From Pseudohongiella acticola (GTDB taxonomy: Bacteria > Pseudomonadota > Gammaproteobacteria > Pseudomonadales > Pseudohongiellaceae), in assembly GCF_001758195.1 (NCBI RefSeq), contig NZ_MASR01000001.1:124001-188000 (forward strand): a DNA stretch of 64,000 nt. The letters run 5' to 3'. The notes beneath the pieces were generated by a model. It saw only the letters and a list, made by a program, of their open reading frames with translations, did no database searches and was not told the origin of the DNA. A program made the translations under genes and the position numbers. The first letter of the stretch is position 1; each line of letters begins with the position of its first letter. Shown here one piece after another: positions 1-64,000 of this stretch.

Positions 1-1
1 G

Positions 2-880
2 GTACTGACCTCCAATACGTCCACGATCTCGATCAGTCTGCTGGCGCAGGCACTGGCGCGGCCAGAAAATTTCTGTGGCATGCACTTTTTTAACCCTGTG
101 CCGCTGATGCCGTTAGTGGAAGTCATACGCGGCGAAAAAACCGGTGACCTGGCGGTGGCACAGACAGTCGCTTATGCCCTGTCGCTGGGTAAATCGCCGA
201 TTGTGGTTAATGACTGCCCCGGGTTCCTGGTCAATCGAATCCTGTTTCCCTATTTTGGCGCGTTTTGTCAATTGCTTCATGATGGTGTTGATTTCCGCAT
301 TATCGACAAGGTCATGGAAAACTTCGGTTGGCCCATGGGGCCTGCCTATCTGCTGGATGTGGTGGGGATCGATACCGCATCACATTGTATGGCAGTGATG
401 GCGGAAGGTTTCCCCGATCGCATGACATATGATTTCACCACTGCCATTGATCATCTGTATGAGGCGGGCAGTTATGGTCAGAAAAATGGTAAAGGCTTCT
501 ATCAGTATGAGCAGAGCAGCAGCGGACGGCCGGTCAAAGTATTTGATGAGGCCATCCTGACCACGCTTAAGCCATTGCAGCGTGAGAATGCTGGCGCGGT
601 CAGTGAGCAGGCCATCTGTGAACGCATGATGGTTGCTCTGTGCCTGGAGGCGGTGCGTTGCCTTGAGGATGGCATTGTCAGCTCTGCTGCCGAAGTCGAC
701 ATGGGGCTGCTAATGGGGCTGGGTTATCCGCGCTTCCGTGGCGGTGCCTTGCGCTATATCGATAACATGGGCGTCGCAGCGTTCTGCGAGATGGCGGATC
801 AATATGCCGACCTGGGCCCGCTGTATCAACCGACCCCTGCGCTGCGCGAAATGGCGTCACAGAACAAAACGTTTTACTGA
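2..880 (+). CDS. fadB: FadB, fatty acid oxidation complex alpha subunit (3' part)
   Basis: The reading frame is open from the left edge, so only the C-terminal 292 or so residues are present. They cover the end of the NAD-binding fold and both 3-hydroxyacyl-CoA dehydrogenase C-terminal domains. The dehydrogenase motif G-M-H-F-F-N-P-V with its catalytic His, the following VEVIRG Glu and the [10 protein letters not shown] segment are visible. The end of the protein (EVDMGL..GLGYP.F.GGALR, then LGPLYQP and a terminal FY) resembles FadB rather than FadJ. FadB hydrates and dehydrogenates enoyl-CoA esters in aerobic beta-oxidation with the thiolase FadA, which is outside the window. The crotonase half lies upstream and cannot be checked. 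Confidence 0.93.
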
Positions 881-905
881 TTTTTTATTGCCTGGAGTTG
901 TTACG

Positions 906-1766
906 TTGTTAAGTCAAATAGAGCAAGAGCAAGTGGTGCAGGCGCGCACGGACGAACAGCGGCTGAATCGCAGTCGCAAAAATCTTCGCCGTGATGTGGG
1001 TCGGGCCATTGCCGATTTCAACATGATTGAGGACGGTGATCTGGTCATGGTTTGTCTGTCTGGTGGCAAGGACTCCTACACCATGCTCGATATTCTGTTG
1101 CACCTGCAGAAACATGCACCGATTCATTTTGACATAAAGGCCGTCAACCTCGACCAGAAGCAGCCTGATTTTCCCGAGCATGTGCTGCCAGAGTACCTGG
1201 ATAAGCTCGGTGTTGATTACCATATTCTGGAGCAGGACACGTTTTCGATTGTTAAGGAAAAAACGCCGGAAGGAAAAACCTTCTGCGGTTTGTGTTCACG
1301 TCTGCGACGAGGCAGTCTTTATACCTATGCGCGCCAGATAGGCGCCAACAAGATTGCTCTGGGGCACCACCGTGATGACATCGTGGAAACCCTGTTTCTG
1401 AATATGTTTTTTGGTGGCAAGCTTAAGGCCATGCCGCCCAAGCTGCTGAGTGATGACAAGCAGAATGTGGTGATCAGGCCGCTCGCGTACTGCAGCGAAA
1501 AGGAAGTGGCAAAATACGCCCGGTTGAGCGGGTTTCCAATTATTCCGTGTAATCTGTGCGGTACTCAGGACAACATGCAACGGCAGGAAATGAAAGCAAT
1601 GCTGCAGACCTGGGAGAAACAGTACCCGGGTCGCATTGATAATATTTTTCGCAGCATTGCTCACATTGAGCCGTCACAGTTGGCTGACACGCGCCTGTTT
1701 CCGTTTCGTGACCTGCGCCGCGATGACGACACCTTGCAGCGTATCAATGCTGTGAACGTGGCTTGA
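906..1766 (+). CDS. ttcA: TtcA, tRNA 2-thiocytidine(32) synthetase
   Basis: ATP-dependent enzyme that thiolates cytidine 32 of certain tRNAs using an iron-sulfur cluster. The PP-loop SGGKDS is at residues 52-57. The two Cys pairs expected to hold the [4Fe-4S] cluster are C127/C130 and C215/C218. The open frame extends upstream into fadB, but the family begins about here. I chose the TTG at 906 because a GGAG lies about 8 bases before it, giving 286 residues, close to the usual length. The next ATG in frame (1023) would delete the conserved N-terminal helix. It begins 25 bases after fadB and is probably transcribed in the same direction with yheU. Confidence 0.92.
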
Positions 1767-1785
1767 ACGAGTCGCTGAGGATTTC

Positions 1786-1992
1786 ATGGAAATACCCTGG
1801 CAGCGATTGTCGGATGACGTACTTGACAGTGTGATTGAAGAGTTTGTCAGCCGTGAAGGCACCGAGTACGGCGCCGAAGACTATACACTGGCAGAGAAGG
1901 TTGCGCAGGTGCGTCTGCAATTGCGACGCGGCGAGGCAGTGATTGATTTTGATCCGGATACCGAGACCTGCCACCTGATCGCACGCCCCTGA
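1786..1992 (+). CDS. yheU: YheU family protein (UPF0270)
   Basis: A 68-residue acidic protein of the YheU family. The characteristic N-terminus (M-E-I-P-W-Q-x-L) and the later ..FV.REGT.YG.....L..KV..V..QL..GEAV pattern are present over the full length. The family is widespread in Gammaproteobacteria; its function is unknown to me. The start is the only ATG with the conserved N-terminus, 20 bases after the ttcA stop, so it is probably in the same transcript. Confidence 0.88.
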   Translation: MEIPWQRLSDDVLDSVIEEFVSREGTEYGAEDYTLAEKVAQVRLQLRRGEAVIDFDPDTETCHLIARP

Positions 1993-2037
1993 GCATTTGT
2001 ATTGATCATCAATACTCCAGACCGGGGGCATTGAGTT

Positions 2038-2322
2038 ATGAATAATGTGAGTTTTATGAGTAACAACGATTCTGACAGCCACACGTTCGATAACACGCAT
2101 GCGGATATCAGCGTTGATGCCTGTGGCCTGTTTTGCCCCGAACCCGTCATGCTGCTGCACAATAAATTTCGTGATATGCAGGCCGGTGATACCTTGTTGA
2201 TGACGGCGACCGACCCTTCAACAACGCGAGACGTGCCAAAATTCTGCCTGTTTCTGGGCCACGATCTGGTTGCCAGGGACGAGCAGGATGGCGTTTATCG
2301 TTATCTGCTGCGCAAGAGCTGA
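2038..2322 (+). CDS. tusA: TusA-family sulfurtransferase
   Basis: Small sulfur carrier of the TusA/SirA family, which accepts persulfide on one Cys and passes it to tRNA thiolation or other sulfur pathways. The signature Cys-Pro-x-Pro is at residues 33-36 (C33), preceded by the usual D-A-C-G-L-x. Residues 24-94 form the two-layer alpha/beta domain. About 22 polar residues precede it; a second ATG at 2056 would remove six of them and is equally possible. Its place two genes after ttcA, another tRNA thiolation gene, fits a sulfur relay role, but no direct link between TusA and TtcA is implied. Confidence 0.85.
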   Translation: MNNVSFMSNNDSDSHTFDNTHADISVDACGLFCPEPVMLLHNKFRDMQAGDTLLMTATDPSTTRDVPKFCLFLGHDLVARDEQDGVYRYLLRKS

Positions 2323-2324
2323 CC

Positions 2325-3257
2325 TTGACGGCGCCGGTCTATCTGGTGGATGCGTCCATCTATATTTTTCAGGCGCATTTCTCGCCACACCAGCAGGTCT
2401 GGTCCCGACGGTCTGAGGATCGCAGTGCCTTTACCGGGTTTGCCCGCTTCCTGTTGCGCTTTCTACAGACCACAAAACCGGAAAAACTGGCGCTGGCATT
2501 TGATGAGAGCCTGTTCACCGGTTTTCGTCACCAGCTTTATGCCGACTACAAATCAAACCGGGTGCTGCCGGACGAAAATCTGGCGTTGCAACTGTCAGCC
2601 TGTGCCCGTTTATGCGGGGTATTGGGACTTGCTGCTTATGGCAGTCACCACTATGAAGCCGACGATATTATTGGCACCTTGAGCACCTGTGTCGCGCGGG
2701 AGCAAAACGCGCCCGTGGTCATCGTGACGCGCGACAAAGACCTGTCGCAATTACTGCAGCGTGACGAGGATTACCTGTGGGACTTTACCGGTGGGCTTCG
2801 CCGTTATCGCCAGGACATTTTTCAGCAGTACGGAATCTGGCCGGAACAGTTTCCGTGCTTTCTTGGTTTGACCGGCGACAGCATTGACTGCATCCCCGGT
2901 GTCCCGGGCATTGGCCCGGTGGCAGCACGGCATCTGTTGCAGCATTTTAATGATCTGGATGGTCTGTTTCCGCAACTTGACGCTGTGCCTGCACTGGGTT
3001 TTCGCGGTGCCAGACGCTGCCGTGATCTGTTGGCATTACATCAGGAGCAGGCGCTGCTGAGCCGGAAGCTCGCGACCATCGTCAGTTGCGATGATGCGTC
3101 TGAACGCTTTGTTGTCGCTGACAGTGATGCCTTGCGTGCAGGTAGCATTGACGGGTCAGCGTTTGCCGCGTTGCTGGATGAGATGGCACTGGCTGACGGC
3201 GACGTGCAGCGTCTGCAGACCATGCTGCATGCATTGTTGAAAAAGCAGGCCGCATAG
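2325..3257 (+). CDS. xni: Small 5'-3' exonuclease / flap endonuclease (Xni-like)
   Basis: Stand-alone nuclease of the same fold as the 5' nuclease domain of DNA polymerase I. Metal-binding acidic residues are at D9, D60, E111/D113/D114, D137/D139 and D185/D188. The helix-hairpin-helix DNA-binding segment (GDSIDCIPGVPGIGP) spans about 184-198. The start is TTG at 2325, two bases after the tusA-like stop; no ATG lies upstream. At 310 residues it is longer than E. coli Xni (about 251), mostly at the C-terminus. A role in Okazaki-fragment or flap processing is inferred from the family. Confidence 0.85.
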   Translation: MTAPVYLVDASIYIFQAHFSPHQQVWSRRSEDRSAFTGFARFLLRFLQTTKPEKLALAFDESLFTGFRHQLYADYKSNRVLPDENLALQLSACARLCGVLGLAAYGSHHYEADDIIGTLSTCVAREQNAPVVIVTRDKDLSQLLQRDEDYLWDFTGGLRRYRQDIFQQYGIWPEQFPCFLGLTGDSIDCIPGVPGIGPVAARHLLQHFNDLDGLFPQLDAVPALGFRGARRCRDLLALHQEQALLSRKLATIVSCDDASERFVVADSDALRAGSIDGSAFAALLDEMALADGDVQRLQTMLHALLKKQAA

Positions 3258-3294
3258 AACAGCAGGCCGTAGAAAATAGCAGGCTGCATGCAAA
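3244..3294 (+). repeat. Degenerate 17-bp tandem repeat, 3 copies
   Basis: Three imperfect copies with a 17-base period begin at 3244, 3261 and 3278, each starting AGCAGGC. The first copy holds the xni stop codon and the third ends just before the pdxB ribosome binding site. Confidence 0.6.
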
Positions 3295-3326
3295 AAACAG
3301 GTGGCCCTTATGACAAAGGAGGCTGC

Positions 3327-4499
3327 ATGAAAATTGTTGCCGATGAAAATATTCTGGCGCTGGACGGCTGGTTTGGCAAAAAGGTGACCCTGCAGTTAGT
3401 GCCGGGCCGTGAGATCAACGCTGACCACGTCAAAGATGCTGATGCCTTGCTGGTGCGCTCCATCACCCGGGTTAATGCTGCCTTGCTGGAAGGGTCGGCA
3501 GTGCAGTTTGTGGGCACGGCGACCAGTGGTACCGACCACCTTGATCTGGACTGGCTGGCACAACAGGGCATCAGTGTCGCCGATGCCGCCGGTGCCAACG
3601 CCAATGCCGTCGTTGAGTATGTGCTTGCGTCGCTGGCAACACTGATCAGGGACGACGCGTTTGATCCGTGGCAATGCCGTGTGGCTGTCATCGGGGTCGG
3701 TCATGTCGGTGGTGCGCTTATCCGGCGCCTGCAGGGTCTGGGTATCGACTGTGTGGCATGTGACCCGCTACAGCAGATTGTTGTCAATGTGGATTACGTA
3801 CCCCTGGACGAAGCGCTGCAGGCTGATGTGGTCTGCCTACATACGCCGCTGACCCATGATGGCAAGCATGCGACCTGGCACATGCTGGATAGGGAGCGTC
3901 TGTCAGCATTGCGACCGGAAACCGTGCTGATCAATGCCGGGCGCGGCGAAGTGATAGCCACTGATGCCTTGCTTGAGTTGCTGCAGCGAGTGCCCGAACA
4001 AAACGTGTTTCTGGATGTCTGGGAAAATGAACCGTCGCCGTCGTTGGCGCTGTTACGACAGGTCACCGCGGGTACGCCACATATCGCCGGTTACAGCGTG
4101 GAAGCAAAGCTGGCCGCCAGTCGTTGTGTGTTGACAGGTCTCTGTCGGCATTTCAACAAAAAGATACCGGCGGTGATGCCGCCTGTGAATTTACCGTTGA
4201 TCGTGCACGACGAGCGTTTCAGCATTGAACCACGCGTTGCAGGCGACGCTGGCAGGACTGACCAGCAACTGTTTGCCGACATGGTGCTGGCATCGTTTTC
4301 ACCGGCCCGAGTGTCGCAGCGCTTTACCGGTCTTTACCAGCGGGCCGCTGCTGATAATAATGGCGCCCAGGTATTCGACAGCTTGCGCCGTGAGCTGGCC
4401 GAACGTCGGGAGTTTTCCGCCTGTCATTTACATGCGGCCGCGTACAGTCCGCAATTGGCGGGATGGTTGCACGCGGCCGGCTTCGTCCTGCAGGCATGA
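3327..4499 (+). CDS. pdxB: PdxB, erythronate-4-phosphate dehydrogenase
   Basis: Second step of the DXP-dependent pyridoxal phosphate pathway: NAD-linked oxidation of 4-phosphoerythronate in the cytoplasm. The protein belongs to the D-isomer 2-hydroxyacid dehydrogenase family; the nucleotide-binding GVGHVGG is at residues 123-129 and the catalytic-loop INAGRGEVI is visible in the middle. A C-terminal dimerisation domain of about 100 residues distinguishes PdxB from its relatives. The ATG at 3327 is preceded by AAAGGAGG six bases upstream, which decides it over an in-frame ATG at 3288. Length 390, against about 380 in E. coli. Confidence 0.93.
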   Translation: MKIVADENILALDGWFGKKVTLQLVPGREINADHVKDADALLVRSITRVNAALLEGSAVQFVGTATSGTDHLDLDWLAQQGISVADAAGANANAVVEYVLASLATLIRDDAFDPWQCRVAVIGVGHVGGALIRRLQGLGIDCVACDPLQQIVVNVDYVPLDEALQADVVCLHTPLTHDGKHATWHMLDRERLSALRPETVLINAGRGEVIATDALLELLQRVPEQNVFLDVWENEPSPSLALLRQVTAGTPHIAGYSVEAKLAASRCVLTGLCRHFNKKIPAVMPPVNLPLIVHDERFSIEPRVAGDAGRTDQQLFADMVLASFSPARVSQRFTGLYQRAAADNNGAQVFDSLRRELAERREFSACHLHAAAYSPQLAGWLHAAGFVLQA

Positions 4500-4505
4500 C
4501 CGCGC

Positions 4506-5729
4506 TCAGAGTACGGACTGTGCCCACTTGCCAAGGAAGCGTTCCACTTTGCTGATGGCCTGCTGCAGCACGTCGGTGGAGGGCAGGAAAACAATACGCA
4601 AGTGCTGTGTGTCAGTAATGTTAAACGCGCTGCCCTGAACCAGCAGGATTTTTTCGCGCTCAAGCAGGTCCTGAATAAAACGTTGATCATCGGCGATGGG
4701 GTAGATGTCCGGATCAAGCCGGGGGAACATGTAGATGGCACCTTTGGGTTTGACACAACTGACGCCGGGAATCTGGCTCAGCATTTCCCAGGCGGTGTCG
4801 CGTTGCTCGCGCAGCCGGCCACCCGGCAAAATCAGTTCATTGATACTTTGATAGCCGCCCAGTGCTGTCTGCACGGCGAACTGGGCCGGCACATTGGCAC
4901 ACAGGCGCATATTGGACAGTATTTCCAGACCTTCGATGTAGTTGGTGGCTTTTTCCCGGGCGCCGCTAAGAATCATCCAGCCGGCACGGAACCCCGCCAG
5001 CCGATAGGATTTAGACAATCCATTGAAGGTCACTATAAACAGGTCGTCGCACAGGGAAGCAATCGGCGTGTGCACGGCGCCATCGTAGAGAATCTTGCTG
5101 TAGATCTCATCGGCAAATACAATCAGGTTGTGATTGCGGGCTACCCGAATAATGTCCAGCAGCAGTTCCGGGCTGTAGACCGAACCGGTTGGATTGTTGG
5201 GGTTGATGATGACAATGGCACGCGTTTTGGGCGTGATTTTGCTTTCAATATCGTTGATGTCAGGAAACCAGTCGGCCTGCTCATCACAGACATAATGGAT
5301 TGGGTTGCCGCCGCCGAGACTGACAGCGGCGGTCCACAGGGGGTAGTCGGGCGCCGGCACCAGTACTTCATCGCCATTGTTGAGCAACGCCTGCATGGCC
5401 ATGACAATCAGTTCACTGACGCCGTTGCCCAGATAAATATCATCAATATCGACGCCATCAATGCCAATTTGCTGGCACTCCTGCATAATGGCCTTACGCG
5501 CGGAAAACAGCCCCTTGGAGTCGCTGTAGCCCTGCGCATTGGGCAGGTTGCGAATCACGTCCTGGATGATTTCTTCAGGCGCTTCAAAACCGAATGCAGC
5601 GGGGTTGCCAATATTAAGCTTGAGAATGCGATTGCCTTCTTCTTCAAGACGTTTGGCTTCCTCCAGCACAGGGCCACGTATGTCGTAACAGACTTTTGCC
5701 AGTTTGTCCGACTGCCTGATTTTTTTCAT
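4506..5729 (-). CDS. alaA: AlaA-type alanine aminotransferase
   Basis: Class I/II PLP-dependent aminotransferase of the AlaA (YfbQ) group, which makes alanine from pyruvate and glutamate. The PLP lysine is K240 in NGLSKSYR; N178 in PNNPTG and D207 in FADEIY are the expected cofactor contacts. The opening (M-K-K-I-R-Q-S-D-K-L) and the length of 407 match AlaA closely. It converges with pdxB (6-base gap) and diverges from msrB (about 75 bases). A long open frame on the opposite strand of this gene is only its shadow. Confidence 0.92.
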   Translation of the reverse strand: MKKIRQSDKLAKVCYDIRGPVLEEAKRLEEEGNRILKLNIGNPAAFGFEAPEEIIQDVIRNLPNAQGYSDSKGLFSARKAIMQECQQIGIDGVDIDDIYLGNGVSELIVMAMQALLNNGDEVLVPAPDYPLWTAAVSLGGGNPIHYVCDEQADWFPDINDIESKITPKTRAIVIINPNNPTGSVYSPELLLDIIRVARNHNLIVFADEIYSKILYDGAVHTPIASLCDDLFIVTFNGLSKSYRLAGFRAGWMILSGAREKATNYIEGLEILSNMRLCANVPAQFAVQTALGGYQSINELILPGGRLREQRDTAWEMLSQIPGVSCVKPKGAIYMFPRLDPDIYPIADDQRFIQDLLEREKILLVQGSAFNITDTQHLRIVFLPSTDVLQQAISKVERFLGKWAQSVL

Positions 5730-5803
5730 AGTGCGAGTTCCGAGATGTGCGCGTTGGGGCGATATTGTAAACTGACGACAGAAAAATGATAGAGGAGAGG
5801 ACT

Positions 5804-6244
5804 GTGGTAGACGACAGTAAAAATCAATGCAGCGTGCCTTCGGGCAATACTCACAAGATCAGTGAAGAGGATCGTAACCGCTTGCGCGCGGAACTGGATC
5901 CGGAGACCTATCATATTGTCTGTGAAGCCGGCACCGAGCGGGCATTCAGCGGTAAATACTGGGACTGCAAGGTGCCTGGAATGTACCTGTGTGTTGTATG
6001 CAGGGAGCCGCTGTTTGATTCGGAGACCAAATATGATTCCGGGTCCGGCTGGCCCAGTTATTATCAACCAGTGGCCGACGATGCGGTCATCGAGGTCAAG
6101 GACACCAGTCACGGCATGGTGCGTACAGAAGTGGTGTGTGGCAATTGCGATGCCCATCTGGGGCATGTGTTTGAAGACGGGCCGCCCCCGACGGGCCTGC
6201 GTTACTGTATCAATTCAGCCTCTGTCGACCTGCTTGAGAGGTGA
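5804..6244 (+). CDS. msrB: MsrB, peptide-methionine (R)-S-oxide reductase
   Basis: Repairs the R epimer of methionine sulfoxide in oxidised proteins. From the GTG at 5804, zinc-binding Cys pairs are C63/C66 and C112/C115, the substrate-pocket GSGWPSYY is near 80-87, and the catalytic Cys is C135 in RYCINS. The GTG is preceded by GAGGAG at good spacing; an in-frame ATG at 5786 lacks a visible binding site and would add six residues. The stop overlaps the likely GTG start of the next gene, suggesting translational coupling. Confidence 0.93.
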
Positions 6245-7086
6245 ATGATGCCAGCGTTACAGCTGGGATGAATCCGGCCCTGACGCGGCGCGCGCGAATG
6301 GCTGCATTGGGACTCCTGTGTCTGGCCAGTGCCAACAATGCGATCGCGCAGAACCCTCCTGCGTCAGCGCCCGCGACAACAGCACATACCAGCGCACTGG
6401 GGTTTTATTACAGTCGTGGCAGTTACGGTGAAAGCCGTGACACCCGTATCCGTTATATGCCGGTATCACATGAAATTGCCAGGGGTAGCTGGCGTTACAA
6501 GGCAACGGTGCCGGTGCTGGAAATTACCGGGCCGGCCAATGTGCTGGTCAATGTGGGCAGTGTCGGTGGGGTTGCAGACGAGCGCTCCGGGCAGGTGTCT
6601 GCGGGCGGGGCAGGTGATGTCAGCTTCAACCTGACCTATGAAGTGCCGGCATGGTCTGCCAATGCACCGTTCATTGACATCAGCGCTGAGCTCAAGCTGC
6701 CGACAGCCGACGCGCAGCGCAGCCTGGGGACCGGGCGCATGGATGCCGGGGTACAGGTCGACCTGTACCAGCTTGCAGGTCCGGTGACGCTGTTTGCCAC
6801 AGCCGGCTTTCGATATCGGCGGCAATCACCTTTTTATCCCGGTCTGCAGAATTCGGTGTATGCGTCACTGGGGGGCAGTGCAAACCTGACCGAAGTCCTG
6901 CAATACGGCCTGATTTACGATTTCCGTCAGGCAGCCTCGGTATTTACCGGTGAAACGCATGAGTTGCTGCCCTATTTGTCCTGGACCGTTTCGCCGGCGT
7001 GGAGTGTCATGTTGTACACCGTGACCGGCTTTACTGAAGACAGTGCCGATTTTGCCGCCGGCATGCAGCTGAGTCGGCGCTGGTAA
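6241..7086 (+). CDS. Predicted outer-membrane beta-barrel protein, unknown function
   Basis: A 281-residue exported protein. The N-terminus has an Arg-rich n-region, a hydrophobic stretch (A-A-L-G-L-L-C-L-A) and a likely signal peptidase site after A-I-A in NAIAQN. The rest alternates polar and aromatic/hydrophobic residues in short strands (for example [28 protein letters not shown]), typical of an outer-membrane barrel, and ends with arginine then tryptophan. I do not recognise the family; it is reminiscent of transporter-like or MetA-type barrel proteins. GTG 6241 overlaps the msrB stop; ATG 6268 is an alternative that gives a shorter, cleaner signal peptide. Confidence 0.7.
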
Positions 7087-7159
7087 CGCGCCGGTCAGGG
7101 AAGGGAGCTACTTCGACACGTGCTACCCGGGCAGACTCAGGAGCTCCGGGTCCGTACGT

Positions 7160-8026
7160 TTAGATCTGCATCGGGCGCGGGCGTGGCGCGACGATGGACG
7201 CTCGGTCCACAGCCGGGCGCATGCGCTGGAAAGGTGGCAGTTCAGGGCGCTGAATGCGCTCCGGAATCAAGGACCGGTCGGAGTCAAAGTCGCTGTTCTC
7301 CGGCAACGGTTCATCCAGTTCAGCATCGTTATCAGCAATCTCTTCTGATTTAAGTTGCTGCAGAATAAAGAGTGAGTCGTCAGATTCACTGGCGGTGGCT
7401 GGTTCAGGCTCTACGTCAGGCGTAGTCTGTGCTGGCACTACAGGTTCCGCCACCTCCAGTCGAAAGCGTTCAATGTCATCCGTGCTCGTGGCTTCGGGTA
7501 TCTGAAGTTGAATCTCCAGAGCTGGCTGTTCCACCATGTCATTAGCGCTGGCATCTGCCATATCCAGCAGGCGCCGTGCGTGAGGTGGCAGTTCCTGGCT
7601 ATCGTCGTCCAGCATATCGAGAGACGGCGTGTCGTTCTGGAATGTCGGCGTCGCGGGCGTGCTGCGCTGCAGCTCGATCAGGGGACGCATGACTTCAGGA
7701 ATACGGGCAGTTTCAGTTTGCTGTTGCTGCAGGAAGGGTTCGATCAGGCTGTCCGCAGGACCCTCGCCAGGGCTGTTTTGCTGTTCGGTATCGGACTCGT
7801 TACTGCCCAGAAAGGGTGATGGACCGCCGGTGCCGCCAAAGCCGCTGTCTCCGTTCAGGCCGCCGGTGCGGCCGGTGCCGCCCATGCCACTGCCCTGATC
7901 GTCACCGCCGCCACTTCCGATCGTCCCGATGCTGCTGGTGGCGATGATAAAGCTGCACACAAACAGCACCAGAGCCATCAAAATGGCCAGCGGATAGCTG
8001 CGAAGTGCAAGTATGGCTTTAGGCAT
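7160..8026 (-). CDS. Membrane-anchored Gly-rich/acidic protein of unknown function
   Basis: A 288-residue protein when started at the ATG at 8026; a GTG 60 bases upstream is also open but lies inside the preceding gene. It has one hydrophobic segment at about residues 13-30. That is followed by a Gly/Ser-rich, collagen-like stretch with G-G-T-G repeats, and then a long low-complexity acidic and Pro/Gln-rich region with no recognisable domain. The end is basic (R-P-R-P-R-P-M-Q-I). The start overlaps the stop of the upstream DUF6502 gene by a few bases, so the two are almost certainly co-transcribed. Orientation in the membrane and function are unknown. Confidence 0.75.
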   Translation of the reverse strand: MPKAILALRSYPLAILMALVLFVCSFIIATSSIGTIGSGGGDDQGSGMGGTGRTGGLNGDSGFGGTGGPSPFLGSNESDTEQQNSPGEGPADSLIEPFLQQQQTETARIPEVMRPLIELQRSTPATPTFQNDTPSLDMLDDDSQELPPHARRLLDMADASANDMVEQPALEIQLQIPEATSTDDIERFRLEVAEPVVPAQTTPDVEPEPATASESDDSLFILQQLKSEEIADNDAELDEPLPENSDFDSDRSLIPERIQRPELPPFQRMRPAVDRASIVAPRPRPMQI

Positions 8027-8963
8027 TATCCTGATCCTGCTGCGTCTGGGCGCCGTCCTGGGTGTTTGCCTGCGTTTCGTGTCCACTATTGTAATGGAAT
8101 ATACCGAAATTCATACGAAAACGATTGGGGTTTATTGACGTTTTTGTCGAATTTGTGACGGCAGCCGCAGCAGACTCGTCCGCTCGCTGCAGCGCCAACG
8201 CTTCATTGTTGAGTGCGCGTAACGCCTGCATGCCCAATTCTTCCGCCATGTCATTCAATTTCAGGATTGAATTTTCGCTCAACCGGTCATAGTACACGCT
8301 GCGATCAAAGAACGCGGGCTTGTTGCCCAGCAGGTTATGCGTGCCCGCGCTGATATGGTCGTGCAGGTTTTTGCCAAAAAAGAACACCTTTTCATCAAAG
8401 CCCTGATCGGGTGTGAAAGCGCCGGTGTTGAGCACGACACGTCCCTGATCATCCTGATGTGCCACGCCGAGGTGTATCCATTCGTCGAGAATCACTCTGG
8501 GGCGGATATCCTGCCGGCAGACCATTTCCACCAGGTCGTCAAAACTCGCCAACTGGTCGTTTGCGTTACTGGACTGGGCTGAGCGTAGTGGCAGTGGCAA
8601 GGGTTCGCCGGCCTCGTTTTTGAACTGCGTCGAACCCAGCCAGTTGGCGATAAGCTGGGCGCCAACGGAGATATTGTTCGGCAGCGTGGCGGCGTCAATG
8701 TGTTCGTCGCGGAGACGTTTGACGTCCTTGCGGTGCACGCCTGTCAACAGGGTAATGCGGCTATCGGACTGCCGCTTGCCATCAACGGAAAACTCCTGAT
8801 CGGCGACATCCACATAAATAGACTTGAGCAGCGTGCTCAGAAAGGGGTAACTGACCTGAAATGACAATAGTAAACGCACCAGCGGGCGCAGGAGCTTGCG
8901 CAGCGCTGTGACCAGGGTGGCGGGGGGCTGCCCCGGAGTTTGGCTGACGTTATTGTCACTCAT
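8019..8963 (-). CDS. DUF6502 family protein, possible DNA-binding regulator
   Basis: A 314-residue protein. Residues about 17-90 carry the DUF6502 pattern: ALRKLLRPLVRLLLSF.VSY, then a YVDVA segment and GKRQSDSRITLLTGVHRKDV. The SRI.LLTG..RKDVKRL part looks like a helix-turn-helix recognition region, which is my reading and not an established function. The C-terminal half has no motif I recognise and ends with a Gln/Asn/Asp-rich tail. No Shine-Dalgarno is seen before the ATG at 8963, while a TATACT lies only 8 bases upstream, so the mRNA may be leaderless. Twin palindromes separate it from the divergent hydrolase gene. Confidence 0.82.
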   Translation of the reverse strand: MSDNNVSQTPGQPPATLVTALRKLLRPLVRLLLSFQVSYPFLSTLLKSIYVDVADQEFSVDGKRQSDSRITLLTGVHRKDVKRLRDEHIDAATLPNNISVGAQLIANWLGSTQFKNEAGEPLPLPLRSAQSSNANDQLASFDDLVEMVCRQDIRPRVILDEWIHLGVAHQDDQGRVVLNTGAFTPDQGFDEKVFFFGKNLHDHISAGTHNLLGNKPAFFDRSVYYDRLSENSILKLNDMAEELGMQALRALNNEALALQRADESAAAAVTNSTKTSINPNRFRMNFGIFHYNSGHETQANTQDGAQTQQDQDNA

Positions 8964-8984
8964 ATGTGAGCAGTATAACGACAG

Positions 8985-9001
8985 GTGGGAAATAATCCCA
9001 C
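8985..9001. promoter_or_regulatory. Palindromic operator 1 (17 bp)
   Basis: GTGGGA and TCCCAC arms flank a 5-base A/T spacer. The site covers the -35 position of a possible leftward promoter whose -10 (TATACT on the minus strand, 8977-8972) lies next to the DUF6502 start codon. It is a near copy of operator 2, with centres 41 bp apart, about four helical turns. Confidence 0.65.
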
Positions 9002-9020
9002 AAATAATTTGTTACATGTA

Positions 9021-9049
9021 TTGACGTGGGAATAATTCCCACCTACTAT
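9021..9049 (+). promoter_or_regulatory. Sigma70-type promoter for the hydrolase gene
   Basis: TTGACG at 9021-9026 and TACTAT at 9044-9049 are separated by exactly 17 bases. Transcription would begin near 9056 and run into the alpha/beta-hydrolase gene. The spacer is almost entirely filled by palindromic operator 2, so a bound protein would block RNA polymerase. Confidence 0.65.
9026..9042. promoter_or_regulatory. Palindromic operator 2 (17 bp, perfect)
   Basis: GTGGGAAT and ATTCCCAC form a perfect inverted repeat around a single central A. It lies between the -35 and -10 of the rightward promoter. Together with operator 1 it forms the kind of paired site expected for a dimeric repressor of both divergent genes; the DUF6502 protein is the obvious but untested candidate. 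Confidence 0.7.
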
Positions 9050-9146
9050 TCACTCTACATAATCAATGGCATACCGCGTCTGTTAACGATTGCGTGTTAA
9101 AGCGTGTTAACGAAAGGCCGGATATAAGGATGCCGCAAGGCGAGCT

Positions 9147-10094
9147 ATGTTTGCACGTTTTAGGGATGACAGTTTTTATTCGCCCGGGTCGGTGGTAACG
9201 CCTGGTGTTGATGCGCCCCTGAATCAGTCCCCCTCCCGCACTCTGACGTTGAGCGATGGCCGGCTGCTGAGCTGGTGTGAAACGGGTCATCGACACGGTT
9301 TTCCCCTGATCTATTTTCATAGCCAGACGGGCTCCCGACTGGAAGCGGAATTGCTGCATGATGCGGCGCTTGCCGCTGACATTCGTGTGATTGCCGTGGA
9401 TCGTCCCGGCATAGGGGCTTCCAGTTTCAAAAAAATGCGCGGCCACAGTGATTTTGCGCCGGACATTGTCGAGTTGCTGGGCTTTCTGGATATTGACCGT
9501 GCCGGCCTGATGGGGTGGGACGGCGGTGCTGCGTTTGCACTGGCGTTCAGTCATGCTCACCCTCAACAGGTCGCTTTTGTCACCTTGCTGGCCCCGGTCG
9601 CGGGGCGTCAACGCAAGAACAGACGCTCGGGCCTGGGGGTGTTGGCGGCTGCGGTGAAATTGTTTGTGCAGGCGCGGCACCGGTTACGTGGGGCGCGCAT
9701 CGAACAATGCATGTCGCGTCTGCGCGAAAGTCTGTGTTACGCAGACCGCAAACAGTTCGACAACCCGTTGGTGTATCGGTTGCTGGTCAGAGATGCAGCC
9801 GAGGCCGTCCGGCAGGGTGGCCGCGGCGTGGCGCAGGACAGCATGCTGAGTCTGGATGACTGGGACTTTGATGCGGCCAGCATAACTGTGCCGGTTGATG
9901 TCTGGCGGGGCGGCGCTGATACCCTGAGTGCAGTCTGTCATGCGCGGTTGCTGCAGAACACATTACCCAATGTTGCGTTGCATTCCATTGCGGGGCAGGG
10001 ACATTTCTTTTTTGCCGGTTCGTCTGCGGGATCCTGTCATGGTTCAGGGGCGGACATCTTTCGTCATGCGCGCAGTGCACTCAGAGCATTCTGA
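9147..10094 (+). CDS. Alpha/beta-hydrolase with Asp in the nucleophile elbow
   Basis: A 315-residue alpha/beta-hydrolase fold protein. DRPGIGAS near residues 85-92 is the usual strand-turn motif. The nucleophile elbow reads G-W-D-G-G with D125 where esterases of this kind carry Ser (G-W-S-G-G). Candidate acid and base residues are D258 and H286 in GQGHFF. An Asp nucleophile is known in haloalkane dehalogenases and epoxide hydrolases, but those have different flanking motifs, so the protein may be a divergent Asp-nucleophile enzyme or inactive. Substrate unknown. No signal peptide. The ATG at 9147 follows AAGGCGAG. It is expressed from an operator-controlled promoter divergent from the DUF6502 operon. 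Confidence 0.85.
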   Translation: MFARFRDDSFYSPGSVVTPGVDAPLNQSPSRTLTLSDGRLLSWCETGHRHGFPLIYFHSQTGSRLEAELLHDAALAADIRVIAVDRPGIGASSFKKMRGHSDFAPDIVELLGFLDIDRAGLMGWDGGAAFALAFSHAHPQQVAFVTLLAPVAGRQRKNRRSGLGVLAAAVKLFVQARHRLRGARIEQCMSRLRESLCYADRKQFDNPLVYRLLVRDAAEAVRQGGRGVAQDSMLSLDDWDFDAASITVPVDVWRGGADTLSAVCHARLLQNTLPNVALHSIAGQGHFFFAGSSAGSCHGSGADIFRHARSALRAF

Positions 10095-10118
10095 ACGCAC
10101 TGCTGGCAAGTCGCGACA

Positions 10119-10415
10119 TTAGCTTGCCTGTCGGCTGCCAATAACACCGCATGTGCGAAAATGCAGTTTGTGCGGCATCATGCTGCTTTGCAATTGACGG
10201 CTGGTTTCATCGATAAAGCGGGACAACATGGACTCCGCTTCGCAACGATAGCGGAAAGGCCCAACGTCTTTGCCTTCACGAGTCCGGAAATACCATAACC
10301 CGGACAGGCTGAACAGTCGATCAGAACGCTCGTGGCTATGCATGCTGGCGTCGGTCAGGCGAGTATCAGTGGTGCGGTTTACCTCAGGGCGGGTGCTGGT
10401 GCTGGCATTTTGCAT
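10119..10415 (-). CDS. DUF6316 family protein
   Basis: A 98-residue protein with the compact pattern R-x-x-R-L-F-x-x-x-G-x-W-Y-F-x-T-R-E-G-x-x-x-G-P-F followed by a helix (EAESMLSRFIDE), as in DUF6316 proteins of Pseudomonas relatives. These read like a small GYF-like domain, which is my comparison only. The family has no known role. The start is uncertain: M25 (10343) would keep the whole conserved domain. It converges with the hydrolase gene, 24 bases apart. Confidence 0.7.
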   Translation of the reverse strand: MQNASTSTRPEVNRTTDTRLTDASMHSHERSDRLFSLSGLWYFRTREGKDVGPFRYRCEAESMLSRFIDETSRQLQSSMMPHKLHFRTCGVIGSRQAS

Positions 10416-10746
10416 GGCAGGAGTCTCGGCTAAGGGTTGTTTTTATTTTGATTGCTACTATTAGGGTCAGGCTTTTTTAACAACTGCTTCAATACTAGAC
10501 CACTCTTCATGGGAATAATATCCCTGCGTCAGAGAAAATTGTGATCTGTCACAAAATCCGCGATAAAACGGGCGTTGCGATTAATTATTGAATAAAACCG
10601 GTGCCTGTGGGACAATCGCGCTCTTCAAAATACCCTGATTTCCACTTAACTTGTTGAAATGGTTGATGGAAATTATTTTGGCTGACTTATAATAACTGTT
10701 TACACTGACCGTGCGTGATGGGCACGCCGGTTCGCGAGGAATTTTC
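10416..10746. other. Intergenic region upstream of tig with two inverted repeats
   Basis: This 331-base stretch separates the DUF6316 gene from tig. It holds GGGA-N6-TCCC at 10511-10524, a looser relative of the operators at 8985-9042, and a perfect TTGTGA-N4-TCACAA palindrome at 10539-10554, which resembles sites of the CRP/FNR superfamily but has the wrong spacing for CRP. A TATAAT at 10688-10693 with TTGATG 19 bases upstream is the likely tig promoter. The tig ribosome binding site is GAGGA at about 10736. I see no RNA gene or ORF here. Confidence 0.5.
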
Positions 10747-12231
10747 ATGCAAGTTTCGATTGAAACCACCACTGGATTAGAGCGCCGTATGACTATTGGC
10801 GTGCCTGCTGCAGAAGTAGAAAATGCTGTTGCCGCCCGTCTTAACGAAGCCGCCAAAACCGTCAAGATAAACGGTTTCCGTAAAGGCAAGATTCCTCTGA
10901 AAGTCATCAAGAACCGATTTGGTAAAGGCGTCCGCCAGGAAGTGCTTGGCGAGATCATGAGCCGCAGCTACTACGCGGCCGTAACTGAGCAGAAGCTCAA
11001 GCCCGCCGGCCAGCCAAAAATTGAACCCAAGTCGCTGGACGAAGGCAAGGACATCGAGTTTATTGCCACCTTTGAGGTTTACCCAGAGGTCAGCCTGTCG
11101 GATTTCTCCAACGTGAAGGCGGAGAAGCTGGTTGCGGAAGTGACGGACAAAGACATCGACACCATGATCGAGAATCTGCGTCAGCAACGCCAGGAATGGG
11201 AGCCGGTTAAACGTCAGGCAAAAAATGACGATATGGTTAATATCGATTACGAAGGCACCATAGAGGGTGAGGCTTTTGCCGGTGGCAGTGGCAGCGACAC
11301 CAATCTGGTGCTGGGTTCCGGACGTATGATAGAAGGCTTTGAAGCCGGCCTGGTGAAATCCAAGGCGGGTGACGAGGTTACTCTGGAGCTGACGTTCCCG
11401 GAAGAGTATCGCAATAAGGACCTGGCCGGTAAACCGGTCGTGTTCAACATCAAGGTTAATTCGGTGTCGGCACCTAAATTGCCAGCGCTGGATGATGAGT
11501 TTTTTGCAGCCTTTGGTGTGACTGAAGGTGGCGAGGCAGGCTTCCGTAAGGAAGTGGCAGCCAACATGGAACGCGAGTTGAAAAAGGCGAGCAAGAACCG
11601 CCTGAGGACCAACGTGATGGATGTGCTGCTGGAACAGAATGAAGTGGACGTGCCGTCAGCGCTGGTAGCAGCAGAAATCGACGTGCTGCGACAGCAGGCG
11701 CTGCAACAGTTTGGCGCAGGTGCACAAAATCTGGATCCGAGCCTGTTGCCTGATGATCTGTTCCGGGAGCAGGCAGAAAAACGCGTCAAGCTGGGCCTGA
11801 TTCTGGGCGAAGTGATCAAGCAGAAAGGTCTGCGCGCCGATGCGGCCAAGGTACGAGAGGCGATTGAAGACATCGCTGCTACCTATGAAACGCCGGAAGA
11901 GGTGATCAATTATTATTACAGCAACAAAGATCAGCTTGATACAGTTGAGTCTGCCGTGCTGGAGGATCAGGTGTTTGACCTGATCGCGGAAGAGGCCCAG
12001 ATCAAGGAGCGTAAAGTCAGTTACCAGGAGCTGACCAATCCGAAGCAGGCCGCTGAGGAAGACGCCGACAAAGAAGCCGGCAAGAGCAAAACCAGCAAGA
12101 CTGCAGCCAAAAAGCCAGCCGCAAAAAAACCGGCAGCAAAAAAGGCCGCTGACGCCGAGAAAGCGCCTGCAGCCAAGAAACCCGCGGCAAAGAAACCAGC
12201 CGCCAAGAAGCCGGCTAAAAAAGCTGATTGA
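10747..12231 (+). CDS. tig: Trigger factor with a Lys/Ala-rich C-terminal tail
   Basis: Ribosome-bound chaperone and FKBP-type prolyl isomerase that meets nascent chains at the exit tunnel. The ribosome-binding loop G-F-R-K-G-K-I-P is at residues 43-50, the FKBP domain at about 150-245, and the helical chaperone arms follow. The ATG at 10747 is chosen by the family N-terminus and a GAGGA upstream. The protein has 494 residues, against about 432 in E. coli: the last 60 or so are an added disordered tail with five AAKKP units, like the tails of bacterial histone-H1-like proteins. It heads the block tig, clpP, clpX, lon, hupB, ppiD. Confidence 0.96.
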   Translation: MQVSIETTTGLERRMTIGVPAAEVENAVAARLNEAAKTVKINGFRKGKIPLKVIKNRFGKGVRQEVLGEIMSRSYYAAVTEQKLKPAGQPKIEPKSLDEGKDIEFIATFEVYPEVSLSDFSNVKAEKLVAEVTDKDIDTMIENLRQQRQEWEPVKRQAKNDDMVNIDYEGTIEGEAFAGGSGSDTNLVLGSGRMIEGFEAGLVKSKAGDEVTLELTFPEEYRNKDLAGKPVVFNIKVNSVSAPKLPALDDEFFAAFGVTEGGEAGFRKEVAANMERELKKASKNRLRTNVMDVLLEQNEVDVPSALVAAEIDVLRQQALQQFGAGAQNLDPSLLPDDLFREQAEKRVKLGLILGEVIKQKGLRADAAKVREAIEDIAATYETPEEVINYYYSNKDQLDTVESAVLEDQVFDLIAEEAQIKERKVSYQELTNPKQAAEEDADKEAGKSKTSKTAAKKPAAKKPAAKKAADAEKAPAAKKPAAKKPAAKKPAKKAD

Positions 12232-12292
12232 GATAGTACACAAAGACTGACTATCAAAACTGGTAAAGAGACAGATAAAAAGGCCTGATCAT

Positions 12293-12913
12293 ATGTCGAG
12301 TGAATCGATGCTTTCGATGATAGAAGCCAACCTGGTCCCGATGGTTGTTGAGCAGAATGCCCGCGGTGAGCGTGCTTATGACATTTATTCGCGTCTGCTC
12401 AAAGAACGAGTCATTTTCCTGATTGGCCCGGTCGAAGACCATATGGCAAATCTGGTGGTGGCACAGCTGCTGTTCCTTGAATCGGAGAACCCGGACAAGG
12501 ATATCCATCTGTACATCAACTCGCCGGGTGGCGCGGTGACTGCAGGGCTGTCAATTTACGACACCATGCAGTTCATCAAGCCGGATGTCAGCACCATGTG
12601 TATTGGCCAGGCCGCCAGCATGGGAGCGTTTCTGCTGACCGGTGGTGCCAAAGGCAAACGCCACGCATTGCCGAATTCGCGGATGATGATCCATCAGCCC
12701 AGTGGTGGTGCCCAGGGTCAGGCGTCGGATATTGAGATTCAGGCAACTGAGATTCTCAAGATGCGGCGCCAGCTCAATGAAATCATGGCGCACCATACGG
12801 GGCGTTCGATAGAAGAGATTGAGCGCGAAACCGAACGCGACCATTTCATGAATGCCGAAGAGGCAGTATCATACGGTCTGATTGATAAGGTTATTTCACG
12901 CAGAGCCGTGTAA
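12293..12913 (+). CDS. clpP: ClpP, ATP-dependent protease proteolytic subunit
   Basis: Serine protease that forms the double-ring degradation chamber served by ClpX (next gene) or ClpA. The catalytic triad is S109 (in QAASMG), H134 (in MMIHQPSGG) and D183 (in ERDHFM). Length 206 is normal; a short propeptide of about ten residues is likely removed. It lies between tig and clpX as in most Gammaproteobacteria. Confidence 0.97.
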
Positions 12914-12997
12914 TGCCGGACAACAAGGCACTGGCAACAGGGTGGTTGCCGGCTTCGGATGCCAGACCGGCTGCGGTTACACGTTAGAGGAAATTGA

Positions 12998-14278
12998 ATG
13001 TCAGATGATGGCTACAACAAGGGTGATGACAACGGCAAACTGCTGTACTGCTCGTTTTGCGGTAAAAGCCAGCACGAAGTCCGTAAGCTGATCGCAGGCC
13101 CTTCTGTATTTGTTTGCGATGAATGTGTGGATCTTTGCAACGATATCATCCGCGAAGAAATTCAGGAAAAGGAAGCGGAGTCCGGCAGCAAGAAATTGCC
13201 AACGCCCGCTGAAATCAAGCAGACACTGGATGACTACGTCATCGGCCAGGAAAATGCCAAGAAGGTGTTGGCAGTAGCGGTTTATAACCATTACAAGCGA
13301 CTGGGCTATGAGCGCAGAAACGACGATGTCGAGCTTGGTAAAAGCAATATTCTGATGATCGGTCCAACCGGTACCGGTAAAACCCTGCTCGCGGAAACAC
13401 TGGCCAGGTTGCTTGATGTGCCGTTCACCATCGCTGATGCCACCACCCTGACTGAAGCAGGGTATGTTGGTGAAGATGTCGAGAACATCATCCAGAAGTT
13501 GTTGCAGAAATGCGACTATGATGTTGAAAAGGCTCAGATTGGCATTGTTTATATCGATGAAATCGACAAGATTTCGCGCAAGTCCGACAATCCGTCCATC
13601 ACTCGCGATGTGTCAGGCGAGGGTGTGCAGCAGGCGCTATTGAAGCTGATCGAAGGCACCGTGGCGTCGGTTCCGCCACAGGGCGGGCGCAAGCATCCGC
13701 AGCAGGAGTTTTTGCAGGTCGATACCGCCAATATCCTGTTTATCTGTGGCGGCGCCTTTGCCGGCCTCGACAAGATCATCCGGGACCGTTCCGAGAAAAG
13801 TGGTATCGGTTTCAGTGCCGAAGTGCGCAGCAAGGATGTTGACAAAATGATCGGCGAATCTCTGCGCAATGTTGAACCTGAGGATCTGGTCAAGTTTGGG
13901 CTGATTCCCGAGTTTGTTGGTCGTCTGCCGATGGTGGCAACACTGGAAGAGCTGGACCTTGATGCGCTGGTACGCATTCTGAAGGAACCCCGGAATTCCC
14001 TGGTCAGGCAGTATCAGAAGCTGTTTGAAATGGAAGAAGTGGAGATTCAGTTCCGCGACGATGCCTTGCAGGCAGTGGCCAGTAAGGCCAAAGAGCGCAA
14101 AACCGGTGCCCGGGGCCTGCGTTCTATCATGGAAAATGTGCTGCTCGAGAGTATGTACAAGATCCCGTCAATGAAAAATGTCTCAAAAGTTGTGATTGAT
14201 GCGGCCGTTATCAATGGTGAATCCGAACCACTGTTGATGTACGAGAACGAGCAGCAAGCCTCCAAAACCGCTGAGTAA
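12998..14278 (+). CDS. clpX: ClpX, AAA+ unfoldase of ClpXP
   Basis: Hexameric ATPase that recognises tagged proteins, unfolds them and feeds them to ClpP. The N-terminal zinc-binding domain has C18, C21, C40 and C43. Walker A (GPTGTGKT) is at 122-129, Walker B ends in D187-E188, and the AAA+ small domain follows; the GYVGED pore loop is visible at about 155-160. Length 426 is typical. An 84-base gap separates it from clpP, and a strong hairpin follows the stop codon. Confidence 0.97.
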
Positions 14279-14286
14279 TCTCTACC

Positions 14287-14309
14287 CCGGCGGGCCTTCG
14301 GCCCGCCGG
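14287..14309 (+). terminator. Hairpin after clpX
   Basis: A perfect 10-bp G/C stem (CCGGCGGGCC with its complement) closes on a TTC loop nine bases after the clpX stop. Only a weak T-rich stretch follows, so termination may be partial, separating clpPX from lon. Confidence 0.6.
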
Positions 14310-14347
14310 TGATTTCACGTCATTCAGCACGTGCATGTCAGGTTCCC

Positions 14348-14376
14348 CTTGAAATCCCTCGCGACAGGCCTCACAT
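14348..14376 (+). promoter_or_regulatory. Sigma32-like heat-shock promoter of lon
   Basis: CTTGAAA at 14348-14354 matches the sigma32 -35 consensus exactly; after 14 bases, CCTCACAT at 14369-14376 is close to the -10 consensus CCCCATNT. Transcription would start about 20 bases before the lon ATG. lon is a classical heat-shock gene in E. coli, which supports the reading. Confidence 0.6.
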
Positions 14377-14403
14377 TAAGAGGCAATAGCCACTACGACT
14401 ACG

Positions 14404-16857
14404 ATGAGTATTATTATGGGCGATGCTTCTGATACCCCGACCGACGTCAGGTCAAGTCTTCCTTTATTGCCGCTGCGTGATGTTGTTGTTTACCCGCAGA
14501 TTGTGCAGCCGCTGTTTGTAGGTCGTCCTCGGTCCATCAGGGCGCTAGAGCTTGCCATGCAAAGTCACAAACAGGTGCTGCTGGTGGCTCAGAAAAATGC
14601 CTCAGAAGATGACCCGGGCCTGAAAGACATTTTTTCTGTTGGCACCATCGCCACCATTCTGCAGCTGATCCGTCTGCCTGACGGCACCGTCAAAGTGCTG
14701 GTCGAAGGCGTTACGCGGGCGCGTATCCAGTCTGTCGAGCTTGAGGAAGATTACTTTCAGAGCCAGGTTATGCCTTTGCATTCTGACCCGCTGCCAGACA
14801 AACAATCGCAGTTATTGTTACGTTCGCTGTTGTCGCAGTTTGATCAGTATGTGCAGCTGAGCCGTAAAATTCCGCCTGAAGTGATGAGTTCGATATCGGG
14901 TATTGATGAACCGGGTCGTATGGTCGATACCATTGCCTCGCACATGTCGCTGCAGTTGCAGGAAAAACAGAATCTGCTCGAACTGGTTGGACTGCAGGCG
15001 CGAATTGAGCACCTGATGGGGCTTATTGAAGCGGAAATCGACCTGTTTCAGGTGGAGAAACGCATCCGTGGTCGTGTCAAAAAGCAGATGGAAAAGAGCC
15101 AGCGCGAGTACTATCTGAATGAGCAGATGAAAGCCATCCAGAAAGAAATGGGCGAGATGGAAGACGGTCCCAATGAGGCCGAAGAGCTCAAGAATAAAAT
15201 TGAAAAAGCCGGCATGACCAAGGAAGCCAAGGACAAGTCACTGGCTGAGTGGAACAAGCTCAAAATGATGTCGCCGATGTCTTCCGAAGCATCGGTGGTG
15301 CGCACCTACCTTGACTGGATGGTGAGTATCCCCTGGAAAAAGCGCAGCAAGGTCAGCCTGGAGCTGAACAAGGCTGAAGATATTCTGAACGCCGATCATT
15401 ACGGTCTGGAAGAGGTGAAGGAGCGCATTCTAGAGTACCTGGCGGTGCAGAAGCGGGTGAAAAAATTGAAAGGGCCAATTCTGTGCCTGGTCGGACCTCC
15501 CGGTGTTGGTAAAACCTCGCTGGGCGAATCCATTGCCCGATCGACCAATCGAAAATTCATTCGCATGGCGGTCGGTGGTGTCCGGGACGAGGCCGAGATA
15601 CGCGGTCACCGTCGCACCTATATTGGCTCATTACCCGGCAAACTGATGCAGAAGCTGTCTAAATCCGGTGTCAAAAATCCACTGTTCCTGCTTGATGAAA
15701 TCGACAAAATGGGTATGGATCATCGCGGCGATCCGGCATCAGCATTGCTGGAGGTGCTGGACCCGGAGCAGAACAAGGCGTTCAGCGATCACTATCTGGA
15801 AGTCGACTATGATCTGTCTGAAGTGATGTTTGTGTGTACCTCCAATACCATGAACATCCCGGGCCCGTTACTGGACCGGATGGAGGTTATTCGCCTGCCG
15901 GGTTACACCGAAGCCGAAAAAACCAATATCGCAGCCAAGTATCTGCTGCCTAAGCAGCTGAAGGCCAATGGGCTTGAAAAGGATGAGTTGGAAGTACCGG
16001 AAGAAAGCATTCGCGACCTTATTCGTTACTACACCCGTGAAGCGGGTGTGCGCGGACTGGAACGTGAAATCGCCAAACTGTGCCGTAAAGTGGTCAAGGA
16101 AGCAGCCCTGCGTGACGACAAGGTGAAAGGCAAAGCCAAGGCAGCGATTCAGGAGGTCAAACTGACGCCGGACCTGCTCGAGCATTATTCCGGTGTACGC
16201 AAGTTTGACTATGGTCGTGCCGAAGAAAGCAACCGGGTAGGGCAAGTCAACGGTCTGGCCTGGACTCAGGTGGGCGGCGAATTACTGACCATCGAGTCGG
16301 TTGCTGTTGAGGGCAAAGGCAAAACAGTCAAAACCGGGTCGCTGGGCGATGTCATGCAGGAATCCATTCAGGCCGCGCTGACGGTTGTGCGCAGCCGGGC
16401 TGCGATGTTGGGTCTGAAGTCCAGTTTCCATGAAAATATTGACCTGCATATTCACGTGCCTGAGGGTGCCACACCCAAAGACGGTCCCAGTGCGGGCGTT
16501 GGTATGTGCACGGCCATTGTTTCGGTATTGACCAACATTCCGGTCAAAGCGGATGTTGCGATGACGGGTGAAATTACCCTGCGCGGACAGGTTCTTCGCA
16601 TAGGGGGACTGAAAGAAAAACTGCTGGCTGCGCACCGGGGTAATATCAAAACGGTGATCATTCCGGCTGACAATGAACGCGACCTGAAAGAAATTCCGGA
16701 CAACATCAAGGCGGACCTGGACATTCATCCGGTCAAGTGGATTGATCAGGTGTTGGAGCTGGCACTTGAGCGTATGCCGCAACCATTGCCTGAGGGTGAC
16801 GGCCCGATTGGCAAAAAAGAGCCTACAAAAGACGAAAATGCTGTCAGCACCCACTGA
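14404..16857 (+). CDS. lon: Lon protease
   Basis: Cytoplasmic ATP-dependent protease for misfolded and short-lived regulatory proteins. Order: N-terminal substrate-binding domain (about 20-215), coiled coil rich in Lys/Glu (about 220-310), AAA+ module with Walker A GPPGVGKT at 364-371, and the protease domain with S696 (in GPSAG) and K739 forming the Ser-Lys dyad. Length 817 is in the normal range. The N-terminus has ATG at 14404 and a second in-frame ATG five codons later. It sits between clpX and hupB with its own heat-shock-type promoter. Confidence 0.97.
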
Positions 16858-16872
16858 TTACGGCGGTTTGTG

Positions 16873-16902
16873 TTGACATCGCTTTCAGGCGCTTGGTATA
16901 AA
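16873..16902 (+). promoter_or_regulatory. Sigma70 promoter of hupB
   Basis: TTGACA at 16873-16878 and TATAAA at 16897-16902 are separated by 18 bases, just after the lon stop. The transcript would have a leader of about 135 bases before the hupB GTG. Confidence 0.6.
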
Positions 16903-17044
16903 GTCACGGTTGTTTTTGGCTTAATGCCGCGCGCTGTCTGGATCCTGGCGACGTAGTATTAGGCGCCATCTGGTGGGAAGTAAACCAGATTGAAACCTAC
17001 ACTCGGATACACCATTAACAGGTATAGAAAAACAAGGGGATACT

Positions 17045-17320
17045 GTGAATAAATCAGAATTGATCGAAGCCGTTGCCGCCAGTGCCGATTTACCTAAAGC
17101 AGCTGCTGCGCGCGTAATCGATGCCATGATCGACACGATTACAGACTCGCTGCAGAAAAGTGAGCCGGTTGTACTCGTTGGCTTTGGTACGTTTGGCACA
17201 AAAGACCGTGCAGCGCGCACTGGCCGTAACCCGCAAACGGGTGCCACGATTGAAATCAAAGCGGCCAAAGTGCCCAATTTCAAGCCCGGCAAAGCACTGA
17301 AAGATGCGGTAAACAGCTAA
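17045..17320 (+). CDS. hupB: HU-type DNA-binding protein
   Basis: Small nucleoid protein that bends DNA without strong sequence preference. All 91 residues fit the HU/IHF fold: N-terminal helices from M-N-K-S-E-L-I, the VGFGTF turn, and the beta-arm with RTGRNPQTG that enters the minor groove. The GTG start follows AAGGGGA. The position between lon and ppiD identifies it as the hupB (HU-beta) orthologue. Confidence 0.95.
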
Positions 17321-17442
17321 GACAGTCTGATAGCGCCGGCGCAGTCTGTGCCGGGTTGCTGTCGGAACCGGAATCTGACGGGCTTGTTTATTGCTAATGA
17401 TCACACGATCAATTCTGTAGATAGCAGGCAGCCAGGGCCGGG

Positions 17443-17473
17443 AAAAGGGCGCATCATTGATGCGCCCTTTTAG
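17443..17473 (+). terminator. Rho-independent terminator after hupB
   Basis: AAAAGGGCGCATCA and its complement TGATGCGCCCTTTT form a near-perfect hairpin at 17443-17471, ending in a run of four T. It closes the hupB transcript about 120 bases after its stop. Confidence 0.8.
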
Positions 17474-17498
17474 TTTCGGCTCAGATTTTTAAAAATTC

Positions 17499-17530
17499 CA
17501 GGTTTCAGGTTTTCAGGTTTTCAGGTTTTT
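17499..17530 (+). repeat. CAGGTTTT short tandem repeat, 4 copies
   Basis: Four consecutive CAGGTTT(T) units of 7, 8, 8 and 9 bases lie between the hupB terminator and the ppiD start, ending about 18 bases before the ATG. An A/T-rich stretch precedes them. Confidence 0.7.
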
Positions 17531-17548
17531 ACGTTTTTAGGAAATAGT

Positions 17549-19444
17549 ATGCTGCAGACGATTAGAGACAACTCTCAGGGTGTCATCGCCAAAGTCATCA
17601 TCGGTTTTATCATCGGTGTGTTCGCCCTGTTTGGCGCGGAGTCCATTATTGGCGGTTTTCTCGGTGGTAATAACGTTGCCAGTGTTAATGGCGAGGAAAT
17701 CACCGAGCAGGAGCTGGCGCAGAGTCTGCAGAGCGTGATGACACAAATGGGCGCCAATGTGCAGGATTTTGATGAAGAATTGCTACGCGAGATAGCGCTG
17801 GGGCAATTGATTGAGGATCGTTTGCTGATGCAGGCCGCCCAGGACACAGGCATGACGATCTCGGCGGATTCGCTGGATCGACAGATTGTGCGGACTCCCC
17901 AGTTTCAGGTGGGTGGCAGGTTTGACTCCGAAATGGCGCGCCGCACCATGGCTGCGCAGGGCATGACGCCACAGACCTACCGCGCATCATTGGCCCAGCA
18001 GATGATGATGAGTCAGCTGGCCAACGCCTATGCCAGCAGTGGTTTTGTCACCAATCAGGAGATACAGCGTCTGGCGGCCCTGGAGCTGCAGTCGCGTGAT
18101 TTTCGTTATCTGTCTGTCCCCCTGGCCAACCGAAGCCTGGGCGAAGCCATACCAGCCGAAGATATTCGCGCCTATTATGATAACAATCCGGCAGAATTTA
18201 CCGCACCCGAGCAGGTGTCAGTAAATTACGTGGTGCTGGACAAAAATCAGATTTTTAACGAAGTCGACGTTGATGAAACCCGGGTTCGTGAGCAATATGA
18301 AGAAGAACGCGACGCTGCGGTTGCCAACATTGAGCGCCGGGCATCCCATATTCTGTGGGAGCTCGGCGGCGACGCATCCGAGCAGGAACTGTTGACGGTG
18401 GCCGCTGATGTCAAGGCACGACTTGACGCTGGCGAAGACTTTGGTGAACTGGCGCGCGAATTTTCCGATGACGTTGTGTCAGCGGAAGATGACGGCGATA
18501 TCGGTTATACCGATGGCAGTGTGTTTCCGGCGGCACTGGAACAGGCGCTGCTGAATCTTGAAGTGGACCAGGTGTCAGAGCCGGTGGTATCCGAGTTCGG
18601 TGTCCACCTGGTGAAACTGACCGAATATGATGCGCAGACCTATCCCGAATTTGAAGAAGTGGCTGAGCGGATTGAACGAGACCTGAATTCGACGGAAGTT
18701 GACGAGCTTTATTTCAGTCGTCTGGAAACGCTGGCCAACCTGGCGTTTGAGAATTTTGATCTGCAGGGAATCAACGACGAGTTGGGACTTGAAATTCAGC
18801 AAAGTGAATTTTTTGGACGATCCGGTGGCAGCACCAACATCACTTCGGACGAACGTGTTGCTGACGCCGCATTTTCTGATGATGTCCTGATGGAGGAGTT
18901 GAACAGCGAGCTCATCGAATTGAGTGACACCCGCGCCGTTGTGGTGCATTTGCGTGAACACCGACCGGAGTCCATGATTCCGTTTGAAGAGGTTCGTGCC
19001 GAAATTGCTGTCACCTTGCGGGGCCAGCGCGAGCGCGAAATGGCGCGGGAATTGGGCGAAGAACTGCTGGCGGCACTGGAGGCGGGCGATGATATCAGTG
19101 CCCGGCTGCAGAGCGAATCGCTGAGCTGGATTGAGCGAGAAGACGTGCGTCGCAACCAGGCTGACGTGAATACCGAGATAGTGCGCAATGTCTTCCAGAT
19201 GCCGGCGCCAGAGGGAGCGGAGCCGCTGCGCCAGGGGTTCAGTCTGAACAACGGTGCCTACGTGCTTGTCGAGCTGCAGGCGGTCGAAGACGGCGATGCT
19301 GCGAATATGCCTGAGCAACAACGTCAACAGCTGACAGCGGCGCTGATAGAGAATCAGGGGCGCATGAGTTTTGATGCGCTGCTGCGAAATCTTCAGGCCG
19401 AAGCTGATATCAGTGGCCTGGCAATGGGTGCGAACGCGCCGTAG
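17549..19444 (+). CDS. ppiD: PpiD, periplasmic folding factor (SurA N-terminal and parvulin-like)
   Basis: Inner-membrane-anchored periplasmic chaperone that sits at the Sec translocon exit. The N-terminus has a short cytoplasmic arm (M-L-Q-T-I-R-D), one membrane segment at about 13-36, then a SurA-like domain. A parvulin-type PpiC domain lies near 260-365 (RRASHILWEL..., later YTDGSVFPAALEQAL and VVSEFGVHLVKL), followed by a second chaperone-like half. Length 631 is close to E. coli PpiD (623). The gene order after hupB matches E. coli. Confidence 0.93.
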   Translation: MLQTIRDNSQGVIAKVIIGFIIGVFALFGAESIIGGFLGGNNVASVNGEEITEQELAQSLQSVMTQMGANVQDFDEELLREIALGQLIEDRLLMQAAQDTGMTISADSLDRQIVRTPQFQVGGRFDSEMARRTMAAQGMTPQTYRASLAQQMMMSQLANAYASSGFVTNQEIQRLAALELQSRDFRYLSVPLANRSLGEAIPAEDIRAYYDNNPAEFTAPEQVSVNYVVLDKNQIFNEVDVDETRVREQYEEERDAAVANIERRASHILWELGGDASEQELLTVAADVKARLDAGEDFGELAREFSDDVVSAEDDGDIGYTDGSVFPAALEQALLNLEVDQVSEPVVSEFGVHLVKLTEYDAQTYPEFEEVAERIERDLNSTEVDELYFSRLETLANLAFENFDLQGINDELGLEIQQSEFFGRSGGSTNITSDERVADAAFSDDVLMEELNSELIELSDTRAVVVHLREHRPESMIPFEEVRAEIAVTLRGQREREMARELGEELLAALEAGDDISARLQSESLSWIEREDVRRNQADVNTEIVRNVFQMPAPEGAEPLRQGFSLNNGAYVLVELQAVEDGDAANMPEQQRQQLTAALIENQGRMSFDALLRNLQAEADISGLAMGANAP

Positions 19445-19503
19445 GGGCTTTGCCTTTGAGGCCTGCAATGGCCTGAGTGGCTGAGCGCAAACGTGCGAAT
19501 GGG

Positions 19504-19538
19504 AGCCGGAGGAAACCTGTGTTTTCTCCGGCTTTTTT
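19504..19538 (+). terminator. Rho-independent terminator after ppiD
   Basis: AGCCGGAG at 19504-19511 pairs with CTCCGGCT at 19526-19533, the stem being extended by A/T pairs; a T run continues from the end of the stem. Confidence 0.8.
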
Positions 19539-19841
19539 ATGGGCAATGTAAACGTAAAGCCATTCTGGCAGGTCGGTTTCGGCTTTCACGGGTGCGGATT
19601 TTCTTGCCAATATTGCCCCGTTTTGCTAGTTTTCACCTTCGATATTTCTGGCTGTCGCACCCTGATTATAAAAAATTGACAGCATGCTGACATTTTTGTC
19701 ACAAACGTGCTCTGCCGTCACAAGTTGATGCAAATTGACACGAAAACCGGCGTTTACGCCCCGGGGCTATCCCCCGGAATAACAATCAGTCGACGCTGAC
19801 AGGATCCGACATCTGTCGTCAGCATTGAGGCAAAACAAAAA
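19539..19841 (+). other. Leader region of the Mrp operon with two hairpins
   Basis: About 300 bases between the ppiD terminator and the first Mrp gene. I see no ORF. Possible promoter elements are weak (TTGACA at 19677 without a good -10 partner). Two hairpins can form near the start of mrpE: CCGGGG-N5-CCCCGG at 19761-19777 and a larger one from GCTGA-CAG at 19795 to TCAGC at 19823. They may be part of a structured leader; no known riboswitch consensus was recognised by eye. Confidence 0.4.
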
Positions 19842-20321
19842 ATGAAACACATGACAGGTCTGTTGTTTTTTCTCGCCCTCCTTTGGTGGGTGCTGTCGGG
19901 ATACACCAAACCACTGCTGATCTCCCTGGGTATTGTTTCGGTTCTGTTTACTGCATTCGTTGCGCATCGCATGAATGTCGTGGATGACGAGAGTCATCCC
20001 TTGCATCTGAGTCTGAAATTGATTCGCTACTGGTTGTATCTGTTATGGCAGATCGTGCTTTCCAACGTCAAGATGGTGCAGATTATTCTCAGCCCCAGGC
20101 CCGATATCGATCCCCGTATTATCAATGTTCAAATCAACCAGCGTAGTCAGCTTGGCAAGGTTGTTTTGGGCAACTCGATTACCCTGACGCCTGGCACAGT
20201 GACGCTTCAGGTTGAAGGCAGCATGATGGAAGTACATGCTCTGAATGCTGCCAGCGCGGAAGATGTGGAACAAGGCACCTTTGATGAACGGGTGCCGGTT
20301 GGTATCGAGGAGCAATCATGA
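19842..20321 (+). CDS. mrpE: Mrp-type Na+/H+ antiporter subunit E
   Basis: First gene of a ten-gene cation/proton antiporter operon. The 159-residue protein has two or three N-terminal membrane segments (L-F-F-L-A-L-L-W-W; K-P-L-L-I-S-L-G-I-V-S-V; LIRYWLYLLWQIVLSNVKM). A soluble C-terminal domain follows with the MrpE pattern NSITLTPGTVTLQVEG and a Lys/His region. It overlaps mrpF by four bases, so the operon is tightly coupled. Mrp complexes export Na+ in exchange for H+ and adjust internal pH, which suits a saline habitat. Confidence 0.92.
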   Translation: MKHMTGLLFFLALLWWVLSGYTKPLLISLGIVSVLFTAFVAHRMNVVDDESHPLHLSLKLIRYWLYLLWQIVLSNVKMVQIILSPRPDIDPRIINVQINQRSQLGKVVLGNSITLTPGTVTLQVEGSMMEVHALNAASAEDVEQGTFDERVPVGIEEQS

Positions 20322-20629
20322 TTCTGACGGCAGCCGCTCTGGCTATACTGGTAACCATGACGCTCGCCATTACGCGCGCATTGCTGGGCCCCACAATCTA
20401 TGACCGCATCCTCGCGGTTAATATGTTTGGCACCAAGACTGTGTTGCTTATCGCTGTCATCGCGGCCATTGCGGGTCGTGGAGACTATCTTGATATTGCT
20501 CTGGTTTACGCCATGATCAACTTCATTGCCATTATTGCGGTCATGAAATATTTTGAATACGGCAGCCTGGGGAGCTCAGGTGACGAGGTTGCGCCCGACT
20601 CCGCAGGCAACCGTCGGGAGGGTAAATGA
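20318..20629 (+). CDS. mrpF: Mrp-type antiporter subunit F
   Basis: A 103-residue protein with three predicted membrane helices. The MrpF pattern R-A-L-L-G-P-T-I-Y-D-R-I-L-A-V-N at about 20-35, followed by DIALVYAMINF, is clear. Starts within the last codons of mrpE (ATGA-type overlap) and overlaps mrpG by four bases. Part of the membrane arm of the antiporter. Confidence 0.92.
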   Translation: MILTAAALAILVTMTLAITRALLGPTIYDRILAVNMFGTKTVLLIAVIAAIAGRGDYLDIALVYAMINFIAIIAVMKYFEYGSLGSSGDEVAPDSAGNRREGK

Positions 20630-20973
20630 CCATGGATATCCTACAAATTCTGTCTGCTGTCCTGCTCGCTCTTGGCGCGATACTGGGCGTCGTCGGTGCC
20701 ATTGGCATTCTGCGTTTTCCCGATTTTTACACGCGCATGCATGCGGCCGGGATAACCGACACGCTGTGTACCGGTTTTTTTATTGGTGGACTGATGTTGC
20801 AGTTCGGCATGACGCTGGCCAGCGTCAAGCTACTGCTGATCTTCATGTTCATGCTGTTTACCTGTCCTACCGCAACACACGCACTGGCCAAGGCAGCCCG
20901 GCATGGTGGCCTGAAGCCCTGGGTCAAGACTGACGCAAGCGCGGCACTGAATAAAGAAGGACGGGCTACCTGA
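20626..20973 (+). CDS. mrpG: Mrp-type antiporter subunit G
   Basis: A 115-residue protein with three membrane helices. The MrpG signature G-A-I-G-I-L-R-F-P-D-F-Y-T-R-M-H-A-A-G is at about 25-43, and the later TCPTATHALAKAA is typical. Its stop overlaps the start of the DUF4040 gene by one base. Confidence 0.93.
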   Translation: MTMDILQILSAVLLALGAILGVVGAIGILRFPDFYTRMHAAGITDTLCTGFFIGGLMLQFGMTLASVKLLLIFMFMLFTCPTATHALAKAARHGGLKPWVKTDASAALNKEGRAT

Positions 20974-21530
20974 TGTTCGAACAACTCATTGATGTATTCC
21001 TGCTGGTGTTTCTCGCGATCATCTCAATCGCGATTGTACGTATCCGCAATGTCTTTACGGCAGTTATGCTGTTTGGCATTTACAGTCTGGTGTCGGCCTC
21101 ACTGTTCATGGTGCTGGCTGCTGCCGATGTAGCGTTTACCGAAGCCGCTGTGGGTGCCGGCATTTCCACCATTCTGATGCTGGCGACCTTGAGTCAGGTT
21201 GGCCGTGATAAGGAAAAGCCGCTGGTGAAAAAGAAAATCAGTTTTCTGCCACTGATCATCGTACTGGTGACCGGAGCAACGCTGGTGTACGGCATTGTCG
21301 ATCTGCCGCCGTTCGGCGCGGCCGACAATCCGGTGCATACGCATGTGGCGCCACGATACATTTTTCAGTCCATGTCGGAAATTGACGTGCCCAACCTGGT
21401 AACAGCAGTTCTGGCCAGCTACCGTGGCTTCGATACGCTGGGCGAAGTGGTGGTGATCTTTACCGCTGGCATCGGGGTGTTGCTGTTGATTGGTGGTCGT
21501 CGACGCAGGGAGGAAGGCGCTGATGAATGA
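20973..21530 (+). CDS. DUF4040 subunit (MrpA C-terminal / MbhD-MbhE-like)
   Basis: A 185-residue membrane protein that corresponds to the C-terminal part of MrpA, here as a free-standing gene. The first half has the DUF4040 pattern (IVRIRNVFTAVMLFGIYSLVSA..., AADVAFTEAAVGAGIST) and matches MbhD-type subunits; the second half, ending in FDTLGEVVVIFTAGIGVLLL, matches MbhE-type subunits. The Glu in AFTEA is the conserved acidic residue expected to take part in ion transfer. Overlaps the next gene by eight bases. Confidence 0.85.
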   Translation: MFEQLIDVFLLVFLAIISIAIVRIRNVFTAVMLFGIYSLVSASLFMVLAAADVAFTEAAVGAGISTILMLATLSQVGRDKEKPLVKKKISFLPLIIVLVTGATLVYGIVDLPPFGAADNPVHTHVAPRYIFQSMSEIDVPNLVTAVLASYRGFDTLGEVVVIFTAGIGVLLLIGGRRRREEGADE

Positions 21531-21957
21531 TCATGTGATTTTGCGGGTTGTTGGTAAATTTCTGATCCCCTACATCATGCTGTTTGGACTTTATGTTCAA
21601 TTTCACGGTGATTTCGGGCCCGGTGGCGGCTTTCAGGCAGGCGTTATTTTTGCGTCGGCATTCGTTATTCATACTTTGTTATTTGGTGTGCATGCGAGCC
21701 AGAAAATTGCACCTGAATGGATTCTTCGACTGGTGGCCTCTGCTGGTGTGCTGGTTTACGCCGGTGTCGGTGTTGTCACCTTGCTGCTGGGCGCCAACTT
21801 TCTTGATTACGACGTACTGGGAGCCTACCCGGTGGCGGGCCAGCATCTGGGCATTATTCTGGTTGAAGCAGGCGTCGGCTTAACGGTAGCGTCGGTGATC
21901 ATGTTGATGTTCTTCACCTTTGCCGCCCGTGGCGAACCAGAAGGAGATGCACAATGA
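21523..21957 (+). CDS. mrpB: Mrp-type antiporter subunit B (MnhB domain)
   Basis: A 144-residue membrane protein with about four helices. The MnhB signature P-Y-I-M-L-F-G-L-Y-V-Q-F-H-G-D-F-G-P-G-G-G-F-Q-A-G is present, followed by GAYPVAGQHLGI and VEAGVGLTVA. The ATG at 21523 overlaps the end of the DUF4040 gene; an upstream ATG at 21490 would lie deep inside that gene and lacks family support. Overlaps mrpC by four bases. Confidence 0.92.
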   Translation: MNDHVILRVVGKFLIPYIMLFGLYVQFHGDFGPGGGFQAGVIFASAFVIHTLLFGVHASQKIAPEWILRLVASAGVLVYAGVGVVTLLLGANFLDYDVLGAYPVAGQHLGIILVEAGVGLTVASVIMLMFFTFAARGEPEGDAQ

Positions 21958-22307
21958 GCGGATTAGGCGTCTGGAATTACCTGATCATCGTTTTCCTGAT
22001 GATGACCGGATTGTATATGGTTATCTCCAGCAGCAATCTGGTGAAAAAACTGATTGGCCTGAACGTTTTTCAGACCTCCGTGTTTTTTATGTATATCAGT
22101 TTTGGTTACGTTACCGGCGGCGATGGCCCGTTGTTCAATGAAACCACGGAACTGTATTCAAACCCCTTGCCACATGTGCTGATCCTGACCGCGATTGTGG
22201 TCGGTGTTGCAACCACAGCTGTAGGGCTGGCACTGTCTATCCGAATCAAAGAGTCGTTTGGCACCATTGAAGAAGACGACCTGCACAAAATGGACTCCTC
22301 ACTCTAA
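21954..22307 (+). CDS. mrpC: Mrp-type antiporter subunit C (NuoK-like)
   Basis: A 117-residue NuoK-like protein with three helices. Conserved features include GLYMVISSSNLVKKLIGLNV in the first helix region and NPLPHVLILTAIVVGVATTAVGL with the conserved small residues in the third. In complex I the homologous subunit lies between the proton pumps. Its stop overlaps the next start by one base. Confidence 0.92.
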   Translation: MSGLGVWNYLIIVFLMMTGLYMVISSSNLVKKLIGLNVFQTSVFFMYISFGYVTGGDGPLFNETTELYSNPLPHVLILTAIVVGVATTAVGLALSIRIKESFGTIEEDDLHKMDSSL

Positions 22308-23785
22308 TGTTAATGCATCTTCCTGTTCTTGTAGTGCTTGCGCCCTTGTTGGCGGCACCTGTTGTGGCGCTCATGCGAGGTGCCACGTGGCCCTGGCTGC
22401 TGTCGACTCTGGTCTCCTGGTTCTCGCTGCTGTGTACAGTATTGTTGCTGGTACAGGTGCAGGCGCAGGGAGAAATTATTTACACCATGGGAGGCTGGGA
22501 AGCGCCGTGGGGTATCGAGTACCGGATAGATTTTGCCAATGCTTTGCTGCTGGTACTGATTACCGGTCTGGCCAGTGTGGTCATGCCATACGCACGCCTG
22601 AGCGTTGAGCAGGAAGTTGGTGCTGAGCGCGCGCCCATGTTTTATGCAGCGCTGTTGTTGCTTAGCCTTGGCCTGTGCGGCATGGCCGCGACCGGTGATG
22701 CGTTTAACGTGTTTGTGTTTCTGGAAATTTCCTCGCTGGCAACCTATACCCTGATTGCCATGGGGCGCGACCGGCGAGCATTAACTGCCTCTTTCTCCTA
22801 TCTGGTGATGGGCACCATTGGTGGTACATTTTATCTGATAGGCGTTGGTCTTTTGTATGTGATGACCGGCACACTGAACATGGCTGACCTGGCGGAGCGT
22901 CTGCCGGCGATCAGTGACAGCAGCACAGTGCGCACCGGCTTTGCCTTTATTGTTACCGGTATCTGCCTGAAGCTGGCACTGTTTCCGCTGCACCTCTGGT
23001 TGCCGAATGCTTACACCTACTCACCGTCAGCAGTGACGGCGTTGTTGGGGGCGACAGCGACCAAGGTAGCTGTTTATATCCTGATCCGGTTTGTATTTAC
23101 CATCTTTGGACCTGAATTCAGCTTTGGCGCAGAGCCGTTGGCAGAAGTGTTGATTCCGCTGGCGGTAATCGGCTTGTTGAGTGCATCCACGGTGAGTATC
23201 GGGCAGCCCAATATCAAGCGTATGCTGGCGTACTCCAGTGTCGCCCAGATTGGATATATTGTGCTGGGCATCGCCATGGGCACAGCGATGGGGCTGACGG
23301 CCGCATTGCTGCATGTGTTCAACCATGGCCTGATGAAAGGTGCTCTGTTCATGACCCTGGGTGCAGTCATGTACCGAATGGGCGGCACCTCTCTGTCAGA
23401 CATGCAGGGCCTGGCCAAAACCATGCCGTTAACATTCTGGGCCTTTGTCATTGGTGGACTGAGCCTGATCGGGGTGCCGTTGACGGTCGGTTTTGTCAGC
23501 AAGTGGCACCTGATACTGGCTGCAGTTGAGCTAGGCTGGTGGCCTATCGTGGTGGTCATTCTGGCGGGCTCTATGCTGGCGGTAGTCTATGTCGGCCGCG
23601 TCGTGGAGGCGGGCTATTTTGGCGAAGCCAAAGATCCGACCCGCCGCGAAGCCCCTGCAAGTTTGTTGATTCCGGTGTGGATACTGATTTTTGCCAATAT
23701 CTATTTTGGCATTGATACCCGTTTGACTGTTGATATCGCCGAAGCGGCTGCTGCGCAGTTGATGGCAGGAGGTGTTTCCCTGTGA
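22307..23785 (+). CDS. mrpD: Mrp-type antiporter subunit D, first proton-channel-like copy
   Basis: A 492-residue NuoN/M-like protein with about 14 membrane helices. Key ion-pathway residues of the family are seen: Glu in VFVFLEISSLATYTL, Lys in TATKVAVYILIRF, and the P-N-I-K-R-M-L-A-Y-S-S-V-A-Q-I-G-Y segment of the central discontinuous helix. Best matches the MrpD group by its pattern. It is the first of three such subunits in this operon and overlaps the second by four bases. An ATG six bases downstream of 22307 is an alternative start. Confidence 0.9.
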   Translation: MLMHLPVLVVLAPLLAAPVVALMRGATWPWLLSTLVSWFSLLCTVLLLVQVQAQGEIIYTMGGWEAPWGIEYRIDFANALLLVLITGLASVVMPYARLSVEQEVGAERAPMFYAALLLLSLGLCGMAATGDAFNVFVFLEISSLATYTLIAMGRDRRALTASFSYLVMGTIGGTFYLIGVGLLYVMTGTLNMADLAERLPAISDSSTVRTGFAFIVTGICLKLALFPLHLWLPNAYTYSPSAVTALLGATATKVAVYILIRFVFTIFGPEFSFGAEPLAEVLIPLAVIGLLSASTVSIGQPNIKRMLAYSSVAQIGYIVLGIAMGTAMGLTAALLHVFNHGLMKGALFMTLGAVMYRMGGTSLSDMQGLAKTMPLTFWAFVIGGLSLIGVPLTVGFVSKWHLILAAVELGWWPIVVVILAGSMLAVVYVGRVVEAGYFGEAKDPTRREAPASLLIPVWILIFANIYFGIDTRLTVDIAEAAAAQLMAGGVSL

Positions 23786-25245
23786 CTGCAAATACCGCTT
23801 TGATACTGACTTTGCTGACCCCGTTGTTCGGGTCGATCCTGATCGGGTTGACCGGCCGCTGGCCCAACCTGCGCGAAACCATCACCATGGTCACAGCATT
23901 AAGCCTGTTCGGCCTGGTTATTCGCGTGCTGATTGGCCTGAATGCAGGCGAACAGATTGGTATAGAACTGTTTACTGTGATGTCAGGCGTTGGCATTGCC
24001 TTTAATACCGAACCGCTGTCGATTCTGTTTGCCATGATTGCCAGTGGGCTGTGGGTGGTGACGTCAATTTATGCCTTCGGCTACATGCGTGGCACCAACG
24101 AAATCAACCAGACCCGGTTCTATGTCTGTTTTGCCATCGCGTTGTTTGGTGCCATGGGTGTGGCGTTCTCGGCAAACCTGCTAACCTTGTTTATCTTTTA
24201 TGAAGTGCTGACAATTTCCACCTATCCGCTGGTCACCCACAAAGGTGATGCCAAGGCAAAGGCGGGCGGTCGTGTTTATCTCGGCATCCTGATGACCACG
24301 TCGATTGTCTTCCTGTTGCCAGCCGTGATCTGGGTGTATGCCGCTGCCGGCACGCTGGACTTTGTGCCCGGCGGTATTCTTGACGGCAATCTGGCAGCCG
24401 GCTCGGCAACGCTATTGCTGATGCTGTTCCTGTTTGGTGTAGCCAAAGCCGCTGTCATGCCGGTACATAAATGGTTGCCGGCAGCCATGGTGGCACCGAC
24501 ACCGGTGTCAGCCTTGCTGCACGCGGTGGCGGTAGTAAAAGCGGGTGTGTTTACCCTGATTAAGGTGGTCATCTACATTTTTGGCACTGACTACCTGGCA
24601 GAGGTTCCCTACGAAAGTATCGCGGTCTATCTGGCCGGTTTCACGGTGGTGGCAGCCTCCTGCGTTGCGTTACGGCAGACCAATATCAAACGGCTGCTGG
24701 CGTATTCCACCATTGGCCAGCTCAGTTATATTGTCATGGCGACCATGGCGCTGGCACCGTTTTCGGAAATTGGTGCTGCCATTCATATTGCCGCGCACGC
24801 CTTTGCCAAGATCACACTGTTCTTCACCGCGGGCGCGATCTATGTCGCCTCAAAGAAAACCGAGATCAACCAGTTGAACGGTATCGGCTGGCGAATGCCC
24901 TTTACCATGGGGGCCTTTGCCATCGGCGCGTTATCGATGATCGGGGTGCCACCCACGGCGGGTTTTGTATCCAAGTGGTTCATCATCGCCGGTGCCTTCC
25001 AGCTTGATAACTATTTTGTGCTGGTGGTGCTGATTCTGTCGACGGCGCTGAATGCCGGCTACTTCCTGCCCATCATCTTTAATGCATTCTTCAAACCGGA
25101 AGATGTGAAGCTGAAAGACCATGGTGAGGCACCTTTCAGCATGGTTGTGGCGCTGTGCGTAACGGCGTCGCTGACGCTGCTGTTCTTCTTCTTTAATGGT
25201 CCGGTTCTGGATCTTGAAACCCAGCTGGTAGGAGGTATGCCGTAA
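23782..25245 (+). CDS. Second NuoL/M/N-like proton-translocating subunit
   Basis: A 487-residue polytopic protein of the proton-conducting transporter family, paralogous to its neighbours. It keeps Glu in IFYEVLTISTYPLV, Lys in VVKAGVFTLIKVV and the T-N-I-K-R-L-L-A-Y-S-T-I-G-Q-L-S-Y segment. It may do the job of the N-terminal channel half of canonical MrpA, which is missing as one gene here; that assignment is inference. The GTG start lies within the end of the preceding gene. Confidence 0.87.
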   Translation: MTANTALILTLLTPLFGSILIGLTGRWPNLRETITMVTALSLFGLVIRVLIGLNAGEQIGIELFTVMSGVGIAFNTEPLSILFAMIASGLWVVTSIYAFGYMRGTNEINQTRFYVCFAIALFGAMGVAFSANLLTLFIFYEVLTISTYPLVTHKGDAKAKAGGRVYLGILMTTSIVFLLPAVIWVYAAAGTLDFVPGGILDGNLAAGSATLLLMLFLFGVAKAAVMPVHKWLPAAMVAPTPVSALLHAVAVVKAGVFTLIKVVIYIFGTDYLAEVPYESIAVYLAGFTVVAASCVALRQTNIKRLLAYSTIGQLSYIVMATMALAPFSEIGAAIHIAAHAFAKITLFFTAGAIYVASKKTEINQLNGIGWRMPFTMGAFAIGALSMIGVPPTAGFVSKWFIIAGAFQLDNYFVLVVLILSTALNAGYFLPIIFNAFFKPEDVKLKDHGEAPFSMVVALCVTASLTLLFFFFNGPVLDLETQLVGGMP

Positions 25246-25601
25246 TGAGCGAGCAACCTTATGACAAGACACTTGCCGACAATCCGCTGTATGCCGGACT
25301 TAAGCCTGTCACCTATGGTGAGGACTGTCCCCGGGTGGATGTGCCTGATCTCAAGGATGGGGAGCCACACTGGCTGGTAAGGCCGAAGACCATACGCCTG
25401 TTATGGATTGGTTTTATCGCCATTCTGGCGTTGACGGTGGTGGCTCAGCTGTTTATCGAAGTGCATGACTATTTTGGTGTGGATGGCTGGTTTGCCTTTT
25501 ACGCGATTTTTGGATTTGTTAGCTGCCTGGGCATGGTGATCTTCGCCAAGCTGCTGGGTTTGTTCCTGAAGCGTCCGGATACGTATTATGACGATCTCTG
25601 A
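25245..25601 (+). CDS. Small two-helix membrane protein in the Mrp operon, unknown
   Basis: A 118-residue protein I do not recognise. About 48 soluble N-terminal residues (with a Pro/Asp-rich stretch PRVDVPDLKDG) are followed by two membrane helices near 52-70 and 80-105, then a short tail ending K-R-P-D-T-Y-Y-D-D-L. It overlaps both neighbours (one base upstream, 14 bases downstream), so it must be made with them and is likely an accessory subunit or assembly factor. Confidence 0.8.
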   Translation: MSEQPYDKTLADNPLYAGLKPVTYGEDCPRVDVPDLKDGEPHWLVRPKTIRLLWIGFIAILALTVVAQLFIEVHDYFGVDGWFAFYAIFGFVSCLGMVIFAKLLGLFLKRPDTYYDDL

Positions 25602-27282
25602 TTTAATGTTCCCACCCGCGTTCATCATGATTCTGGGCGCGTTGCTGATTCCGCTGGTGCGGCCCGGCATTCGGCCGCTGGTGTTGATATTGGTGCCGCT
25701 GCTGACGCTGTTGATGATCTGGAATCTGGATGATGGCGTGCTGATGACAGCACGGTTCCTGGGTTATGAGGTGGAACTGGTCGAAGCCAGTAATGTTCGA
25801 CGACTGTTCGCTACAATCTTTGCATTAATGGCCATGATCGGCGGCTTGTTTGCTTTTCAGCACGCCCGTGTGGTGGAGATGTCGGCCTCGATGGCCTACG
25901 CCGCCGGGGCTGTCGGGGTGTCGTTTGCCGGTGACCTGATCACGCTGTTCCTGTTCTGGGAATTCATGGCGCTGTTTTCCACGGTGGTGGTCTGGTGTGG
26001 CGGTACTGAAGCGGCTCGTCGTGCCGGTATTCGTTACGGCATCATGCACCTGATTGGTGGTATTTTGTTAAAAATTGGCATCGAAGGTGTTGCTGTGCAA
26101 ACCGGTTCGATTGCCATTCAACCGCTGATGCTGGATAGCTTTGCGACCTGGATGATGTTGATCGGTGTGCTGATCAATGCCGCTGCACCACCGGTCAGTG
26201 CCTGGCTCTCTGATGCTTACCCGGAGGCCAGCCCGACCGGTTCGGTGATTCTGTCAGCATTTACCACCAAAACCGCAGTACTGACTCTGTTATTGTTGTT
26301 TCCGGGACAGCAGGTATTGATCTGGGTCGGCCTGTACATGATTTTCTACGGCATCATCTATGCCTTGATGGAGAACGACATGCGCCGGATTCTGGCGTAC
26401 TCGATCGTTAACCAGGTGGGTTTCATGGTGGTGGGTGTGGGTATCGGCACCGAACTCGCGCTGAATGGCGTGGCAGCGCACGCGTTTGCTCACATCATCT
26501 ACAAGGCACTGTTGCTGATGAGTGCCGGCGCCGTGATTGTGCAGACTGGCAAGCGTAAATGTACTGATCTGGGCGGGCTGTATCGTACCATGCCGGTGAC
26601 GACGATCTGCGGCACCATCGGCGCCCTGGCGATTTCCTCGTTCCCGTATACCTCAGGCTTCATTTCCAAATCCATGATCAGCCAGAGTGCGGCCTATGGT
26701 GACCTTGCCTTTGTCTGGTACGGGCTGGTCGCGGCATCAGCCGGTGTTTTCCTGCATGCGGGTATCAAGTTTCCATGGTTTGTGTTTTTCCAGAAAGATT
26801 CCGGCCTGAGGCCCAAGGATCCTTCCTGGAATATGCAGGCGGCGATGATCATTTTTGCCGTGGCCTGTGTACTGCTGGGTGTGTTCCCGTCACTGCTGTA
26901 TCAGTTCCTGCCTTACGAAGTGAGCTATGTACCCTATACGGCAGAACACCTGGTGACACAATTGCAGTTGTTGCTGTTCGCCGGACTGGCATTTTTTGTC
27001 ACGTTGCCGCTGATGAAGCGCACGCTGACCATCAGCCTGGATGTGGATTTCTTCTACCGTCGTGTCGGCCCGATGATCTGGCGCAGTTTTATGCACCTGC
27101 TGGTGGTGCTCAATGGCCTGTTTCAGTCGCTGGTGGTAGAGAAGGGTAAGCGATTGCCACAACTGTGGATCCGTTATCACGGTCCGGAAGGTCCGCTGGC
27201 GAGAACCTGGCCGACTGGCAGCATGCTGTTGTGGGTTGCCGTTATGCTGGTGGTGATCCTGATCGGTGCCCGGTTGCTGTAA
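25588..27282 (+). CDS. Third NuoL/M/N-like proton-translocating subunit
   Basis: A 564-residue polytopic protein, the most divergent of the three channel-like subunits. Family residues are Glu in LFLFWEFMALFSTVV, Lys in AFTTKTAVLTLLLLF, and the NDMRRILAYSIVNQVGF segment. The C-terminus carries extra helices and a basic amphipathic stretch (RRVGPMIWRSF), reminiscent of the lateral helix region of NuoL, but I cannot confirm that. It ends the operon, 29 bases before the convergent mltD. Confidence 0.87.
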   Translation: MTISDLMFPPAFIMILGALLIPLVRPGIRPLVLILVPLLTLLMIWNLDDGVLMTARFLGYEVELVEASNVRRLFATIFALMAMIGGLFAFQHARVVEMSASMAYAAGAVGVSFAGDLITLFLFWEFMALFSTVVVWCGGTEAARRAGIRYGIMHLIGGILLKIGIEGVAVQTGSIAIQPLMLDSFATWMMLIGVLINAAAPPVSAWLSDAYPEASPTGSVILSAFTTKTAVLTLLLLFPGQQVLIWVGLYMIFYGIIYALMENDMRRILAYSIVNQVGFMVVGVGIGTELALNGVAAHAFAHIIYKALLLMSAGAVIVQTGKRKCTDLGGLYRTMPVTTICGTIGALAISSFPYTSGFISKSMISQSAAYGDLAFVWYGLVAASAGVFLHAGIKFPWFVFFQKDSGLRPKDPSWNMQAAMIIFAVACVLLGVFPSLLYQFLPYEVSYVPYTAEHLVTQLQLLLFAGLAFFVTLPLMKRTLTISLDVDFFYRRVGPMIWRSFMHLLVVLNGLFQSLVVEKGKRLPQLWIRYHGPEGPLARTWPTGSMLLWVAVMLVVILIGARLL

Positions 27283-27311
27283 CCGGACCTCGATCAGGCG
27301 GACGCGTCCAC

Positions 27312-28985
27312 TCAGTCGATATACAACACCAATTCCTGGCCCGGATGGATCAGGCTGCGGCGACCAATCTGATTCCAGCGGGTAATATCTTCAATGCTGA
27401 CGCCATGCTCTCTGGCGATGCGCGCCAGAGAGTCTCCCTGTCTGACTTCGTATTGCAACGCCGAAGGGTTGTTGCTGGTGCCATTGGCATCAGCGGTGGC
27501 CAGGGTGTCAGGTTCCAGCCGCAGGCGCTGACCGGGCCGCAACACTGAATCGGTGGCGATATCATTCCATGTCGCAATCTCGTTAACTGTCAGCTGATAC
27601 CGGTTGGCAATACGCCACAGGCTGTCACCGGAGCGCACGGTATATTGACCTGCCGGTACGGTAGGTGTGTTGGCGACAGCCAAAAGCCCTGATGCCGACA
27701 AAGGTGTTTCTCCGGGGTGGTATGCACGCGGAATCAGCAGCGAGTCACCGGCGACAATGCGCGAGCCAGTCAGGTTGTTGGTTTGCTGGAGCACGTTTAT
27801 CTGAGTTCCAAAGCGGGCGGCAATACCGCTGAGCGTATCCCCGGACTGAATGGTATAACGGTCCCAGGTAATGTGACTGTCTCCGAGTTCTGCCAGATTC
27901 TGCTCAAAGGCGGGAACACTGCCGACCGGCAACAGAACTGTGTGAGGACCATCGGGATGAGTTGCCCACTGCAGGTAGCCGGGGTTAAGTTGATAAATGA
28001 GTTCAGGTTCCAGCTCTGCCAGGGTTGCCACCAGGCCCAGATCGATCTGGGCACCCACATCATAAGCATGCACGTAAGGTTGGTCCGGCACCACGCTCAG
28101 CGTTAATTCAAAATGATCAGGATCCGCCATGACATGCGCCAGTCCCAGCAGTCTCGGCACGTGACGGACGGTTTCTGCCGGCAGCGGCAGTGACCAGAAG
28201 TCAGTGGCCAGACCGTCATCCCGGTTGCTGCGAATTGCGCGTTGCAGGTTGCCCTGGCCGGCGTTGTAAGCGGCCAGAGCCAGCAGCCAGTCTTCATCAA
28301 ACTGCGCGTGCAGTGCCTGCAGATAATCCAGGGCAGCAGACGTTGCCGCCATGGGGTCGTGTCTGCCATCGTACCACCAGTCCCGTTTCAGACCCAGGCT
28401 GGCAGCCGTTGGCGCCATAAATTGCCACAGACCCGCCGCACTCTGGCTTGAGCGTGCCATCGGATTGAACGCGCTTTCAACGATAGGTAGCAGTGCCAGT
28501 TCCAGTGGCAATCCGCGCCGTTCCACTTCCTGTACAATTTCGTAAATAAACGGGGTGGCGCGCTCGGTCACTTCAGCAATGTAGCCGGGGTTGTCGCGGA
28601 ACCATTCAATCTCGTCTTCAATCTGTTCGTTATGGTAGTCAAGCGCAAACTGAAGGCCGTTGCTGACGCGATACCAGACCGTGTCAGCGTGACTGGGCAG
28701 GGCTTCGGGCTGCGGAGACAGCTCGACCGTGCCAGGATTGATAACAACACCGCGTTGGCGGTTGTTACGGGTGTTGCCCGCTGTGCGTTCGATTCGGTTG
28801 CCAGTGCTGGCGTTGTCTTCATCCACCTGTGTCGATGACGGCAGACTGCTGCAAGCCTGTAAAAAAATGCCCGATGCGATCAACAGGCTTAGTGGTTTAA
28901 GGCGAAATCTGGTGCCGGGCGTTGTTGTTCTGCGCGAGATGTCGGGGGGTCGCGTGGCCGGAGTTAAACGTGGATCTGCATTCAT
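27312..28985 (-). CDS. mltD: MltD-type membrane-bound lytic transglycosylase with three LysM
   Basis: Cleaves peptidoglycan glycan strands with formation of 1,6-anhydro-muramic ends. The lipobox L-Q-A-C places lipidation at C45. The SLT domain spans about 150-260 with catalytic E170 in LPIVESAF and the AAYNAGQGN motif near 238-246. Three LysM repeats follow at about 377-419, 448-490 and 512-555. The ATG at 28985 gives a lipoprotein with a rather long n-region of 30 residues; the open frame continues upstream without family support. E. coli MltD has two LysM repeats. It is followed head-to-tail by gloB upstream on the same strand, as in E. coli. Confidence 0.92.
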   Translation of the reverse strand: MNADPRLTPATRPPDISRRTTTPGTRFRLKPLSLLIASGIFLQACSSLPSSTQVDEDNASTGNRIERTAGNTRNNRQRGVVINPGTVELSPQPEALPSHADTVWYRVSNGLQFALDYHNEQIEDEIEWFRDNPGYIAEVTERATPFIYEIVQEVERRGLPLELALLPIVESAFNPMARSSQSAAGLWQFMAPTAASLGLKRDWWYDGRHDPMAATSAALDYLQALHAQFDEDWLLALAAYNAGQGNLQRAIRSNRDDGLATDFWSLPLPAETVRHVPRLLGLAHVMADPDHFELTLSVVPDQPYVHAYDVGAQIDLGLVATLAELEPELIYQLNPGYLQWATHPDGPHTVLLPVGSVPAFEQNLAELGDSHITWDRYTIQSGDTLSGIAARFGTQINVLQQTNNLTGSRIVAGDSLLIPRAYHPGETPLSASGLLAVANTPTVPAGQYTVRSGDSLWRIANRYQLTVNEIATWNDIATDSVLRPGQRLRLEPDTLATADANGTSNNPSALQYEVRQGDSLARIAREHGVSIEDITRWNQIGRRSLIHPGQELVLYID

Positions 28986-29059
28986 GTTTTTGAAAATTCC
29001 ATTAGCGAACATCCTGCAATCAATGTGGACAGATACAAGGATAAAGGTACTGTCTGTTG

Positions 29060-29884
29060 TCAGGCCTGGTCTTTGAGACGACGCAGCGCGGTAAAAAGTT
29101 CTAATCCTGACGTCAGTTTGTGTGACACCTGTTGTTCGACAGTTGCTTGTAAACTGGGACTGTGACAACGCAAAAAAGGATTGGTTCGTTGCTCCAGACA
29201 AATAGTCGACGGTAAGGTCGGGTGTTGTTTGTCGCGTTTGTTGCGTTCATCCACCTGTCGCTGCTTCAGGTCACCGTTGTCAGGGTCGGCACTGGCGGCA
29301 AATGCCAGATTGGCCAGTGTGTATTCATGCGCGCAGTATACCTGTGTTGCCGCGGGTAGTGATGCCAGTTTCTGTAGCGACCCGTACATCATCGCCGGGT
29401 TGCCCTCAAAAATACGACCACAGCCTCCTGCGAACAGGGTGTCGCCACAGAACAGCCAGGGCGGGTTGCCCAGGTCCGCAGTATCGCCATCATCAGGGGC
29501 GCTTGTGTCTGACGCACCGGGATGAAAATACACAATATGGTCCAGGGTGTGTCCTGGCGTTTCCAGTACCTCAAAGTCGTGGTCCAGAATGCTGAGCTGG
29601 TCGCCTTCCTTTACTGTGTGGTTAATTTGTCGAATGTGGCCACCGGCAGGGCCGTATACCGGTACCGGCGACGTCATCGCCAGCAGCGCGTCCAGGCCGC
29701 CGGTGTGATCAGGGTGGTGATGGGTGATCAGAATGCCAGCCAGGGTCGCTCCGTTGGCGCTCAGCCAGGCTTTAACGGGCTCCGCATCGCCCGGGTCGAC
29801 TACAACGGTCTGACCGTCGGCCTGATGCAGGGCCCAGATATAGTTGTCATTAAAGGCGGGTATGGGTGTTATGGTTAACGCCAT
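29060..29884 (-). CDS. gloB: GloB, hydroxyacylglutathione hydrolase (glyoxalase II)
   Basis: Hydrolyses S-lactoylglutathione to lactate and glutathione, finishing methylglyoxal detoxification. It is a metallo-beta-lactamase fold enzyme; the metal motif T-H-H-H-P-D-H is at residues 54-60, with later His and Asp ligands in the TPGHT and FCGDTLF segments and C-terminal CAHEYTLANL. The ATG at 29884 is preceded by GGAG at seven bases; a TTG two codons earlier is less likely. Length 274 is slightly more than the usual 250. Confidence 0.93.
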   Translation of the reverse strand: MALTITPIPAFNDNYIWALHQADGQTVVVDPGDAEPVKAWLSANGATLAGILITHHHPDHTGGLDALLAMTSPVPVYGPAGGHIRQINHTVKEGDQLSILDHDFEVLETPGHTLDHIVYFHPGASDTSAPDDGDTADLGNPPWLFCGDTLFAGGCGRIFEGNPAMMYGSLQKLASLPAATQVYCAHEYTLANLAFAASADPDNGDLKQRQVDERNKRDKQHPTLPSTICLEQRTNPFLRCHSPSLQATVEQQVSHKLTSGLELFTALRRLKDQA

Positions 29885-29999
29885 TGGCAAACTCCGCGAG
29901 TGTGGCAGTGTGTGTACGTCATGCTGGTCAACAATGATAGCAGATCCTGTTTGTTGCGTTTGCGTGGCAGGTGCTAGAATCTGCTCAGGGGTAACTTAT

Positions 30000-30833
30000 A
30001 TGGTTAAGCTGTTCGCTCGACGTCGTGCCATACCGGATCCGGTATCACTGGCGCCGGTGCTTGATAACTGGATGCAAAGTCCGCTGGGCAACGCGCTGCT
30101 GGAGGCGGAAAGGGCACAACTGGCGCCCGTGCTCAGTCGCGTGTTTGGTTATCACATGTTGCAGCTGTCGTGTTCTCCGGGGATTTCCATGGTGGATGAT
30201 TGTCCGGTCGGACATAAATTCCGCTTTGCGCCGGGCTGGGATGCAGAGCGCCAGGTCCCGGTAGCCAATAATGAGGCGCTGCCACTGGGCACGGACAGTA
30301 TTGATGCCGTACTTTTGCACCACGCTCTGGACTTCACCCCGGACAGTCATCGCTTGCTGCGGGAGGCGACCCGCGTATTGATGCCTGGTGGCCGGCTATT
30401 GATTGTGGGGTTTAATCCGGTCAGTTTGTGGGGCGCCAGCGGGTTGCTACGCTGGCGTCGATCGACGCCCTGGAATGCCCGTTTCATCTCGCGCAGACGC
30501 CTGACAGACTGGTTAAGTCTGCTGGACTTTCATGTCGAGCGGGTTACTTATGGCGGCTTTCTGCCACCCATCAGGCATCCACGCATTCTGTCGCATGCGG
30601 ACAGGTTTGAGCATTGGTTCGATCGGCTGGGCAATCCAACAGGTGCCTTTTACCTGATTGTTGCCAGTAAACAGCGCATGCCTCTGACACCGGTGGTGTC
30701 ACGCTGGCCGAAGCTGAGGGCGCCGGCGCTGGGTTCACCACTGGCTGAAACCGGGCGTGTGGCATCGGGACGGGGTACCGTGATACCGATGCCGCCGCGC
30801 AAGAACCTGCATCGTAAAAAAACAGATGATTAA
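30000..30833 (+). CDS. yafS: SAM-dependent methyltransferase (YafS-like)
   Basis: A 277-residue class I methyltransferase of the YafS group. Instead of a clean glycine-rich loop it shows the group's pattern: AVLLHHALDFTPDSHRLLREATRVLMPGGRLLIVGFNP, split here as the post-motif I and III region (about 102-140), followed by LWG and a conserved WNARFISRRRLTDWL. The substrate is not known. Its place between gloB and rnhA, as in E. coli, supports the name. The ATG at 30000 is preceded by AGGGG. Confidence 0.85.
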   Translation: MVKLFARRRAIPDPVSLAPVLDNWMQSPLGNALLEAERAQLAPVLSRVFGYHMLQLSCSPGISMVDDCPVGHKFRFAPGWDAERQVPVANNEALPLGTDSIDAVLLHHALDFTPDSHRLLREATRVLMPGGRLLIVGFNPVSLWGASGLLRWRRSTPWNARFISRRRLTDWLSLLDFHVERVTYGGFLPPIRHPRILSHADRFEHWFDRLGNPTGAFYLIVASKQRMPLTPVVSRWPKLRAPALGSPLAETGRVASGRGTVIPMPPRKNLHRKKTDD

Positions 30834-30864
30834 GCAGTTTAGCTTTTAGTAAAGGATTAATAAT

Positions 30865-31302
30865 TTGCAGGATGTAGTTGAAATATATACAGATGGGGCT
30901 TGCAAAGGTAACCCCGGTAAAGGCGGTTGGGGGGTTGTTCTCAGCTTCCGGGGTACAGAAAAGACGCTACATGGCGGCGAGATCATGACCACCAATAATC
31001 GTATGGAGCTGACAGCCGTGATCAGGGCACTGGAAGCCCTGAAAAAGCCGGGCTGCAAGGTGGTATTACACAGCGACTCAAAATATGTGCTAAACGGGAT
31101 AGAGCAGTGGCTTGCCGGCTGGAAGCAGCGAGGCTGGAAAACCTCGGCGAAAAAGCCGGTGTTGAATCAGGACTTGTGGCAACAACTGGACATTCTGAGC
31201 CAGGCTCATGACATCGACTGGCGCTGGGTCAAAGGACACAGCGGCGATGTCGGTAACGAGCGCGCCGATGAGCTGGCCAATCTGGGAATAACAGAGCTAT
31301 AG
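30865..31302 (+). CDS. rnhA: Ribonuclease HI
   Basis: Degrades the RNA strand of RNA-DNA hybrids, clearing R-loops and primers. Catalytic residues are D10 ([11 protein letters not shown]), E48 (NNRMELTAV), D71 (HSDSKYV) and D135 (ERADELA), with H125 in the flexible loop. Length 145 is typical. The start is TTG at 30865 with AAGGA about eight bases upstream; no ATG in frame precedes the conserved first strand. Followed by dnaQ, the usual rnhA-dnaQ pair, here in the same orientation rather than divergent as in E. coli. Confidence 0.95.
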
Positions 31303-31324
31303 CCGCAGCGCTTGGTGGAGAATT

Positions 31325-32146
31325 ATGCGTCAGATAGTACTGGATACTGAAACCACCGGCCTGGATCCGGTCAGTCACCGAATCATTGAAATCGGCTGTG
31401 TCGAGCTGGAGCGACGGCGCCTCACCGGCCGCCACTACCATCAATATACCAACCCCATGCGGGACGTCGACGAGGCCGCGCAGGAAGTGCATGGCATCAG
31501 CAATGAGTTTCTGCAGGACAAGCCGGAATTTTCCGCGGTCGTGGATGAGTTCCTGGCGTTTGTCACCGGTGCTGAACTGCTGATTCATAATGCTCCTTTT
31601 GACATTGGTTTTCTTGACGCGGAGCTGGCTCGCCTGGGCGACACCTATGGGCGTATGGCTGATTACTGCACGGTAACCGATACACTGGGCATGGCCCGTC
31701 GTAAACACCCGGGGCAACGCAATAGTCTGGACGCGCTGTGCAAGCGCTACGGTGTTGATAATTCACAACGTGATCTGCACGGCGCCTTGCTGGATGCTGA
31801 AATTCTGGCAGACGTTTATCTGATGCTCAGTGGTGGTCAGACCGACCTGTCGCTGGCGGCAGAGGAGTCGGCCGGGAGTGACGAACATAAGCCCGGACAC
31901 GGGCGCGTGCGTGAAGACCTGGTGTTGGCAGTGGTTCAGCCCACCTCCGAAGAGCTGGGTGCACATGATGCGTTTCTGACGCATATCAACAAAATCAGTG
32001 GTGAGCGATGCCTGTGGTTGCAGAGTGATCGCGAGGTACCAGCACCCGAGAGTGTTGCTGTCAGCACGGTGGCACTGGCTGAAGGTCTTGATGACGACGA
32101 CCTGGATGATGATCAGGAAGATGAGCTGGCCGGGGAGCACGTTTGA
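31325..32146 (+). CDS. dnaQ: DNA polymerase III epsilon subunit (proofreading exonuclease)
   Basis: 3'-5' exonuclease that proofreads for the replicative polymerase. The DEDDh residues are D7 and E9 (LDTETTG), D93 (PFDIGF), H152 and D157 (HGALLDAE). Residues about 185-250 include the segment expected to bind the alpha subunit. At 273 residues it is about 30 longer than E. coli epsilon, the excess being a very acidic tail (about 253-273). Its stop overlaps the TTG of nudC. Confidence 0.94.
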   Translation: MRQIVLDTETTGLDPVSHRIIEIGCVELERRRLTGRHYHQYTNPMRDVDEAAQEVHGISNEFLQDKPEFSAVVDEFLAFVTGAELLIHNAPFDIGFLDAELARLGDTYGRMADYCTVTDTLGMARRKHPGQRNSLDALCKRYGVDNSQRDLHGALLDAEILADVYLMLSGGQTDLSLAAEESAGSDEHKPGHGRVREDLVLAVVQPTSEELGAHDAFLTHINKISGERCLWLQSDREVPAPESVAVSTVALAEGLDDDDLDDDQEDELAGEHV

Positions 32147-32955
32147 CCGCTGACGACCATCAGAACCATACACAGCATGACCTGATTCTGTTCTATCAAG
32201 GCAGACTCCTGTTAAACGGAGATAGTCCGGTGTGGCCGTCTGCCCGCTTTACAGGCTTGGAGGCGTTTGTCATGTGTCGCGTGCATGTGACAGCGCTGGC
32301 GTCAGACCAGCTTCCTTATGATGCCCTGCAGCTGTCCCACTTGCCACCAGAGCTCGACGATATCGAACCCACGCCGGTGCGCGAATTTCTCGTGCATCAG
32401 GGCTTTGATGCCTTCATTCTGGCGGGGCGTGCCAGTCAGCTGCTGAACTGGTTTGACAGCCATCGTTATTGTGGCCGCTGTGGTTCGCCTACCCACCTGG
32501 TTAACCCGCAGCGCGTATTAAGTTGTCCGCAATGCGAGGTGGATTATTACCCAAGAATCAACCCCTGCGTCATTGTCCTGATTACCCGGGGTGATCAGAT
32601 CCTGCTGGCCAGGAGTGTCAGGCCAGGAGCCACTTTTTTCAGTTGCCTGGCTGGTTTCATAGAGCCGGGTGAAAGTGCGGAACAGGCGGTAGCGCGTGAA
32701 GTATTGGAAGAGGTCGGTGTCGAAGTAGACAATATTCGTTATGTCAAAAGCCAGCCCTGGCCGTTTCCTTCGCAGTTGATGTTGGGGTTTTATGCGGACT
32801 ATGTCAGTGGTGACATCGTGCCGGAAGCGGCCGAAATCGCTGAAGCGCACTGGTATGACGTCGATAAGCTGCCGCAGATACCATCACCGGCGATCAGTGT
32901 CGCCGGGCAACTGATACAGGAATATTGTGATGCTGTGATAGCATCGACAGATTGA
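32143..32955 (+). CDS. nudC: NudC, NAD+/NADH pyrophosphatase
   Basis: Nudix hydrolase that cleaves NADH and removes NAD caps from RNA 5' ends. Zinc ribbon Cys are C110, C113, C128 and C131; the Nudix box is at about 171-193 (GFIEPGE..EQAVAREVLEEVG); and the NudC-specific SQPWPFPSQ lies at 203-211. The TTG start overlaps the dnaQ stop in a TTGA arrangement, which points to coupled translation. Length 270 is usual. Confidence 0.94.
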   Translation: MTADDHQNHTQHDLILFYQGRLLLNGDSPVWPSARFTGLEAFVMCRVHVTALASDQLPYDALQLSHLPPELDDIEPTPVREFLVHQGFDAFILAGRASQLLNWFDSHRYCGRCGSPTHLVNPQRVLSCPQCEVDYYPRINPCVIVLITRGDQILLARSVRPGATFFSCLAGFIEPGESAEQAVAREVLEEVGVEVDNIRYVKSQPWPFPSQLMLGFYADYVSGDIVPEAAEIAEAHWYDVDKLPQIPSPAISVAGQLIQEYCDAVIASTD

Positions 32956-32970
32956 TAAAGGAGTAGGACT

Positions 32971-34014
32971 TTGGAATACGTTATTGAGTATGTGGTTTTT
33001 CTGGCCAAGACGGCAACAATTGTTATTGCCGTGTTTGCCATTCTCAGCATGATGATTGCTGCTGGTCAGCGTAACCGGCGGCATCTGCAGCGCGGGCATC
33101 TGAGTGTGACTCACGTCAACAAGGAACTGGAGTCGATGCAGCAGGGTCTGCAACGCTCTGTTCTGGACAAGTTTTCCCTCAAACGCTTCCATAAAGCGGA
33201 AAAAAAGCGTCTGAAAGATGAAGAGAAAAAGCTGAAAACCGACAGTGGTGAAACACGTCGGCGGCGTGTTTACATTCTGGGGTTTGACGGTGACATGGAA
33301 GCCTCCGGGCTGGAATCATTGCGTCAGGAAATCACGGCCGTATTGACCATGGCAGAGCCGCAGGATGAAGTCATGCTGCGCCTGGAGAGCCCGGGCGGTA
33401 TGGTTCACGCCTACGGCCTGGCGTCTTCGCAATTGCTGCGCTTTCGCCAACAGAAGATACCGTTAACAATCTGTGTGGACAAAGTCGCGGCCAGTGGTGG
33501 TTATATGATGGCCTGCGTGGCAGACCGCATTATTGCCGCGCCGTTTGCCATTCTTGGCTCCATCGGGGTGTTGGTACAACTGCCTAATATACACAGGCTG
33601 TTGAAAAAAAATGACGTTGACTTCGAAATGATTACTGCCGGTGAGTACAAACGCACACTGACACCGTTCAGCGAAATCACCGAGAAAGGGCGGGAAAAAA
33701 CCAAACAGGATGTTGAAGAAATGCATGTCCTGTTCAAACAGTGGGTCAAGCAATACCGCCCGGTGGTGGACATTGATGTTATTTCCACAGGCGAAACCTG
33801 GGTCGGCACACAGGCGCAGGAGCGTAAAATGGTGGACACGATCAGCACCAGCGACGACTACATTGTTGATGCCTGTAAAGAGTCGGATGTCTACGAAGTC
33901 AATTATGAAATCCGTGTGCCGCTGGGTGAAAAACTGGGCGGTGTTCTGCAGAAGGCGATGGACAAAACGTTGTTGACCTGGTGGCAGCGGCTGCGAGAGC
34001 AACGCCAGTTCTGA
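32971..34014 (+). CDS. sohB: SohB-type inner-membrane peptidase (S49 family)
   Basis: A 347-residue protein with an N-terminal membrane segment at about 5-28, then a Lys/Glu-rich linker (about 60-90) and the S49 protease domain. The domain shows VDKVAASGGYMMA with the catalytic Ser in ASGGY and IGSIGV-type sequence (LGSIGVLVQLPN) after it; the catalytic Lys would be in the EYKRTLTPFSE region, as in SppA relatives. TTG at 32971 is preceded by AAAGGAG. Gap to nudC is only 15 bases, so the series rnhA to sohB may be one transcript. Confidence 0.9.
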   Translation: MEYVIEYVVFLAKTATIVIAVFAILSMMIAAGQRNRRHLQRGHLSVTHVNKELESMQQGLQRSVLDKFSLKRFHKAEKKRLKDEEKKLKTDSGETRRRRVYILGFDGDMEASGLESLRQEITAVLTMAEPQDEVMLRLESPGGMVHAYGLASSQLLRFRQQKIPLTICVDKVAASGGYMMACVADRIIAAPFAILGSIGVLVQLPNIHRLLKKNDVDFEMITAGEYKRTLTPFSEITEKGREKTKQDVEEMHVLFKQWVKQYRPVVDIDVISTGETWVGTQAQERKMVDTISTSDDYIVDACKESDVYEVNYEIRVPLGEKLGGVLQKAMDKTLLTWWQRLREQRQF

Positions 34015-34138
34015 CATCGGGCCGGTCGTGTTAGCGGTACTGACGCCAGTGTCATATCCAGTACCAGAGCAACGGCCAGAAAGCCCAGCCGTCACTGCTA
34101 CGGCACAGATTGTCATTCACTAAACCACAGGAAATTTT

Positions 34139-35158
34139 ATGAAACTGGATCAGGAAACCTTTAACGCTTTCGTCGTGCAGGAGCAGGTACAGGAGGGCGC
34201 CAAACCTGTGTATCAGGGCGCCGTCACGCAGCGCAAAGTCGCCGATTTGCCGGCAGGCGATGTGCTGATTCGTGTTGCCTACTCCTCGCTAAACTTCAAG
34301 GATGCGCTGTCGTCTGTTGGCAACAAGGGCGTGACTCGGCAATACCCGCATACGCCGGGCATTGATGCTGCCGGTGTTGTCGCGGAATCCAGCAGTGACG
34401 AGTTTATCGAAGGTGACGACGTCATTGTCATTGGCTACGATCTGGGCATGAATACGGCTGGCGGTTTCGGTCAGTATATTCGGGTACCGGCAGGCTGGGT
34501 CGTGAAACGGCCGGCGGGACTGAGCCTGCAAGAGAGTATGATCATCGGTACTGCCGGGTTCACGGCGGCACTGTGTGTCGATAAGCTGTTGCAGAACGGA
34601 CTGCAGCCCGAGCAGGGGCCGGTGCTGGTGACCGGGGCCAGTGGTGGCGTTGGCAGTTTCGCTGTGGCCTTGCTGGCACAGTTGGGGTACCAGGTTACTG
34701 CCATGACGGGTTCGACCGGATCGCATGATTTCCTGCGCAGTCTGGGCGCCAGTGACATAATCGGGCGTGATGATTATATGGAAGTATCCGCCAAACCAAT
34801 GAGCAAAGAATTGTGGGCGGGTGCTGTTGATGTGGTGGGCGGCGATATTCTGTTTAACGTGGTTAAATCGTTGCAGTACGGTGGCAGTGTTGCCTGTTGT
34901 GGATTGGTGGCGTCGCCGCAGTTTCAGGCCAGTGTGTTTCCTTTTATTCTGCGCGGGGTCAATTTGCTTGGCGTGGATTCAGTGAACCTGCCGCTGACGC
35001 ACAAGCGCCAGGTGTGGCAGAAACTGGCCGAGCAATGGAAGTTGCAGCATCTGGCTGAGCTGGAAACACGGGTGGGTATGGATGGGTTGGGCGATGCCCT
35101 GACCAGCGTACTGCGTGGTGACAGCACCGGTCGGCTGGTGCTGGACCTTTCGTCCTGA
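34139..35158 (+). CDS. acuI: AcuI/YhdH-type acryloyl-CoA reductase
   Basis: Medium-chain dehydrogenase/reductase without zinc ligands, of the YhdH/AcuI group, which reduces acryloyl-CoA to propionyl-CoA with NADPH. Visible motifs: the substrate-domain SSLNFKDALSS, PGIDAAGVV, VTGASGGVGSFAVALLAQLGY for cofactor binding (about 162-182), and C-terminal GRLVLDL. Length 339. In marine bacteria AcuI acts in dimethylsulfoniopropionate breakdown and in acrylate detoxification; no other such genes are nearby, so only a detoxification role is inferred. Confidence 0.88.
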   Translation: MKLDQETFNAFVVQEQVQEGAKPVYQGAVTQRKVADLPAGDVLIRVAYSSLNFKDALSSVGNKGVTRQYPHTPGIDAAGVVAESSSDEFIEGDDVIVIGYDLGMNTAGGFGQYIRVPAGWVVKRPAGLSLQESMIIGTAGFTAALCVDKLLQNGLQPEQGPVLVTGASGGVGSFAVALLAQLGYQVTAMTGSTGSHDFLRSLGASDIIGRDDYMEVSAKPMSKELWAGAVDVVGGDILFNVVKSLQYGGSVACCGLVASPQFQASVFPFILRGVNLLGVDSVNLPLTHKRQVWQKLAEQWKLQHLAELETRVGMDGLGDALTSVLRGDSTGRLVLDLSS

Positions 35159-35174
35159 ACTGACCTGTCCGCCT

Positions 35175-35203
35175 GTCCGGGCCTGCCGACTTCAGGCCCG
35201 GAC
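35175..35203. terminator. Hairpin between convergent acuI and DUF934 genes
   Basis: An 11-bp perfect stem (GTCCGGGCCTG with CAGGCCCGGAC) closes a 7-base loop between the two convergent stops. There is no T run on either strand, so its efficiency is uncertain. Confidence 0.5.
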
Positions 35204-35212
35204 GCATGCGGA

Positions 35213-35731
35213 TCAGGCCCGGCGGCGAAACAGTGGTTCAGGCCGGTCGACGCTGGCCTGGTAGGCGTCCCTGAAATCAGTCAGGGCGCCCAGCGCGGCG
35301 TCGGCGTTCTGGTCGTCGCGCAAGGCAAAGGCATTAAATCCACAGCGTGCCATGTAGAACAGTTGATCACGCAGGACATCCCCGATGGCGCGCAGTTCCC
35401 CGGTATAACCCATATTCTGGCGTAATTCGCGCGCACTGCTATAGGCTCGGCCGTCACTGAATGCAGGGAAATTGAGTGCAATCAATGGCAGGCGCGATAG
35501 ATCCTCGGCCAGCGCAAGCGGAGTTTCATTGCTTTGCAGCCAGACCCCGGTTTTTCCCGGGCGTGCCAGCAGTTGCTCCCGTATCTCCAGCCAGCAGTTC
35601 AACGGCACAATAATATCGTCGCCGTCATGCTGCGCCAGTTTATCCGCCTGTGTATCGCCCAGTGTATCGGCTGCGAGCAGGACCCAGTTGTCAGTGCTGA
35701 TGCTGCCGTCTTTGATCAATGTCTGGCTCAT
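35213..35731 (-). CDS. DUF934 family protein associated with sulfite reduction
   Basis: A 172-residue protein of the DUF934 family, usually encoded directly after the sulfite reductase hemoprotein, as here (four-base ATGA overlap). Family patterns include PLNCWLEIREQL, GVWLQSNETPLAL, PLIALNFPAFSDGRAYSSARELR, and LRAIGDVLRDQLFYMARCGFNAF. It is thought to support sulfite reduction, perhaps in electron delivery or assembly, but the mechanism is not established. Confidence 0.88.
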   Translation of the reverse strand: MSQTLIKDGSISTDNWVLLAADTLGDTQADKLAQHDGDDIIVPLNCWLEIREQLLARPGKTGVWLQSNETPLALAEDLSRLPLIALNFPAFSDGRAYSSARELRQNMGYTGELRAIGDVLRDQLFYMARCGFNAFALRDDQNADAALGALTDFRDAYQASVDRPEPLFRRRA

Positions 35732-37413
35732 GAGGCGGCTCCCTGTGCGCTGCGCGATTTGTCTTTGCTGCCGTAGAGCGCATCCTTGAAGGGCTCCATG
35801 CCGATACGGTTATAGGTGTTCAGAAAAGCCTCTTGTGGCTCGCGGCTTTTTTTGTAGACTGCCACGATTTTTTCTATCACCACCGGGATTTCATCCTGGG
35901 AGAATGCCGGGCCAACGATTTTACCGAGCGCGGTGTTGTTGTCGGCAGAACCGCCCAGTGACACCTGATAATACTCTTCGCCTTTCTTGTCGACGCCCAG
36001 AATGCCGATGTTGCCGACATGGTGGTGGCCGCAGGCGTTCATGCAGCCGGAAATGTTCAGCGACACGCTGCCGATATCACGTAGCTCTTCATGACTGAAG
36101 CGACGCTGTATGGATTCGGCAATGGGAATTGATTTGGCATTTGCAAGCGCGCAGAAATCGCCGCCAGGGCAGCAGATCATGTCGTTAAGCAGACCCAGGT
36201 TGTCAGCTTCCAGACTCTGGGTTTTCAGGTTTTGCCACAGTTGATAAAGCTGATCCTGCTCGACATCAGCGAATACGATGTTCTGGGTGTGGGCAATACG
36301 CATTTCCCCGAAGCTGTAGGTGTCCGCCATATCAGCAACAAAACGCATCTGAGCCGAATCCAGGTCACCCGGGGCAAACCCGGTTTTTTTGACGCAGATG
36401 GTGACAATGGCATAACCCTGTTTTTTGTGTGCCGCAACGTTCTGCTGGTACCAGGCGGCAAACATGACGTCGCTGCTCAGCGCCTGCTTCAGGGTGTCGC
36501 TCTGCGCCGGCAGGTCTTTGTAGGCGGGGTCATGGAAAAAAGCACGGCAGCGCTCGACTTCATCCTGGGTCAGCGTCATCGGGCCATCCTTGATGGCTTG
36601 CCATTCTGCCTCGACCTTGTCTCGGAAGTTGTCGACGCCGCTTTCCTTGACCAGAATCTTGATGCGCGCCTTGTATTTGTTGTCGCGCCGGCCTTCGCGG
36701 TTGTAGACCCGCAAGATGGCATCCAGATAAGACAGCAGGTGTTGTTGCGGCAGAAACTCGCAAATCTCACTGCCAATGACTGGCGTCCGACCCAGACCGC
36801 CACCGACCAGCACACGAAAACCTATGTCGCCGGCGTCATTGCGCACAATATACAGGCCGATATCGTGTACCTGAGTGGCAGCCTGGTCGCGGCGAGTACC
36901 ACAGACAGCAATCTTGAATTTGCGGGGCAGGTAGGCAAATTCGGGGTGGAAGGTTGACCACTGGCGGATGATTTCGCAATAGGCACGGGCGTCTTCGACC
37001 TCGTCCGCGGACACGCCGGCAAACTGATCGGTGGTGGTATTGCGGATGCAGTTTCCGCTGGTCTGAATGGCGTGCATTTCCACTTCTGCCAGATGCGCAA
37101 GAATGTCAGGCACTTCGGCCAGTGCAGGCCAGTTGAACTGAATGTTTTGCCGCGTGGTCAGGTGGGCATAACCCTTGTCGTAGTAATCTGCAATGTGCGC
37201 CAGTTTGCGCAATTGCGTCGAGGAGAGCATGCCGTAGGGGATGGCAATGCGCAGCATGGGTGCGAGCCGCTGGACATAAAGACCATTTTGCAGACGTAGC
37301 GGAAGAAACTCAGAATCGCTGAGCTGGCCAGCCAGGTAGCGACTGGTCTGGTCCCGGAATTGTGCGACACGATCCGCCAGCATCTGGTGGTCGTAATTAT
37401 CATATCGATACAT
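35728..37413 (-). CDS. cysI: CysI-type assimilatory sulfite reductase hemoprotein
   Basis: Reduces sulfite to sulfide at a siroheme coupled to a [4Fe-4S] cluster. The cluster ligands are C415 and C421 (CCPGGDFC) and C457 and C461 (SGCMNACGHHH). Two ferredoxin-like and two nitrite/sulfite reductase domains are present over 561 residues; RTGRQN-type siroheme contacts appear as TTRQNIQF at 86-93 and NCIRNTT at 121-127. No flavoprotein CysJ is adjacent, so electrons may come from ferredoxin or another reductase. The downstream partner is DUF934. Confidence 0.93.
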   Translation of the reverse strand: MYRYDNYDHQMLADRVAQFRDQTSRYLAGQLSDSEFLPLRLQNGLYVQRLAPMLRIAIPYGMLSSTQLRKLAHIADYYDKGYAHLTTRQNIQFNWPALAEVPDILAHLAEVEMHAIQTSGNCIRNTTTDQFAGVSADEVEDARAYCEIIRQWSTFHPEFAYLPRKFKIAVCGTRRDQAATQVHDIGLYIVRNDAGDIGFRVLVGGGLGRTPVIGSEICEFLPQQHLLSYLDAILRVYNREGRRDNKYKARIKILVKESGVDNFRDKVEAEWQAIKDGPMTLTQDEVERCRAFFHDPAYKDLPAQSDTLKQALSSDVMFAAWYQQNVAAHKKQGYAIVTICVKKTGFAPGDLDSAQMRFVADMADTYSFGEMRIAHTQNIVFADVEQDQLYQLWQNLKTQSLEADNLGLLNDMICCPGGDFCALANAKSIPIAESIQRRFSHEELRDIGSVSLNISGCMNACGHHHVGNIGILGVDKKGEEYYQVSLGGSADNNTALGKIVGPAFSQDEIPVVIEKIVAVYKKSREPQEAFLNTYNRIGMEPFKDALYGSKDKSRSAQGAAS

Positions 37414-37464
37414 AGTTTTGCCTTGCTGCCTGCTGATTTTGTCAAATGTATTTAGCTGATTTTC

Positions 37465-37492
37465 TTGATTCTGTGCCGGAAGTCATTAAAAT
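37465..37492 (+). promoter_or_regulatory. Possible sigma70 promoter of the small membrane protein gene
   Basis: TTGATT at 37465-37470 and TAAAAT at 37487-37492 are 16 bases apart, about 70 bases upstream of the ATG at 37572. A G/C-rich stretch follows the -10. Confidence 0.4.
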
Positions 37493-37571
37493 GCGCCTCC
37501 GAAAGTCCTGGTATCTGGTGCCGTTAGACACTGTTGGCATCCAATTTAGTAACCGTCTTGAGAGAGAAACT

Positions 37572-37703
37572 ATGAGCGATCACAGCGCAGAGAGCAGCTA
37601 CACCGAAGAAGAAATTCAGGCCAATAGCCGGGCCGATGCCCTGGCCATTTTCTCCCTGGTGGTCATTGCCGTGGGAATGCTGGTGTTTTACGTCGCTAGC
37701 TGA
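37572..37703 (+). CDS. Small single-helix membrane protein (43 residues)
   Basis: A short protein with a polar acidic N-terminus (M-S-D-H-S-A-E-S-S-Y-T-E-E-E) and one membrane helix (about 25-42, ending Y-V-A-S). ATG 37572 is preceded by GAGAGAGA and a reasonable promoter. The longer open frame in front (from 37446) covers the promoter region and is not expected to be translated. Function unknown. Confidence 0.65.
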   Translation: MSDHSAESSYTEEEIQANSRADALAIFSLVVIAVGMLVFYVAS

Positions 37704-37714
37704 GGGTTGCCTGA

Positions 37715-37972
37715 TCAGCCCAGCACCACGTTGACAACAACAACCAGCACCAGCACAAAAACGACCGTGAATATCAGTGCGGCGGCGACAAAGCCCTTGA
37801 TAGAGCCTTGTTCAAAGTCGCGCTCTTTGTTCTTCTTGTTCTGCACGCCAAAACTGGCCTGACCAACACTGGCCAGTGTCTGCCAGAAGGACAGCTTGCC
37901 AGATTCGGCATTCCGCTCCTTTTTCTGATCCTGCTTCTGATCTTCCTGCCGTGGCGTTTCTGACTCGTACAT
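37715..37972 (-). CDS. DUF2970 family membrane protein
   Basis: An 85-residue protein: a polar, Gln/Lys/Glu-rich N-terminus, the DUF2970 signature W-Q-x-L-x-S-V-x-x-A-x-F-G-V-Q-x-x-x-N-x-x-R-D-F at about 32-57, and a C-terminal membrane helix ([19 protein letters not shown]). The ATG at 37972 has GGGAGG eight bases before it and is preferred over the start ten codons upstream. Function unknown. Confidence 0.82.
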   Translation of the reverse strand: MYESETPRQEDQKQDQKKERNAESGKLSFWQTLASVGQASFGVQNKKNKERDFEQGSIKGFVAAALIFTVVFVLVLVVVVNVVLG

Positions 37973-38081
37973 ACTGCCAACCTCCCGGCCTTTGGCGCGC
38001 AATAGCTTGCGTCCGCCAAAGGCTTTGATTAACCTATTGTATCAATAAGTTTAACTAGTTTTAACTCAATATATCGATAAG

Positions 38082-41000
38082 CTAATCCAGCAGATTGGGT
38101 CGGAGCAGACGCCGGGCGTCCTCATCACTCAATTGCCTGCGTGCTGCAAAATCGTCAACCTGGTCATCGTTGATTTTGCCTACTGAAAAGTAGCGTGATT
38201 CAGGGTGGGCGAAGTAAAAACCGCTGACGGCGGCCGCCGGCAACATGGCAAAACTTTCCGTCAACTCCATGTCAATGGCGTTCTCCACGTCCAGCAAGTC
38301 AAAAATGGCGACTTTATCTGAATGTTCAGGGCATGCAGGATATCCGGGCGCAGGACGGATGCCCCGGTACTTTTCTTTGATCAGCGCTTCACCATCCAGT
38401 TTTTCAGCGGGCGCATAGCCCCAGTATTCGGTGCGCACACGCTCGTGCAGGTGCTCGGCGAAAGCCTCGGCGAGTCGGTCCGCCAGCGCCTTGACCATTA
38501 ATGAGTTGTAATCATTGTTTTCAGCCGCGTAGCGTTCTGCCAGCTCCTGAGCACCGATGCCTGCAGTGACGGCGAACGCCCCAATGTAGTCGCTGTCCTT
38601 GTGCTCTGCCGGGGCAACAAAATCAGCCAGTGACAGATTGGGAATGTTGTCAGCTTTGGCGGCCTGTTGACGCAGGAAACTGAAGGTGTGCAGCTTGTTC
38701 TGGTGGTCTTTGTCAGCATACAGAGTGACATCATTAAGCCCGGTTCGTGCAGCCGGCCAGAAGCCAAAAACGCCCTGTGCACGCAGCAGTTTTTCGTCAA
38801 TCAGTTTTTTCAGCATGGCCTGGGCATCAGCAAACAGGTCGCGGGCTGCCTGCCCAACTACGTCGTCCTGCAGAATCGCCGGATACTTGCCAGCCAGGCT
38901 CCAGGTGATAAAGAACGGTGTCCAGTCGATGTAGGGCACCAGTTTTTCCAGAGGGTAATCGTCCAGCACCCGGGCGCCGGTGAAGGAGGGCGGTGTGATA
39001 CTTTGTTCGTTCCAGCTGAAATCACCTGCGTTAGCATTGGCTTCGTCAAAGGGCAGCAGACTCTTGCGCTGATCACGACCGGCGGTTCGTGCTCGCACGG
39101 TATCGTACTCGGCTTTGACACCGGCGACGAAACTGTCGCGGCTTTCATCGCTCAGCAGGTTGCTGACCACGGTGACACTGCGTGACGCGTCGGGCACGTA
39201 GACGGTTGCGTTGTTGGTGTAGTTCTGCTCGATCTTGACGGCGGTGTGGGCTTTTGAAGTGGTTGCGCCGCCAATCAGTAAAGGCACATTGAAATCAAGG
39301 CGCTGCATCTCTCTTGCAACGTGAACCATTTCATCCAGCGACGGTGTAATGAGGCCGCTAAGGCCAATGATGTCGACCTTGTGCTCTTTGGCAGCCTGCA
39401 GGATTTTTTCGCACGGTACCATGACGCCCAGATCAATAATGTCGTAGTTGTTGCAGCCCAGCACGACACCCACAATATTCTTGCCGATGTCATGGACATC
39501 GCCTTTGACAGTGGCCAGCAACACTTTGCCCTTGGCTTTGCTCTCGCCACCGGCCTGTTCATGTTTGAGTTTTTCCGCTTCAATAAAGGGCAACAGAAAC
39601 GCTACTGCCTGTTTCATGACACGGGCACTCTTGACCACCTGGGGCAGGAACATTTTGCCACTGCCAAACAGGTCGCCGACAACATTCATGCCGTCCATCA
39701 GTGGCCCTTCGATGACCTGTATTGGTCGCTCGAATTGCTGGCGTGCCTCCTCGGTATCGTCATCGATATACCGGGTGATGCCTTTCACCAGTGCATGCGT
39801 GATGCGTTCACCAACCGGCGCATCGCGCCAGGCAATATCTTCGCTGGACTCATTGCTACTGGTGCCACTGTACTTGGCGGCAATTTCCATCAACCGATCA
39901 GTGCCGTCGGCGCGGCGGTTGAGCACGATATCTTCGACGCGTTCTTTCAGCTCGGCCGGAATCTCATCGTAAACCGTGAGCTGACCGGCATTGACGATAC
40001 CCATGTTGAGGCCGGCTTTGATGGCGTAAAACAGAAATACCGAGTGAATGGCTTCGCGCACCGGATCATTGCCACGGAAGGAGAAGGAAACATTGCTGAC
40101 GCCACCTGAAATGAGGGCGTGAGGCAGGTTCTGACGAATGTATTTGCAGCTTTCGATAAAGTCGACGGCGTAGTTGTTATGCTCGTCGATACCCGTGGCA
40201 ATGGCAAAAATGTTGGGGTCGAAAATGATGTCTTCAGGCGGAAAATCGACCGCGCTGACCAATAACTCGTAGCTGCGTTTACAGATGGCGCATTTTTTCT
40301 CGAGCGTATCCGCCTGGCCATTCTCATCAAACGCCATGACTACGACGGCGGCGCCATAGCGACGGCACAGGCGCGCTTTGGCGAGGAAGTCTTCCTCACC
40401 TTCCTTGAGGCTGATGGAATTGACAATACCTTTGCCCTGAATATTTTTCAGACCGGTTTCAATTACTTCCCACTTGGATGAATCGATCATCACCGGAACC
40501 CGACTGATATCGGGTTCGGCAGCGATCAGGCGCAGGAATTTTTCCATTGCTGCGCGTGAATCCAGCATGCCTTCGTCCATGTTGATATCGATCACCTGGG
40601 CGCCAGACTCTACCTGTTGCAGCGCCACATCAAGGGCCTCGTCATACAGTCCTTCCAGGATGAGGCGGGCAAACTTGCGTGAGCCGGTGATATTGGTGCG
40701 TTCCCCCACGTTTACGAACAGGCTGTCGGAGGAAATGTTGAATGCTTCCAGGCCGCTGAGTCGGCATTTGACTTCGATTTTCGGTAGGGCGCGGGGTGGA
40801 TATTTGGCGACCGCGTCAGCGATGGCACGGATATGCTGGGGTGACGACCCGCAGCACCCGCCGATAATATTAAGGAATCCGCTGGCGGCAAATTCTTCAA
40901 CAATAACAGCCATTTCGCGTGCACTTTGATCGTATTCTCCGAACTCGTTAGGCAGGCCGGCATTGGGGTGGGCAGAGACGTAGGTGTCGGCCAGACGCGA

Positions 41001-41801
41001 GATTTCCTCGATGTGAGGGCGCAGCTGCTCGGCGCCCAGCGCACAGTTAAATCCGATTGACAGCGGGCGGGCATGGGACAGCGCATTCCAGAAGGCTTCA
41101 ACCGTTTGCCCGGACAGGGTGCGGCCGCTGGCATCGGTGATGGTACCGGAGATCATGATGGGCAATTCAATACCCAGTTTTTCCATGGTCAGGTGCGCGG
41201 CAAACGCAGCCGCCTTGGCATTCAAGGTATCAAAAATGGTTTCGATCAGAAGCAGGTCAGCGCCACCGGCGATCAGGCCCTCAACTGCCACTTCATAGTC
41301 GGCAACCAGCGCATCGAAGTCTGTCGCACGATAGCCGGGGTCGTTGACATCGGGCGACAGTGACGCGGTGCGGCTGGTGGGGCCGACCACACCCGCTACA
41401 AAGCGTGGTCGTGACGGATCCTGTTTCGTGACCTCGTCGCAGCACTCGCGCGCGAGCCGGGCGGCCTCAACGTTGAGTTCACGCACGATGGCCTGCAGGC
41501 CGTAATCAGATTGCGATACCGCCGTTGAGTTGAAGGTGTTGGTTTCAACGATGTCGGCGCCCGCATCAAGATAGGCGTGATGAATTTTTCGGATCACATC
41601 CGGTCGGGTTAGCGTCAGCAGATCATTGTTGCCGGCCAGGTCGCTGGGGTGGTCGAGGAAACGTTCACCCCGGAAATCCTTTTCCTGTAGCTTCTCCGCC
41701 TGAATCATGGTTCCCGTCGCGCCGTCCAGAACCAGGATGCGTTGACTGAGGGCCTGACGAAGGGTGGCGAAAGCGGGATGCTGTTTCATGATCTGTTCCA
41801 T
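38082..41801 (-). CDS. metH: MetH, cobalamin-dependent methionine synthase
   Basis: Transfers the methyl group of 5-methyltetrahydrofolate to homocysteine through cobalamin. Full length (1239 residues, E. coli 1227). Order: homocysteine domain with zinc ligands C253, C316 and C317; pterin domain from about 355; cap and B12 domain with the lower-axial ligand H770 in DVHDIGKN; and the C-terminal AdoMet reactivation domain ending near residue 1230 ([12 protein letters not shown]). A second ATG four codons in is possible. The upstream region holds tandem repeats and diverges from nfuA; I see no SAM, SAH or cobalamin riboswitch. Confidence 0.97.
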
Positions 41802-41997
41802 GGTTCCAGTAATCAGCCATTCTGTATTATCGACGGCTGGTTTGACTGTTTTGGCGAATTTCAGAGAGGCGCAATTCTACCAGAAGCCGAGCCTTACCGG
41901 ATAAATTTGTGCCTTTTCGGTGGCGGGAGCTGCAAAATCCATAATAACCTAGTAAAATAGTCGAGTATTCGATGGCTGACGAATGTGCAGCCCGATT

Positions 41998-42027
41998 CAT
42001 GATGTCGACGTGCATGATGTCGACGTG
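41998..42027. repeat. 15-bp tandem repeat, 2 perfect copies
   Basis: CATGATGTCGACGTG occurs twice head-to-tail at 41998-42012 and 42013-42027, in the divergent region between metH and nfuA. Each copy contains the palindrome CGTCGACATCATG-like core GTCGAC. Confidence 0.85.
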
Positions 42028-42031
42028 ATGG

Positions 42032-42070
42032 TTAGACAAGTTAGTTAGACAAGTTAATTGAACAAGTTAA
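42032..42070. repeat. 13-bp iteron-like repeat, 3 copies
   Basis: Three adjacent units with consensus TTAGACAAGTTAA begin at 42032, 42045 and 42058; the third has two changes near its start (TTGAACAAGTTAA). They end about 20 bases before the nfuA ATG and directly follow the 15-bp repeats. Confidence 0.85.
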
Positions 42071-42090
42071 TCAAGAGGCGCACCGTACTT

Positions 42091-42672
42091 ATGGTCACGA
42101 TCACAGAGCCCGCACAGGAATACCTGGCAGAACTGTTGAAAAAGCAGGATTGCGAGGGCATTGGTATCCGCGTGTTCATTCTGGATCCGGGCACGCCAAA
42201 GGCAGAAACCTGTATTTCTTTTTGCCGGCCTGGTGAAGAGAAGGAAGAGGACGAGCAAAAAGCTTACGAGCACTTCGACGCCTGGGTGGAAAAGCGAAGC
42301 ATCCCGTTTCTGGAAGATGCAGTGGTGGATTACGCCAAAGACAGCATGGGTGGGCAATTGACCATCAAGGCGCCGAATTCGCGCTTGCCCAAGATTCGTG
42401 ACGACAGCCCGCTGGAAGATCGTATCAATTACGTTTTATATAACGAAATAAACCCGTCTCTGGCTTCGCATGGTGGTGTCGTGAGCCTGGAAGAAATCGT
42501 TGATGACTCCATCGCCGTGCTCAAATTTGGCGGTGGTTGCCAGGGCTGTGGCATGGTTGACGTAACCCTGAAAGAGGGTGTGGAGAAAACGCTGGTGGAA
42601 AACGTTCCCGGCCTGACCGGTGTGCGAGATGTGACTGATCACAGCAATCGAGAGAACGCGTACTTCCAATAA
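42091..42672 (+). CDS. nfuA: NfuA, Fe-S cluster carrier protein
   Basis: Carrier that delivers [4Fe-4S] clusters to target proteins, important under oxidative stress or iron shortage. N-terminal degenerate A-type domain (about 1-95; [15 protein letters not shown]), then the Nfu domain with cluster Cys C150 and C153 in [17 protein letters not shown]. The ATG at 42091 fits the family N-terminus (M-V-T-I-T-E-P-A); a TTG at 42058 would place repeat sequence in the protein. 194 residues, as in E. coli (191). Confidence 0.95.
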
Positions 42673-42681
42673 CGCCTGGCG

Positions 42682-42709
42682 CGCGCACTGTTCGCCCGAA
42701 CCGTGCGCG
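42682..42709. terminator. Long hairpin between convergent nfuA and dUTPase genes
   Basis: CGCGCAC at 42682-42688 pairs with GTGCGCG at 42703-42709, and inside it GTTC pairs with GAAC around a GCCC loop, with one mismatch between the two stems. No T run is present; it can form in both transcripts. Confidence 0.55.
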
Positions 42710-42724
42710 ACCGGTCAAACCGTA

Positions 42725-43402
42725 TCAGGCAGGATAGCGTTGCTTCAGCGCCTGGTACAATTCGGTTGGGTAAGTCTCAGATGTCGCTGACAGTGTTGCC
42801 ATGACTTCCACCAGGTGTTCGTTATCTTCCTTGCCGTGCCAGACCTTCTGGTAACTGCCGTCTTTATAGCCATGATCCTGGCGGAAGAAATTTAATACAT
42901 TCTTGCTGACATACTGGGCAAACAGCTCATCCCAGCTCATGTCACAATCTTTCATGATGCTGGCAAATACGCTGATTTCGATGCGGCGTGCGGCAGCCAG
43001 GGCGGTCAGCAGTTCGAGTTTGTCCAGTAAGGTCATGGCCGCCATGCTGTAGGGTCTGTTATCAAAATCTATGGCGCCGCCACTGATGTCGCCGCAGTCT
43101 GCCAACAGCTTGACGCAGGCCGCTGTTTCATCACCTTTCTGGCGCAGCAGCACTTCGGACAGAATGAAGTGCCAGATGTCGATCACTTCCATCTGCAGTT
43201 GAGCCAGATCCAGTTCCTGTTTTTTCCACCACTTCCAGCCGTGGTGCTCTATGGCTTCAGCTGCCTCCACCACAACAGCGCGCAAATAAGGATAGGCGGC
43301 CGCGATCCAGTCCGGATCAACTTTGCGGTTCATGGCAGATTGCAGGGACAGCATGGTGTTGAGCTGCTGCTGCGTGGGCATCAGTGGTGAGGAGTCGGTC
43401 AT
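42725..43402 (-). CDS. Dimeric (all-alpha) dUTP diphosphatase
   Basis: A 225-residue member of the dimeric dUTPase/MazG-like all-alpha NTP pyrophosphatase family, which hydrolyses dUTP (and dUDP) to dUMP. Metal-binding acidic residues are E46 and E49 in VVVEAAEAIEHHGWKWWK, and E72 and D75 in QMEVIDIWHF. It would replace the trimeric Dut enzyme. ATG with AGGA seven bases upstream. It lies 57 bases after a small coiled-coil gene on the same strand. Confidence 0.88.
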   Translation of the reverse strand: MTDSSPLMPTQQQLNTMLSLQSAMNRKVDPDWIAAAYPYLRAVVVEAAEAIEHHGWKWWKKQELDLAQLQMEVIDIWHFILSEVLLRQKGDETAACVKLLADCGDISGGAIDFDNRPYSMAAMTLLDKLELLTALAAARRIEISVFASIMKDCDMSWDELFAQYVSKNVLNFFRQDHGYKDGSYQKVWHGKEDNEHLVEVMATLSATSETYPTELYQALKQRYPA

Positions 43403-43458
43403 GGTGGGGTCCTGATTGATCGAAACGCATTGTCTGGCAGTACCGGGAGTACTCAGAT

Positions 43459-43710
43459 CTATGCGGTGGGCGTCTGCTTCGATGGTGGTGTCAGTTCTGC
43501 TTTTTGCATTTCAAGAGCGCGAAGCATCTCCTTGCGGCTTTGTAACATATCCTTGTACGAGATTTGCTGTTCCGCTTCGCTGTTATCGAGGTTGCGCAGC
43601 CAGTCACTCAGGATCTGAATTTCCATTTTAAGCTGGGCGATGCCCTGATCCAACAGGTCCGGCTCTATGGCGGGCTCCCTTGACCGTTTGCGCTTGTCAG
43701 TAAAGGTCAT
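43459..43710 (-). CDS. Small helical (coiled-coil) protein, unknown
   Basis: An 83-residue, highly charged protein. Residues about 15-75 are predicted to be helical with heptad-like spacing of Leu/Ile (D-L-L-D-Q-G-I-A-Q-L-K-M-E-I-Q-I-L-S-D-W-L), then a second helix rich in Met/Lys/Glu. No Cys and no membrane segment. Good ribosome binding site (AGGA, eight bases). No family recognised; likely co-transcribed with the dUTPase gene. Confidence 0.65.
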   Translation of the reverse strand: MTFTDKRKRSREPAIEPDLLDQGIAQLKMEIQILSDWLRNLDNSEAEQQISYKDMLQSRKEMLRALEMQKAELTPPSKQTPTA

Positions 43711-43883
43711 TCCGGTGGTCCTTGATCTTGGTGCCAGCGATTAAGTCCTATATACGAATATCGACCCCTGCTCTGATTGCATTAGGCAATCCGAGTAGCG
43801 GCGTACGACGCTGGCATTCGGGACACGGATCACCTGAATATCAAGTGATAATCGCTTAGGTTCTCATATAGGGCGCAAACAGG

Positions 43884-44597
43884 TCAAGAGCTGGATGTCA
43901 ACCATTGATTGGCGTGGAAATGTCGGGCGCTTTGATGCGTGTCGGGTTCGCCCCACAATTGCACCAGTTGTTTTCGATCTGACTTGGTCAGCAGTCGCAG
44001 CTGCTCATAACCCAGCTCTGCCCATGGCATGTCAAGTACATCGATCTGTACGGGTGTAAATCGTTTTGCCAGGCTGTGGCGACTCGGGTCGGGTAGGCCG
44101 GCGACCTTGTCATGCAGAAAGCTGGCCTGCGCTGCGAGCCGATAGAGTTGCTGGAGCCAATGATTTCGCTGTGCTGCGTCGCCGGAATGACGGCGAATGG
44201 CGGCCCGCATGACCCGAGCGGCCTGGTCAAAGCTCTGCCATTGTGGCCAGGCCTGTTGACAGGCCAGCAATGCTTCATCGAATCGCCCCTGATCTCGCAG
44301 TGTCTGGCAGCTCTGGCGCCAGTCGGTGGTCTGGCAGCTGACAGCATCTGGCAGGTTGTTGTTCGATATAATGCTCTCGCCTGGTGCTTCGGCAGCCGGG
44401 GTTGCACCTGCCTGCGGTGGGCTGTTGTCGTCAGCCGGAGGGGCGCTGGCTGCTGGTGCCGTGTTGTTCGCCAGAGGTGGTAATGGTTGTTCGCGTGCTA
44501 TTGCATTTTCCCGGGTGCGTTCGTTGTGAGTGCGCAGGGCATAGATAATGCCCACCAGTAGCACCAGTGCCAAAATGAGGCTGAAGATGACCGTCAT
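43884..44597 (-). CDS. Membrane-anchored protein of unknown function
   Basis: A 237-residue protein with an N-terminal membrane helix (M-T-V-I-F-S-L-I-L-A-L-V-L-L-V-G-I-I-Y-A-L), then an Ala/Pro-rich linker of about 60 residues. A helical domain follows, with Gln/Trp-rich segments resembling degenerate TPR-like helices (CQTLRDQGRFDEALLACQQAWPQW). Two Cys pairs could form disulfides if the domain is periplasmic. The ATG at 44597 has GGAG upstream. I do not recognise the family. Confidence 0.7.
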   Translation of the reverse strand: MTVIFSLILALVLLVGIIYALRTHNERTRENAIAREQPLPPLANNTAPAASAPPADDNSPPQAGATPAAEAPGESIISNNNLPDAVSCQTTDWRQSCQTLRDQGRFDEALLACQQAWPQWQSFDQAARVMRAAIRRHSGDAAQRNHWLQQLYRLAAQASFLHDKVAGLPDPSRHSLAKRFTPVQIDVLDMPWAELGYEQLRLLTKSDRKQLVQLWGEPDTHQSARHFHANQWLTSSS

Positions 44598-44830
44598 GCG
44601 TAGCGTCTCCGTTTTCAGCGGTCCAGACAACCGAGTGTGGCGAAAAATACATTAATGAGAAAACCAATGAGGAAGCTACTATAACATTTAGCCGAAGTCT
44701 GTCGGCAAAAGTAGCTGCACAAAAAGCTATCACCCCTCAGATAGATTTGTTATTATGCGCGCGCTGTCCGATTACTGCATTCGCCCTGGACGGCAGTACT
44801 GCAAAAAATCGCAGATGGGCAAAAAATATC

Positions 44831-44859
44831 TTGACTGCGATGTCGAAGCTAACTAAAAT
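44831..44859 (+). promoter_or_regulatory. Promoter of tRNA-Glu
   Basis: TTGACT at 44831-44836 and TAAAAT at 44854-44859 are 17 bases apart, followed by a G/C-rich discriminator (CGCGCCGC) typical of stringently controlled stable-RNA promoters. A second possible start is an extended -10 (TGTTATTAT) at 44748-44756, also followed by a GC-rich discriminator. Confidence 0.7.
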
Positions 44860-44898
44860 TCGCGCCGCTTTCTGCAATAAGGCAGGAAAATTTTTTCT

Positions 44899-44974
<76 letters not shown>

Positions 44975-44980
44975 TTTTTT

Positions 44981-45009
44981 AAGCCTGGCTTTTGCCAGGC
45001 TTTTTTTTT
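44981..45009 (+). terminator. Rho-independent terminator after tRNA-Glu
   Basis: AAGCCTGGC at 44981-44989 and GCCAGGCTT at 44994-45002 form a 9-bp stem with a TTTT loop, followed by seven more T. It ends just before the ABC transporter gene. Confidence 0.85.
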
Positions 45010-45027
45010 GGAATTTGAGAAGCGACC

Positions 45028-45963
45028 ATGTCACATGCCGATTCACAAAATGCCATCTCCATTCGTAATCTCCGCAAGACTTATGCTAACGGCCACGTTG
45101 CCCTGAAAGGCGTTGATCTGGATGTCAAAGAAAATGACTTCTTTGCCTTGCTGGGTCCCAATGGCGCTGGTAAATCCACCATCATTGGCATTATCTCAAC
45201 GCTGGTTAACGCCAGCGACGGCAGCATAAAAATATTTGGCAAAGACGCCGCCAGTCACCTCCATGAAGCCAAGCAGTCTTTAGGTGTTGTGCCACAGGAA
45301 ATCAATTTCAGTCAATTTGAAAAAGTCGCCGATATCGTCATGACCCAGGCGGGTTATTATGGTCTGAAAGGGTCACTGGCACGCGAGCGTACCGAGAAAT
45401 ATCTGAAGAAGCTGGACCTGTGGGATAAACGCGACAATCGCTCGCGTATGTTGTCGGGCGGCATGAAACGTCGTCTGATGATTGCCAGGGCGCTTGTGCA
45501 TGAGCCACGCCTGCTGATTCTGGATGAGCCCACTGCGGGCGTAGACATCGAGTTGCGCCGATCAATGTGGGAGTTCCTGCAGGAAATCAATCGTAATGGC
45601 ACCACCATCGTTCTGACCACGCATTATCTGGAAGAGGCAGAAAGCCTGTGCCGTAATATCGCCATCATTGATCACGGTCAGATTGTGGAAAATACCAGCA
45701 TGCGAGCGTTGCTCGGGAAGCTGGCGATGCAGACGCTGGTGTTTGATACGGTCAATGAAATTTCCGCGGCGCCCGCGTTCGGTGATCCGGGCGTGACGTG
45801 TCAATGGATCGACTCGCACAGCTTTGAAGTTACCATGAGCACGGACAGAGATATCAATGCATTGTTCACACGTCTGAACGAACAGGGCGTGTTGATTAAA
45901 AGTATGAGAAACAAGACCAATCGGCTGGAAGAGTTATTCCTGTCCCGTCTTGTAAATAAGTAA
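45028..45963 (+). CDS. yadG: ABC transporter ATP-binding protein (YadG-like)
   Basis: A 311-residue ABC ATPase of the exporter group. Walker A GPNGAGKS is at 43-50, the signature LSGGMKRR lies around 137-144, Walker B with ILDEPTAG follows, and the switch His is in TTHYLEEAE. It pairs with the permease downstream. The substrate is unknown; E. coli YadG/YadH is also unassigned. Possibly expressed by read-through past the tRNA-Glu terminator, since the ATG lies only 19 bases after it, or from its own weak promoter. Confidence 0.9.
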   Translation: MSHADSQNAISIRNLRKTYANGHVALKGVDLDVKENDFFALLGPNGAGKSTIIGIISTLVNASDGSIKIFGKDAASHLHEAKQSLGVVPQEINFSQFEKVADIVMTQAGYYGLKGSLARERTEKYLKKLDLWDKRDNRSRMLSGGMKRRLMIARALVHEPRLLILDEPTAGVDIELRRSMWEFLQEINRNGTTIVLTTHYLEEAESLCRNIAIIDHGQIVENTSMRALLGKLAMQTLVFDTVNEISAAPAFGDPGVTCQWIDSHSFEVTMSTDRDINALFTRLNEQGVLIKSMRNKTNRLEELFLSRLVNK

Positions 45964-46033
45964 CTGTTGTCACTAGACCATTTGCCATAATCACATCTGT
46001 CGGAAGTACATCCATCAACAGAACGATACGGGT

Positions 46034-46813
46034 ATGCGCATGTTTGCCAATCAGAAATACATCGCCTTTGAAACCATTGTTGTAAAAGAGGTTCGCCGTT
46101 TCACTCGTATCTGGTTGCAGACGCTGGTGCCACCGGCAATAACAATTGGTCTGTATTACCTGATCTTTGGCAATCTGATCGGTCGTCGCATTGGTGATAT
46201 GGGCGGGTACAATTATATTGATTTTATTGTGCCTGGCCTGATCATGATGGCTGTCATTCAAAATGCTTACTCGAATGTTTCTTCATCTTTTTTCAGTAAC
46301 AAATTTCAGCGTTGTATCGAGGAAATTCTGGTGTCACCGGTCCCGAATTACATCATTCTGATGGGGTTTGTCGCCGGCGGTATGGTGCGTGGCCTTGCCG
46401 TGGGTGTGATCGTGACATTGATGTCGTTTATGTTTACATCGCTGAGTATTGAGCATGTCTGGTTAACGGTTCTGGTGGTTCTGTTAACCGCGCTGGTGTT
46501 TTCCCTGGCAGGTTTCATCAATGCGCTGTTCGCCAATACCTTTGATGATATTTCGATTATTCCCACCTTTGTACTGACACCGCTTATCTATCTGGGCGGT
46601 GTGTTTTATTCAATCGAGCTGCTACCGACAGCCGGGCAGTGGATCTCTGCACTCAACCCGGTGCTGTATATGGTCAATACGTTTCGCTTTGGTATTCTGG
46701 GCAGTAGTGATGTCAATATTTACTGGGCCTTGTTCATGCTGGTTGCATTCAGCACAGTCCTGTTTGCGGTAGCACTGTACTTGCTGCGCCGCGGCACCGG
46801 CTTGCGGCATTGA
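46034..46813 (+). CDS. yadH: ABC-2 type permease (YadH-like)
   Basis: A 259-residue ABC-2 permease with about six membrane helices. The NodJ/YadH pattern includes PPAITIGLYYLIFGNLIG, the FIVPGLIMMAVIQNAYSN region, and the C-terminal FVLTPLIYLGGVFYSIELLP motif. Works with the ATPase encoded 70 bases upstream. It exports an unknown molecule. Confidence 0.9.
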   Translation: MRMFANQKYIAFETIVVKEVRRFTRIWLQTLVPPAITIGLYYLIFGNLIGRRIGDMGGYNYIDFIVPGLIMMAVIQNAYSNVSSSFFSNKFQRCIEEILVSPVPNYIILMGFVAGGMVRGLAVGVIVTLMSFMFTSLSIEHVWLTVLVVLLTALVFSLAGFINALFANTFDDISIIPTFVLTPLIYLGGVFYSIELLPTAGQWISALNPVLYMVNTFRFGILGSSDVNIYWALFMLVAFSTVLFAVALYLLRRGTGLRH

Positions 46814-46911
46814 TTGCAGGGTTTGCTGATGTGCCGGTGACTGGCTCAAGGCTGTTGCTTAGCTCAAGGCTGCTTTAAATTTACAGAAAATGGATGAAGG
46901 TTAACGCTACC

Positions 46912-47736
46912 ATGGCTGACAATCCGCTAGGCAAACAGACTGCCTATCCAACGGCTTATGATCCAGGTTTGTTGTTCCCGGTCGCGCGCGCGAACAATCG
47001 CAGTCAGCTGGGGGTGAAAGAGGGCAGTGAGCTGCCTTTTGGCGGATTTGATCACTGGCGTGCGTATGAACTTTCCTGGTTGTTGCCCACGGGCCAGCCG
47101 GTGGTGGCGCTTGCCGATATTCTGGTGCCGTGTGATTCACCCTGTCTGATTGAATCGAAGTCGATGAAGCTCTATTTTAATTCCCTGAATCAGGCCGTGT
47201 TCAGTGAGCCGGAAGTGGCGCGGGTGCAGATTGAGCAGGATCTGTCGCAGGCGGCAGGGGCGCCCGTGCAGGTCGCGCTGCACAATCATGAGTCGGCGGT
47301 GATGCACAGCGTTGATGTTTCCAACGGGCTTCTGCTCGACAATCTGCTGGTAACAACAACAAGCTATCAGCCGGCACCGGATTTTCTGGTGTCTCATACG
47401 GGAGCGCAGGTTACTGAAACGCTCTACAGTCATCTGTTTCGATCCAATTGCCCGATAACAGCTCAACCAGACTGGGGCAGCGTGGTGATTCAATACCAGG
47501 GCGAGCAGATTGATCATGAGGGCCTGTTGTCCTATCTGATCTCCTATCGTTCACACGAAGGCTTTCACGAACATTGTGTGGAACAGATATTCCATGACCT
47601 GTCGGTTAAGTGTAAACCTCAAAAACTTCAGGTGAGCATCAACTTTCTGCGACGCGGGGGACTGGAAATCAATCCGCTTCGCAGCAGTGATTTGACGATC
47701 GCCGCCTATCCGTTGCCCAGGCTTTTGCGCCAATAG
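46912..47736 (+). CDS. queF: QueF, 7-cyano-7-deazaguanine reductase
   Basis: Reduces preQ0 to preQ1 with NADPH in queuosine biosynthesis. Bimodular type of about 274 residues: substrate-binding ESKSMKLY at 81-88 and the catalytic pair C180 (in RSNCPITAQPDWG) and D187. The ATG at 46912 fits the family N-terminus (G-K-x-T-x-Y-x-x-x-Y-D); an in-frame ATG at 46894 is the alternative. No other queuosine gene is nearby. A tRNA-Ser gene follows. Confidence 0.93.
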   Translation: MADNPLGKQTAYPTAYDPGLLFPVARANNRSQLGVKEGSELPFGGFDHWRAYELSWLLPTGQPVVALADILVPCDSPCLIESKSMKLYFNSLNQAVFSEPEVARVQIEQDLSQAAGAPVQVALHNHESAVMHSVDVSNGLLLDNLLVTTTSYQPAPDFLVSHTGAQVTETLYSHLFRSNCPITAQPDWGSVVIQYQGEQIDHEGLLSYLISYRSHEGFHEHCVEQIFHDLSVKCKPQKLQVSINFLRRGGLEINPLRSSDLTIAAYPLPRLLRQ

Positions 47737-47896
47737 GGTAGCGGTGACACGCTGTCGCTGCATTGACCGAGCGCCAGCAGGCCAGCTGGGGTGGAATGGC
47801 CTGTCAACGCCTGACAAAAGCCGATCAATTTGCCTTGGCACCGCTTATCTGCTTGTATTTGCCATGACCCTGATATAAAGTTACGCGCCTTGAAAC

Positions 47897-47984
47897 GGTG
47901 AGGTGTCCGAGAGGCTGAAGGAGCACGCCTGGAAAGTGTGTATACGGAAACGTATCGAGGGTTCGAATCCCTCCCTCACCGCCA
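47897..47984 (+). tRNA. tRNA-Ser (anticodon GGA)
   Basis: An 88-base class II tRNA with acceptor GGTGAGG/CCTCACC, anticodon loop CTGGAAA giving GGA, a long variable arm (GTGTATACGGAAACGTAT), T arm GAGGG-TTCGAAT-CCCTC and encoded CCA. A TATAAA at 47874-47879 with a GC-rich discriminator is the likely -10. Its last 19 bases begin the first 188-bp repeat unit. Confidence 0.96.
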
Positions 47985-48390
47985 AATTTAATAACGCAGG
48001 TGCACAATCGGCCTGCTGTCCCCGCAAAGAATGATCCAGCCAGCCCGGGAGGGAGGCGAACCCGATAGAGGGTCGAAAAGTTGCGCAGCAACTTAAAACG
48101 AGCGCGTGAGCGCGAAGCCCAACGGGTCAAACAGCCCCGAAGGCTGTTTGATTAATCCCTCCCTCACCGCCAAATTTAATAACGCAGGTGCACAATCGGC
48201 CTGCTGTCCCCGCAAAGAATGATCCAGCCAGCCCGGGAGGGAGGCGAACCCGATAGAGGGTCGAAAAGTTGCGCAGCAACTTAAAACGAGCGCGTGAGCG
48301 CGAAGCCCAACGGGTCAAACAGCCCCGAAGGCTGTTTGATTAATCCCTCCCTCACCGCCAAATTTAATAACGCAGGTGCACAAGCGGCCT
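47966..48390 (+). repeat. 188-bp tandem repeats containing the tRNA-Ser 3' end (rtT-like)
   Basis: Two identical 188-bp units (47966-48153 and 48154-48341) and a partial third (48342 to about 48390). Each starts with the final 19 bases of the tRNA-Ser gene, from the T-arm to CCA. Within a unit are a 7-bp hairpin (48078-48094), a GAGCGCG direct repeat, and a 9-bp hairpin just before the next unit (CAAACAGCC with GGCTGTTTG, 48128-48150). The arrangement matches the 178-bp rtT repeats after tyrT in E. coli, which also carry 19 tRNA bases, but the sequence is unrelated. A 21-codon frame (48031-48096, again in unit 2) is on the tRNA strand; translation is not supported by a good ribosome binding site. 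Confidence 0.9.
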
Positions 48391-48560
48391 TTGGCAATTT
48401 GCCGATATTGGTCTCTTCAGTGAGTGCTGCTTCCCTCTCAGTGGTCAAAAAGTATCCCCTCCGTCCCCATAAAATACCCACACAAGCGACAATTCCTATA
48501 TGGCTGATGTTGTTGTAGTATCGGCTGGTCCGTCAATTAAAATTATAAAGAGAACAGACC

Positions 48561-50456
48561 ATGTATTTACCCAAGACCCTGACCCTGGCAGTGTCCGCGC
48601 TGGCGCTTGGTTTTAGCGTTAACAGCGGCGCTCAGGACTGGACCCATTACGGATCCGACCTGTCTTCCACTAAATATGCCCCTTTTGATCAGATTGATCA
48701 CAACAATGTCGCCGACCTTGAGTTGGCCTGGCAGTGGCAGTCTCCCGACAACGCGACCGTAACCGCCAATCATGCGGCCGAGAATTACGCGGCGACACCG
48801 GGTGCTTTTAAGGCCACCCCCATTGCTGTGAACGGAGTACTTTATATCAATACCTCCTTCGGCCGGGTGTCTGCTATTGATGGCGTCACTGGGGAAGAGC
48901 TGTGGATGTTTGATACCCGCGGGTGGGAGATGGGGCGTCCAGCCAATCTCGGCTACAACAGCCGGGGGGTGGGGTATTGGAGCGAGGGCGATGAGGAGCG
49001 AATCCTGGTTTATTCCAATGATGCCTATATGTGGTCCCTGGACGCCGAAACCGGGGAGCTTGACCGGGAATTTGGTGATCAGGGCAAAGTGGATCTGGCC
49101 GTTGGCCTGGGTCGGGAGATTGATAGAGTTGCCTATACCATGATGGGCGTACCGCTGATATTTCACGACCTGGTTGTCGTCGGTTCGTCGATTCATGACG
49201 GGCCCGCATTCCAGTCGGCACCGCCGGGCCACGTGCGTGCCTACAATATCAAAACCGGGGAGCAGGAGTGGATTTTCCACACCATTCCCCAGACCGGTGA
49301 GTTTGGCAATGAAACCTGGGAAAACCAGTCCTGGGAAGTGGTCGGCAATACCAATGTCTGGACACAGATGAGCGCAGATCTGGAGCTGGACCTGGTCTAC
49401 CTGCCCGTGGGTACACCCACCAATGACTGGTATGGCGGTCACCGGCTGGGCGACAACCTGTTTTCCGAGTCACTGGTTGCGGTCAATGGCTACACAGGCG
49501 AGCGTGTCTGGCATTTTCAGGCGGTTGAGCACGGCTTGTGGGACTATGACCTGCCGGCGGCGCCAACGCTGATTGACATCACTGTCGATGGCGAGGACAT
49601 CAAGGCGCTCGCGCAGATCTCCAAGCAGGGGTTTGTGTATGTGCTGGACCGGGAAACCGGCGAGCCGGTCTGGCCGATAGAACACCGCCCGGTGCCTGCA
49701 TCGACAGTGCCCGGCGAACGTGCCGCGCCCACACAACCGCATCCAACGCGGCCGGCGCCATTTGAATTGCAGGGTATTTCTGACGCAACCCTGATCGATT
49801 TCACCCCGGAGCTGCGAGCGGAAGCGTTGGCCAATATTGAAAGTTTTGACTACGGTCCTTTGTTTACGCCTCCGTCGCAGCGAGGCACCATCAATCTGCC
49901 GGGTTGGGCCGGCGGTGGCGGCTGGCAGGGATCTGCAGTCGATCCTGAGACCGGCATGCTTTACATTCCATCGGGAACGGCGCCCATTGTGGTGCAACTG
50001 GTAGAGCCGGAAGCAGGGCAATCGGATTTCGATTTCGCTCGTGGTGGCGTTACTTCCGTCAATGGCCCGCAGGGCTTGCCGCTGACCAAACCACCTTACG
50101 GCCGTATCACGGCAATCGACCTGAATACGGGCGACCACGTCTGGATGGTGCCGCACGGAGAAGGCCCCCGGCAACGCATCATTGATCTGGGCATTGTTGA
50201 CCCGGGTCCGGTCGGTTCGAATTCGCGGACAGGACCCGTGTTGACCAAAACCCTGCTGTTTATAGCGCAGCAGGACGGTGGTCGATCAGTGCTGCGAGCG
50301 TTCGATAAAGCCACAGGCGACGTGGTGCATGAACTCGACCTGCCTTCCGTACCCAGCGCTACCCCGATGACCTACATGGTCGATGGCAAGCAATACATCA
50401 GTATTGCCCTGGGCGGCGGCACCGAGGCATCGGTGGTGAGTTATGCCGTGCCCTGA
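48561..50456 (+). CDS. Periplasmic PQQ-dependent dehydrogenase, copy 1
   Basis: A 631-residue quinoprotein of the eight-bladed beta-propeller type. Signal peptide with cleavage after S-G-A in NSGAQDW (about residue 24). Typical features: W-x-H-Y-G-x-D near the mature N-terminus, repeated blade motifs with A-x-D-x-x-T-G-x-x-x-W, PTNDWYGGHR, and HGLWDYDLPAAPTLI. The mature protein has no Cys, so it lacks the vicinal disulfide of methanol dehydrogenase and any heme c site. The substrate (an alcohol, aldose or similar) cannot be told. No PQQ synthesis genes are in the window. Its end overlaps the next gene by 14 bases. Confidence 0.85.
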   Translation: MYLPKTLTLAVSALALGFSVNSGAQDWTHYGSDLSSTKYAPFDQIDHNNVADLELAWQWQSPDNATVTANHAAENYAATPGAFKATPIAVNGVLYINTSFGRVSAIDGVTGEELWMFDTRGWEMGRPANLGYNSRGVGYWSEGDEERILVYSNDAYMWSLDAETGELDREFGDQGKVDLAVGLGREIDRVAYTMMGVPLIFHDLVVVGSSIHDGPAFQSAPPGHVRAYNIKTGEQEWIFHTIPQTGEFGNETWENQSWEVVGNTNVWTQMSADLELDLVYLPVGTPTNDWYGGHRLGDNLFSESLVAVNGYTGERVWHFQAVEHGLWDYDLPAAPTLIDITVDGEDIKALAQISKQGFVYVLDRETGEPVWPIEHRPVPASTVPGERAAPTQPHPTRPAPFELQGISDATLIDFTPELRAEALANIESFDYGPLFTPPSQRGTINLPGWAGGGGWQGSAVDPETGMLYIPSGTAPIVVQLVEPEAGQSDFDFARGGVTSVNGPQGLPLTKPPYGRITAIDLNTGDHVWMVPHGEGPRQRIIDLGIVDPGPVGSNSRTGPVLTKTLLFIAQQDGGRSVLRAFDKATGDVVHELDLPSVPSATPMTYMVDGKQYISIALGGGTEASVVSYAVP

Positions 50457-52353
50457 GCGATGCCGACCGGGTCTGTACGCTGTCCTGTTGGGCGCTGTGA
50501 TATGTTCCTGGGCCAATGCGCAGGGCATGCCAGAGCGCCAGCAGGACTGGCGCTTTTATGGCAGCGATGCGGCGTCCAGCAAATACGTGCCGTTAGCTCA
50601 GATCAACGCTGGCAATGTTTCTGAACTGGAGATCGCGTGGCAATGGGATACACCCGATAATGCTATTTTTGCGCAAGATGACCGTGCCAGTGCCGGCGAA
50701 TACAAGTCCACGCCCATCATGGTTAACGGTACGCTGTATGTCAGTACCTCGCTGGGGCAGGTAGCTGCCGTTGATGCGGTGTCGGGTGATCAGCGCTGGG
50801 TGTTTGACACCGGCTCCTGGCAACGGGGCCGGCATCCCAATTTCAACAATAATCATCGCGGTGTGTCCTGGTGGGATGATGGCGATGATGGCCGAATCTT
50901 TATGGCGGCCAATGATGGGCTGCTGTGGTCGTTGAATGCGCGCACCGGGCAGCCGGATGCGGATTTTGGCGACGACGGTGTTGTTGATCTGAAACAGGGG
51001 CTGGGGCGAGAAACCCGAATCGGTCAGTATGGCTCGATTTCACCGCCCATCGTGATAAACAATACTGTTGTTGTGGGTTCGTCGATAAACGACGTGCCGC
51101 TGTTCAAGACGCAATTGCCGCCGGGACATGTGCGCGGCTTTGATGCAGGCACGGGTGAACAGCGCTGGATTTTCCATACCATTCCGCAAGCCGGGGAGGT
51201 CGGCAACGACACCTGGGAAAACGACGCATGGCGCACCGCTGGTGCCACCAATGTATGGACAACCATGAGTGCGGACCCTGACACCGGTTACGTGTATCTG
51301 CCTACCAGTACACCCAATAACGACTGGTACGGCGGCCATCGTCTGGGCGATAACCAGCACGCGGAAAGCCTGATCGCAGTGGATTCGGCGACGGGAGACA
51401 TGGTCTGGCAGTTCCAGGCAGTCAGACATGGTCTGTGGGATTATGATCTGCCTGCTGCCCCCAATCTGATCGATATCAATGTTGATGGCCGCGACATTAA
51501 AGCCGTGGCGCAGGTCACCAAACAGGGGTTTGTGTTTGTGCTGGATCGATTGACCGGCGAACCGGTGTGGCCCATCGAGGAGCGACCGGTACCACAATCG
51601 CGTGTCCCGGGTGAGCGTACCTCACCGACGCAGCCTTTCCCCAGCAAACCGGCGCCGTTCGAACCGCAGGGTATCTCTGATGCCACCTTGATCGACTTCA
51701 CGCCCGAGCTGCGCTCGCAGGCCGTGGATCTGATTGCCGACGTCGACTATGGGCCACTTTATACGCCCCCCAGCGAACGCGGCGTCATCATTTTTCCTGG
51801 CTACAGTGGCGGCGCCACCTGGACGGGAGCAGCCACGGATCCCGAAACGGGAATGATGTATATCCCTTCGTTATCGGCGCCGCGCTTTGTCAGGCTGCGC
51901 AAACCCGAACCGGGGGAATCGGATTTTGCCTATATTCGCGATCGCAGCTTCAGTATTGAAGGGCCGCAGGGCCTGCCTCTGGTCAAGCCGCCCTATGCGC
52001 GCATCACCGCCATTGATCTGAATACCGGTGAGCATCGCTGGATGGTGCCTCATGGAGAAGGTATTCGGCAGCGGATCATCGATATGGGTATCGAAGATCC
52101 CGGTCCGGTGGGCAGTTTTGGGCGCCATGGCCCGCTGCTGACGCGCTCGCTGCTGTTCGTCGCTCAATTGGACGGCAGTCGTCCAGTGCTGCGCAGCTAT
52201 GACAAGGCGACCGGTGAGGTTCTCAGCGAGCTGGATCTGCCCTTACCACCCATGGGCACGCCCATGAGCTACATGGCAGACGGCAAACAGTATATTGTGC
52301 TGGCGGTGGGGGCAGGGCCTGTGACCCGCCTGATGGCCATCAGCCTGCCCTGA
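50443..52353 (+). CDS. Periplasmic PQQ-dependent dehydrogenase, copy 2
   Basis: A 636-residue paralogue of the preceding gene with the same blade motifs (PNNDWYGGHRLGD, HGLWDYDLPAAPNLI, GISDATLIDFTPEL). Signal peptide with a hydrophobic core (Y-A-V-L-L-G-A-V-I) and likely cleavage after A-N-A. The mature part again has no Cys. The two diverge most at the N-terminus and in loops near 100-130, which suggests different substrates. The ATG at 50443 lies inside the upstream gene; no other start keeps the signal peptide. Likely a tandem duplication. Confidence 0.83.
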   Translation: MPCPERCRPGLYAVLLGAVICSWANAQGMPERQQDWRFYGSDAASSKYVPLAQINAGNVSELEIAWQWDTPDNAIFAQDDRASAGEYKSTPIMVNGTLYVSTSLGQVAAVDAVSGDQRWVFDTGSWQRGRHPNFNNNHRGVSWWDDGDDGRIFMAANDGLLWSLNARTGQPDADFGDDGVVDLKQGLGRETRIGQYGSISPPIVINNTVVVGSSINDVPLFKTQLPPGHVRGFDAGTGEQRWIFHTIPQAGEVGNDTWENDAWRTAGATNVWTTMSADPDTGYVYLPTSTPNNDWYGGHRLGDNQHAESLIAVDSATGDMVWQFQAVRHGLWDYDLPAAPNLIDINVDGRDIKAVAQVTKQGFVFVLDRLTGEPVWPIEERPVPQSRVPGERTSPTQPFPSKPAPFEPQGISDATLIDFTPELRSQAVDLIADVDYGPLYTPPSERGVIIFPGYSGGATWTGAATDPETGMMYIPSLSAPRFVRLRKPEPGESDFAYIRDRSFSIEGPQGLPLVKPPYARITAIDLNTGEHRWMVPHGEGIRQRIIDMGIEDPGPVGSFGRHGPLLTRSLLFVAQLDGSRPVLRSYDKATGEVLSELDLPLPPMGTPMSYMADGKQYIVLAVGAGPVTRLMAISLP

Positions 52354-52411
52354 GTCTGGCAGCGATTGTTTTGTCGCGGGCTGCATGGTGCACTTGAGTT
52401 GCGGGCTGCAC

Positions 52412-52440
52412 TTGATTAGTCGGCGCAATTTATTGATAAT
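52412..52440 (+). promoter_or_regulatory. Possible promoter of the 4.5S RNA gene
   Basis: TTGATT at 52412-52417 and GATAAT at 52435-52440 with a 17-base spacer, then a G/C-rich discriminator. The RNA core begins about 40 bases downstream, so a short 5' leader would have to be trimmed. Confidence 0.4.
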
Positions 52441-52482
52441 GCCGCCCCTGATTTGATGATTCCTCATTGCATCAGGCTTTAT

Positions 52483-52594
<112 letters not shown>

Positions 52595-52741
52595 ACCTTA
52601 AAGTGGCTCTGGAAAGTGGTTCTGCCAAGGGCCTCCCGCGTCCAGTCGCAAAACCCGATTTCACGCCCCGGCCGCCTGTCACTCCCGCTCTGTTTGCAAT
52701 ACAATAGCTCTCCATCAGTCACCAGACATTGACCGCGACAC

Positions 52742-54682
52742 ATGAGCTACCAGGTACTTGCCAGAAAATGGCGCCCCCAGAACTTCTCTGAAATGGCCGG
52801 ACAGGTGCATGTTCTGCAAACGCTGACGCATGCGCTTGAGCAGCAGCGTCTGCATCATGCCTATCTGTTTACAGGCACGCGGGGCGTTGGAAAAACCACA
52901 GTGGCGCGTATACTGGCCCGCTGCCTGAATTGTGAGCAGGGCATTACCGCGACACCCTGTGGGGAGTGCAACGCCTGCCGTGAAATCAGTGAGGGCCGGT
53001 TCATCGATCTGATTGAGGTTGATGCTGCGTCGCGCACCAGAGTCGAGGACACCCGTGACCTGTTGGACAATGTGCAATATGCGCCAGCGCGCGGGCGATT
53101 CAAAGTCTACCTGATCGACGAAGTTCACATGTTGTCCAGCCACAGTTTTAACGCCTTGCTTAAAACGCTGGAAGAGCCGCCCGAGCACGTGAAATTTCTG
53201 CTGGCGACAACGGATCCGCAGAAATTGCCGGTTACGGTGCTGTCACGTTGCCTCCAGTTTCATCTGAAAAACCTGGCCCCGGCGCAGATCGTCAATTACC
53301 TGCAGTCGGTGTTGGCGGCAGAGCAGATCGATTATGAAGAAGATGCCCTGTGGCAACTGGGTCGCGCCGCGGCTGGCAGTATGCGTGATGCGTTAACGCT
53401 GCTCGACCAGAGTATTTCATTTGGCGGTGGCAGTGTGCAGGTGGCATCGGTGACCTCATTGTTGGGTACGCCTGACCATGCCGCTGTGTTTGCTTTTCTG
53501 GAGGCGCTGGCGCAACGTGACGCAAACAGCCTGATGTCTGCGGTCGCTGCCTGCGCCGAAAATAACCCGGATTACAGCCGCCTGCTGGAACAACTGCTAA
53601 GCGTGTGCCATCGTCTGGCAATGGCACAGGTCATGCCGGATGCCATCGATAACAGCGAAGGAGACCGGGAACAGATACGAGCGCTTGCCGGCGCTTTCGC
53701 AGCGGAAGATGTGCAATTGTATTATCAGGTATGCATGCAGACCTTGCAGGATATGCCACATTCGCCGGATGCCAGAATCTGTTTTGAAATGGGCCTGCTG
53801 CGAATGCTGGCGTTCAGTCCTGATGTGTTTGCGGGTGCACAATCGTTGTCAGGTCACGAAAAAAAAAAGCCTGAACCCGCCGCAACAATCACTCAGCCCA
53901 GCGCCGGCCTGAGTCCGGAGCCGGCGGCAGACACCGATGAAACGCCAGCAGCCCGACCGGAAGCCGAGCGACAGCCGGCAAGAGAGCCTCAGTCTCCACA
54001 AGAGCCTCAGCCCCCACAAGAGCCTCAGCGTGACAAAGAGCCTCAGCTTGAAAAAGGGCCTCAGCGCGAAGTACCGCCTCAACCAAACACGAACCTTCAG
54101 CCGAAAGAAGAACCCCGGCAGGAAGAAGAGCCTCAGCGCAAACAAGAGCCTCAGCCCAAACAAGAGCCTCAGCCCAAACAAGCGCCTCAGCCGGTAGCAG
54201 AGTCTCAACCGGTAGCAGAGTCTCAACCGGCAGAAAAGCCTAACACACAAGAAAAGCCTGTCTCCGCCGAGCCGGCATCGCCGACGTTGGCGGCCGGGGC
54301 AGACTGGTTCACCCTGGTGCAGCGATGTCAGTTGTCCGGTATCAGCGGCAATATCCTGGCCAATTGTGTTCCGGAATCTGTTGTGGGTGACGCCTACGCG
54401 CTGATACTGGATGAGCAGCAGAGCGCCTTGTATTCAGAAGACCAACAACCCAAAATTGCGCAGGCGCTGAGTGAATTGTTGCAGCGTCCGGTCACAGTAA
54501 TGATTCAGGTAGGCAGTTTGCCTTCGGAATCTCCGGCTCAACGGCGACGGCGGGAAAAGCAGCAGGCCATAGACGAGCTGCATCATCGATTTAATACTGA
54601 TCCGGGCGTGCTGGCGCTGATTAGCGAATTTGATGCCAGAGTGGACCAGGAATCATTGCAGATCACCGGCACTACAACCTGA
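52742..54682 (+). CDS. dnaX: DnaX, DNA polymerase III tau subunit (with likely gamma product)
   Basis: Clamp-loader ATPase and organiser of the replisome. Walker A G-T-R-G-V-G-K-T is at 45-52, zinc Cys are C64, C73, C76 and C79, and the DEVH box is at 126-129; domains I-III end near 370. An A10 run at 53859-53868 lies right after domain III: a -1 shift reads one Ala codon then TGA, giving a gamma-like product of 377 residues. Beyond it comes a linker with 14 hexapeptide repeats (415-498) and the alpha/DnaB-binding tau domains up to 646. Confidence 0.96.
   Translation: MSYQVLARKWRPQNFSEMAGQVHVLQTLTHALEQQRLHHAYLFTGTRGVGKTTVARILARCLNCEQGITATPCGECNACREISEGRFIDLIEVDAASRTRVEDTRDLLDNVQYAPARGRFKVYLIDEVHMLSSHSFNALLKTLEEPPEHVKFLLATTDPQKLPVTVLSRCLQFHLKNLAPAQIVNYLQSVLAAEQIDYEEDALWQLGRAAAGSMRDALTLLDQSISFGGGSVQVASVTSLLGTPDHAAVFAFLEALAQRDANSLMSAVAACAENNPDYSRLLEQLLSVCHRLAMAQVMPDAIDNSEGDREQIRALAGAFAAEDVQLYYQVCMQTLQDMPHSPDARICFEMGLLRMLAFSPDVFAGAQSLSGHEKKKPEPAATITQPSAGLSPEPAADTDETPAARPEAERQPAREPQSPQEPQPPQEPQRDKEPQLEKGPQREVPPQPNTNLQPKEEPRQEEEPQRKQEPQPKQEPQPKQAPQPVAESQPVAESQPAEKPNTQEKPVSAEPASPTLAAGADWFTLVQRCQLSGISGNILANCVPESVVGDAYALILDEQQSALYSEDQQPKIAQALSELLQRPVTVMIQVGSLPSESPAQRRRREKQQAIDELHHRFNTDPGVLALISEFDARVDQESLQITGTTT
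53858..53874 (+). promoter_or_regulatory. dnaX slip site for gamma production
   Basis: In frame the site reads GAA AAA AAA AAG CCT GAA. After a -1 slip on the A run, the next codons are GCC and TGA (53872-53874). E. coli uses A-AAA-AAG followed by one codon and TGA at the equivalent place. Upstream there is only a weak Shine-Dalgarno-like AGG; a 6-bp hairpin (ACTCAG with CTGAGT) occurs about 24 bases downstream. The 10-base A run could also cause transcriptional slippage. Confidence 0.7.
53984..54235 (+). repeat. 18-bp coding repeat, 14 hexapeptides in the tau linker
   Basis: Fourteen consecutive hexapeptides of the form E-P-Q-x-x-x occupy residues 415-498 of DnaX, with near-identical copies (EPQPKQ twice, ESQPVA and APQPVA). 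The unit GAGCCTCAG is preserved in many copies at the DNA level. Confidence 0.85.
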
Positions 54683-54750
54683 GCGAAGATATGAAACAGC
54701 CTGAACGCCAGGACTGAATTACCCTGAACCCTAAACGACGAGGTTACTGT

Positions 54751-55071
54751 ATGACTGACATGAACCAATTGCTCAAACAGGCAAAACAAATGCAGGAGCA
54801 GATGCAAAAGGCACAGGAAGAGGCCGCCAAAAAAATCGTCATCGGTGAGTCCGGCGCCGGCCTGGTCAAAGTGCACCTTGGCGGACACTACGATGCTCGT
54901 AATGTAGAGCTGAGTGCCGAGCTGATGCAGGAAGACAAAGAAATTATAGAAGACCTGATCGCGGCAGCCATTAACGATGCGGTCAAAAAGCTGGAAGACG
55001 ACAAGCGCGAAACCATGGGCGCAATGACGTCCGGCATGAATCTTCCTGAAGGCTTCAAGTTCCCCTTCTGA
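54751..55071 (+). CDS. ybaB: YbaB/EbfC nucleoid-associated protein
   Basis: A 106-residue protein that binds DNA as a dimer. The N-terminal coiled-coil helix (Q-L-L-K-Q-A-K-Q-M-Q-E-Q-M-Q-K-A) and the core strand pattern G-E-S-G-A-G-L-V-K-V-H-L-G-G match the family. Position between dnaX and recR is conserved widely in bacteria. Confidence 0.94.
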   Translation: MTDMNQLLKQAKQMQEQMQKAQEEAAKKIVIGESGAGLVKVHLGGHYDARNVELSAELMQEDKEIIEDLIAAAINDAVKKLEDDKRETMGAMTSGMNLPEGFKFPF

Positions 55072-55100
55072 ATGTTTTCTCCACCAGGTGTGTGTGAATT

Positions 55101-55697
55101 ATGCATAGCCCGTTATTAGAGCAGTTGATTCAATCCCTGCGGTGTCTGCCGGGTGTGGGTCCGAAGTCAGCTCAACGCATGGCGATTTACCTGCTTGAGC
55201 GGAATCGCTCGGGCGCCGCCAGGCTGAGCGATACGCTGGCGCTGGCGCTGGATAACATTGGCCGCTGCGAGCAGTGTCGGGCGTTGACCGAAGAAGTGCG
55301 TTGCCGTATCTGCAGCAACCCGGCACGTAACAAATCCATCCTGTGTGTGGTGGGTTCACCCGCCGACCTGTATGCCATTGAGCAGGCGGGTAGCTACCAG
55401 GGGCTGTACTTTGTGTTATCGGGACACCTGTCGCCGATAGACGGCATCGGTCCGGACGACATTGGCATTAATGAGCTGATGACATTGCTGCAGCAAAATC
55501 CGGTTGAAGAGGTGATTCTTGCCAATAACCCAAATGTCGAGGGCGATGCCACCGCCTATTACATCGCAGGCTTGCTGAAGGATCAGAACCTGGTGATCAG
55601 CCGCATTGCTCATGGTGTGCCGGTGGGCGGGGAACTGGAATACGTTGACGGAGGCACATTAAGCCATGCCTTTAATGGACGTCAATTGCTACGTTGA
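55101..55697 (+). CDS. recR: RecR recombination mediator
   Basis: Works with RecF and RecO to load RecA at gaps. HhH motif at about 16-26 ([11 protein letters not shown]), zinc finger with C56, C59, C68 and C71, then a Toprim domain (about 79-175) and the C-terminal Walker B-like region ([17 protein letters not shown]). Length 198 is standard. Confidence 0.96.
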
Positions 55698-55736
55698 AGC
55701 CAGGTGATCGCGAATGCTAAAAAATGAGAGCTGTTT

Positions 55737-56918
55737 ATGATTGACTTCCCCGCGCCGGAACTCGTGGTTGACGACGCCCGACTGGCACAATTGTGTCAGC
55801 ACTGGCGGACATTACCCATGCTCGCGCTGGACACCGAATTTATCCGTGTCAGTACATTTTATCCTCGCGCAGGTTTGATTCAGGTTGGCGACGGGCAGAG
55901 CAGTTATCTGCTGGATCCCCTCTTTATCAAGGTCTGGCAGCCTTTCATGGAAATTCTGACGGAGCCTGGCATTACCAAAGTCATGCATTCCTGCTCGGAA
56001 GACCTGGTGGTGTTCAATTATCTGTATGGTTGTATGCCTGGTCCATTGTTTGATACGCAGAAAGCAGCCGGCTTTCTGGGGCACGGTTACAGCATCAGCT
56101 ATCTTAATCTGGTTCTGCATATAACCGGCGTTGAACTCAGCAAAGGTGAGACCCGTTCCGACTGGCTGAAACGACCGCTGTCGGATAACCAGGTCAAATA
56201 CGCAGCATTGGACGTAGCGTATCTTCCCCGATTGCACCAGGAACTTGAGAGCGCATTGGCACAGGATTGCAAACTGGACTACCTGCGGGAAGAATGCGAG
56301 CGTATGCGGCAGATTTCACTGGCGAGCGAAGACCAGGACAGATGGGCGGATCTGTACCTGTCAATGGGCGCGGCCTGGCGTTTGAACGCCAGACAGTTGG
56401 GTGCATTAAAGGAACTCTGCATCTGGCGCGAGCAGGTGTCACGGCAGCGCGACAAACCGCGAGCCTGGATTGCTCGCGACGCTGACCTGATCGCGCTGGC
56501 TCAGGCCATGCCCTCGGATCAACAGGGGCTGAACCAGTTATCGGACCTGAATCGGAATATTTATCAGCAGGACGCGGAGACGTTGCTGGCGCTTATTGCC
56601 GAGAGTGAGGCGGTAGCACCGGCAATCGCTGATAACCTGGAAGGTGCCCCCATGTCGCAAACCCAGCGCGCGACATTAAAACGCTGCCAGCAGGCGGTGC
56701 GTGCAGTGGCGGCAGAGACTGGCATAGCGGAAGAACTGCTGGCGCGCAAGAAACAGCTGATCACATTGATGCACATGAACCGACGGGCAGCCATGGGCAA
56801 TGATGGCAAACTGGCGTGGCCCGAGGATCTGTCCGGCTGGCAGCAGTCATTGCTGGTCGAGCCACTGACCCGTATTCTTGGCGGCAGCGGCAGCGGTGGA
56901 GAGGCAGACGCGAGATGA
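55737..56918 (+). CDS. rnd: Ribonuclease D
   Basis: 3'-5' exoribonuclease in tRNA 3' maturation. DEDDy residues are D32 and E34 (LDTEF), D89 (SEDL), Y155 and D159 (KYAALDVAYL). An HRDC domain follows at about 210-290. Length 393 (E. coli 375). Its stop overlaps the start of the ycgN gene (ATGA). Confidence 0.94.
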   Translation: MIDFPAPELVVDDARLAQLCQHWRTLPMLALDTEFIRVSTFYPRAGLIQVGDGQSSYLLDPLFIKVWQPFMEILTEPGITKVMHSCSEDLVVFNYLYGCMPGPLFDTQKAAGFLGHGYSISYLNLVLHITGVELSKGETRSDWLKRPLSDNQVKYAALDVAYLPRLHQELESALAQDCKLDYLREECERMRQISLASEDQDRWADLYLSMGAAWRLNARQLGALKELCIWREQVSRQRDKPRAWIARDADLIALAQAMPSDQQGLNQLSDLNRNIYQQDAETLLALIAESEAVAPAIADNLEGAPMSQTQRATLKRCQQAVRAVAAETGIAEELLARKKQLITLMHMNRRAAMGNDGKLAWPEDLSGWQQSLLVEPLTRILGGSGSGGEADAR

Positions 56919-57388
56919 CTGATCAGCCTGTGCGTGATCGCTTCTGGGAGTTACCTCTGGCTGATTTGAATCGCCGTGAGTGGGAACTGCTATGTGATGG
57001 CTGCGCGCGCTGCTGCCTGAAGAAATTACAGGATGACGATACGAGCGGGAAAGGCGCTCCCAGTCTGGCCTATACCCGGGTTGTATGTCGGTATCTGGAT
57101 CAGCAGAAGTGCAGTTGCCAGGCTTATGGACGACGCAATGAACTGGTTCCCGATTGCCTGGTGCTTGATATGTCTGTGCTGCAGGCATCAGTTGACTGGA
57201 TTCCGGACACCTGCGCCTATAAACTCAGGTATCAGAACAGGCCGTTGCCAGACTGGCATCCGTTGCTGACCGGTTCACGCGAACAAATGCAGACACAGGG
57301 CATTGCTGTTACCGGCCGGGTAATCTCTGAGGAATATGTCCATGATGACGGGCTGGAAGAGCACGTTATCCGCTGGGTTCGTGCCTGA
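56915..57388 (+). CDS. ycgN: YcgN family cysteine-cluster protein (UPF0260)
   Basis: A 157-residue protein with the family Cys pattern: C-D-G-C-x-x-C-C near 27-34, then C..CSCQAY.RR and a late PDTCAYKLR. These Cys suggest an Fe-S or zinc cluster. In E. coli YcgN, related proteins are of unknown function. The ATG at 56915 overlaps the rnd stop by four bases; the longer open frame upstream lies inside rnd. Confidence 0.88.
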   Translation: MTDQPVRDRFWELPLADLNRREWELLCDGCARCCLKKLQDDDTSGKGAPSLAYTRVVCRYLDQQKCSCQAYGRRNELVPDCLVLDMSVLQASVDWIPDTCAYKLRYQNRPLPDWHPLLTGSREQMQTQGIAVTGRVISEEYVHDDGLEEHVIRWVRA

Positions 57389-57430
57389 TAACGGGATCAG
57401 GATGATGCTGACATGACGATGGAGCGCTGA

Positions 57431-57778
57431 ATGCTGGGTATATATGGTTACATTACAAGTTGGGCGGTTTATCTGACCGCTGGCACCCTGTGTTACATCC
57501 TGTTTTACAAAGCGACCGGGGCTATCGGTTTTAAGCCACTGGCCAATGTACTGCGCGGTATCATGATAGCGCTGATCTATACACCCTGGTATGTGGCCGC
57601 TGATCAGGACCTGATGGCGCCAGCTGTCATCGTTATATTGCTGGATATGATAACCATTGGCGGCGACGCCTTTATCAGGGCGCTGGTGCCACTGGTGCTG
57701 GCGCTGATTGCGTGCATTGTCATCGCCCTGATGGCAGGGCTGCTGCGCTCGCTGTTGACACGCTCAGCCAGACGTTAA
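57431..57778 (+). CDS. Small membrane protein, unknown
   Basis: A 115-residue, very hydrophobic protein with three or four membrane helices (about 8-28, 42-58, 62-80, 84-108) and a basic end (R-S-L-L-T-R-S-A-R-R). No family known to me. It lies between ycgN and moxR; a gene for a similar small membrane protein at this place is consistent with a conserved cluster, but I did not verify this. Confidence 0.7.
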   Translation: MLGIYGYITSWAVYLTAGTLCYILFYKATGAIGFKPLANVLRGIMIALIYTPWYVAADQDLMAPAVIVILLDMITIGGDAFIRALVPLVLALIACIVIALMAGLLRSLLTRSARR

Positions 57779-57816
57779 GGCAGTAAACTAATTCCAATAA
57801 AAGGCAAGAGGACACT

Positions 57817-58659
57817 ATGCAATTTAAGGGTACCAAGGCATACGTTGCAACGGACGAGTTGCAAATGGCGGTCAATGCGGCAATCAGTCTGCAAAAACCG
57901 CTGCTGATCAAGGGTGAGCCAGGCACAGGCAAAACCATGCTGGCTGAACAGATTGCAGAATCACTTGGACTGGAGCTGATCCAGTGGCATATCAAATCAA
58001 CAACTCGTGCCCAACAGGGGTTGTACGAATACGACGCGGTGTCACGCCTGCGTGATTCCCAGTTGGGCGATCCCAAAGTGCACGACATTGCCAATTACAT
58101 CGTGAAAGGCAAACTCTGGAAGGCGTTTGATTCCGAGAAACAGGTGGTGCTGCTGATTGATGAAATCGACAAAGCAGATATTGAGTTCCCCAACGACCTG
58201 TTGTTAGAGCTGGACAAGATGGAGTTTCATGTTTACGAAACCCAGCAGCGTGTGCAGGCGCGACACCGCCCAATTGTCATCATTACCAGCAATAATGAAA
58301 AAGAATTGCCGGATGCGTTTTTGCGCCGATGTTTTTTCCACTTCATCAAATTTCCTGATGCCGTAACCATGGAAAAAATCGTCGCGGTACATTACCCGAA
58401 CATCAAGAAAGATCTGCTGGCTCAGGCAATGGACATTTTCTTTGATATCAGGAAAGTGCCGGGGCTGAAGAAAAAACCTTCCACATCGGAGCTGATTGAC
58501 TGGCTGAAACTGTTGCTGGCAGATGATATTCCGGAAGAAATCCTGAAGAACCAGGATATGAAAAGTGCGATCCCGCCGTTGTACGGTGCATTGCTGAAAA
58601 ATGAACAGGATGTTCATCTGTTGGAGAAGATCGCGTTCATGCATCGGGCAAAGCGGTAA
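57817..58659 (+). CDS. MoxR-family AAA+ ATPase
   Basis: A 280-residue AAA+ ATPase. Walker A is G-E-P-G-T-G-K-T (33-40), Walker B LLIDEIDKAD (112-121), sensor I TSNNEKELPDAFLRRC. MoxR ATPases assist maturation of enzyme complexes or cofactor insertion, usually with a von Willebrand A protein, which here is the next gene, 11 bases downstream. The client is unknown. Confidence 0.9.
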   Translation: MQFKGTKAYVATDELQMAVNAAISLQKPLLIKGEPGTGKTMLAEQIAESLGLELIQWHIKSTTRAQQGLYEYDAVSRLRDSQLGDPKVHDIANYIVKGKLWKAFDSEKQVVLLIDEIDKADIEFPNDLLLELDKMEFHVYETQQRVQARHRPIVIITSNNEKELPDAFLRRCFFHFIKFPDAVTMEKIVAVHYPNIKKDLLAQAMDIFFDIRKVPGLKKKPSTSELIDWLKLLLADDIPEEILKNQDMKSAIPPLYGALLKNEQDVHLLEKIAFMHRAKR

Positions 58660-58669
58660 CGGCGGCGCT

Positions 58670-59848
58670 ATGTTGATACGATTCTTTAATGCCTTGCGTC
58701 GGGAGAAAATTCCGGTCAGCCTGGACGAATTGTTTACTCTGCTTGAGTGTCTGAAACAGAATTTTGCTTTTGCCGACATGGAGCAGTTCTATTTGCTGGC
58801 ACGGTTGTGCATGGTCAAGGATGAGAAATATTACGATCGCTTTGACCGCGCATTCTCGCGCTATTTTAAGGAATTGTCGGTGCTGGATGACCTGCTTCGC
58901 GACGCAATTCCGGATGAATGGTTGCGTCGCCAGTTTGAAGCCAGCTTGAGCGAAGAGGAGCGAGCCATGGTTGAAGCCATGGGTGGACTTGACAAGCTGA
59001 TGGAGGAATTCCGCAAGCGGCTGGAAGAACAGAAAGAGCGCCATGAAGGTGGCAACAAATGGATCGGTACAGGCGGCACATCCCCCTACGGTGCTTATGG
59101 TTTTAATCCGCAGGGTATTCGAATTGGCCAGAACGAGGGTCGTGAAGGCCGGGCTGCGAAAGTGTGGGATCGGCGTGACTACAGAGATCTGGATGACACC
59201 CTGGAAATCGGTACGCGCAACATCAAGATGGCCTTGCGCCGCCTGCGCAAATTTGCCCGGGTCGGGGCGCAGGATGAGCTCGACATCGATGACACGATTT
59301 CGTCAACGGCGAGAAAGGGTGGGCTGCTGGATATCAAGATGGTGCCGGAACGGCATAACTCGGTCAAAGTGCTGCTTTTCTTTGACGTGGGTGGCTCCAT
59401 GGACCCTTATGTCCAGCTTTGTGAGGAGCTGTTTTCCGCGGCAAGGACCGAGTTCAAGCACCTGGAATATTTTTATTTCCATAACTTTGTTTATGAGTCG
59501 GTCTGGAAACAGAGTCGACGCCGGCAGGCAGAAACCACGTCGTTGTTCGACATACTGCACAAATATGGCAAGGATTATAAAGTCATTTTTGTTGGTGATG
59601 CGACCATGGCACCTTACGAGATTACCCATGCCGGTGGCAGTATCGAGCATTACAATGAAGAGGCCGGTGCAGTCTGGATGCAGCGGCTGACGGAGAATTT
59701 TGACCACGTTGCCTGGATAAACCCCGTGCCCAGACAACACTGGGAGCATGGTTACTCCATTGCCGTGGTGCGCGAGTTACTGGAAGACAGAATGTACCCG
59801 TTGTCAGTAAAAGGACTGGAAGAGGCGATGTCGTCTCTCAGCAAATAA
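58670..59848 (+). CDS. CoxE-like protein with von Willebrand A domain
   Basis: A 392-residue partner of the MoxR ATPase. The N-terminal half is helical and charged; the C-terminal half is a vWA fold with the metal site D-V-G-G-S (D239, G241, S243), where canonical MIDAS has Ser in place of the first Gly. Such variants are usual in CoxE-like proteins. The ATG at 58670 is chosen because it starts after the moxR stop; an upstream start would overlap it by 59 bases. Confidence 0.88.
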   Translation: MLIRFFNALRREKIPVSLDELFTLLECLKQNFAFADMEQFYLLARLCMVKDEKYYDRFDRAFSRYFKELSVLDDLLRDAIPDEWLRRQFEASLSEEERAMVEAMGGLDKLMEEFRKRLEEQKERHEGGNKWIGTGGTSPYGAYGFNPQGIRIGQNEGREGRAAKVWDRRDYRDLDDTLEIGTRNIKMALRRLRKFARVGAQDELDIDDTISSTARKGGLLDIKMVPERHNSVKVLLFFDVGGSMDPYVQLCEELFSAARTEFKHLEYFYFHNFVYESVWKQSRRRQAETTSLFDILHKYGKDYKVIFVGDATMAPYEITHAGGSIEHYNEEAGAVWMQRLTENFDHVAWINPVPRQHWEHGYSIAVVRELLEDRMYPLSVKGLEEAMSSLSK

Positions 59849-59885
59849 TACAATAATCAGCGCAGTGTCCGAGGAGACCCGCATT

Positions 59886-61544
59886 ATGTTTGCAGCAACC
59901 CAGATGTCAACTGAGCCGGATCTTGATCCTGGTCAGTTCAGCAAGATAGTCGATATCTTTGAATACGCTTTCAAAAACTATGCTGACATGCCTGCTTTCA
60001 GTTGTCTGAGTCACACCATCAGCTACGCCGAGCTTGATGAGCACAGTGCACGCTTTGCCAACTGGTTACGCGAAAGCAGCGGCCTCAAGCCTGGTGATCG
60101 TATCGCCATACAGTTGCCTAATTTGTTGCAGTTTCCGGTTGCCGTGGTGGCCGCAGCGCGCGCCGGTCTGGTGATGGTTAATACCAACCCGTTGTATACC
60201 GCGCGGGAAATGAAGCATCAGTTCCGCGACTCCGGCGTCAAGGGTGTGGTTATTCTGGAGAATTTCTGCGACAAACTTGAATCCATCATCAAAGAAACAG
60301 ATATTGAATGTGTGGTGGTGACTCAACTCGCTGACATGTTACCGCAGCCAAAACGCCTGCTGATGAATCTGGCGGTTAAATACCTGAAGCGCATGGTGCC
60401 GTCATGGTCCATTGCCGGCGCCGTCAACTGGTCTGATGCATTGAGTAGTTCTCCGGCACGGCAACCAGCACCGGACAGCGGCACCGATGTCGCCATTGTA
60501 CTGTATACCGGAGGCACCACCGGGCTGGCAAAAGGCGCAATGCTGACGCACAGTAATCTTGTGCACAACATGATGCAGCTGCGCGAAGTGAGCAAGCCCC
60601 TGATCCGCGATGGTAGCGATATCATTGTTGCGCCGTTGCCGCTCTACCATACCTATGCCTTCATGTTTCATTGCCTGGCGGCTGTTTACGCGGGCAACCA
60701 TAGTGTATTGATTCCGAATCCACGCGACCTTGATGGTTTGTTAAAAACCTTGAAGTCATTGCCCCGGATAAACGGTTTTGTTGGTATCAATACCCTGTTT
60801 CTGGCCATGAGTCGCCACAAGGATATCGGCCAGATTGATTTCAGCCAGATGCGCTTTACCGGCGCCGGTGGTATGGCCCTGACCATCAGTGTGGCCGAGG
60901 AATGGCAGCGCGTGACCGGGTGTCAGGTATACGAGGGATATGGTCTGACTGAATGCTCACCTGTGGTCAGTGTTAATCCCCACCACAAAGTCAAGATAGG
61001 CACGGTGGGCCCCCCCGTGCCGGGCACCGAGGTCAAAACGGTCGATGATGACGGCAAGGACCTCGGCCTGAATGAGAAGGGCGAGTTATGGGTTCGTGGG
61101 CCACAGGTGATGAAAGGCTACTGGCTTAATGAATCGGCGACTGCAGACTCCATTACCGAAGATGGCTGGTTCAAGACCGGTGACTTCGCCATGATCGACG
61201 AAGAAGGTTTCATCAAGATTGTTGATCGCAAAAAGGATCTCATCATCGTTTCCGGCTTCAATGTTTATCCCAGCGAAGTGGAAGAGGTGGTCAATTCCCA
61301 TCCGGGTGTTGCTGAAAGTGCCGCGATCGGCGTGCCCAGTGAGAAGAGTGGCGAGGGCATCAAGCTGTTTGTTGTGCGCCGTGACAATGTGCTGACCATT
61401 GCTGATGTCACAGCTCACTGCCGGGAAAATCTGACCGCGTATAAAGTACCCAAGGAGATCGTTTTTGTTGACGACCTGCCCAAGTCCAACGTTGGCAAGA
61501 TCCTGCGGCGTGAAATTCGGGAGCAGGAGCTGAAGCAGCATTAA
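59886..61544 (+). CDS. fadD: Long-chain fatty acyl-CoA synthetase
   Basis: AMP-binding ligase that activates long-chain fatty acids for beta-oxidation. The nucleotide-binding Y-T-G-G-T-T-G-x-x-K-G is at 207-217; YEGYGLTECSPV and GWFKTGD follow; and a C-terminal SNVGKILRRE Lys completes the active site. ATG at 59886 has GAGGAG nine bases before it; a GTG 21 bases upstream is possible. Length 552. With fadB at the left edge it shows a fatty-acid-using organism. In E. coli fadD also lies beside rnd. Confidence 0.92.
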   Translation: MFAATQMSTEPDLDPGQFSKIVDIFEYAFKNYADMPAFSCLSHTISYAELDEHSARFANWLRESSGLKPGDRIAIQLPNLLQFPVAVVAAARAGLVMVNTNPLYTAREMKHQFRDSGVKGVVILENFCDKLESIIKETDIECVVVTQLADMLPQPKRLLMNLAVKYLKRMVPSWSIAGAVNWSDALSSSPARQPAPDSGTDVAIVLYTGGTTGLAKGAMLTHSNLVHNMMQLREVSKPLIRDGSDIIVAPLPLYHTYAFMFHCLAAVYAGNHSVLIPNPRDLDGLLKTLKSLPRINGFVGINTLFLAMSRHKDIGQIDFSQMRFTGAGGMALTISVAEEWQRVTGCQVYEGYGLTECSPVVSVNPHHKVKIGTVGPPVPGTEVKTVDDDGKDLGLNEKGELWVRGPQVMKGYWLNESATADSITEDGWFKTGDFAMIDEEGFIKIVDRKKDLIIVSGFNVYPSEVEEVVNSHPGVAESAAIGVPSEKSGEGIKLFVVRRDNVLTIADVTAHCRENLTAYKVPKEIVFVDDLPKSNVGKILRREIREQELKQH

Positions 61545-61556
61545 CAAGCAGTCGCT

Positions 61557-64000
61557 ATGAACAAAGATTTGCGGAGCCGGATCAAGCAGTGCCTGAGTGC
61601 GGATCAATTTTCGCTACAACAGGCCTTGTCCCGCCTGAACCGCCGGGCTGCAGAAGGTCGGGTTGACGCTGGCTACCAACAGGCACTGGCAACACTGCAA
61701 GCGCGTATCGAGAAATCGATGGCCAGCGTGCAGTCGCGGCTGGCAAAAATACCGGTTATCAACTATCCAGCCGAATTGCCGGTATCAGAGAAGCGCCAGG
61801 ACATAGCTGATGCGCTGGAACGGCATCAGATTGTTGTCGTGGCAGGCGAAACCGGTTCCGGCAAAACCACACAAATCCCGAAAATATGTCTGGAGCTGGG
61901 TTACGGTGTGAAGGGCCTGATTGGCCACACCCAGCCGCGCCGTCTGGCTGCGCGCGCTGTCGCGTCACGCATTGCCGAAGAGCTGGGCGAGACCCTGGGG
62001 CAGGGCGTCGGCTATCAGGTCAGATTCAGTGACAACACCACGGAGCATACCTTCATCAAGTTGATGACTGACGGCATTCTGCTGGCTGAAATTCAGCAGG
62101 ATCGTTTTCTCAACAAGTATGAAGTTCTGATTATTGATGAGGCTCACGAGCGCAGCCTGAATATCGATTTTCTACTGGGTTATCTCAAGCGTCTGAGCCG
62201 CCAGCGTCCCGACCTGAAGATCATTATTACCTCGGCCACCATTGATGTCGAAAAGTTCTCACGGCATTTTTCTGATGCACCCATCATCAGTGTGTCTGGA
62301 CGGACCTATCCAGTAGAGATTCTGTACCAGGATCCGGCTGAACTGGATGGCGACGACAAGGACGATGAGATACTGCTCGCTGGCGTGATGCAAGCGTTAC
62401 GGCGGCTGGAGAGTCTTGAACGCCAGCGTCGGCAGAGGCCGGGTGATGTGCTCATTTTTCTTAGCGGTGAACGTGAAATTCGTGATCTGGCGATGGCACT
62501 ACGCAAACAGGAATTGCGACAGACCGAGATCCTGCCGTTGTATGCACGGCTGACCCAGAACGAGCAGCAACGTATTTTTGCGCCACATCAGGGACGACGA
62601 ATTATTCTGTCCACCAACGTGGCCGAAACCTCACTAACGGTCCCGGGAATCAGGTATGTCATCGACAGCGGGCTGGTGCGAATCAGCCGCTACAGTGTGC
62701 AGAGCAAAGTGCAACGGTTGCCGATAGAACCGGTGTCGCAGGCCAGTGCGAATCAGCGTGCCGGTCGCTGCGGCCGGGTTGCCAGCGGCATCTGTATACG
62801 CCTGTATAGTGAGAGCGATTTTCTGGGTCGACCTCAGTACACGGATCCGGAGATCCAGCGCACCAATCTCAGTGCTGTGATCCTGCAGATGCTGTTACTC
62901 AAACTGGGCGACATCAGTCAGTTTCCCTTTGTTGAAGCGCCTGACCGTCGTGCAATCAACGATGGTTTTAAACTGCTGGATGAGCTGGGTGCCATCGACA
63001 ATGAGCGCAAATTGACCGAAACCGGAAGAGCGATGGCGCGACTACCCGTTGATCCGCGGTTGGGTCGAATACTGCTTGAAGCCGCACAGCGGCATTCACT
63101 GTATGAGCTGTTGATCATTGTCAGCGCGCTGAGTGTTCAGGATCCGCGCGACACGCCGGCGGACAAACGTCAGGCAGCAAGACAGAAACATCAACAGTTT
63201 GCCAATGCAGAATCTGACTTTCTGTCGTGGGTGGTGCTGTGGGAAGAGGTAGAGAAACAACGTCAAGCATTGACGCAGGGTCAGTTTCGCAAATACTGTA
63301 AAGAAAACTTTCTGTCCTGGCTGCGCTTGCGTGAGTGGCGCGAAACCCATCGTCAGCTGAGTCTGTCGTGCCAATCCCTTGGTTTCAAGGCGCCTGGGCG
63401 CACAGAAAATCAGGACATCGATTACGAATCGGTTCACAGAGCGATGCTGCCAGGGTCGCTGAATCAACTTGGCCAGAAAACCCAGGATGGGTTTTACCTG
63501 GGCAGTCGTGGACGAAAATTTTCGCTCTTCCCCAGCTCGGCACTGTATAAAAAAATGCCGCGCTGGATTGTCAGTGCGGAACTGATCGAAACCAGTCGTC
63601 TGTTTGCTACCATGGCGGCACGTATCGAGCCCGACTGGGCGGTGGACGCCGCACCGCACCTGTTGCGTCGTGATCATTTTGAAGCGCACTGGGAGAAGAA
63701 GCGTGGTGAAGTGATCGCCTACGAGAAAATCAGTCTGTTCGGGCTGACCCTGATTGAAAAGCGCGCGGTGTCCTACGGTGCAATCGATCCGGTGCTGAGC
63801 CGGGACATCTTCATCCGTGAAGGCCTGGTGGCTGAGCAACTGGAGACAGGTCTTGCGTTCTATCACGCTAATTCGGACTTACTGGCCACGGTTCGGCGCC
63901 AGGAAGAGAAAGAGCGGCGTCCGGATATTCTGGTCAGCGATGATCAGCTGGCGGCATTTTATGATGAGCGACTGCCCAAATCGATCAACAATGTGGCTGC
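61557..64000 (+). CDS. hrpA: HrpA, DEAH-box ATP-dependent RNA helicase (5' part)
   Basis: The frame runs off the right edge; 814 codons are present of about 1300 expected. Walker A GETGSGKT is at 97-104, the DEAH box at 194-197, ITSATID in motif III near 224, and STNVAETSLTVPGI and QRAGRCGR for the helicase C domain. The later HrpA-specific region begins within the window. HrpA acts in ribosome rescue and mRNA processing in E. coli. The ATG at 61557 lies 12 bases after fadD. Confidence 0.95.
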   Translation, partial: MNKDLRSRIKQCLSADQFSLQQALSRLNRRAAEGRVDAGYQQALATLQARIEKSMASVQSRLAKIPVINYPAELPVSEKRQDIADALERHQIVVVAGETGSGKTTQIPKICLELGYGVKGLIGHTQPRRLAARAVASRIAEELGETLGQGVGYQVRFSDNTTEHTFIKLMTDGILLAEIQQDRFLNKYEVLIIDEAHERSLNIDFLLGYLKRLSRQRPDLKIIITSATIDVEKFSRHFSDAPIISVSGRTYPVEILYQDPAELDGDDKDDEILLAGVMQALRRLESLERQRRQRPGDVLIFLSGEREIRDLAMALRKQELRQTEILPLYARLTQNEQQRIFAPHQGRRIILSTNVAETSLTVPGIRYVIDSGLVRISRYSVQSKVQRLPIEPVSQASANQRAGRCGRVASGICIRLYSESDFLGRPQYTDPEIQRTNLSAVILQMLLLKLGDISQFPFVEAPDRRAINDGFKLLDELGAIDNERKLTETGRAMARLPVDPRLGRILLEAAQRHSLYELLIIVSALSVQDPRDTPADKRQAARQKHQQFANAESDFLSWVVLWEEVEKQRQALTQGQFRKYCKENFLSWLRLREWRETHRQLSLSCQSLGFKAPGRTENQDIDYESVHRAMLPGSLNQLGQKTQDGFYLGSRGRKFSLFPSSALYKKMPRWIVSAELIETSRLFATMAARIEPDWAVDAAPHLLRRDHFEAHWEKKRGEVIAYEKISLFGLTLIEKRAVSYGAIDPVLSRDIFIREGLVAEQLETGLAFYHANSDLLATVRRQEEKERRPDILVSDDQLAAFYDERLPKSINNVA

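Follow-up and report, generated by a model that had tools for sequence, protein, structure and literature searches.

The stretch of DNA analysed here (the window) comprises 64,000 nt of the Pseudohongiella acticola genome (contig NZ_MASR01000001.1, positions 124,001–188,000 of the forward strand). On its + strand lies a tRNA-Ser(GGA) gene with an encoded CCA end (47897–47984; RF00005, 52.3 bits), directly followed by a tandem array. It was found that the first unit of the array, of 188 bp, opens with the tRNA gene’s final 19 bases (47966–48153), that the second (48154–48341, also + strand and 188 bp) is 100 % identical to it at a spacing of 188 bp, and that a partial third copy (48342–48390, + strand), made up of the tail and 30 nt of spacer, is 98 % identical over 49 nt. 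The 19-mer AATCCCTCCCTCACCGCCA occurs at 47966–47984, 48154–48172 and 48342–48360 with the same 188-bp spacing. These coordinates and identities confirm the first-pass annotation, which had described two identical 188-bp units and a partial third, each opening with the tRNA’s last 19 bases, and had correctly placed the CCA ends at 47984, 48172 and 48360. The TRF score of the array was 843, compared with 178 for the next best array of the window. A tandem array of 18-bp units at 53983–54230 possibly lies within a protein-coding gene.

An ABC-2 transporter gene and queF lie upstream of the array and two PQQ dehydrogenase genes downstream, and neither an integrase gene nor an island was found among these four neighbouring genes. 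A G+C hairpin followed by a T run (a terminator-like site) was found nowhere on the + strand in 47700–48600. By reading, genome G014 has a unit followed by a gene start similar to that of the window’s downstream gene. Genome G008, a one-contig assembly from the same genus, carries three non-identical units behind tRNA-Ser(GCT), so assembly error alone does not account for such arrays.

The stretch from the tRNA CCA to the next CCA was predicted to fold at −69.6 kcal/mol (z −4.16), and none of 200 shuffled sequences folded as low. In the predicted fold, the first tail copy (element A, 48154–48172), which carries the CCA end, forms the 3′ strand of a closing helix and pairs up to the CCA with an arm complementary to the tRNA tail (element C, 48046–48056; 48234–48244 in unit 2); the second tail copy lies at 48342–48360. 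Enclosed by this helix are hairpin P2 (element D, 48058–48076), with GGGTCGA, a variant form of the T-loop motif GGTTCGA, at its end, and a hairpin core (element E, 48078–48151) consisting of P3 (48078–48094), P4 (48102–48113), P5 (48118–48126) and P6 (48127–48151). The spacer of unit 1 (element B, 47985–48045) holds a weak hairpin (47996–48016). All of these elements are on the + strand. Two hairpins had earlier been proposed for each unit; the fold instead shows a closing helix with the tRNA tail and several internal hairpins. Many relatives have GAACC...GGTTCGA after the arm, where the window’s unit has GGGTCGA instead. On our reading, the unit would be the 3′ half of a tRNA with hairpins inserted into its T loop, preceded by its own complement.

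Compensatory change was assessed in an alignment (A1) of 19 of the 30 genus units, covering four tRNA types and aligned on sequence alone. RNAalifold predicted 37 pairs on A1, and 34 named pairs were paired in 95.8 % of 641 cells, a proportion that fell to 32–46 % when the partner was slid by 1–3 columns. Double changes were found in 18 of the 34 pairs and in 98 cells, compared with 30.7 (sd 4.4) after shuffling, with none of 500 shuffles as high, a count that overstates the number of events since the rows of A1 are related. The pairs with double changes were in the tail helix P1 (5/7), P3 (5/8) and P6 (7/9), and P4 was invariant. Further pair types were not above shuffles (30 against 27.2, with 50 of 500 shuffles as high). 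A strand test for RNA versus DNA gave 47 G-U and 30 A-C cells (p 0.07), the cells not being independent. A predicted fold with compensatory changes is shown here to be shared across the genus units.

In the window’s own genome, a DNA search detected units behind tRNA-Ser(GCT) (two full and one partial) and tRNA-Ser(TGA) (one full and one truncated). A search with R1, a covariance model built only from Pseudohongiella units, added one unit behind tRNA-Phe and one weak match of 27.2 bits; all strong copies in this genome were tRNA-linked. Within the array, R1 matched from arm C to the tail on the + strand at 48043–48172 and, for the second copy, 48231–48360, with a score of 134.7 bits; the window’s own unit is in the training set of R1. 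At the weak match (L051; G000:C1:1051488–1051613, minus strand), an apparent displaced tRNA 3′ fragment precedes a hairpin of terminator type, and the unit that follows ends in the same tail. A whole tRNA gene was not found at this locus, possibly the distal end of an integrated island.

Among 28 relatives’ genomes, the DNA search gave matches in 17, including 14 of the 15 of the genus Pseudohongiella, and R1 gave matches in all 15 Pseudohongiella genomes, one of them (G001) by a weak match only. The genus units lie behind tRNA-Ser (GGA, GCT and TGA) and tRNA-Phe and carry their own tRNA’s tail or a decayed form of that tail. Related repeats occur in other bacteria behind a wide range of tRNA genes, and most of them copy the end of their own tRNA. 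In the Ser(GGA) array of genome G009 (L020), two adjacent units have a near-identical spacer and arm and the same tail, with different hairpin cores.

The fit between arm and tail was measured over 47 rows, representing 46 distinct units. The arm fitted its own tail better than the mean of other-amino-acid tails in 38 of the 47 rows (Wilcoxon p about 1e-6), and a wider arm region did so in 37 (p 1.5e-6); the own tail was the best of all tails in only 10/47. Rows failing against the mean comprised 9 of the 28 for Ser and 1 of the 5 for Gln. Compared with letter-shuffled arms, the median z was −1.5, with z below −2 in 16 of 47 rows. These comparisons show a tendency of arm and tail to match, both with each other and with the host tRNA, across tRNA types. 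The motif GTTCGA lay within 38 of the 46 distinct units, where letter shuffles predict 1.3, at loci found with models that themselves contain GTTCGA. A terminator-like site was observed between tRNA and unit in 18/47 rows, including 0/6 Tyr rows, and those 18 units would therefore need readthrough, as the repeats of the E. coli rRNA operons (rrn) do.

The hairpin cores were used to follow the inheritance of the units. A core tree labelled by tRNA type had 6 label changes compared with 16.2 for shuffled labels, the core including a few tail letters, and with cores cut before the tail there were 7 changes compared with 15.6. Labelled by genome, the shorter-core tree had 16 changes, against 21.3 when shuffled and a minimum possible of 12. 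Since the cores cluster by tRNA type, most units would be passed on along with the tRNA they follow. For the same reason, frequent movement of units from one tRNA locus to another inside a genome was considered and is not favoured.

Across the class, R1 matched 46 of 232 sampled Gammaproteobacteria genomes, the window’s genome included. A tRNA gene lay upstream at 28 of 29 fetched R1 loci besides the window’s, and at the remaining one (L076) the upstream sequence runs for about 100 nt to a contig edge. At 25 of these 29 loci a tail copy with at most 3 mismatches in 16 was present within 260 nt, and at 4 it was absent. The Rfam model for RtT RNA (RF00391) matched 62 of the 232 genomes, 16 of them over its cut-off, under strict filters with which the window’s genome was not among the 62. 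Among 30 fetched RF00391 loci, 29 had a same-strand tRNA and 26 a tail copy, leaving four without a tail copy. Comparing the two lists, we counted RF00391 matches in 37 of the 45 R1-positive class genomes other than the window’s. All these loci were picked with models containing the tail helix and GGTTCGA, which favours finding both.

Host tRNAs with a tail copy among the genus and class loci were Ser (GGA, GCT, TGA, CGA), Tyr, Phe, Gln (TTG, CTG), Glu (CTC, TTC), Arg (ACG, CCT, TCT) and Pro (TGG), with Lys (TTT) and another Arg (ACG) host coming from named contigs. At locus L152 a unit lies behind tRNA-Leu(CAG) without a Leu tail. The sequence comparisons show here a link of the units to tRNA 3′ ends across the class. 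In a phylum sample, 24 of 199 genomes matched, of which 13 were outside the class and 12 of those in one family. Six loci from this search were read, and five had a tail copy, including both out-of-class loci. These two (L270 and L272), from that family, lie behind tRNA-Ser and copy its tail exactly.

The array belongs to a known class, the ‘tRNA-linked repeats’ (TLRs), which includes E. coli rtT. In PMC8144298, TLRs are described as sharing 18–19 identical bp with the 3′ end of the tRNA or rRNA before them, and 22 of them are counted in E. coli at ten tRNA/rRNA loci, with one to five units each (citing Rudd 1999, Egan and Landy 1978); the first-pass annotation leaves this wider set out. The window’s array lies directly behind a tRNA gene and has the 19-mer identity three times. 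The same source gives TLRs in tRNA operons as reported since 1978 and of no known function, and a starvation-recovery claim for the tyrT TLR as withdrawn. For TLRs behind three E. coli rRNA operons it describes readthrough transcription with ~173 and ~115 nt forms, a 3′ end of the rrnB TLR mapped 3 nt behind the tail copy, and binding of the rrn TLR RNAs to Hfq and CsrA in vitro (PMC8144298). Elsewhere, RtT members are reported in Pasteurellaceae (PMC4986893) and rtT-like elements are among enterobacterial attenuator candidates (PMC2965389).

In contrast to the E. coli TLRs, the window’s host tRNA is not tyrT, its hairpin core differs, its lineage is outside the Enterobacteriales and its array is without a terminator-like site on the + strand. 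RrA, RrB and RrF of the E. coli rRNA operons are also TLRs, but are located behind 5S rRNA and between two terminators. The unit resembles RtT RNA (RF00391) in its complementary arm, GGTTCGA-type motif, hairpins and tail, and differs in its host, which is tRNA-Ser rather than the tRNA-Tyr of RtT. Another E. coli RNA, 3′ETS-leuZ, is likewise cut from a tRNA transcript (PMC8144298). It pairs with RyhB and RybB, and the description of it there mentions no tail copy (PMC8144298).

When R1 was run on the E. coli tyrT operon, all four units were found at 35.8–39 bits, each match ending at its own CCA, with E values of 3e-10 to 2.5e-9 in 6.5 kb and a score that comes partly from the tRNA-derived ends. 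The E. coli rrnB TLR was matched weakly (16.4 bits, E 0.0008), and two other E. coli tRNA loci (the argX operon and serV) gave no convincing match. Conversely, RF00391 aligned over its full length (1–130) to the window at 48033–48172 and 48221–48360, ending at the tail CCA. Its score in the window was 18.5 bits (E 0.87, single-genome search), far below the gathering cut-off of 45, at a loose threshold (E up to 10) at which three unrelated control genomes also matched. In the genus loci on which it was run, the highest score was 29.1 bits. At the gathering cut-off, Rfam listed the tRNA alone in the array region. Matches to sX4 and a plastid 3′UTR family were rejected, being below cut-off and on the tRNA-Ser gene, with sX4 extending into the spacer.

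The first-pass annotation had regarded the array as an independent case of the E. coli rtT architecture. The shared architecture is upheld, both by the tyrT units found with R1 and by the full-length RF00391 alignment. Independence is not supported, given that R1 finds all four tyrT units and that many genomes are picked by both R1 and RF00391, and independent origin was dropped as the leading view on these results and the R1 class search.

We consider it probable that the array is transcribed together with the tRNA and that tRNA 3′ processing cuts its units out as structured RNAs ending in a tRNA-like CCA. RNA polymerase would read through tRNA-Ser(GGA) into the array, and in each unit the tail would pair with arm C to give a helix that leaves the CCA unpaired at its end, resembling the stacked acceptor and T arms of a tRNA. 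Cuts behind every CCA by the enzymes that mature tRNA 3′ ends, RNase E and exonucleases, would then release the tRNA and RNAs of roughly 130–188 nt. Copies may multiply by unequal recombination and would be mostly inherited with the tRNA gene. The earlier suggestions of the tail as a processing site and of stable small RNAs from the array are plausible by analogy with the E. coli systems. If the RNA has a function at all, a growth-linked small RNA or a processing buffer would be the most likely.

A role at the DNA level was also weighed, in which the copies of the tRNA 3′ end and T loop are spare attachment sites for tRNA-targeting integrases, or leftovers of integration. Integrases commonly use tRNA 3′ ends as their sites, and several MAGs of Gammaproteobacteria carry units at att-like sites that follow a tRNA-Phe 3′ half. 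On contig G265:C6, of 97 kb, all 17 matching stretches are on the + strand, 8 of the 11 places listed with a tRNA-Phe half lie behind a shared leader, and at some sites hairpins are joined directly to GGTTCGA. A 453-aa ORF behind one site (L257:17567–18928) gave weak Pfam phage integrase matches below curated cut-offs, and the strand test above does not significantly favour RNA. However, the ABC-2 transporter, QueF and PQQ dehydrogenase genes beside the window’s array are ordinary, the cores follow tRNA type, and P3 and P6 covary when an attachment site would require neither. The core motif occurs in 25 viral stretches, none of which scored as a unit (best 15.7 bits, E 0.049), and a phage-borne unit was rejected on the same result. 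We regard a DNA-level role as unlikely.

The att-like sites themselves (L255–L259 on G265:C6, and also in G259–G263) show a leader with two TTAGCACACT-like repeats and then the tRNA-Phe 3′ half, which either continues through CCA and a terminator to a unit or is joined at GGTTCGA directly to hairpins. A gene-cassette (integron-like) reading of the unit rows at tRNA-Phe was set aside, as the sites more closely resemble integrase attachment sites with a tRNA-Phe half. At left-hand junctions of these rows, a loose pattern gave nothing firm among the matches listed. At tRNA-Phe loci such as L261 and L263, arm C could also pair with the tRNA’s own 3′ end.

More doubtful still is a neutral by-product, in which the tRNA end was copied in inverted orientation by fold-back at the hairpin that follows the tRNA, the array persists through slippage and recombination, and the RNA has no role. 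This would fit the tRNA-Phe loci, where by reading the tRNA 3′ half, terminator and arm C form one long inverted repeat around the terminator loop, as well as the near identity of the array copies and the lack of a known function given for E. coli tRNA-operon TLRs in PMC8144298. It accounts less well for P3 and P6, which are not tRNA-derived yet keep pairing through double changes, and for a layout that recurs across the class and at two loci outside it. Least probable is a convergent architecture unrelated to E. coli rtT: the unit core and host tRNA differ from those of E. coli and RF00391 scores below its cut-off, but R1 reaches E about 1e-9 on the E. coli tyrT units, with a score that owes part to tRNA-derived ends and so does not prove common descent of the hairpin core, and R1 and RF00391 share many genomes.

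The array falls in a class that, with its E. coli members, is known already; what is added here is the reading of a split T loop, the covarying helices and the tendency of arm and tail to fit across tRNA types. The covariance model R1 reaches members under Rfam’s cut-off. A broader proposal, which we hold tentatively as a possibility somewhat short of even, is that the TLRs are one phylum-scale family of tRNA-mimicking RNAs. Each would consist of a copied tRNA 3′ half that carries a hairpin cassette in its T loop, and the complementary arm would be rewritten along with the tail whenever the element moves behind another tRNA, giving each unit a matched, tRNA-specific acceptor end. With the same layout found behind Ser, Tyr, Phe, Gln, Glu, Arg, Pro and Lys tRNAs, and with arm and tail tending to match the host tRNA, what had looked like an E. 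coli peculiarity becomes a question about tRNA transcripts of the class in general.
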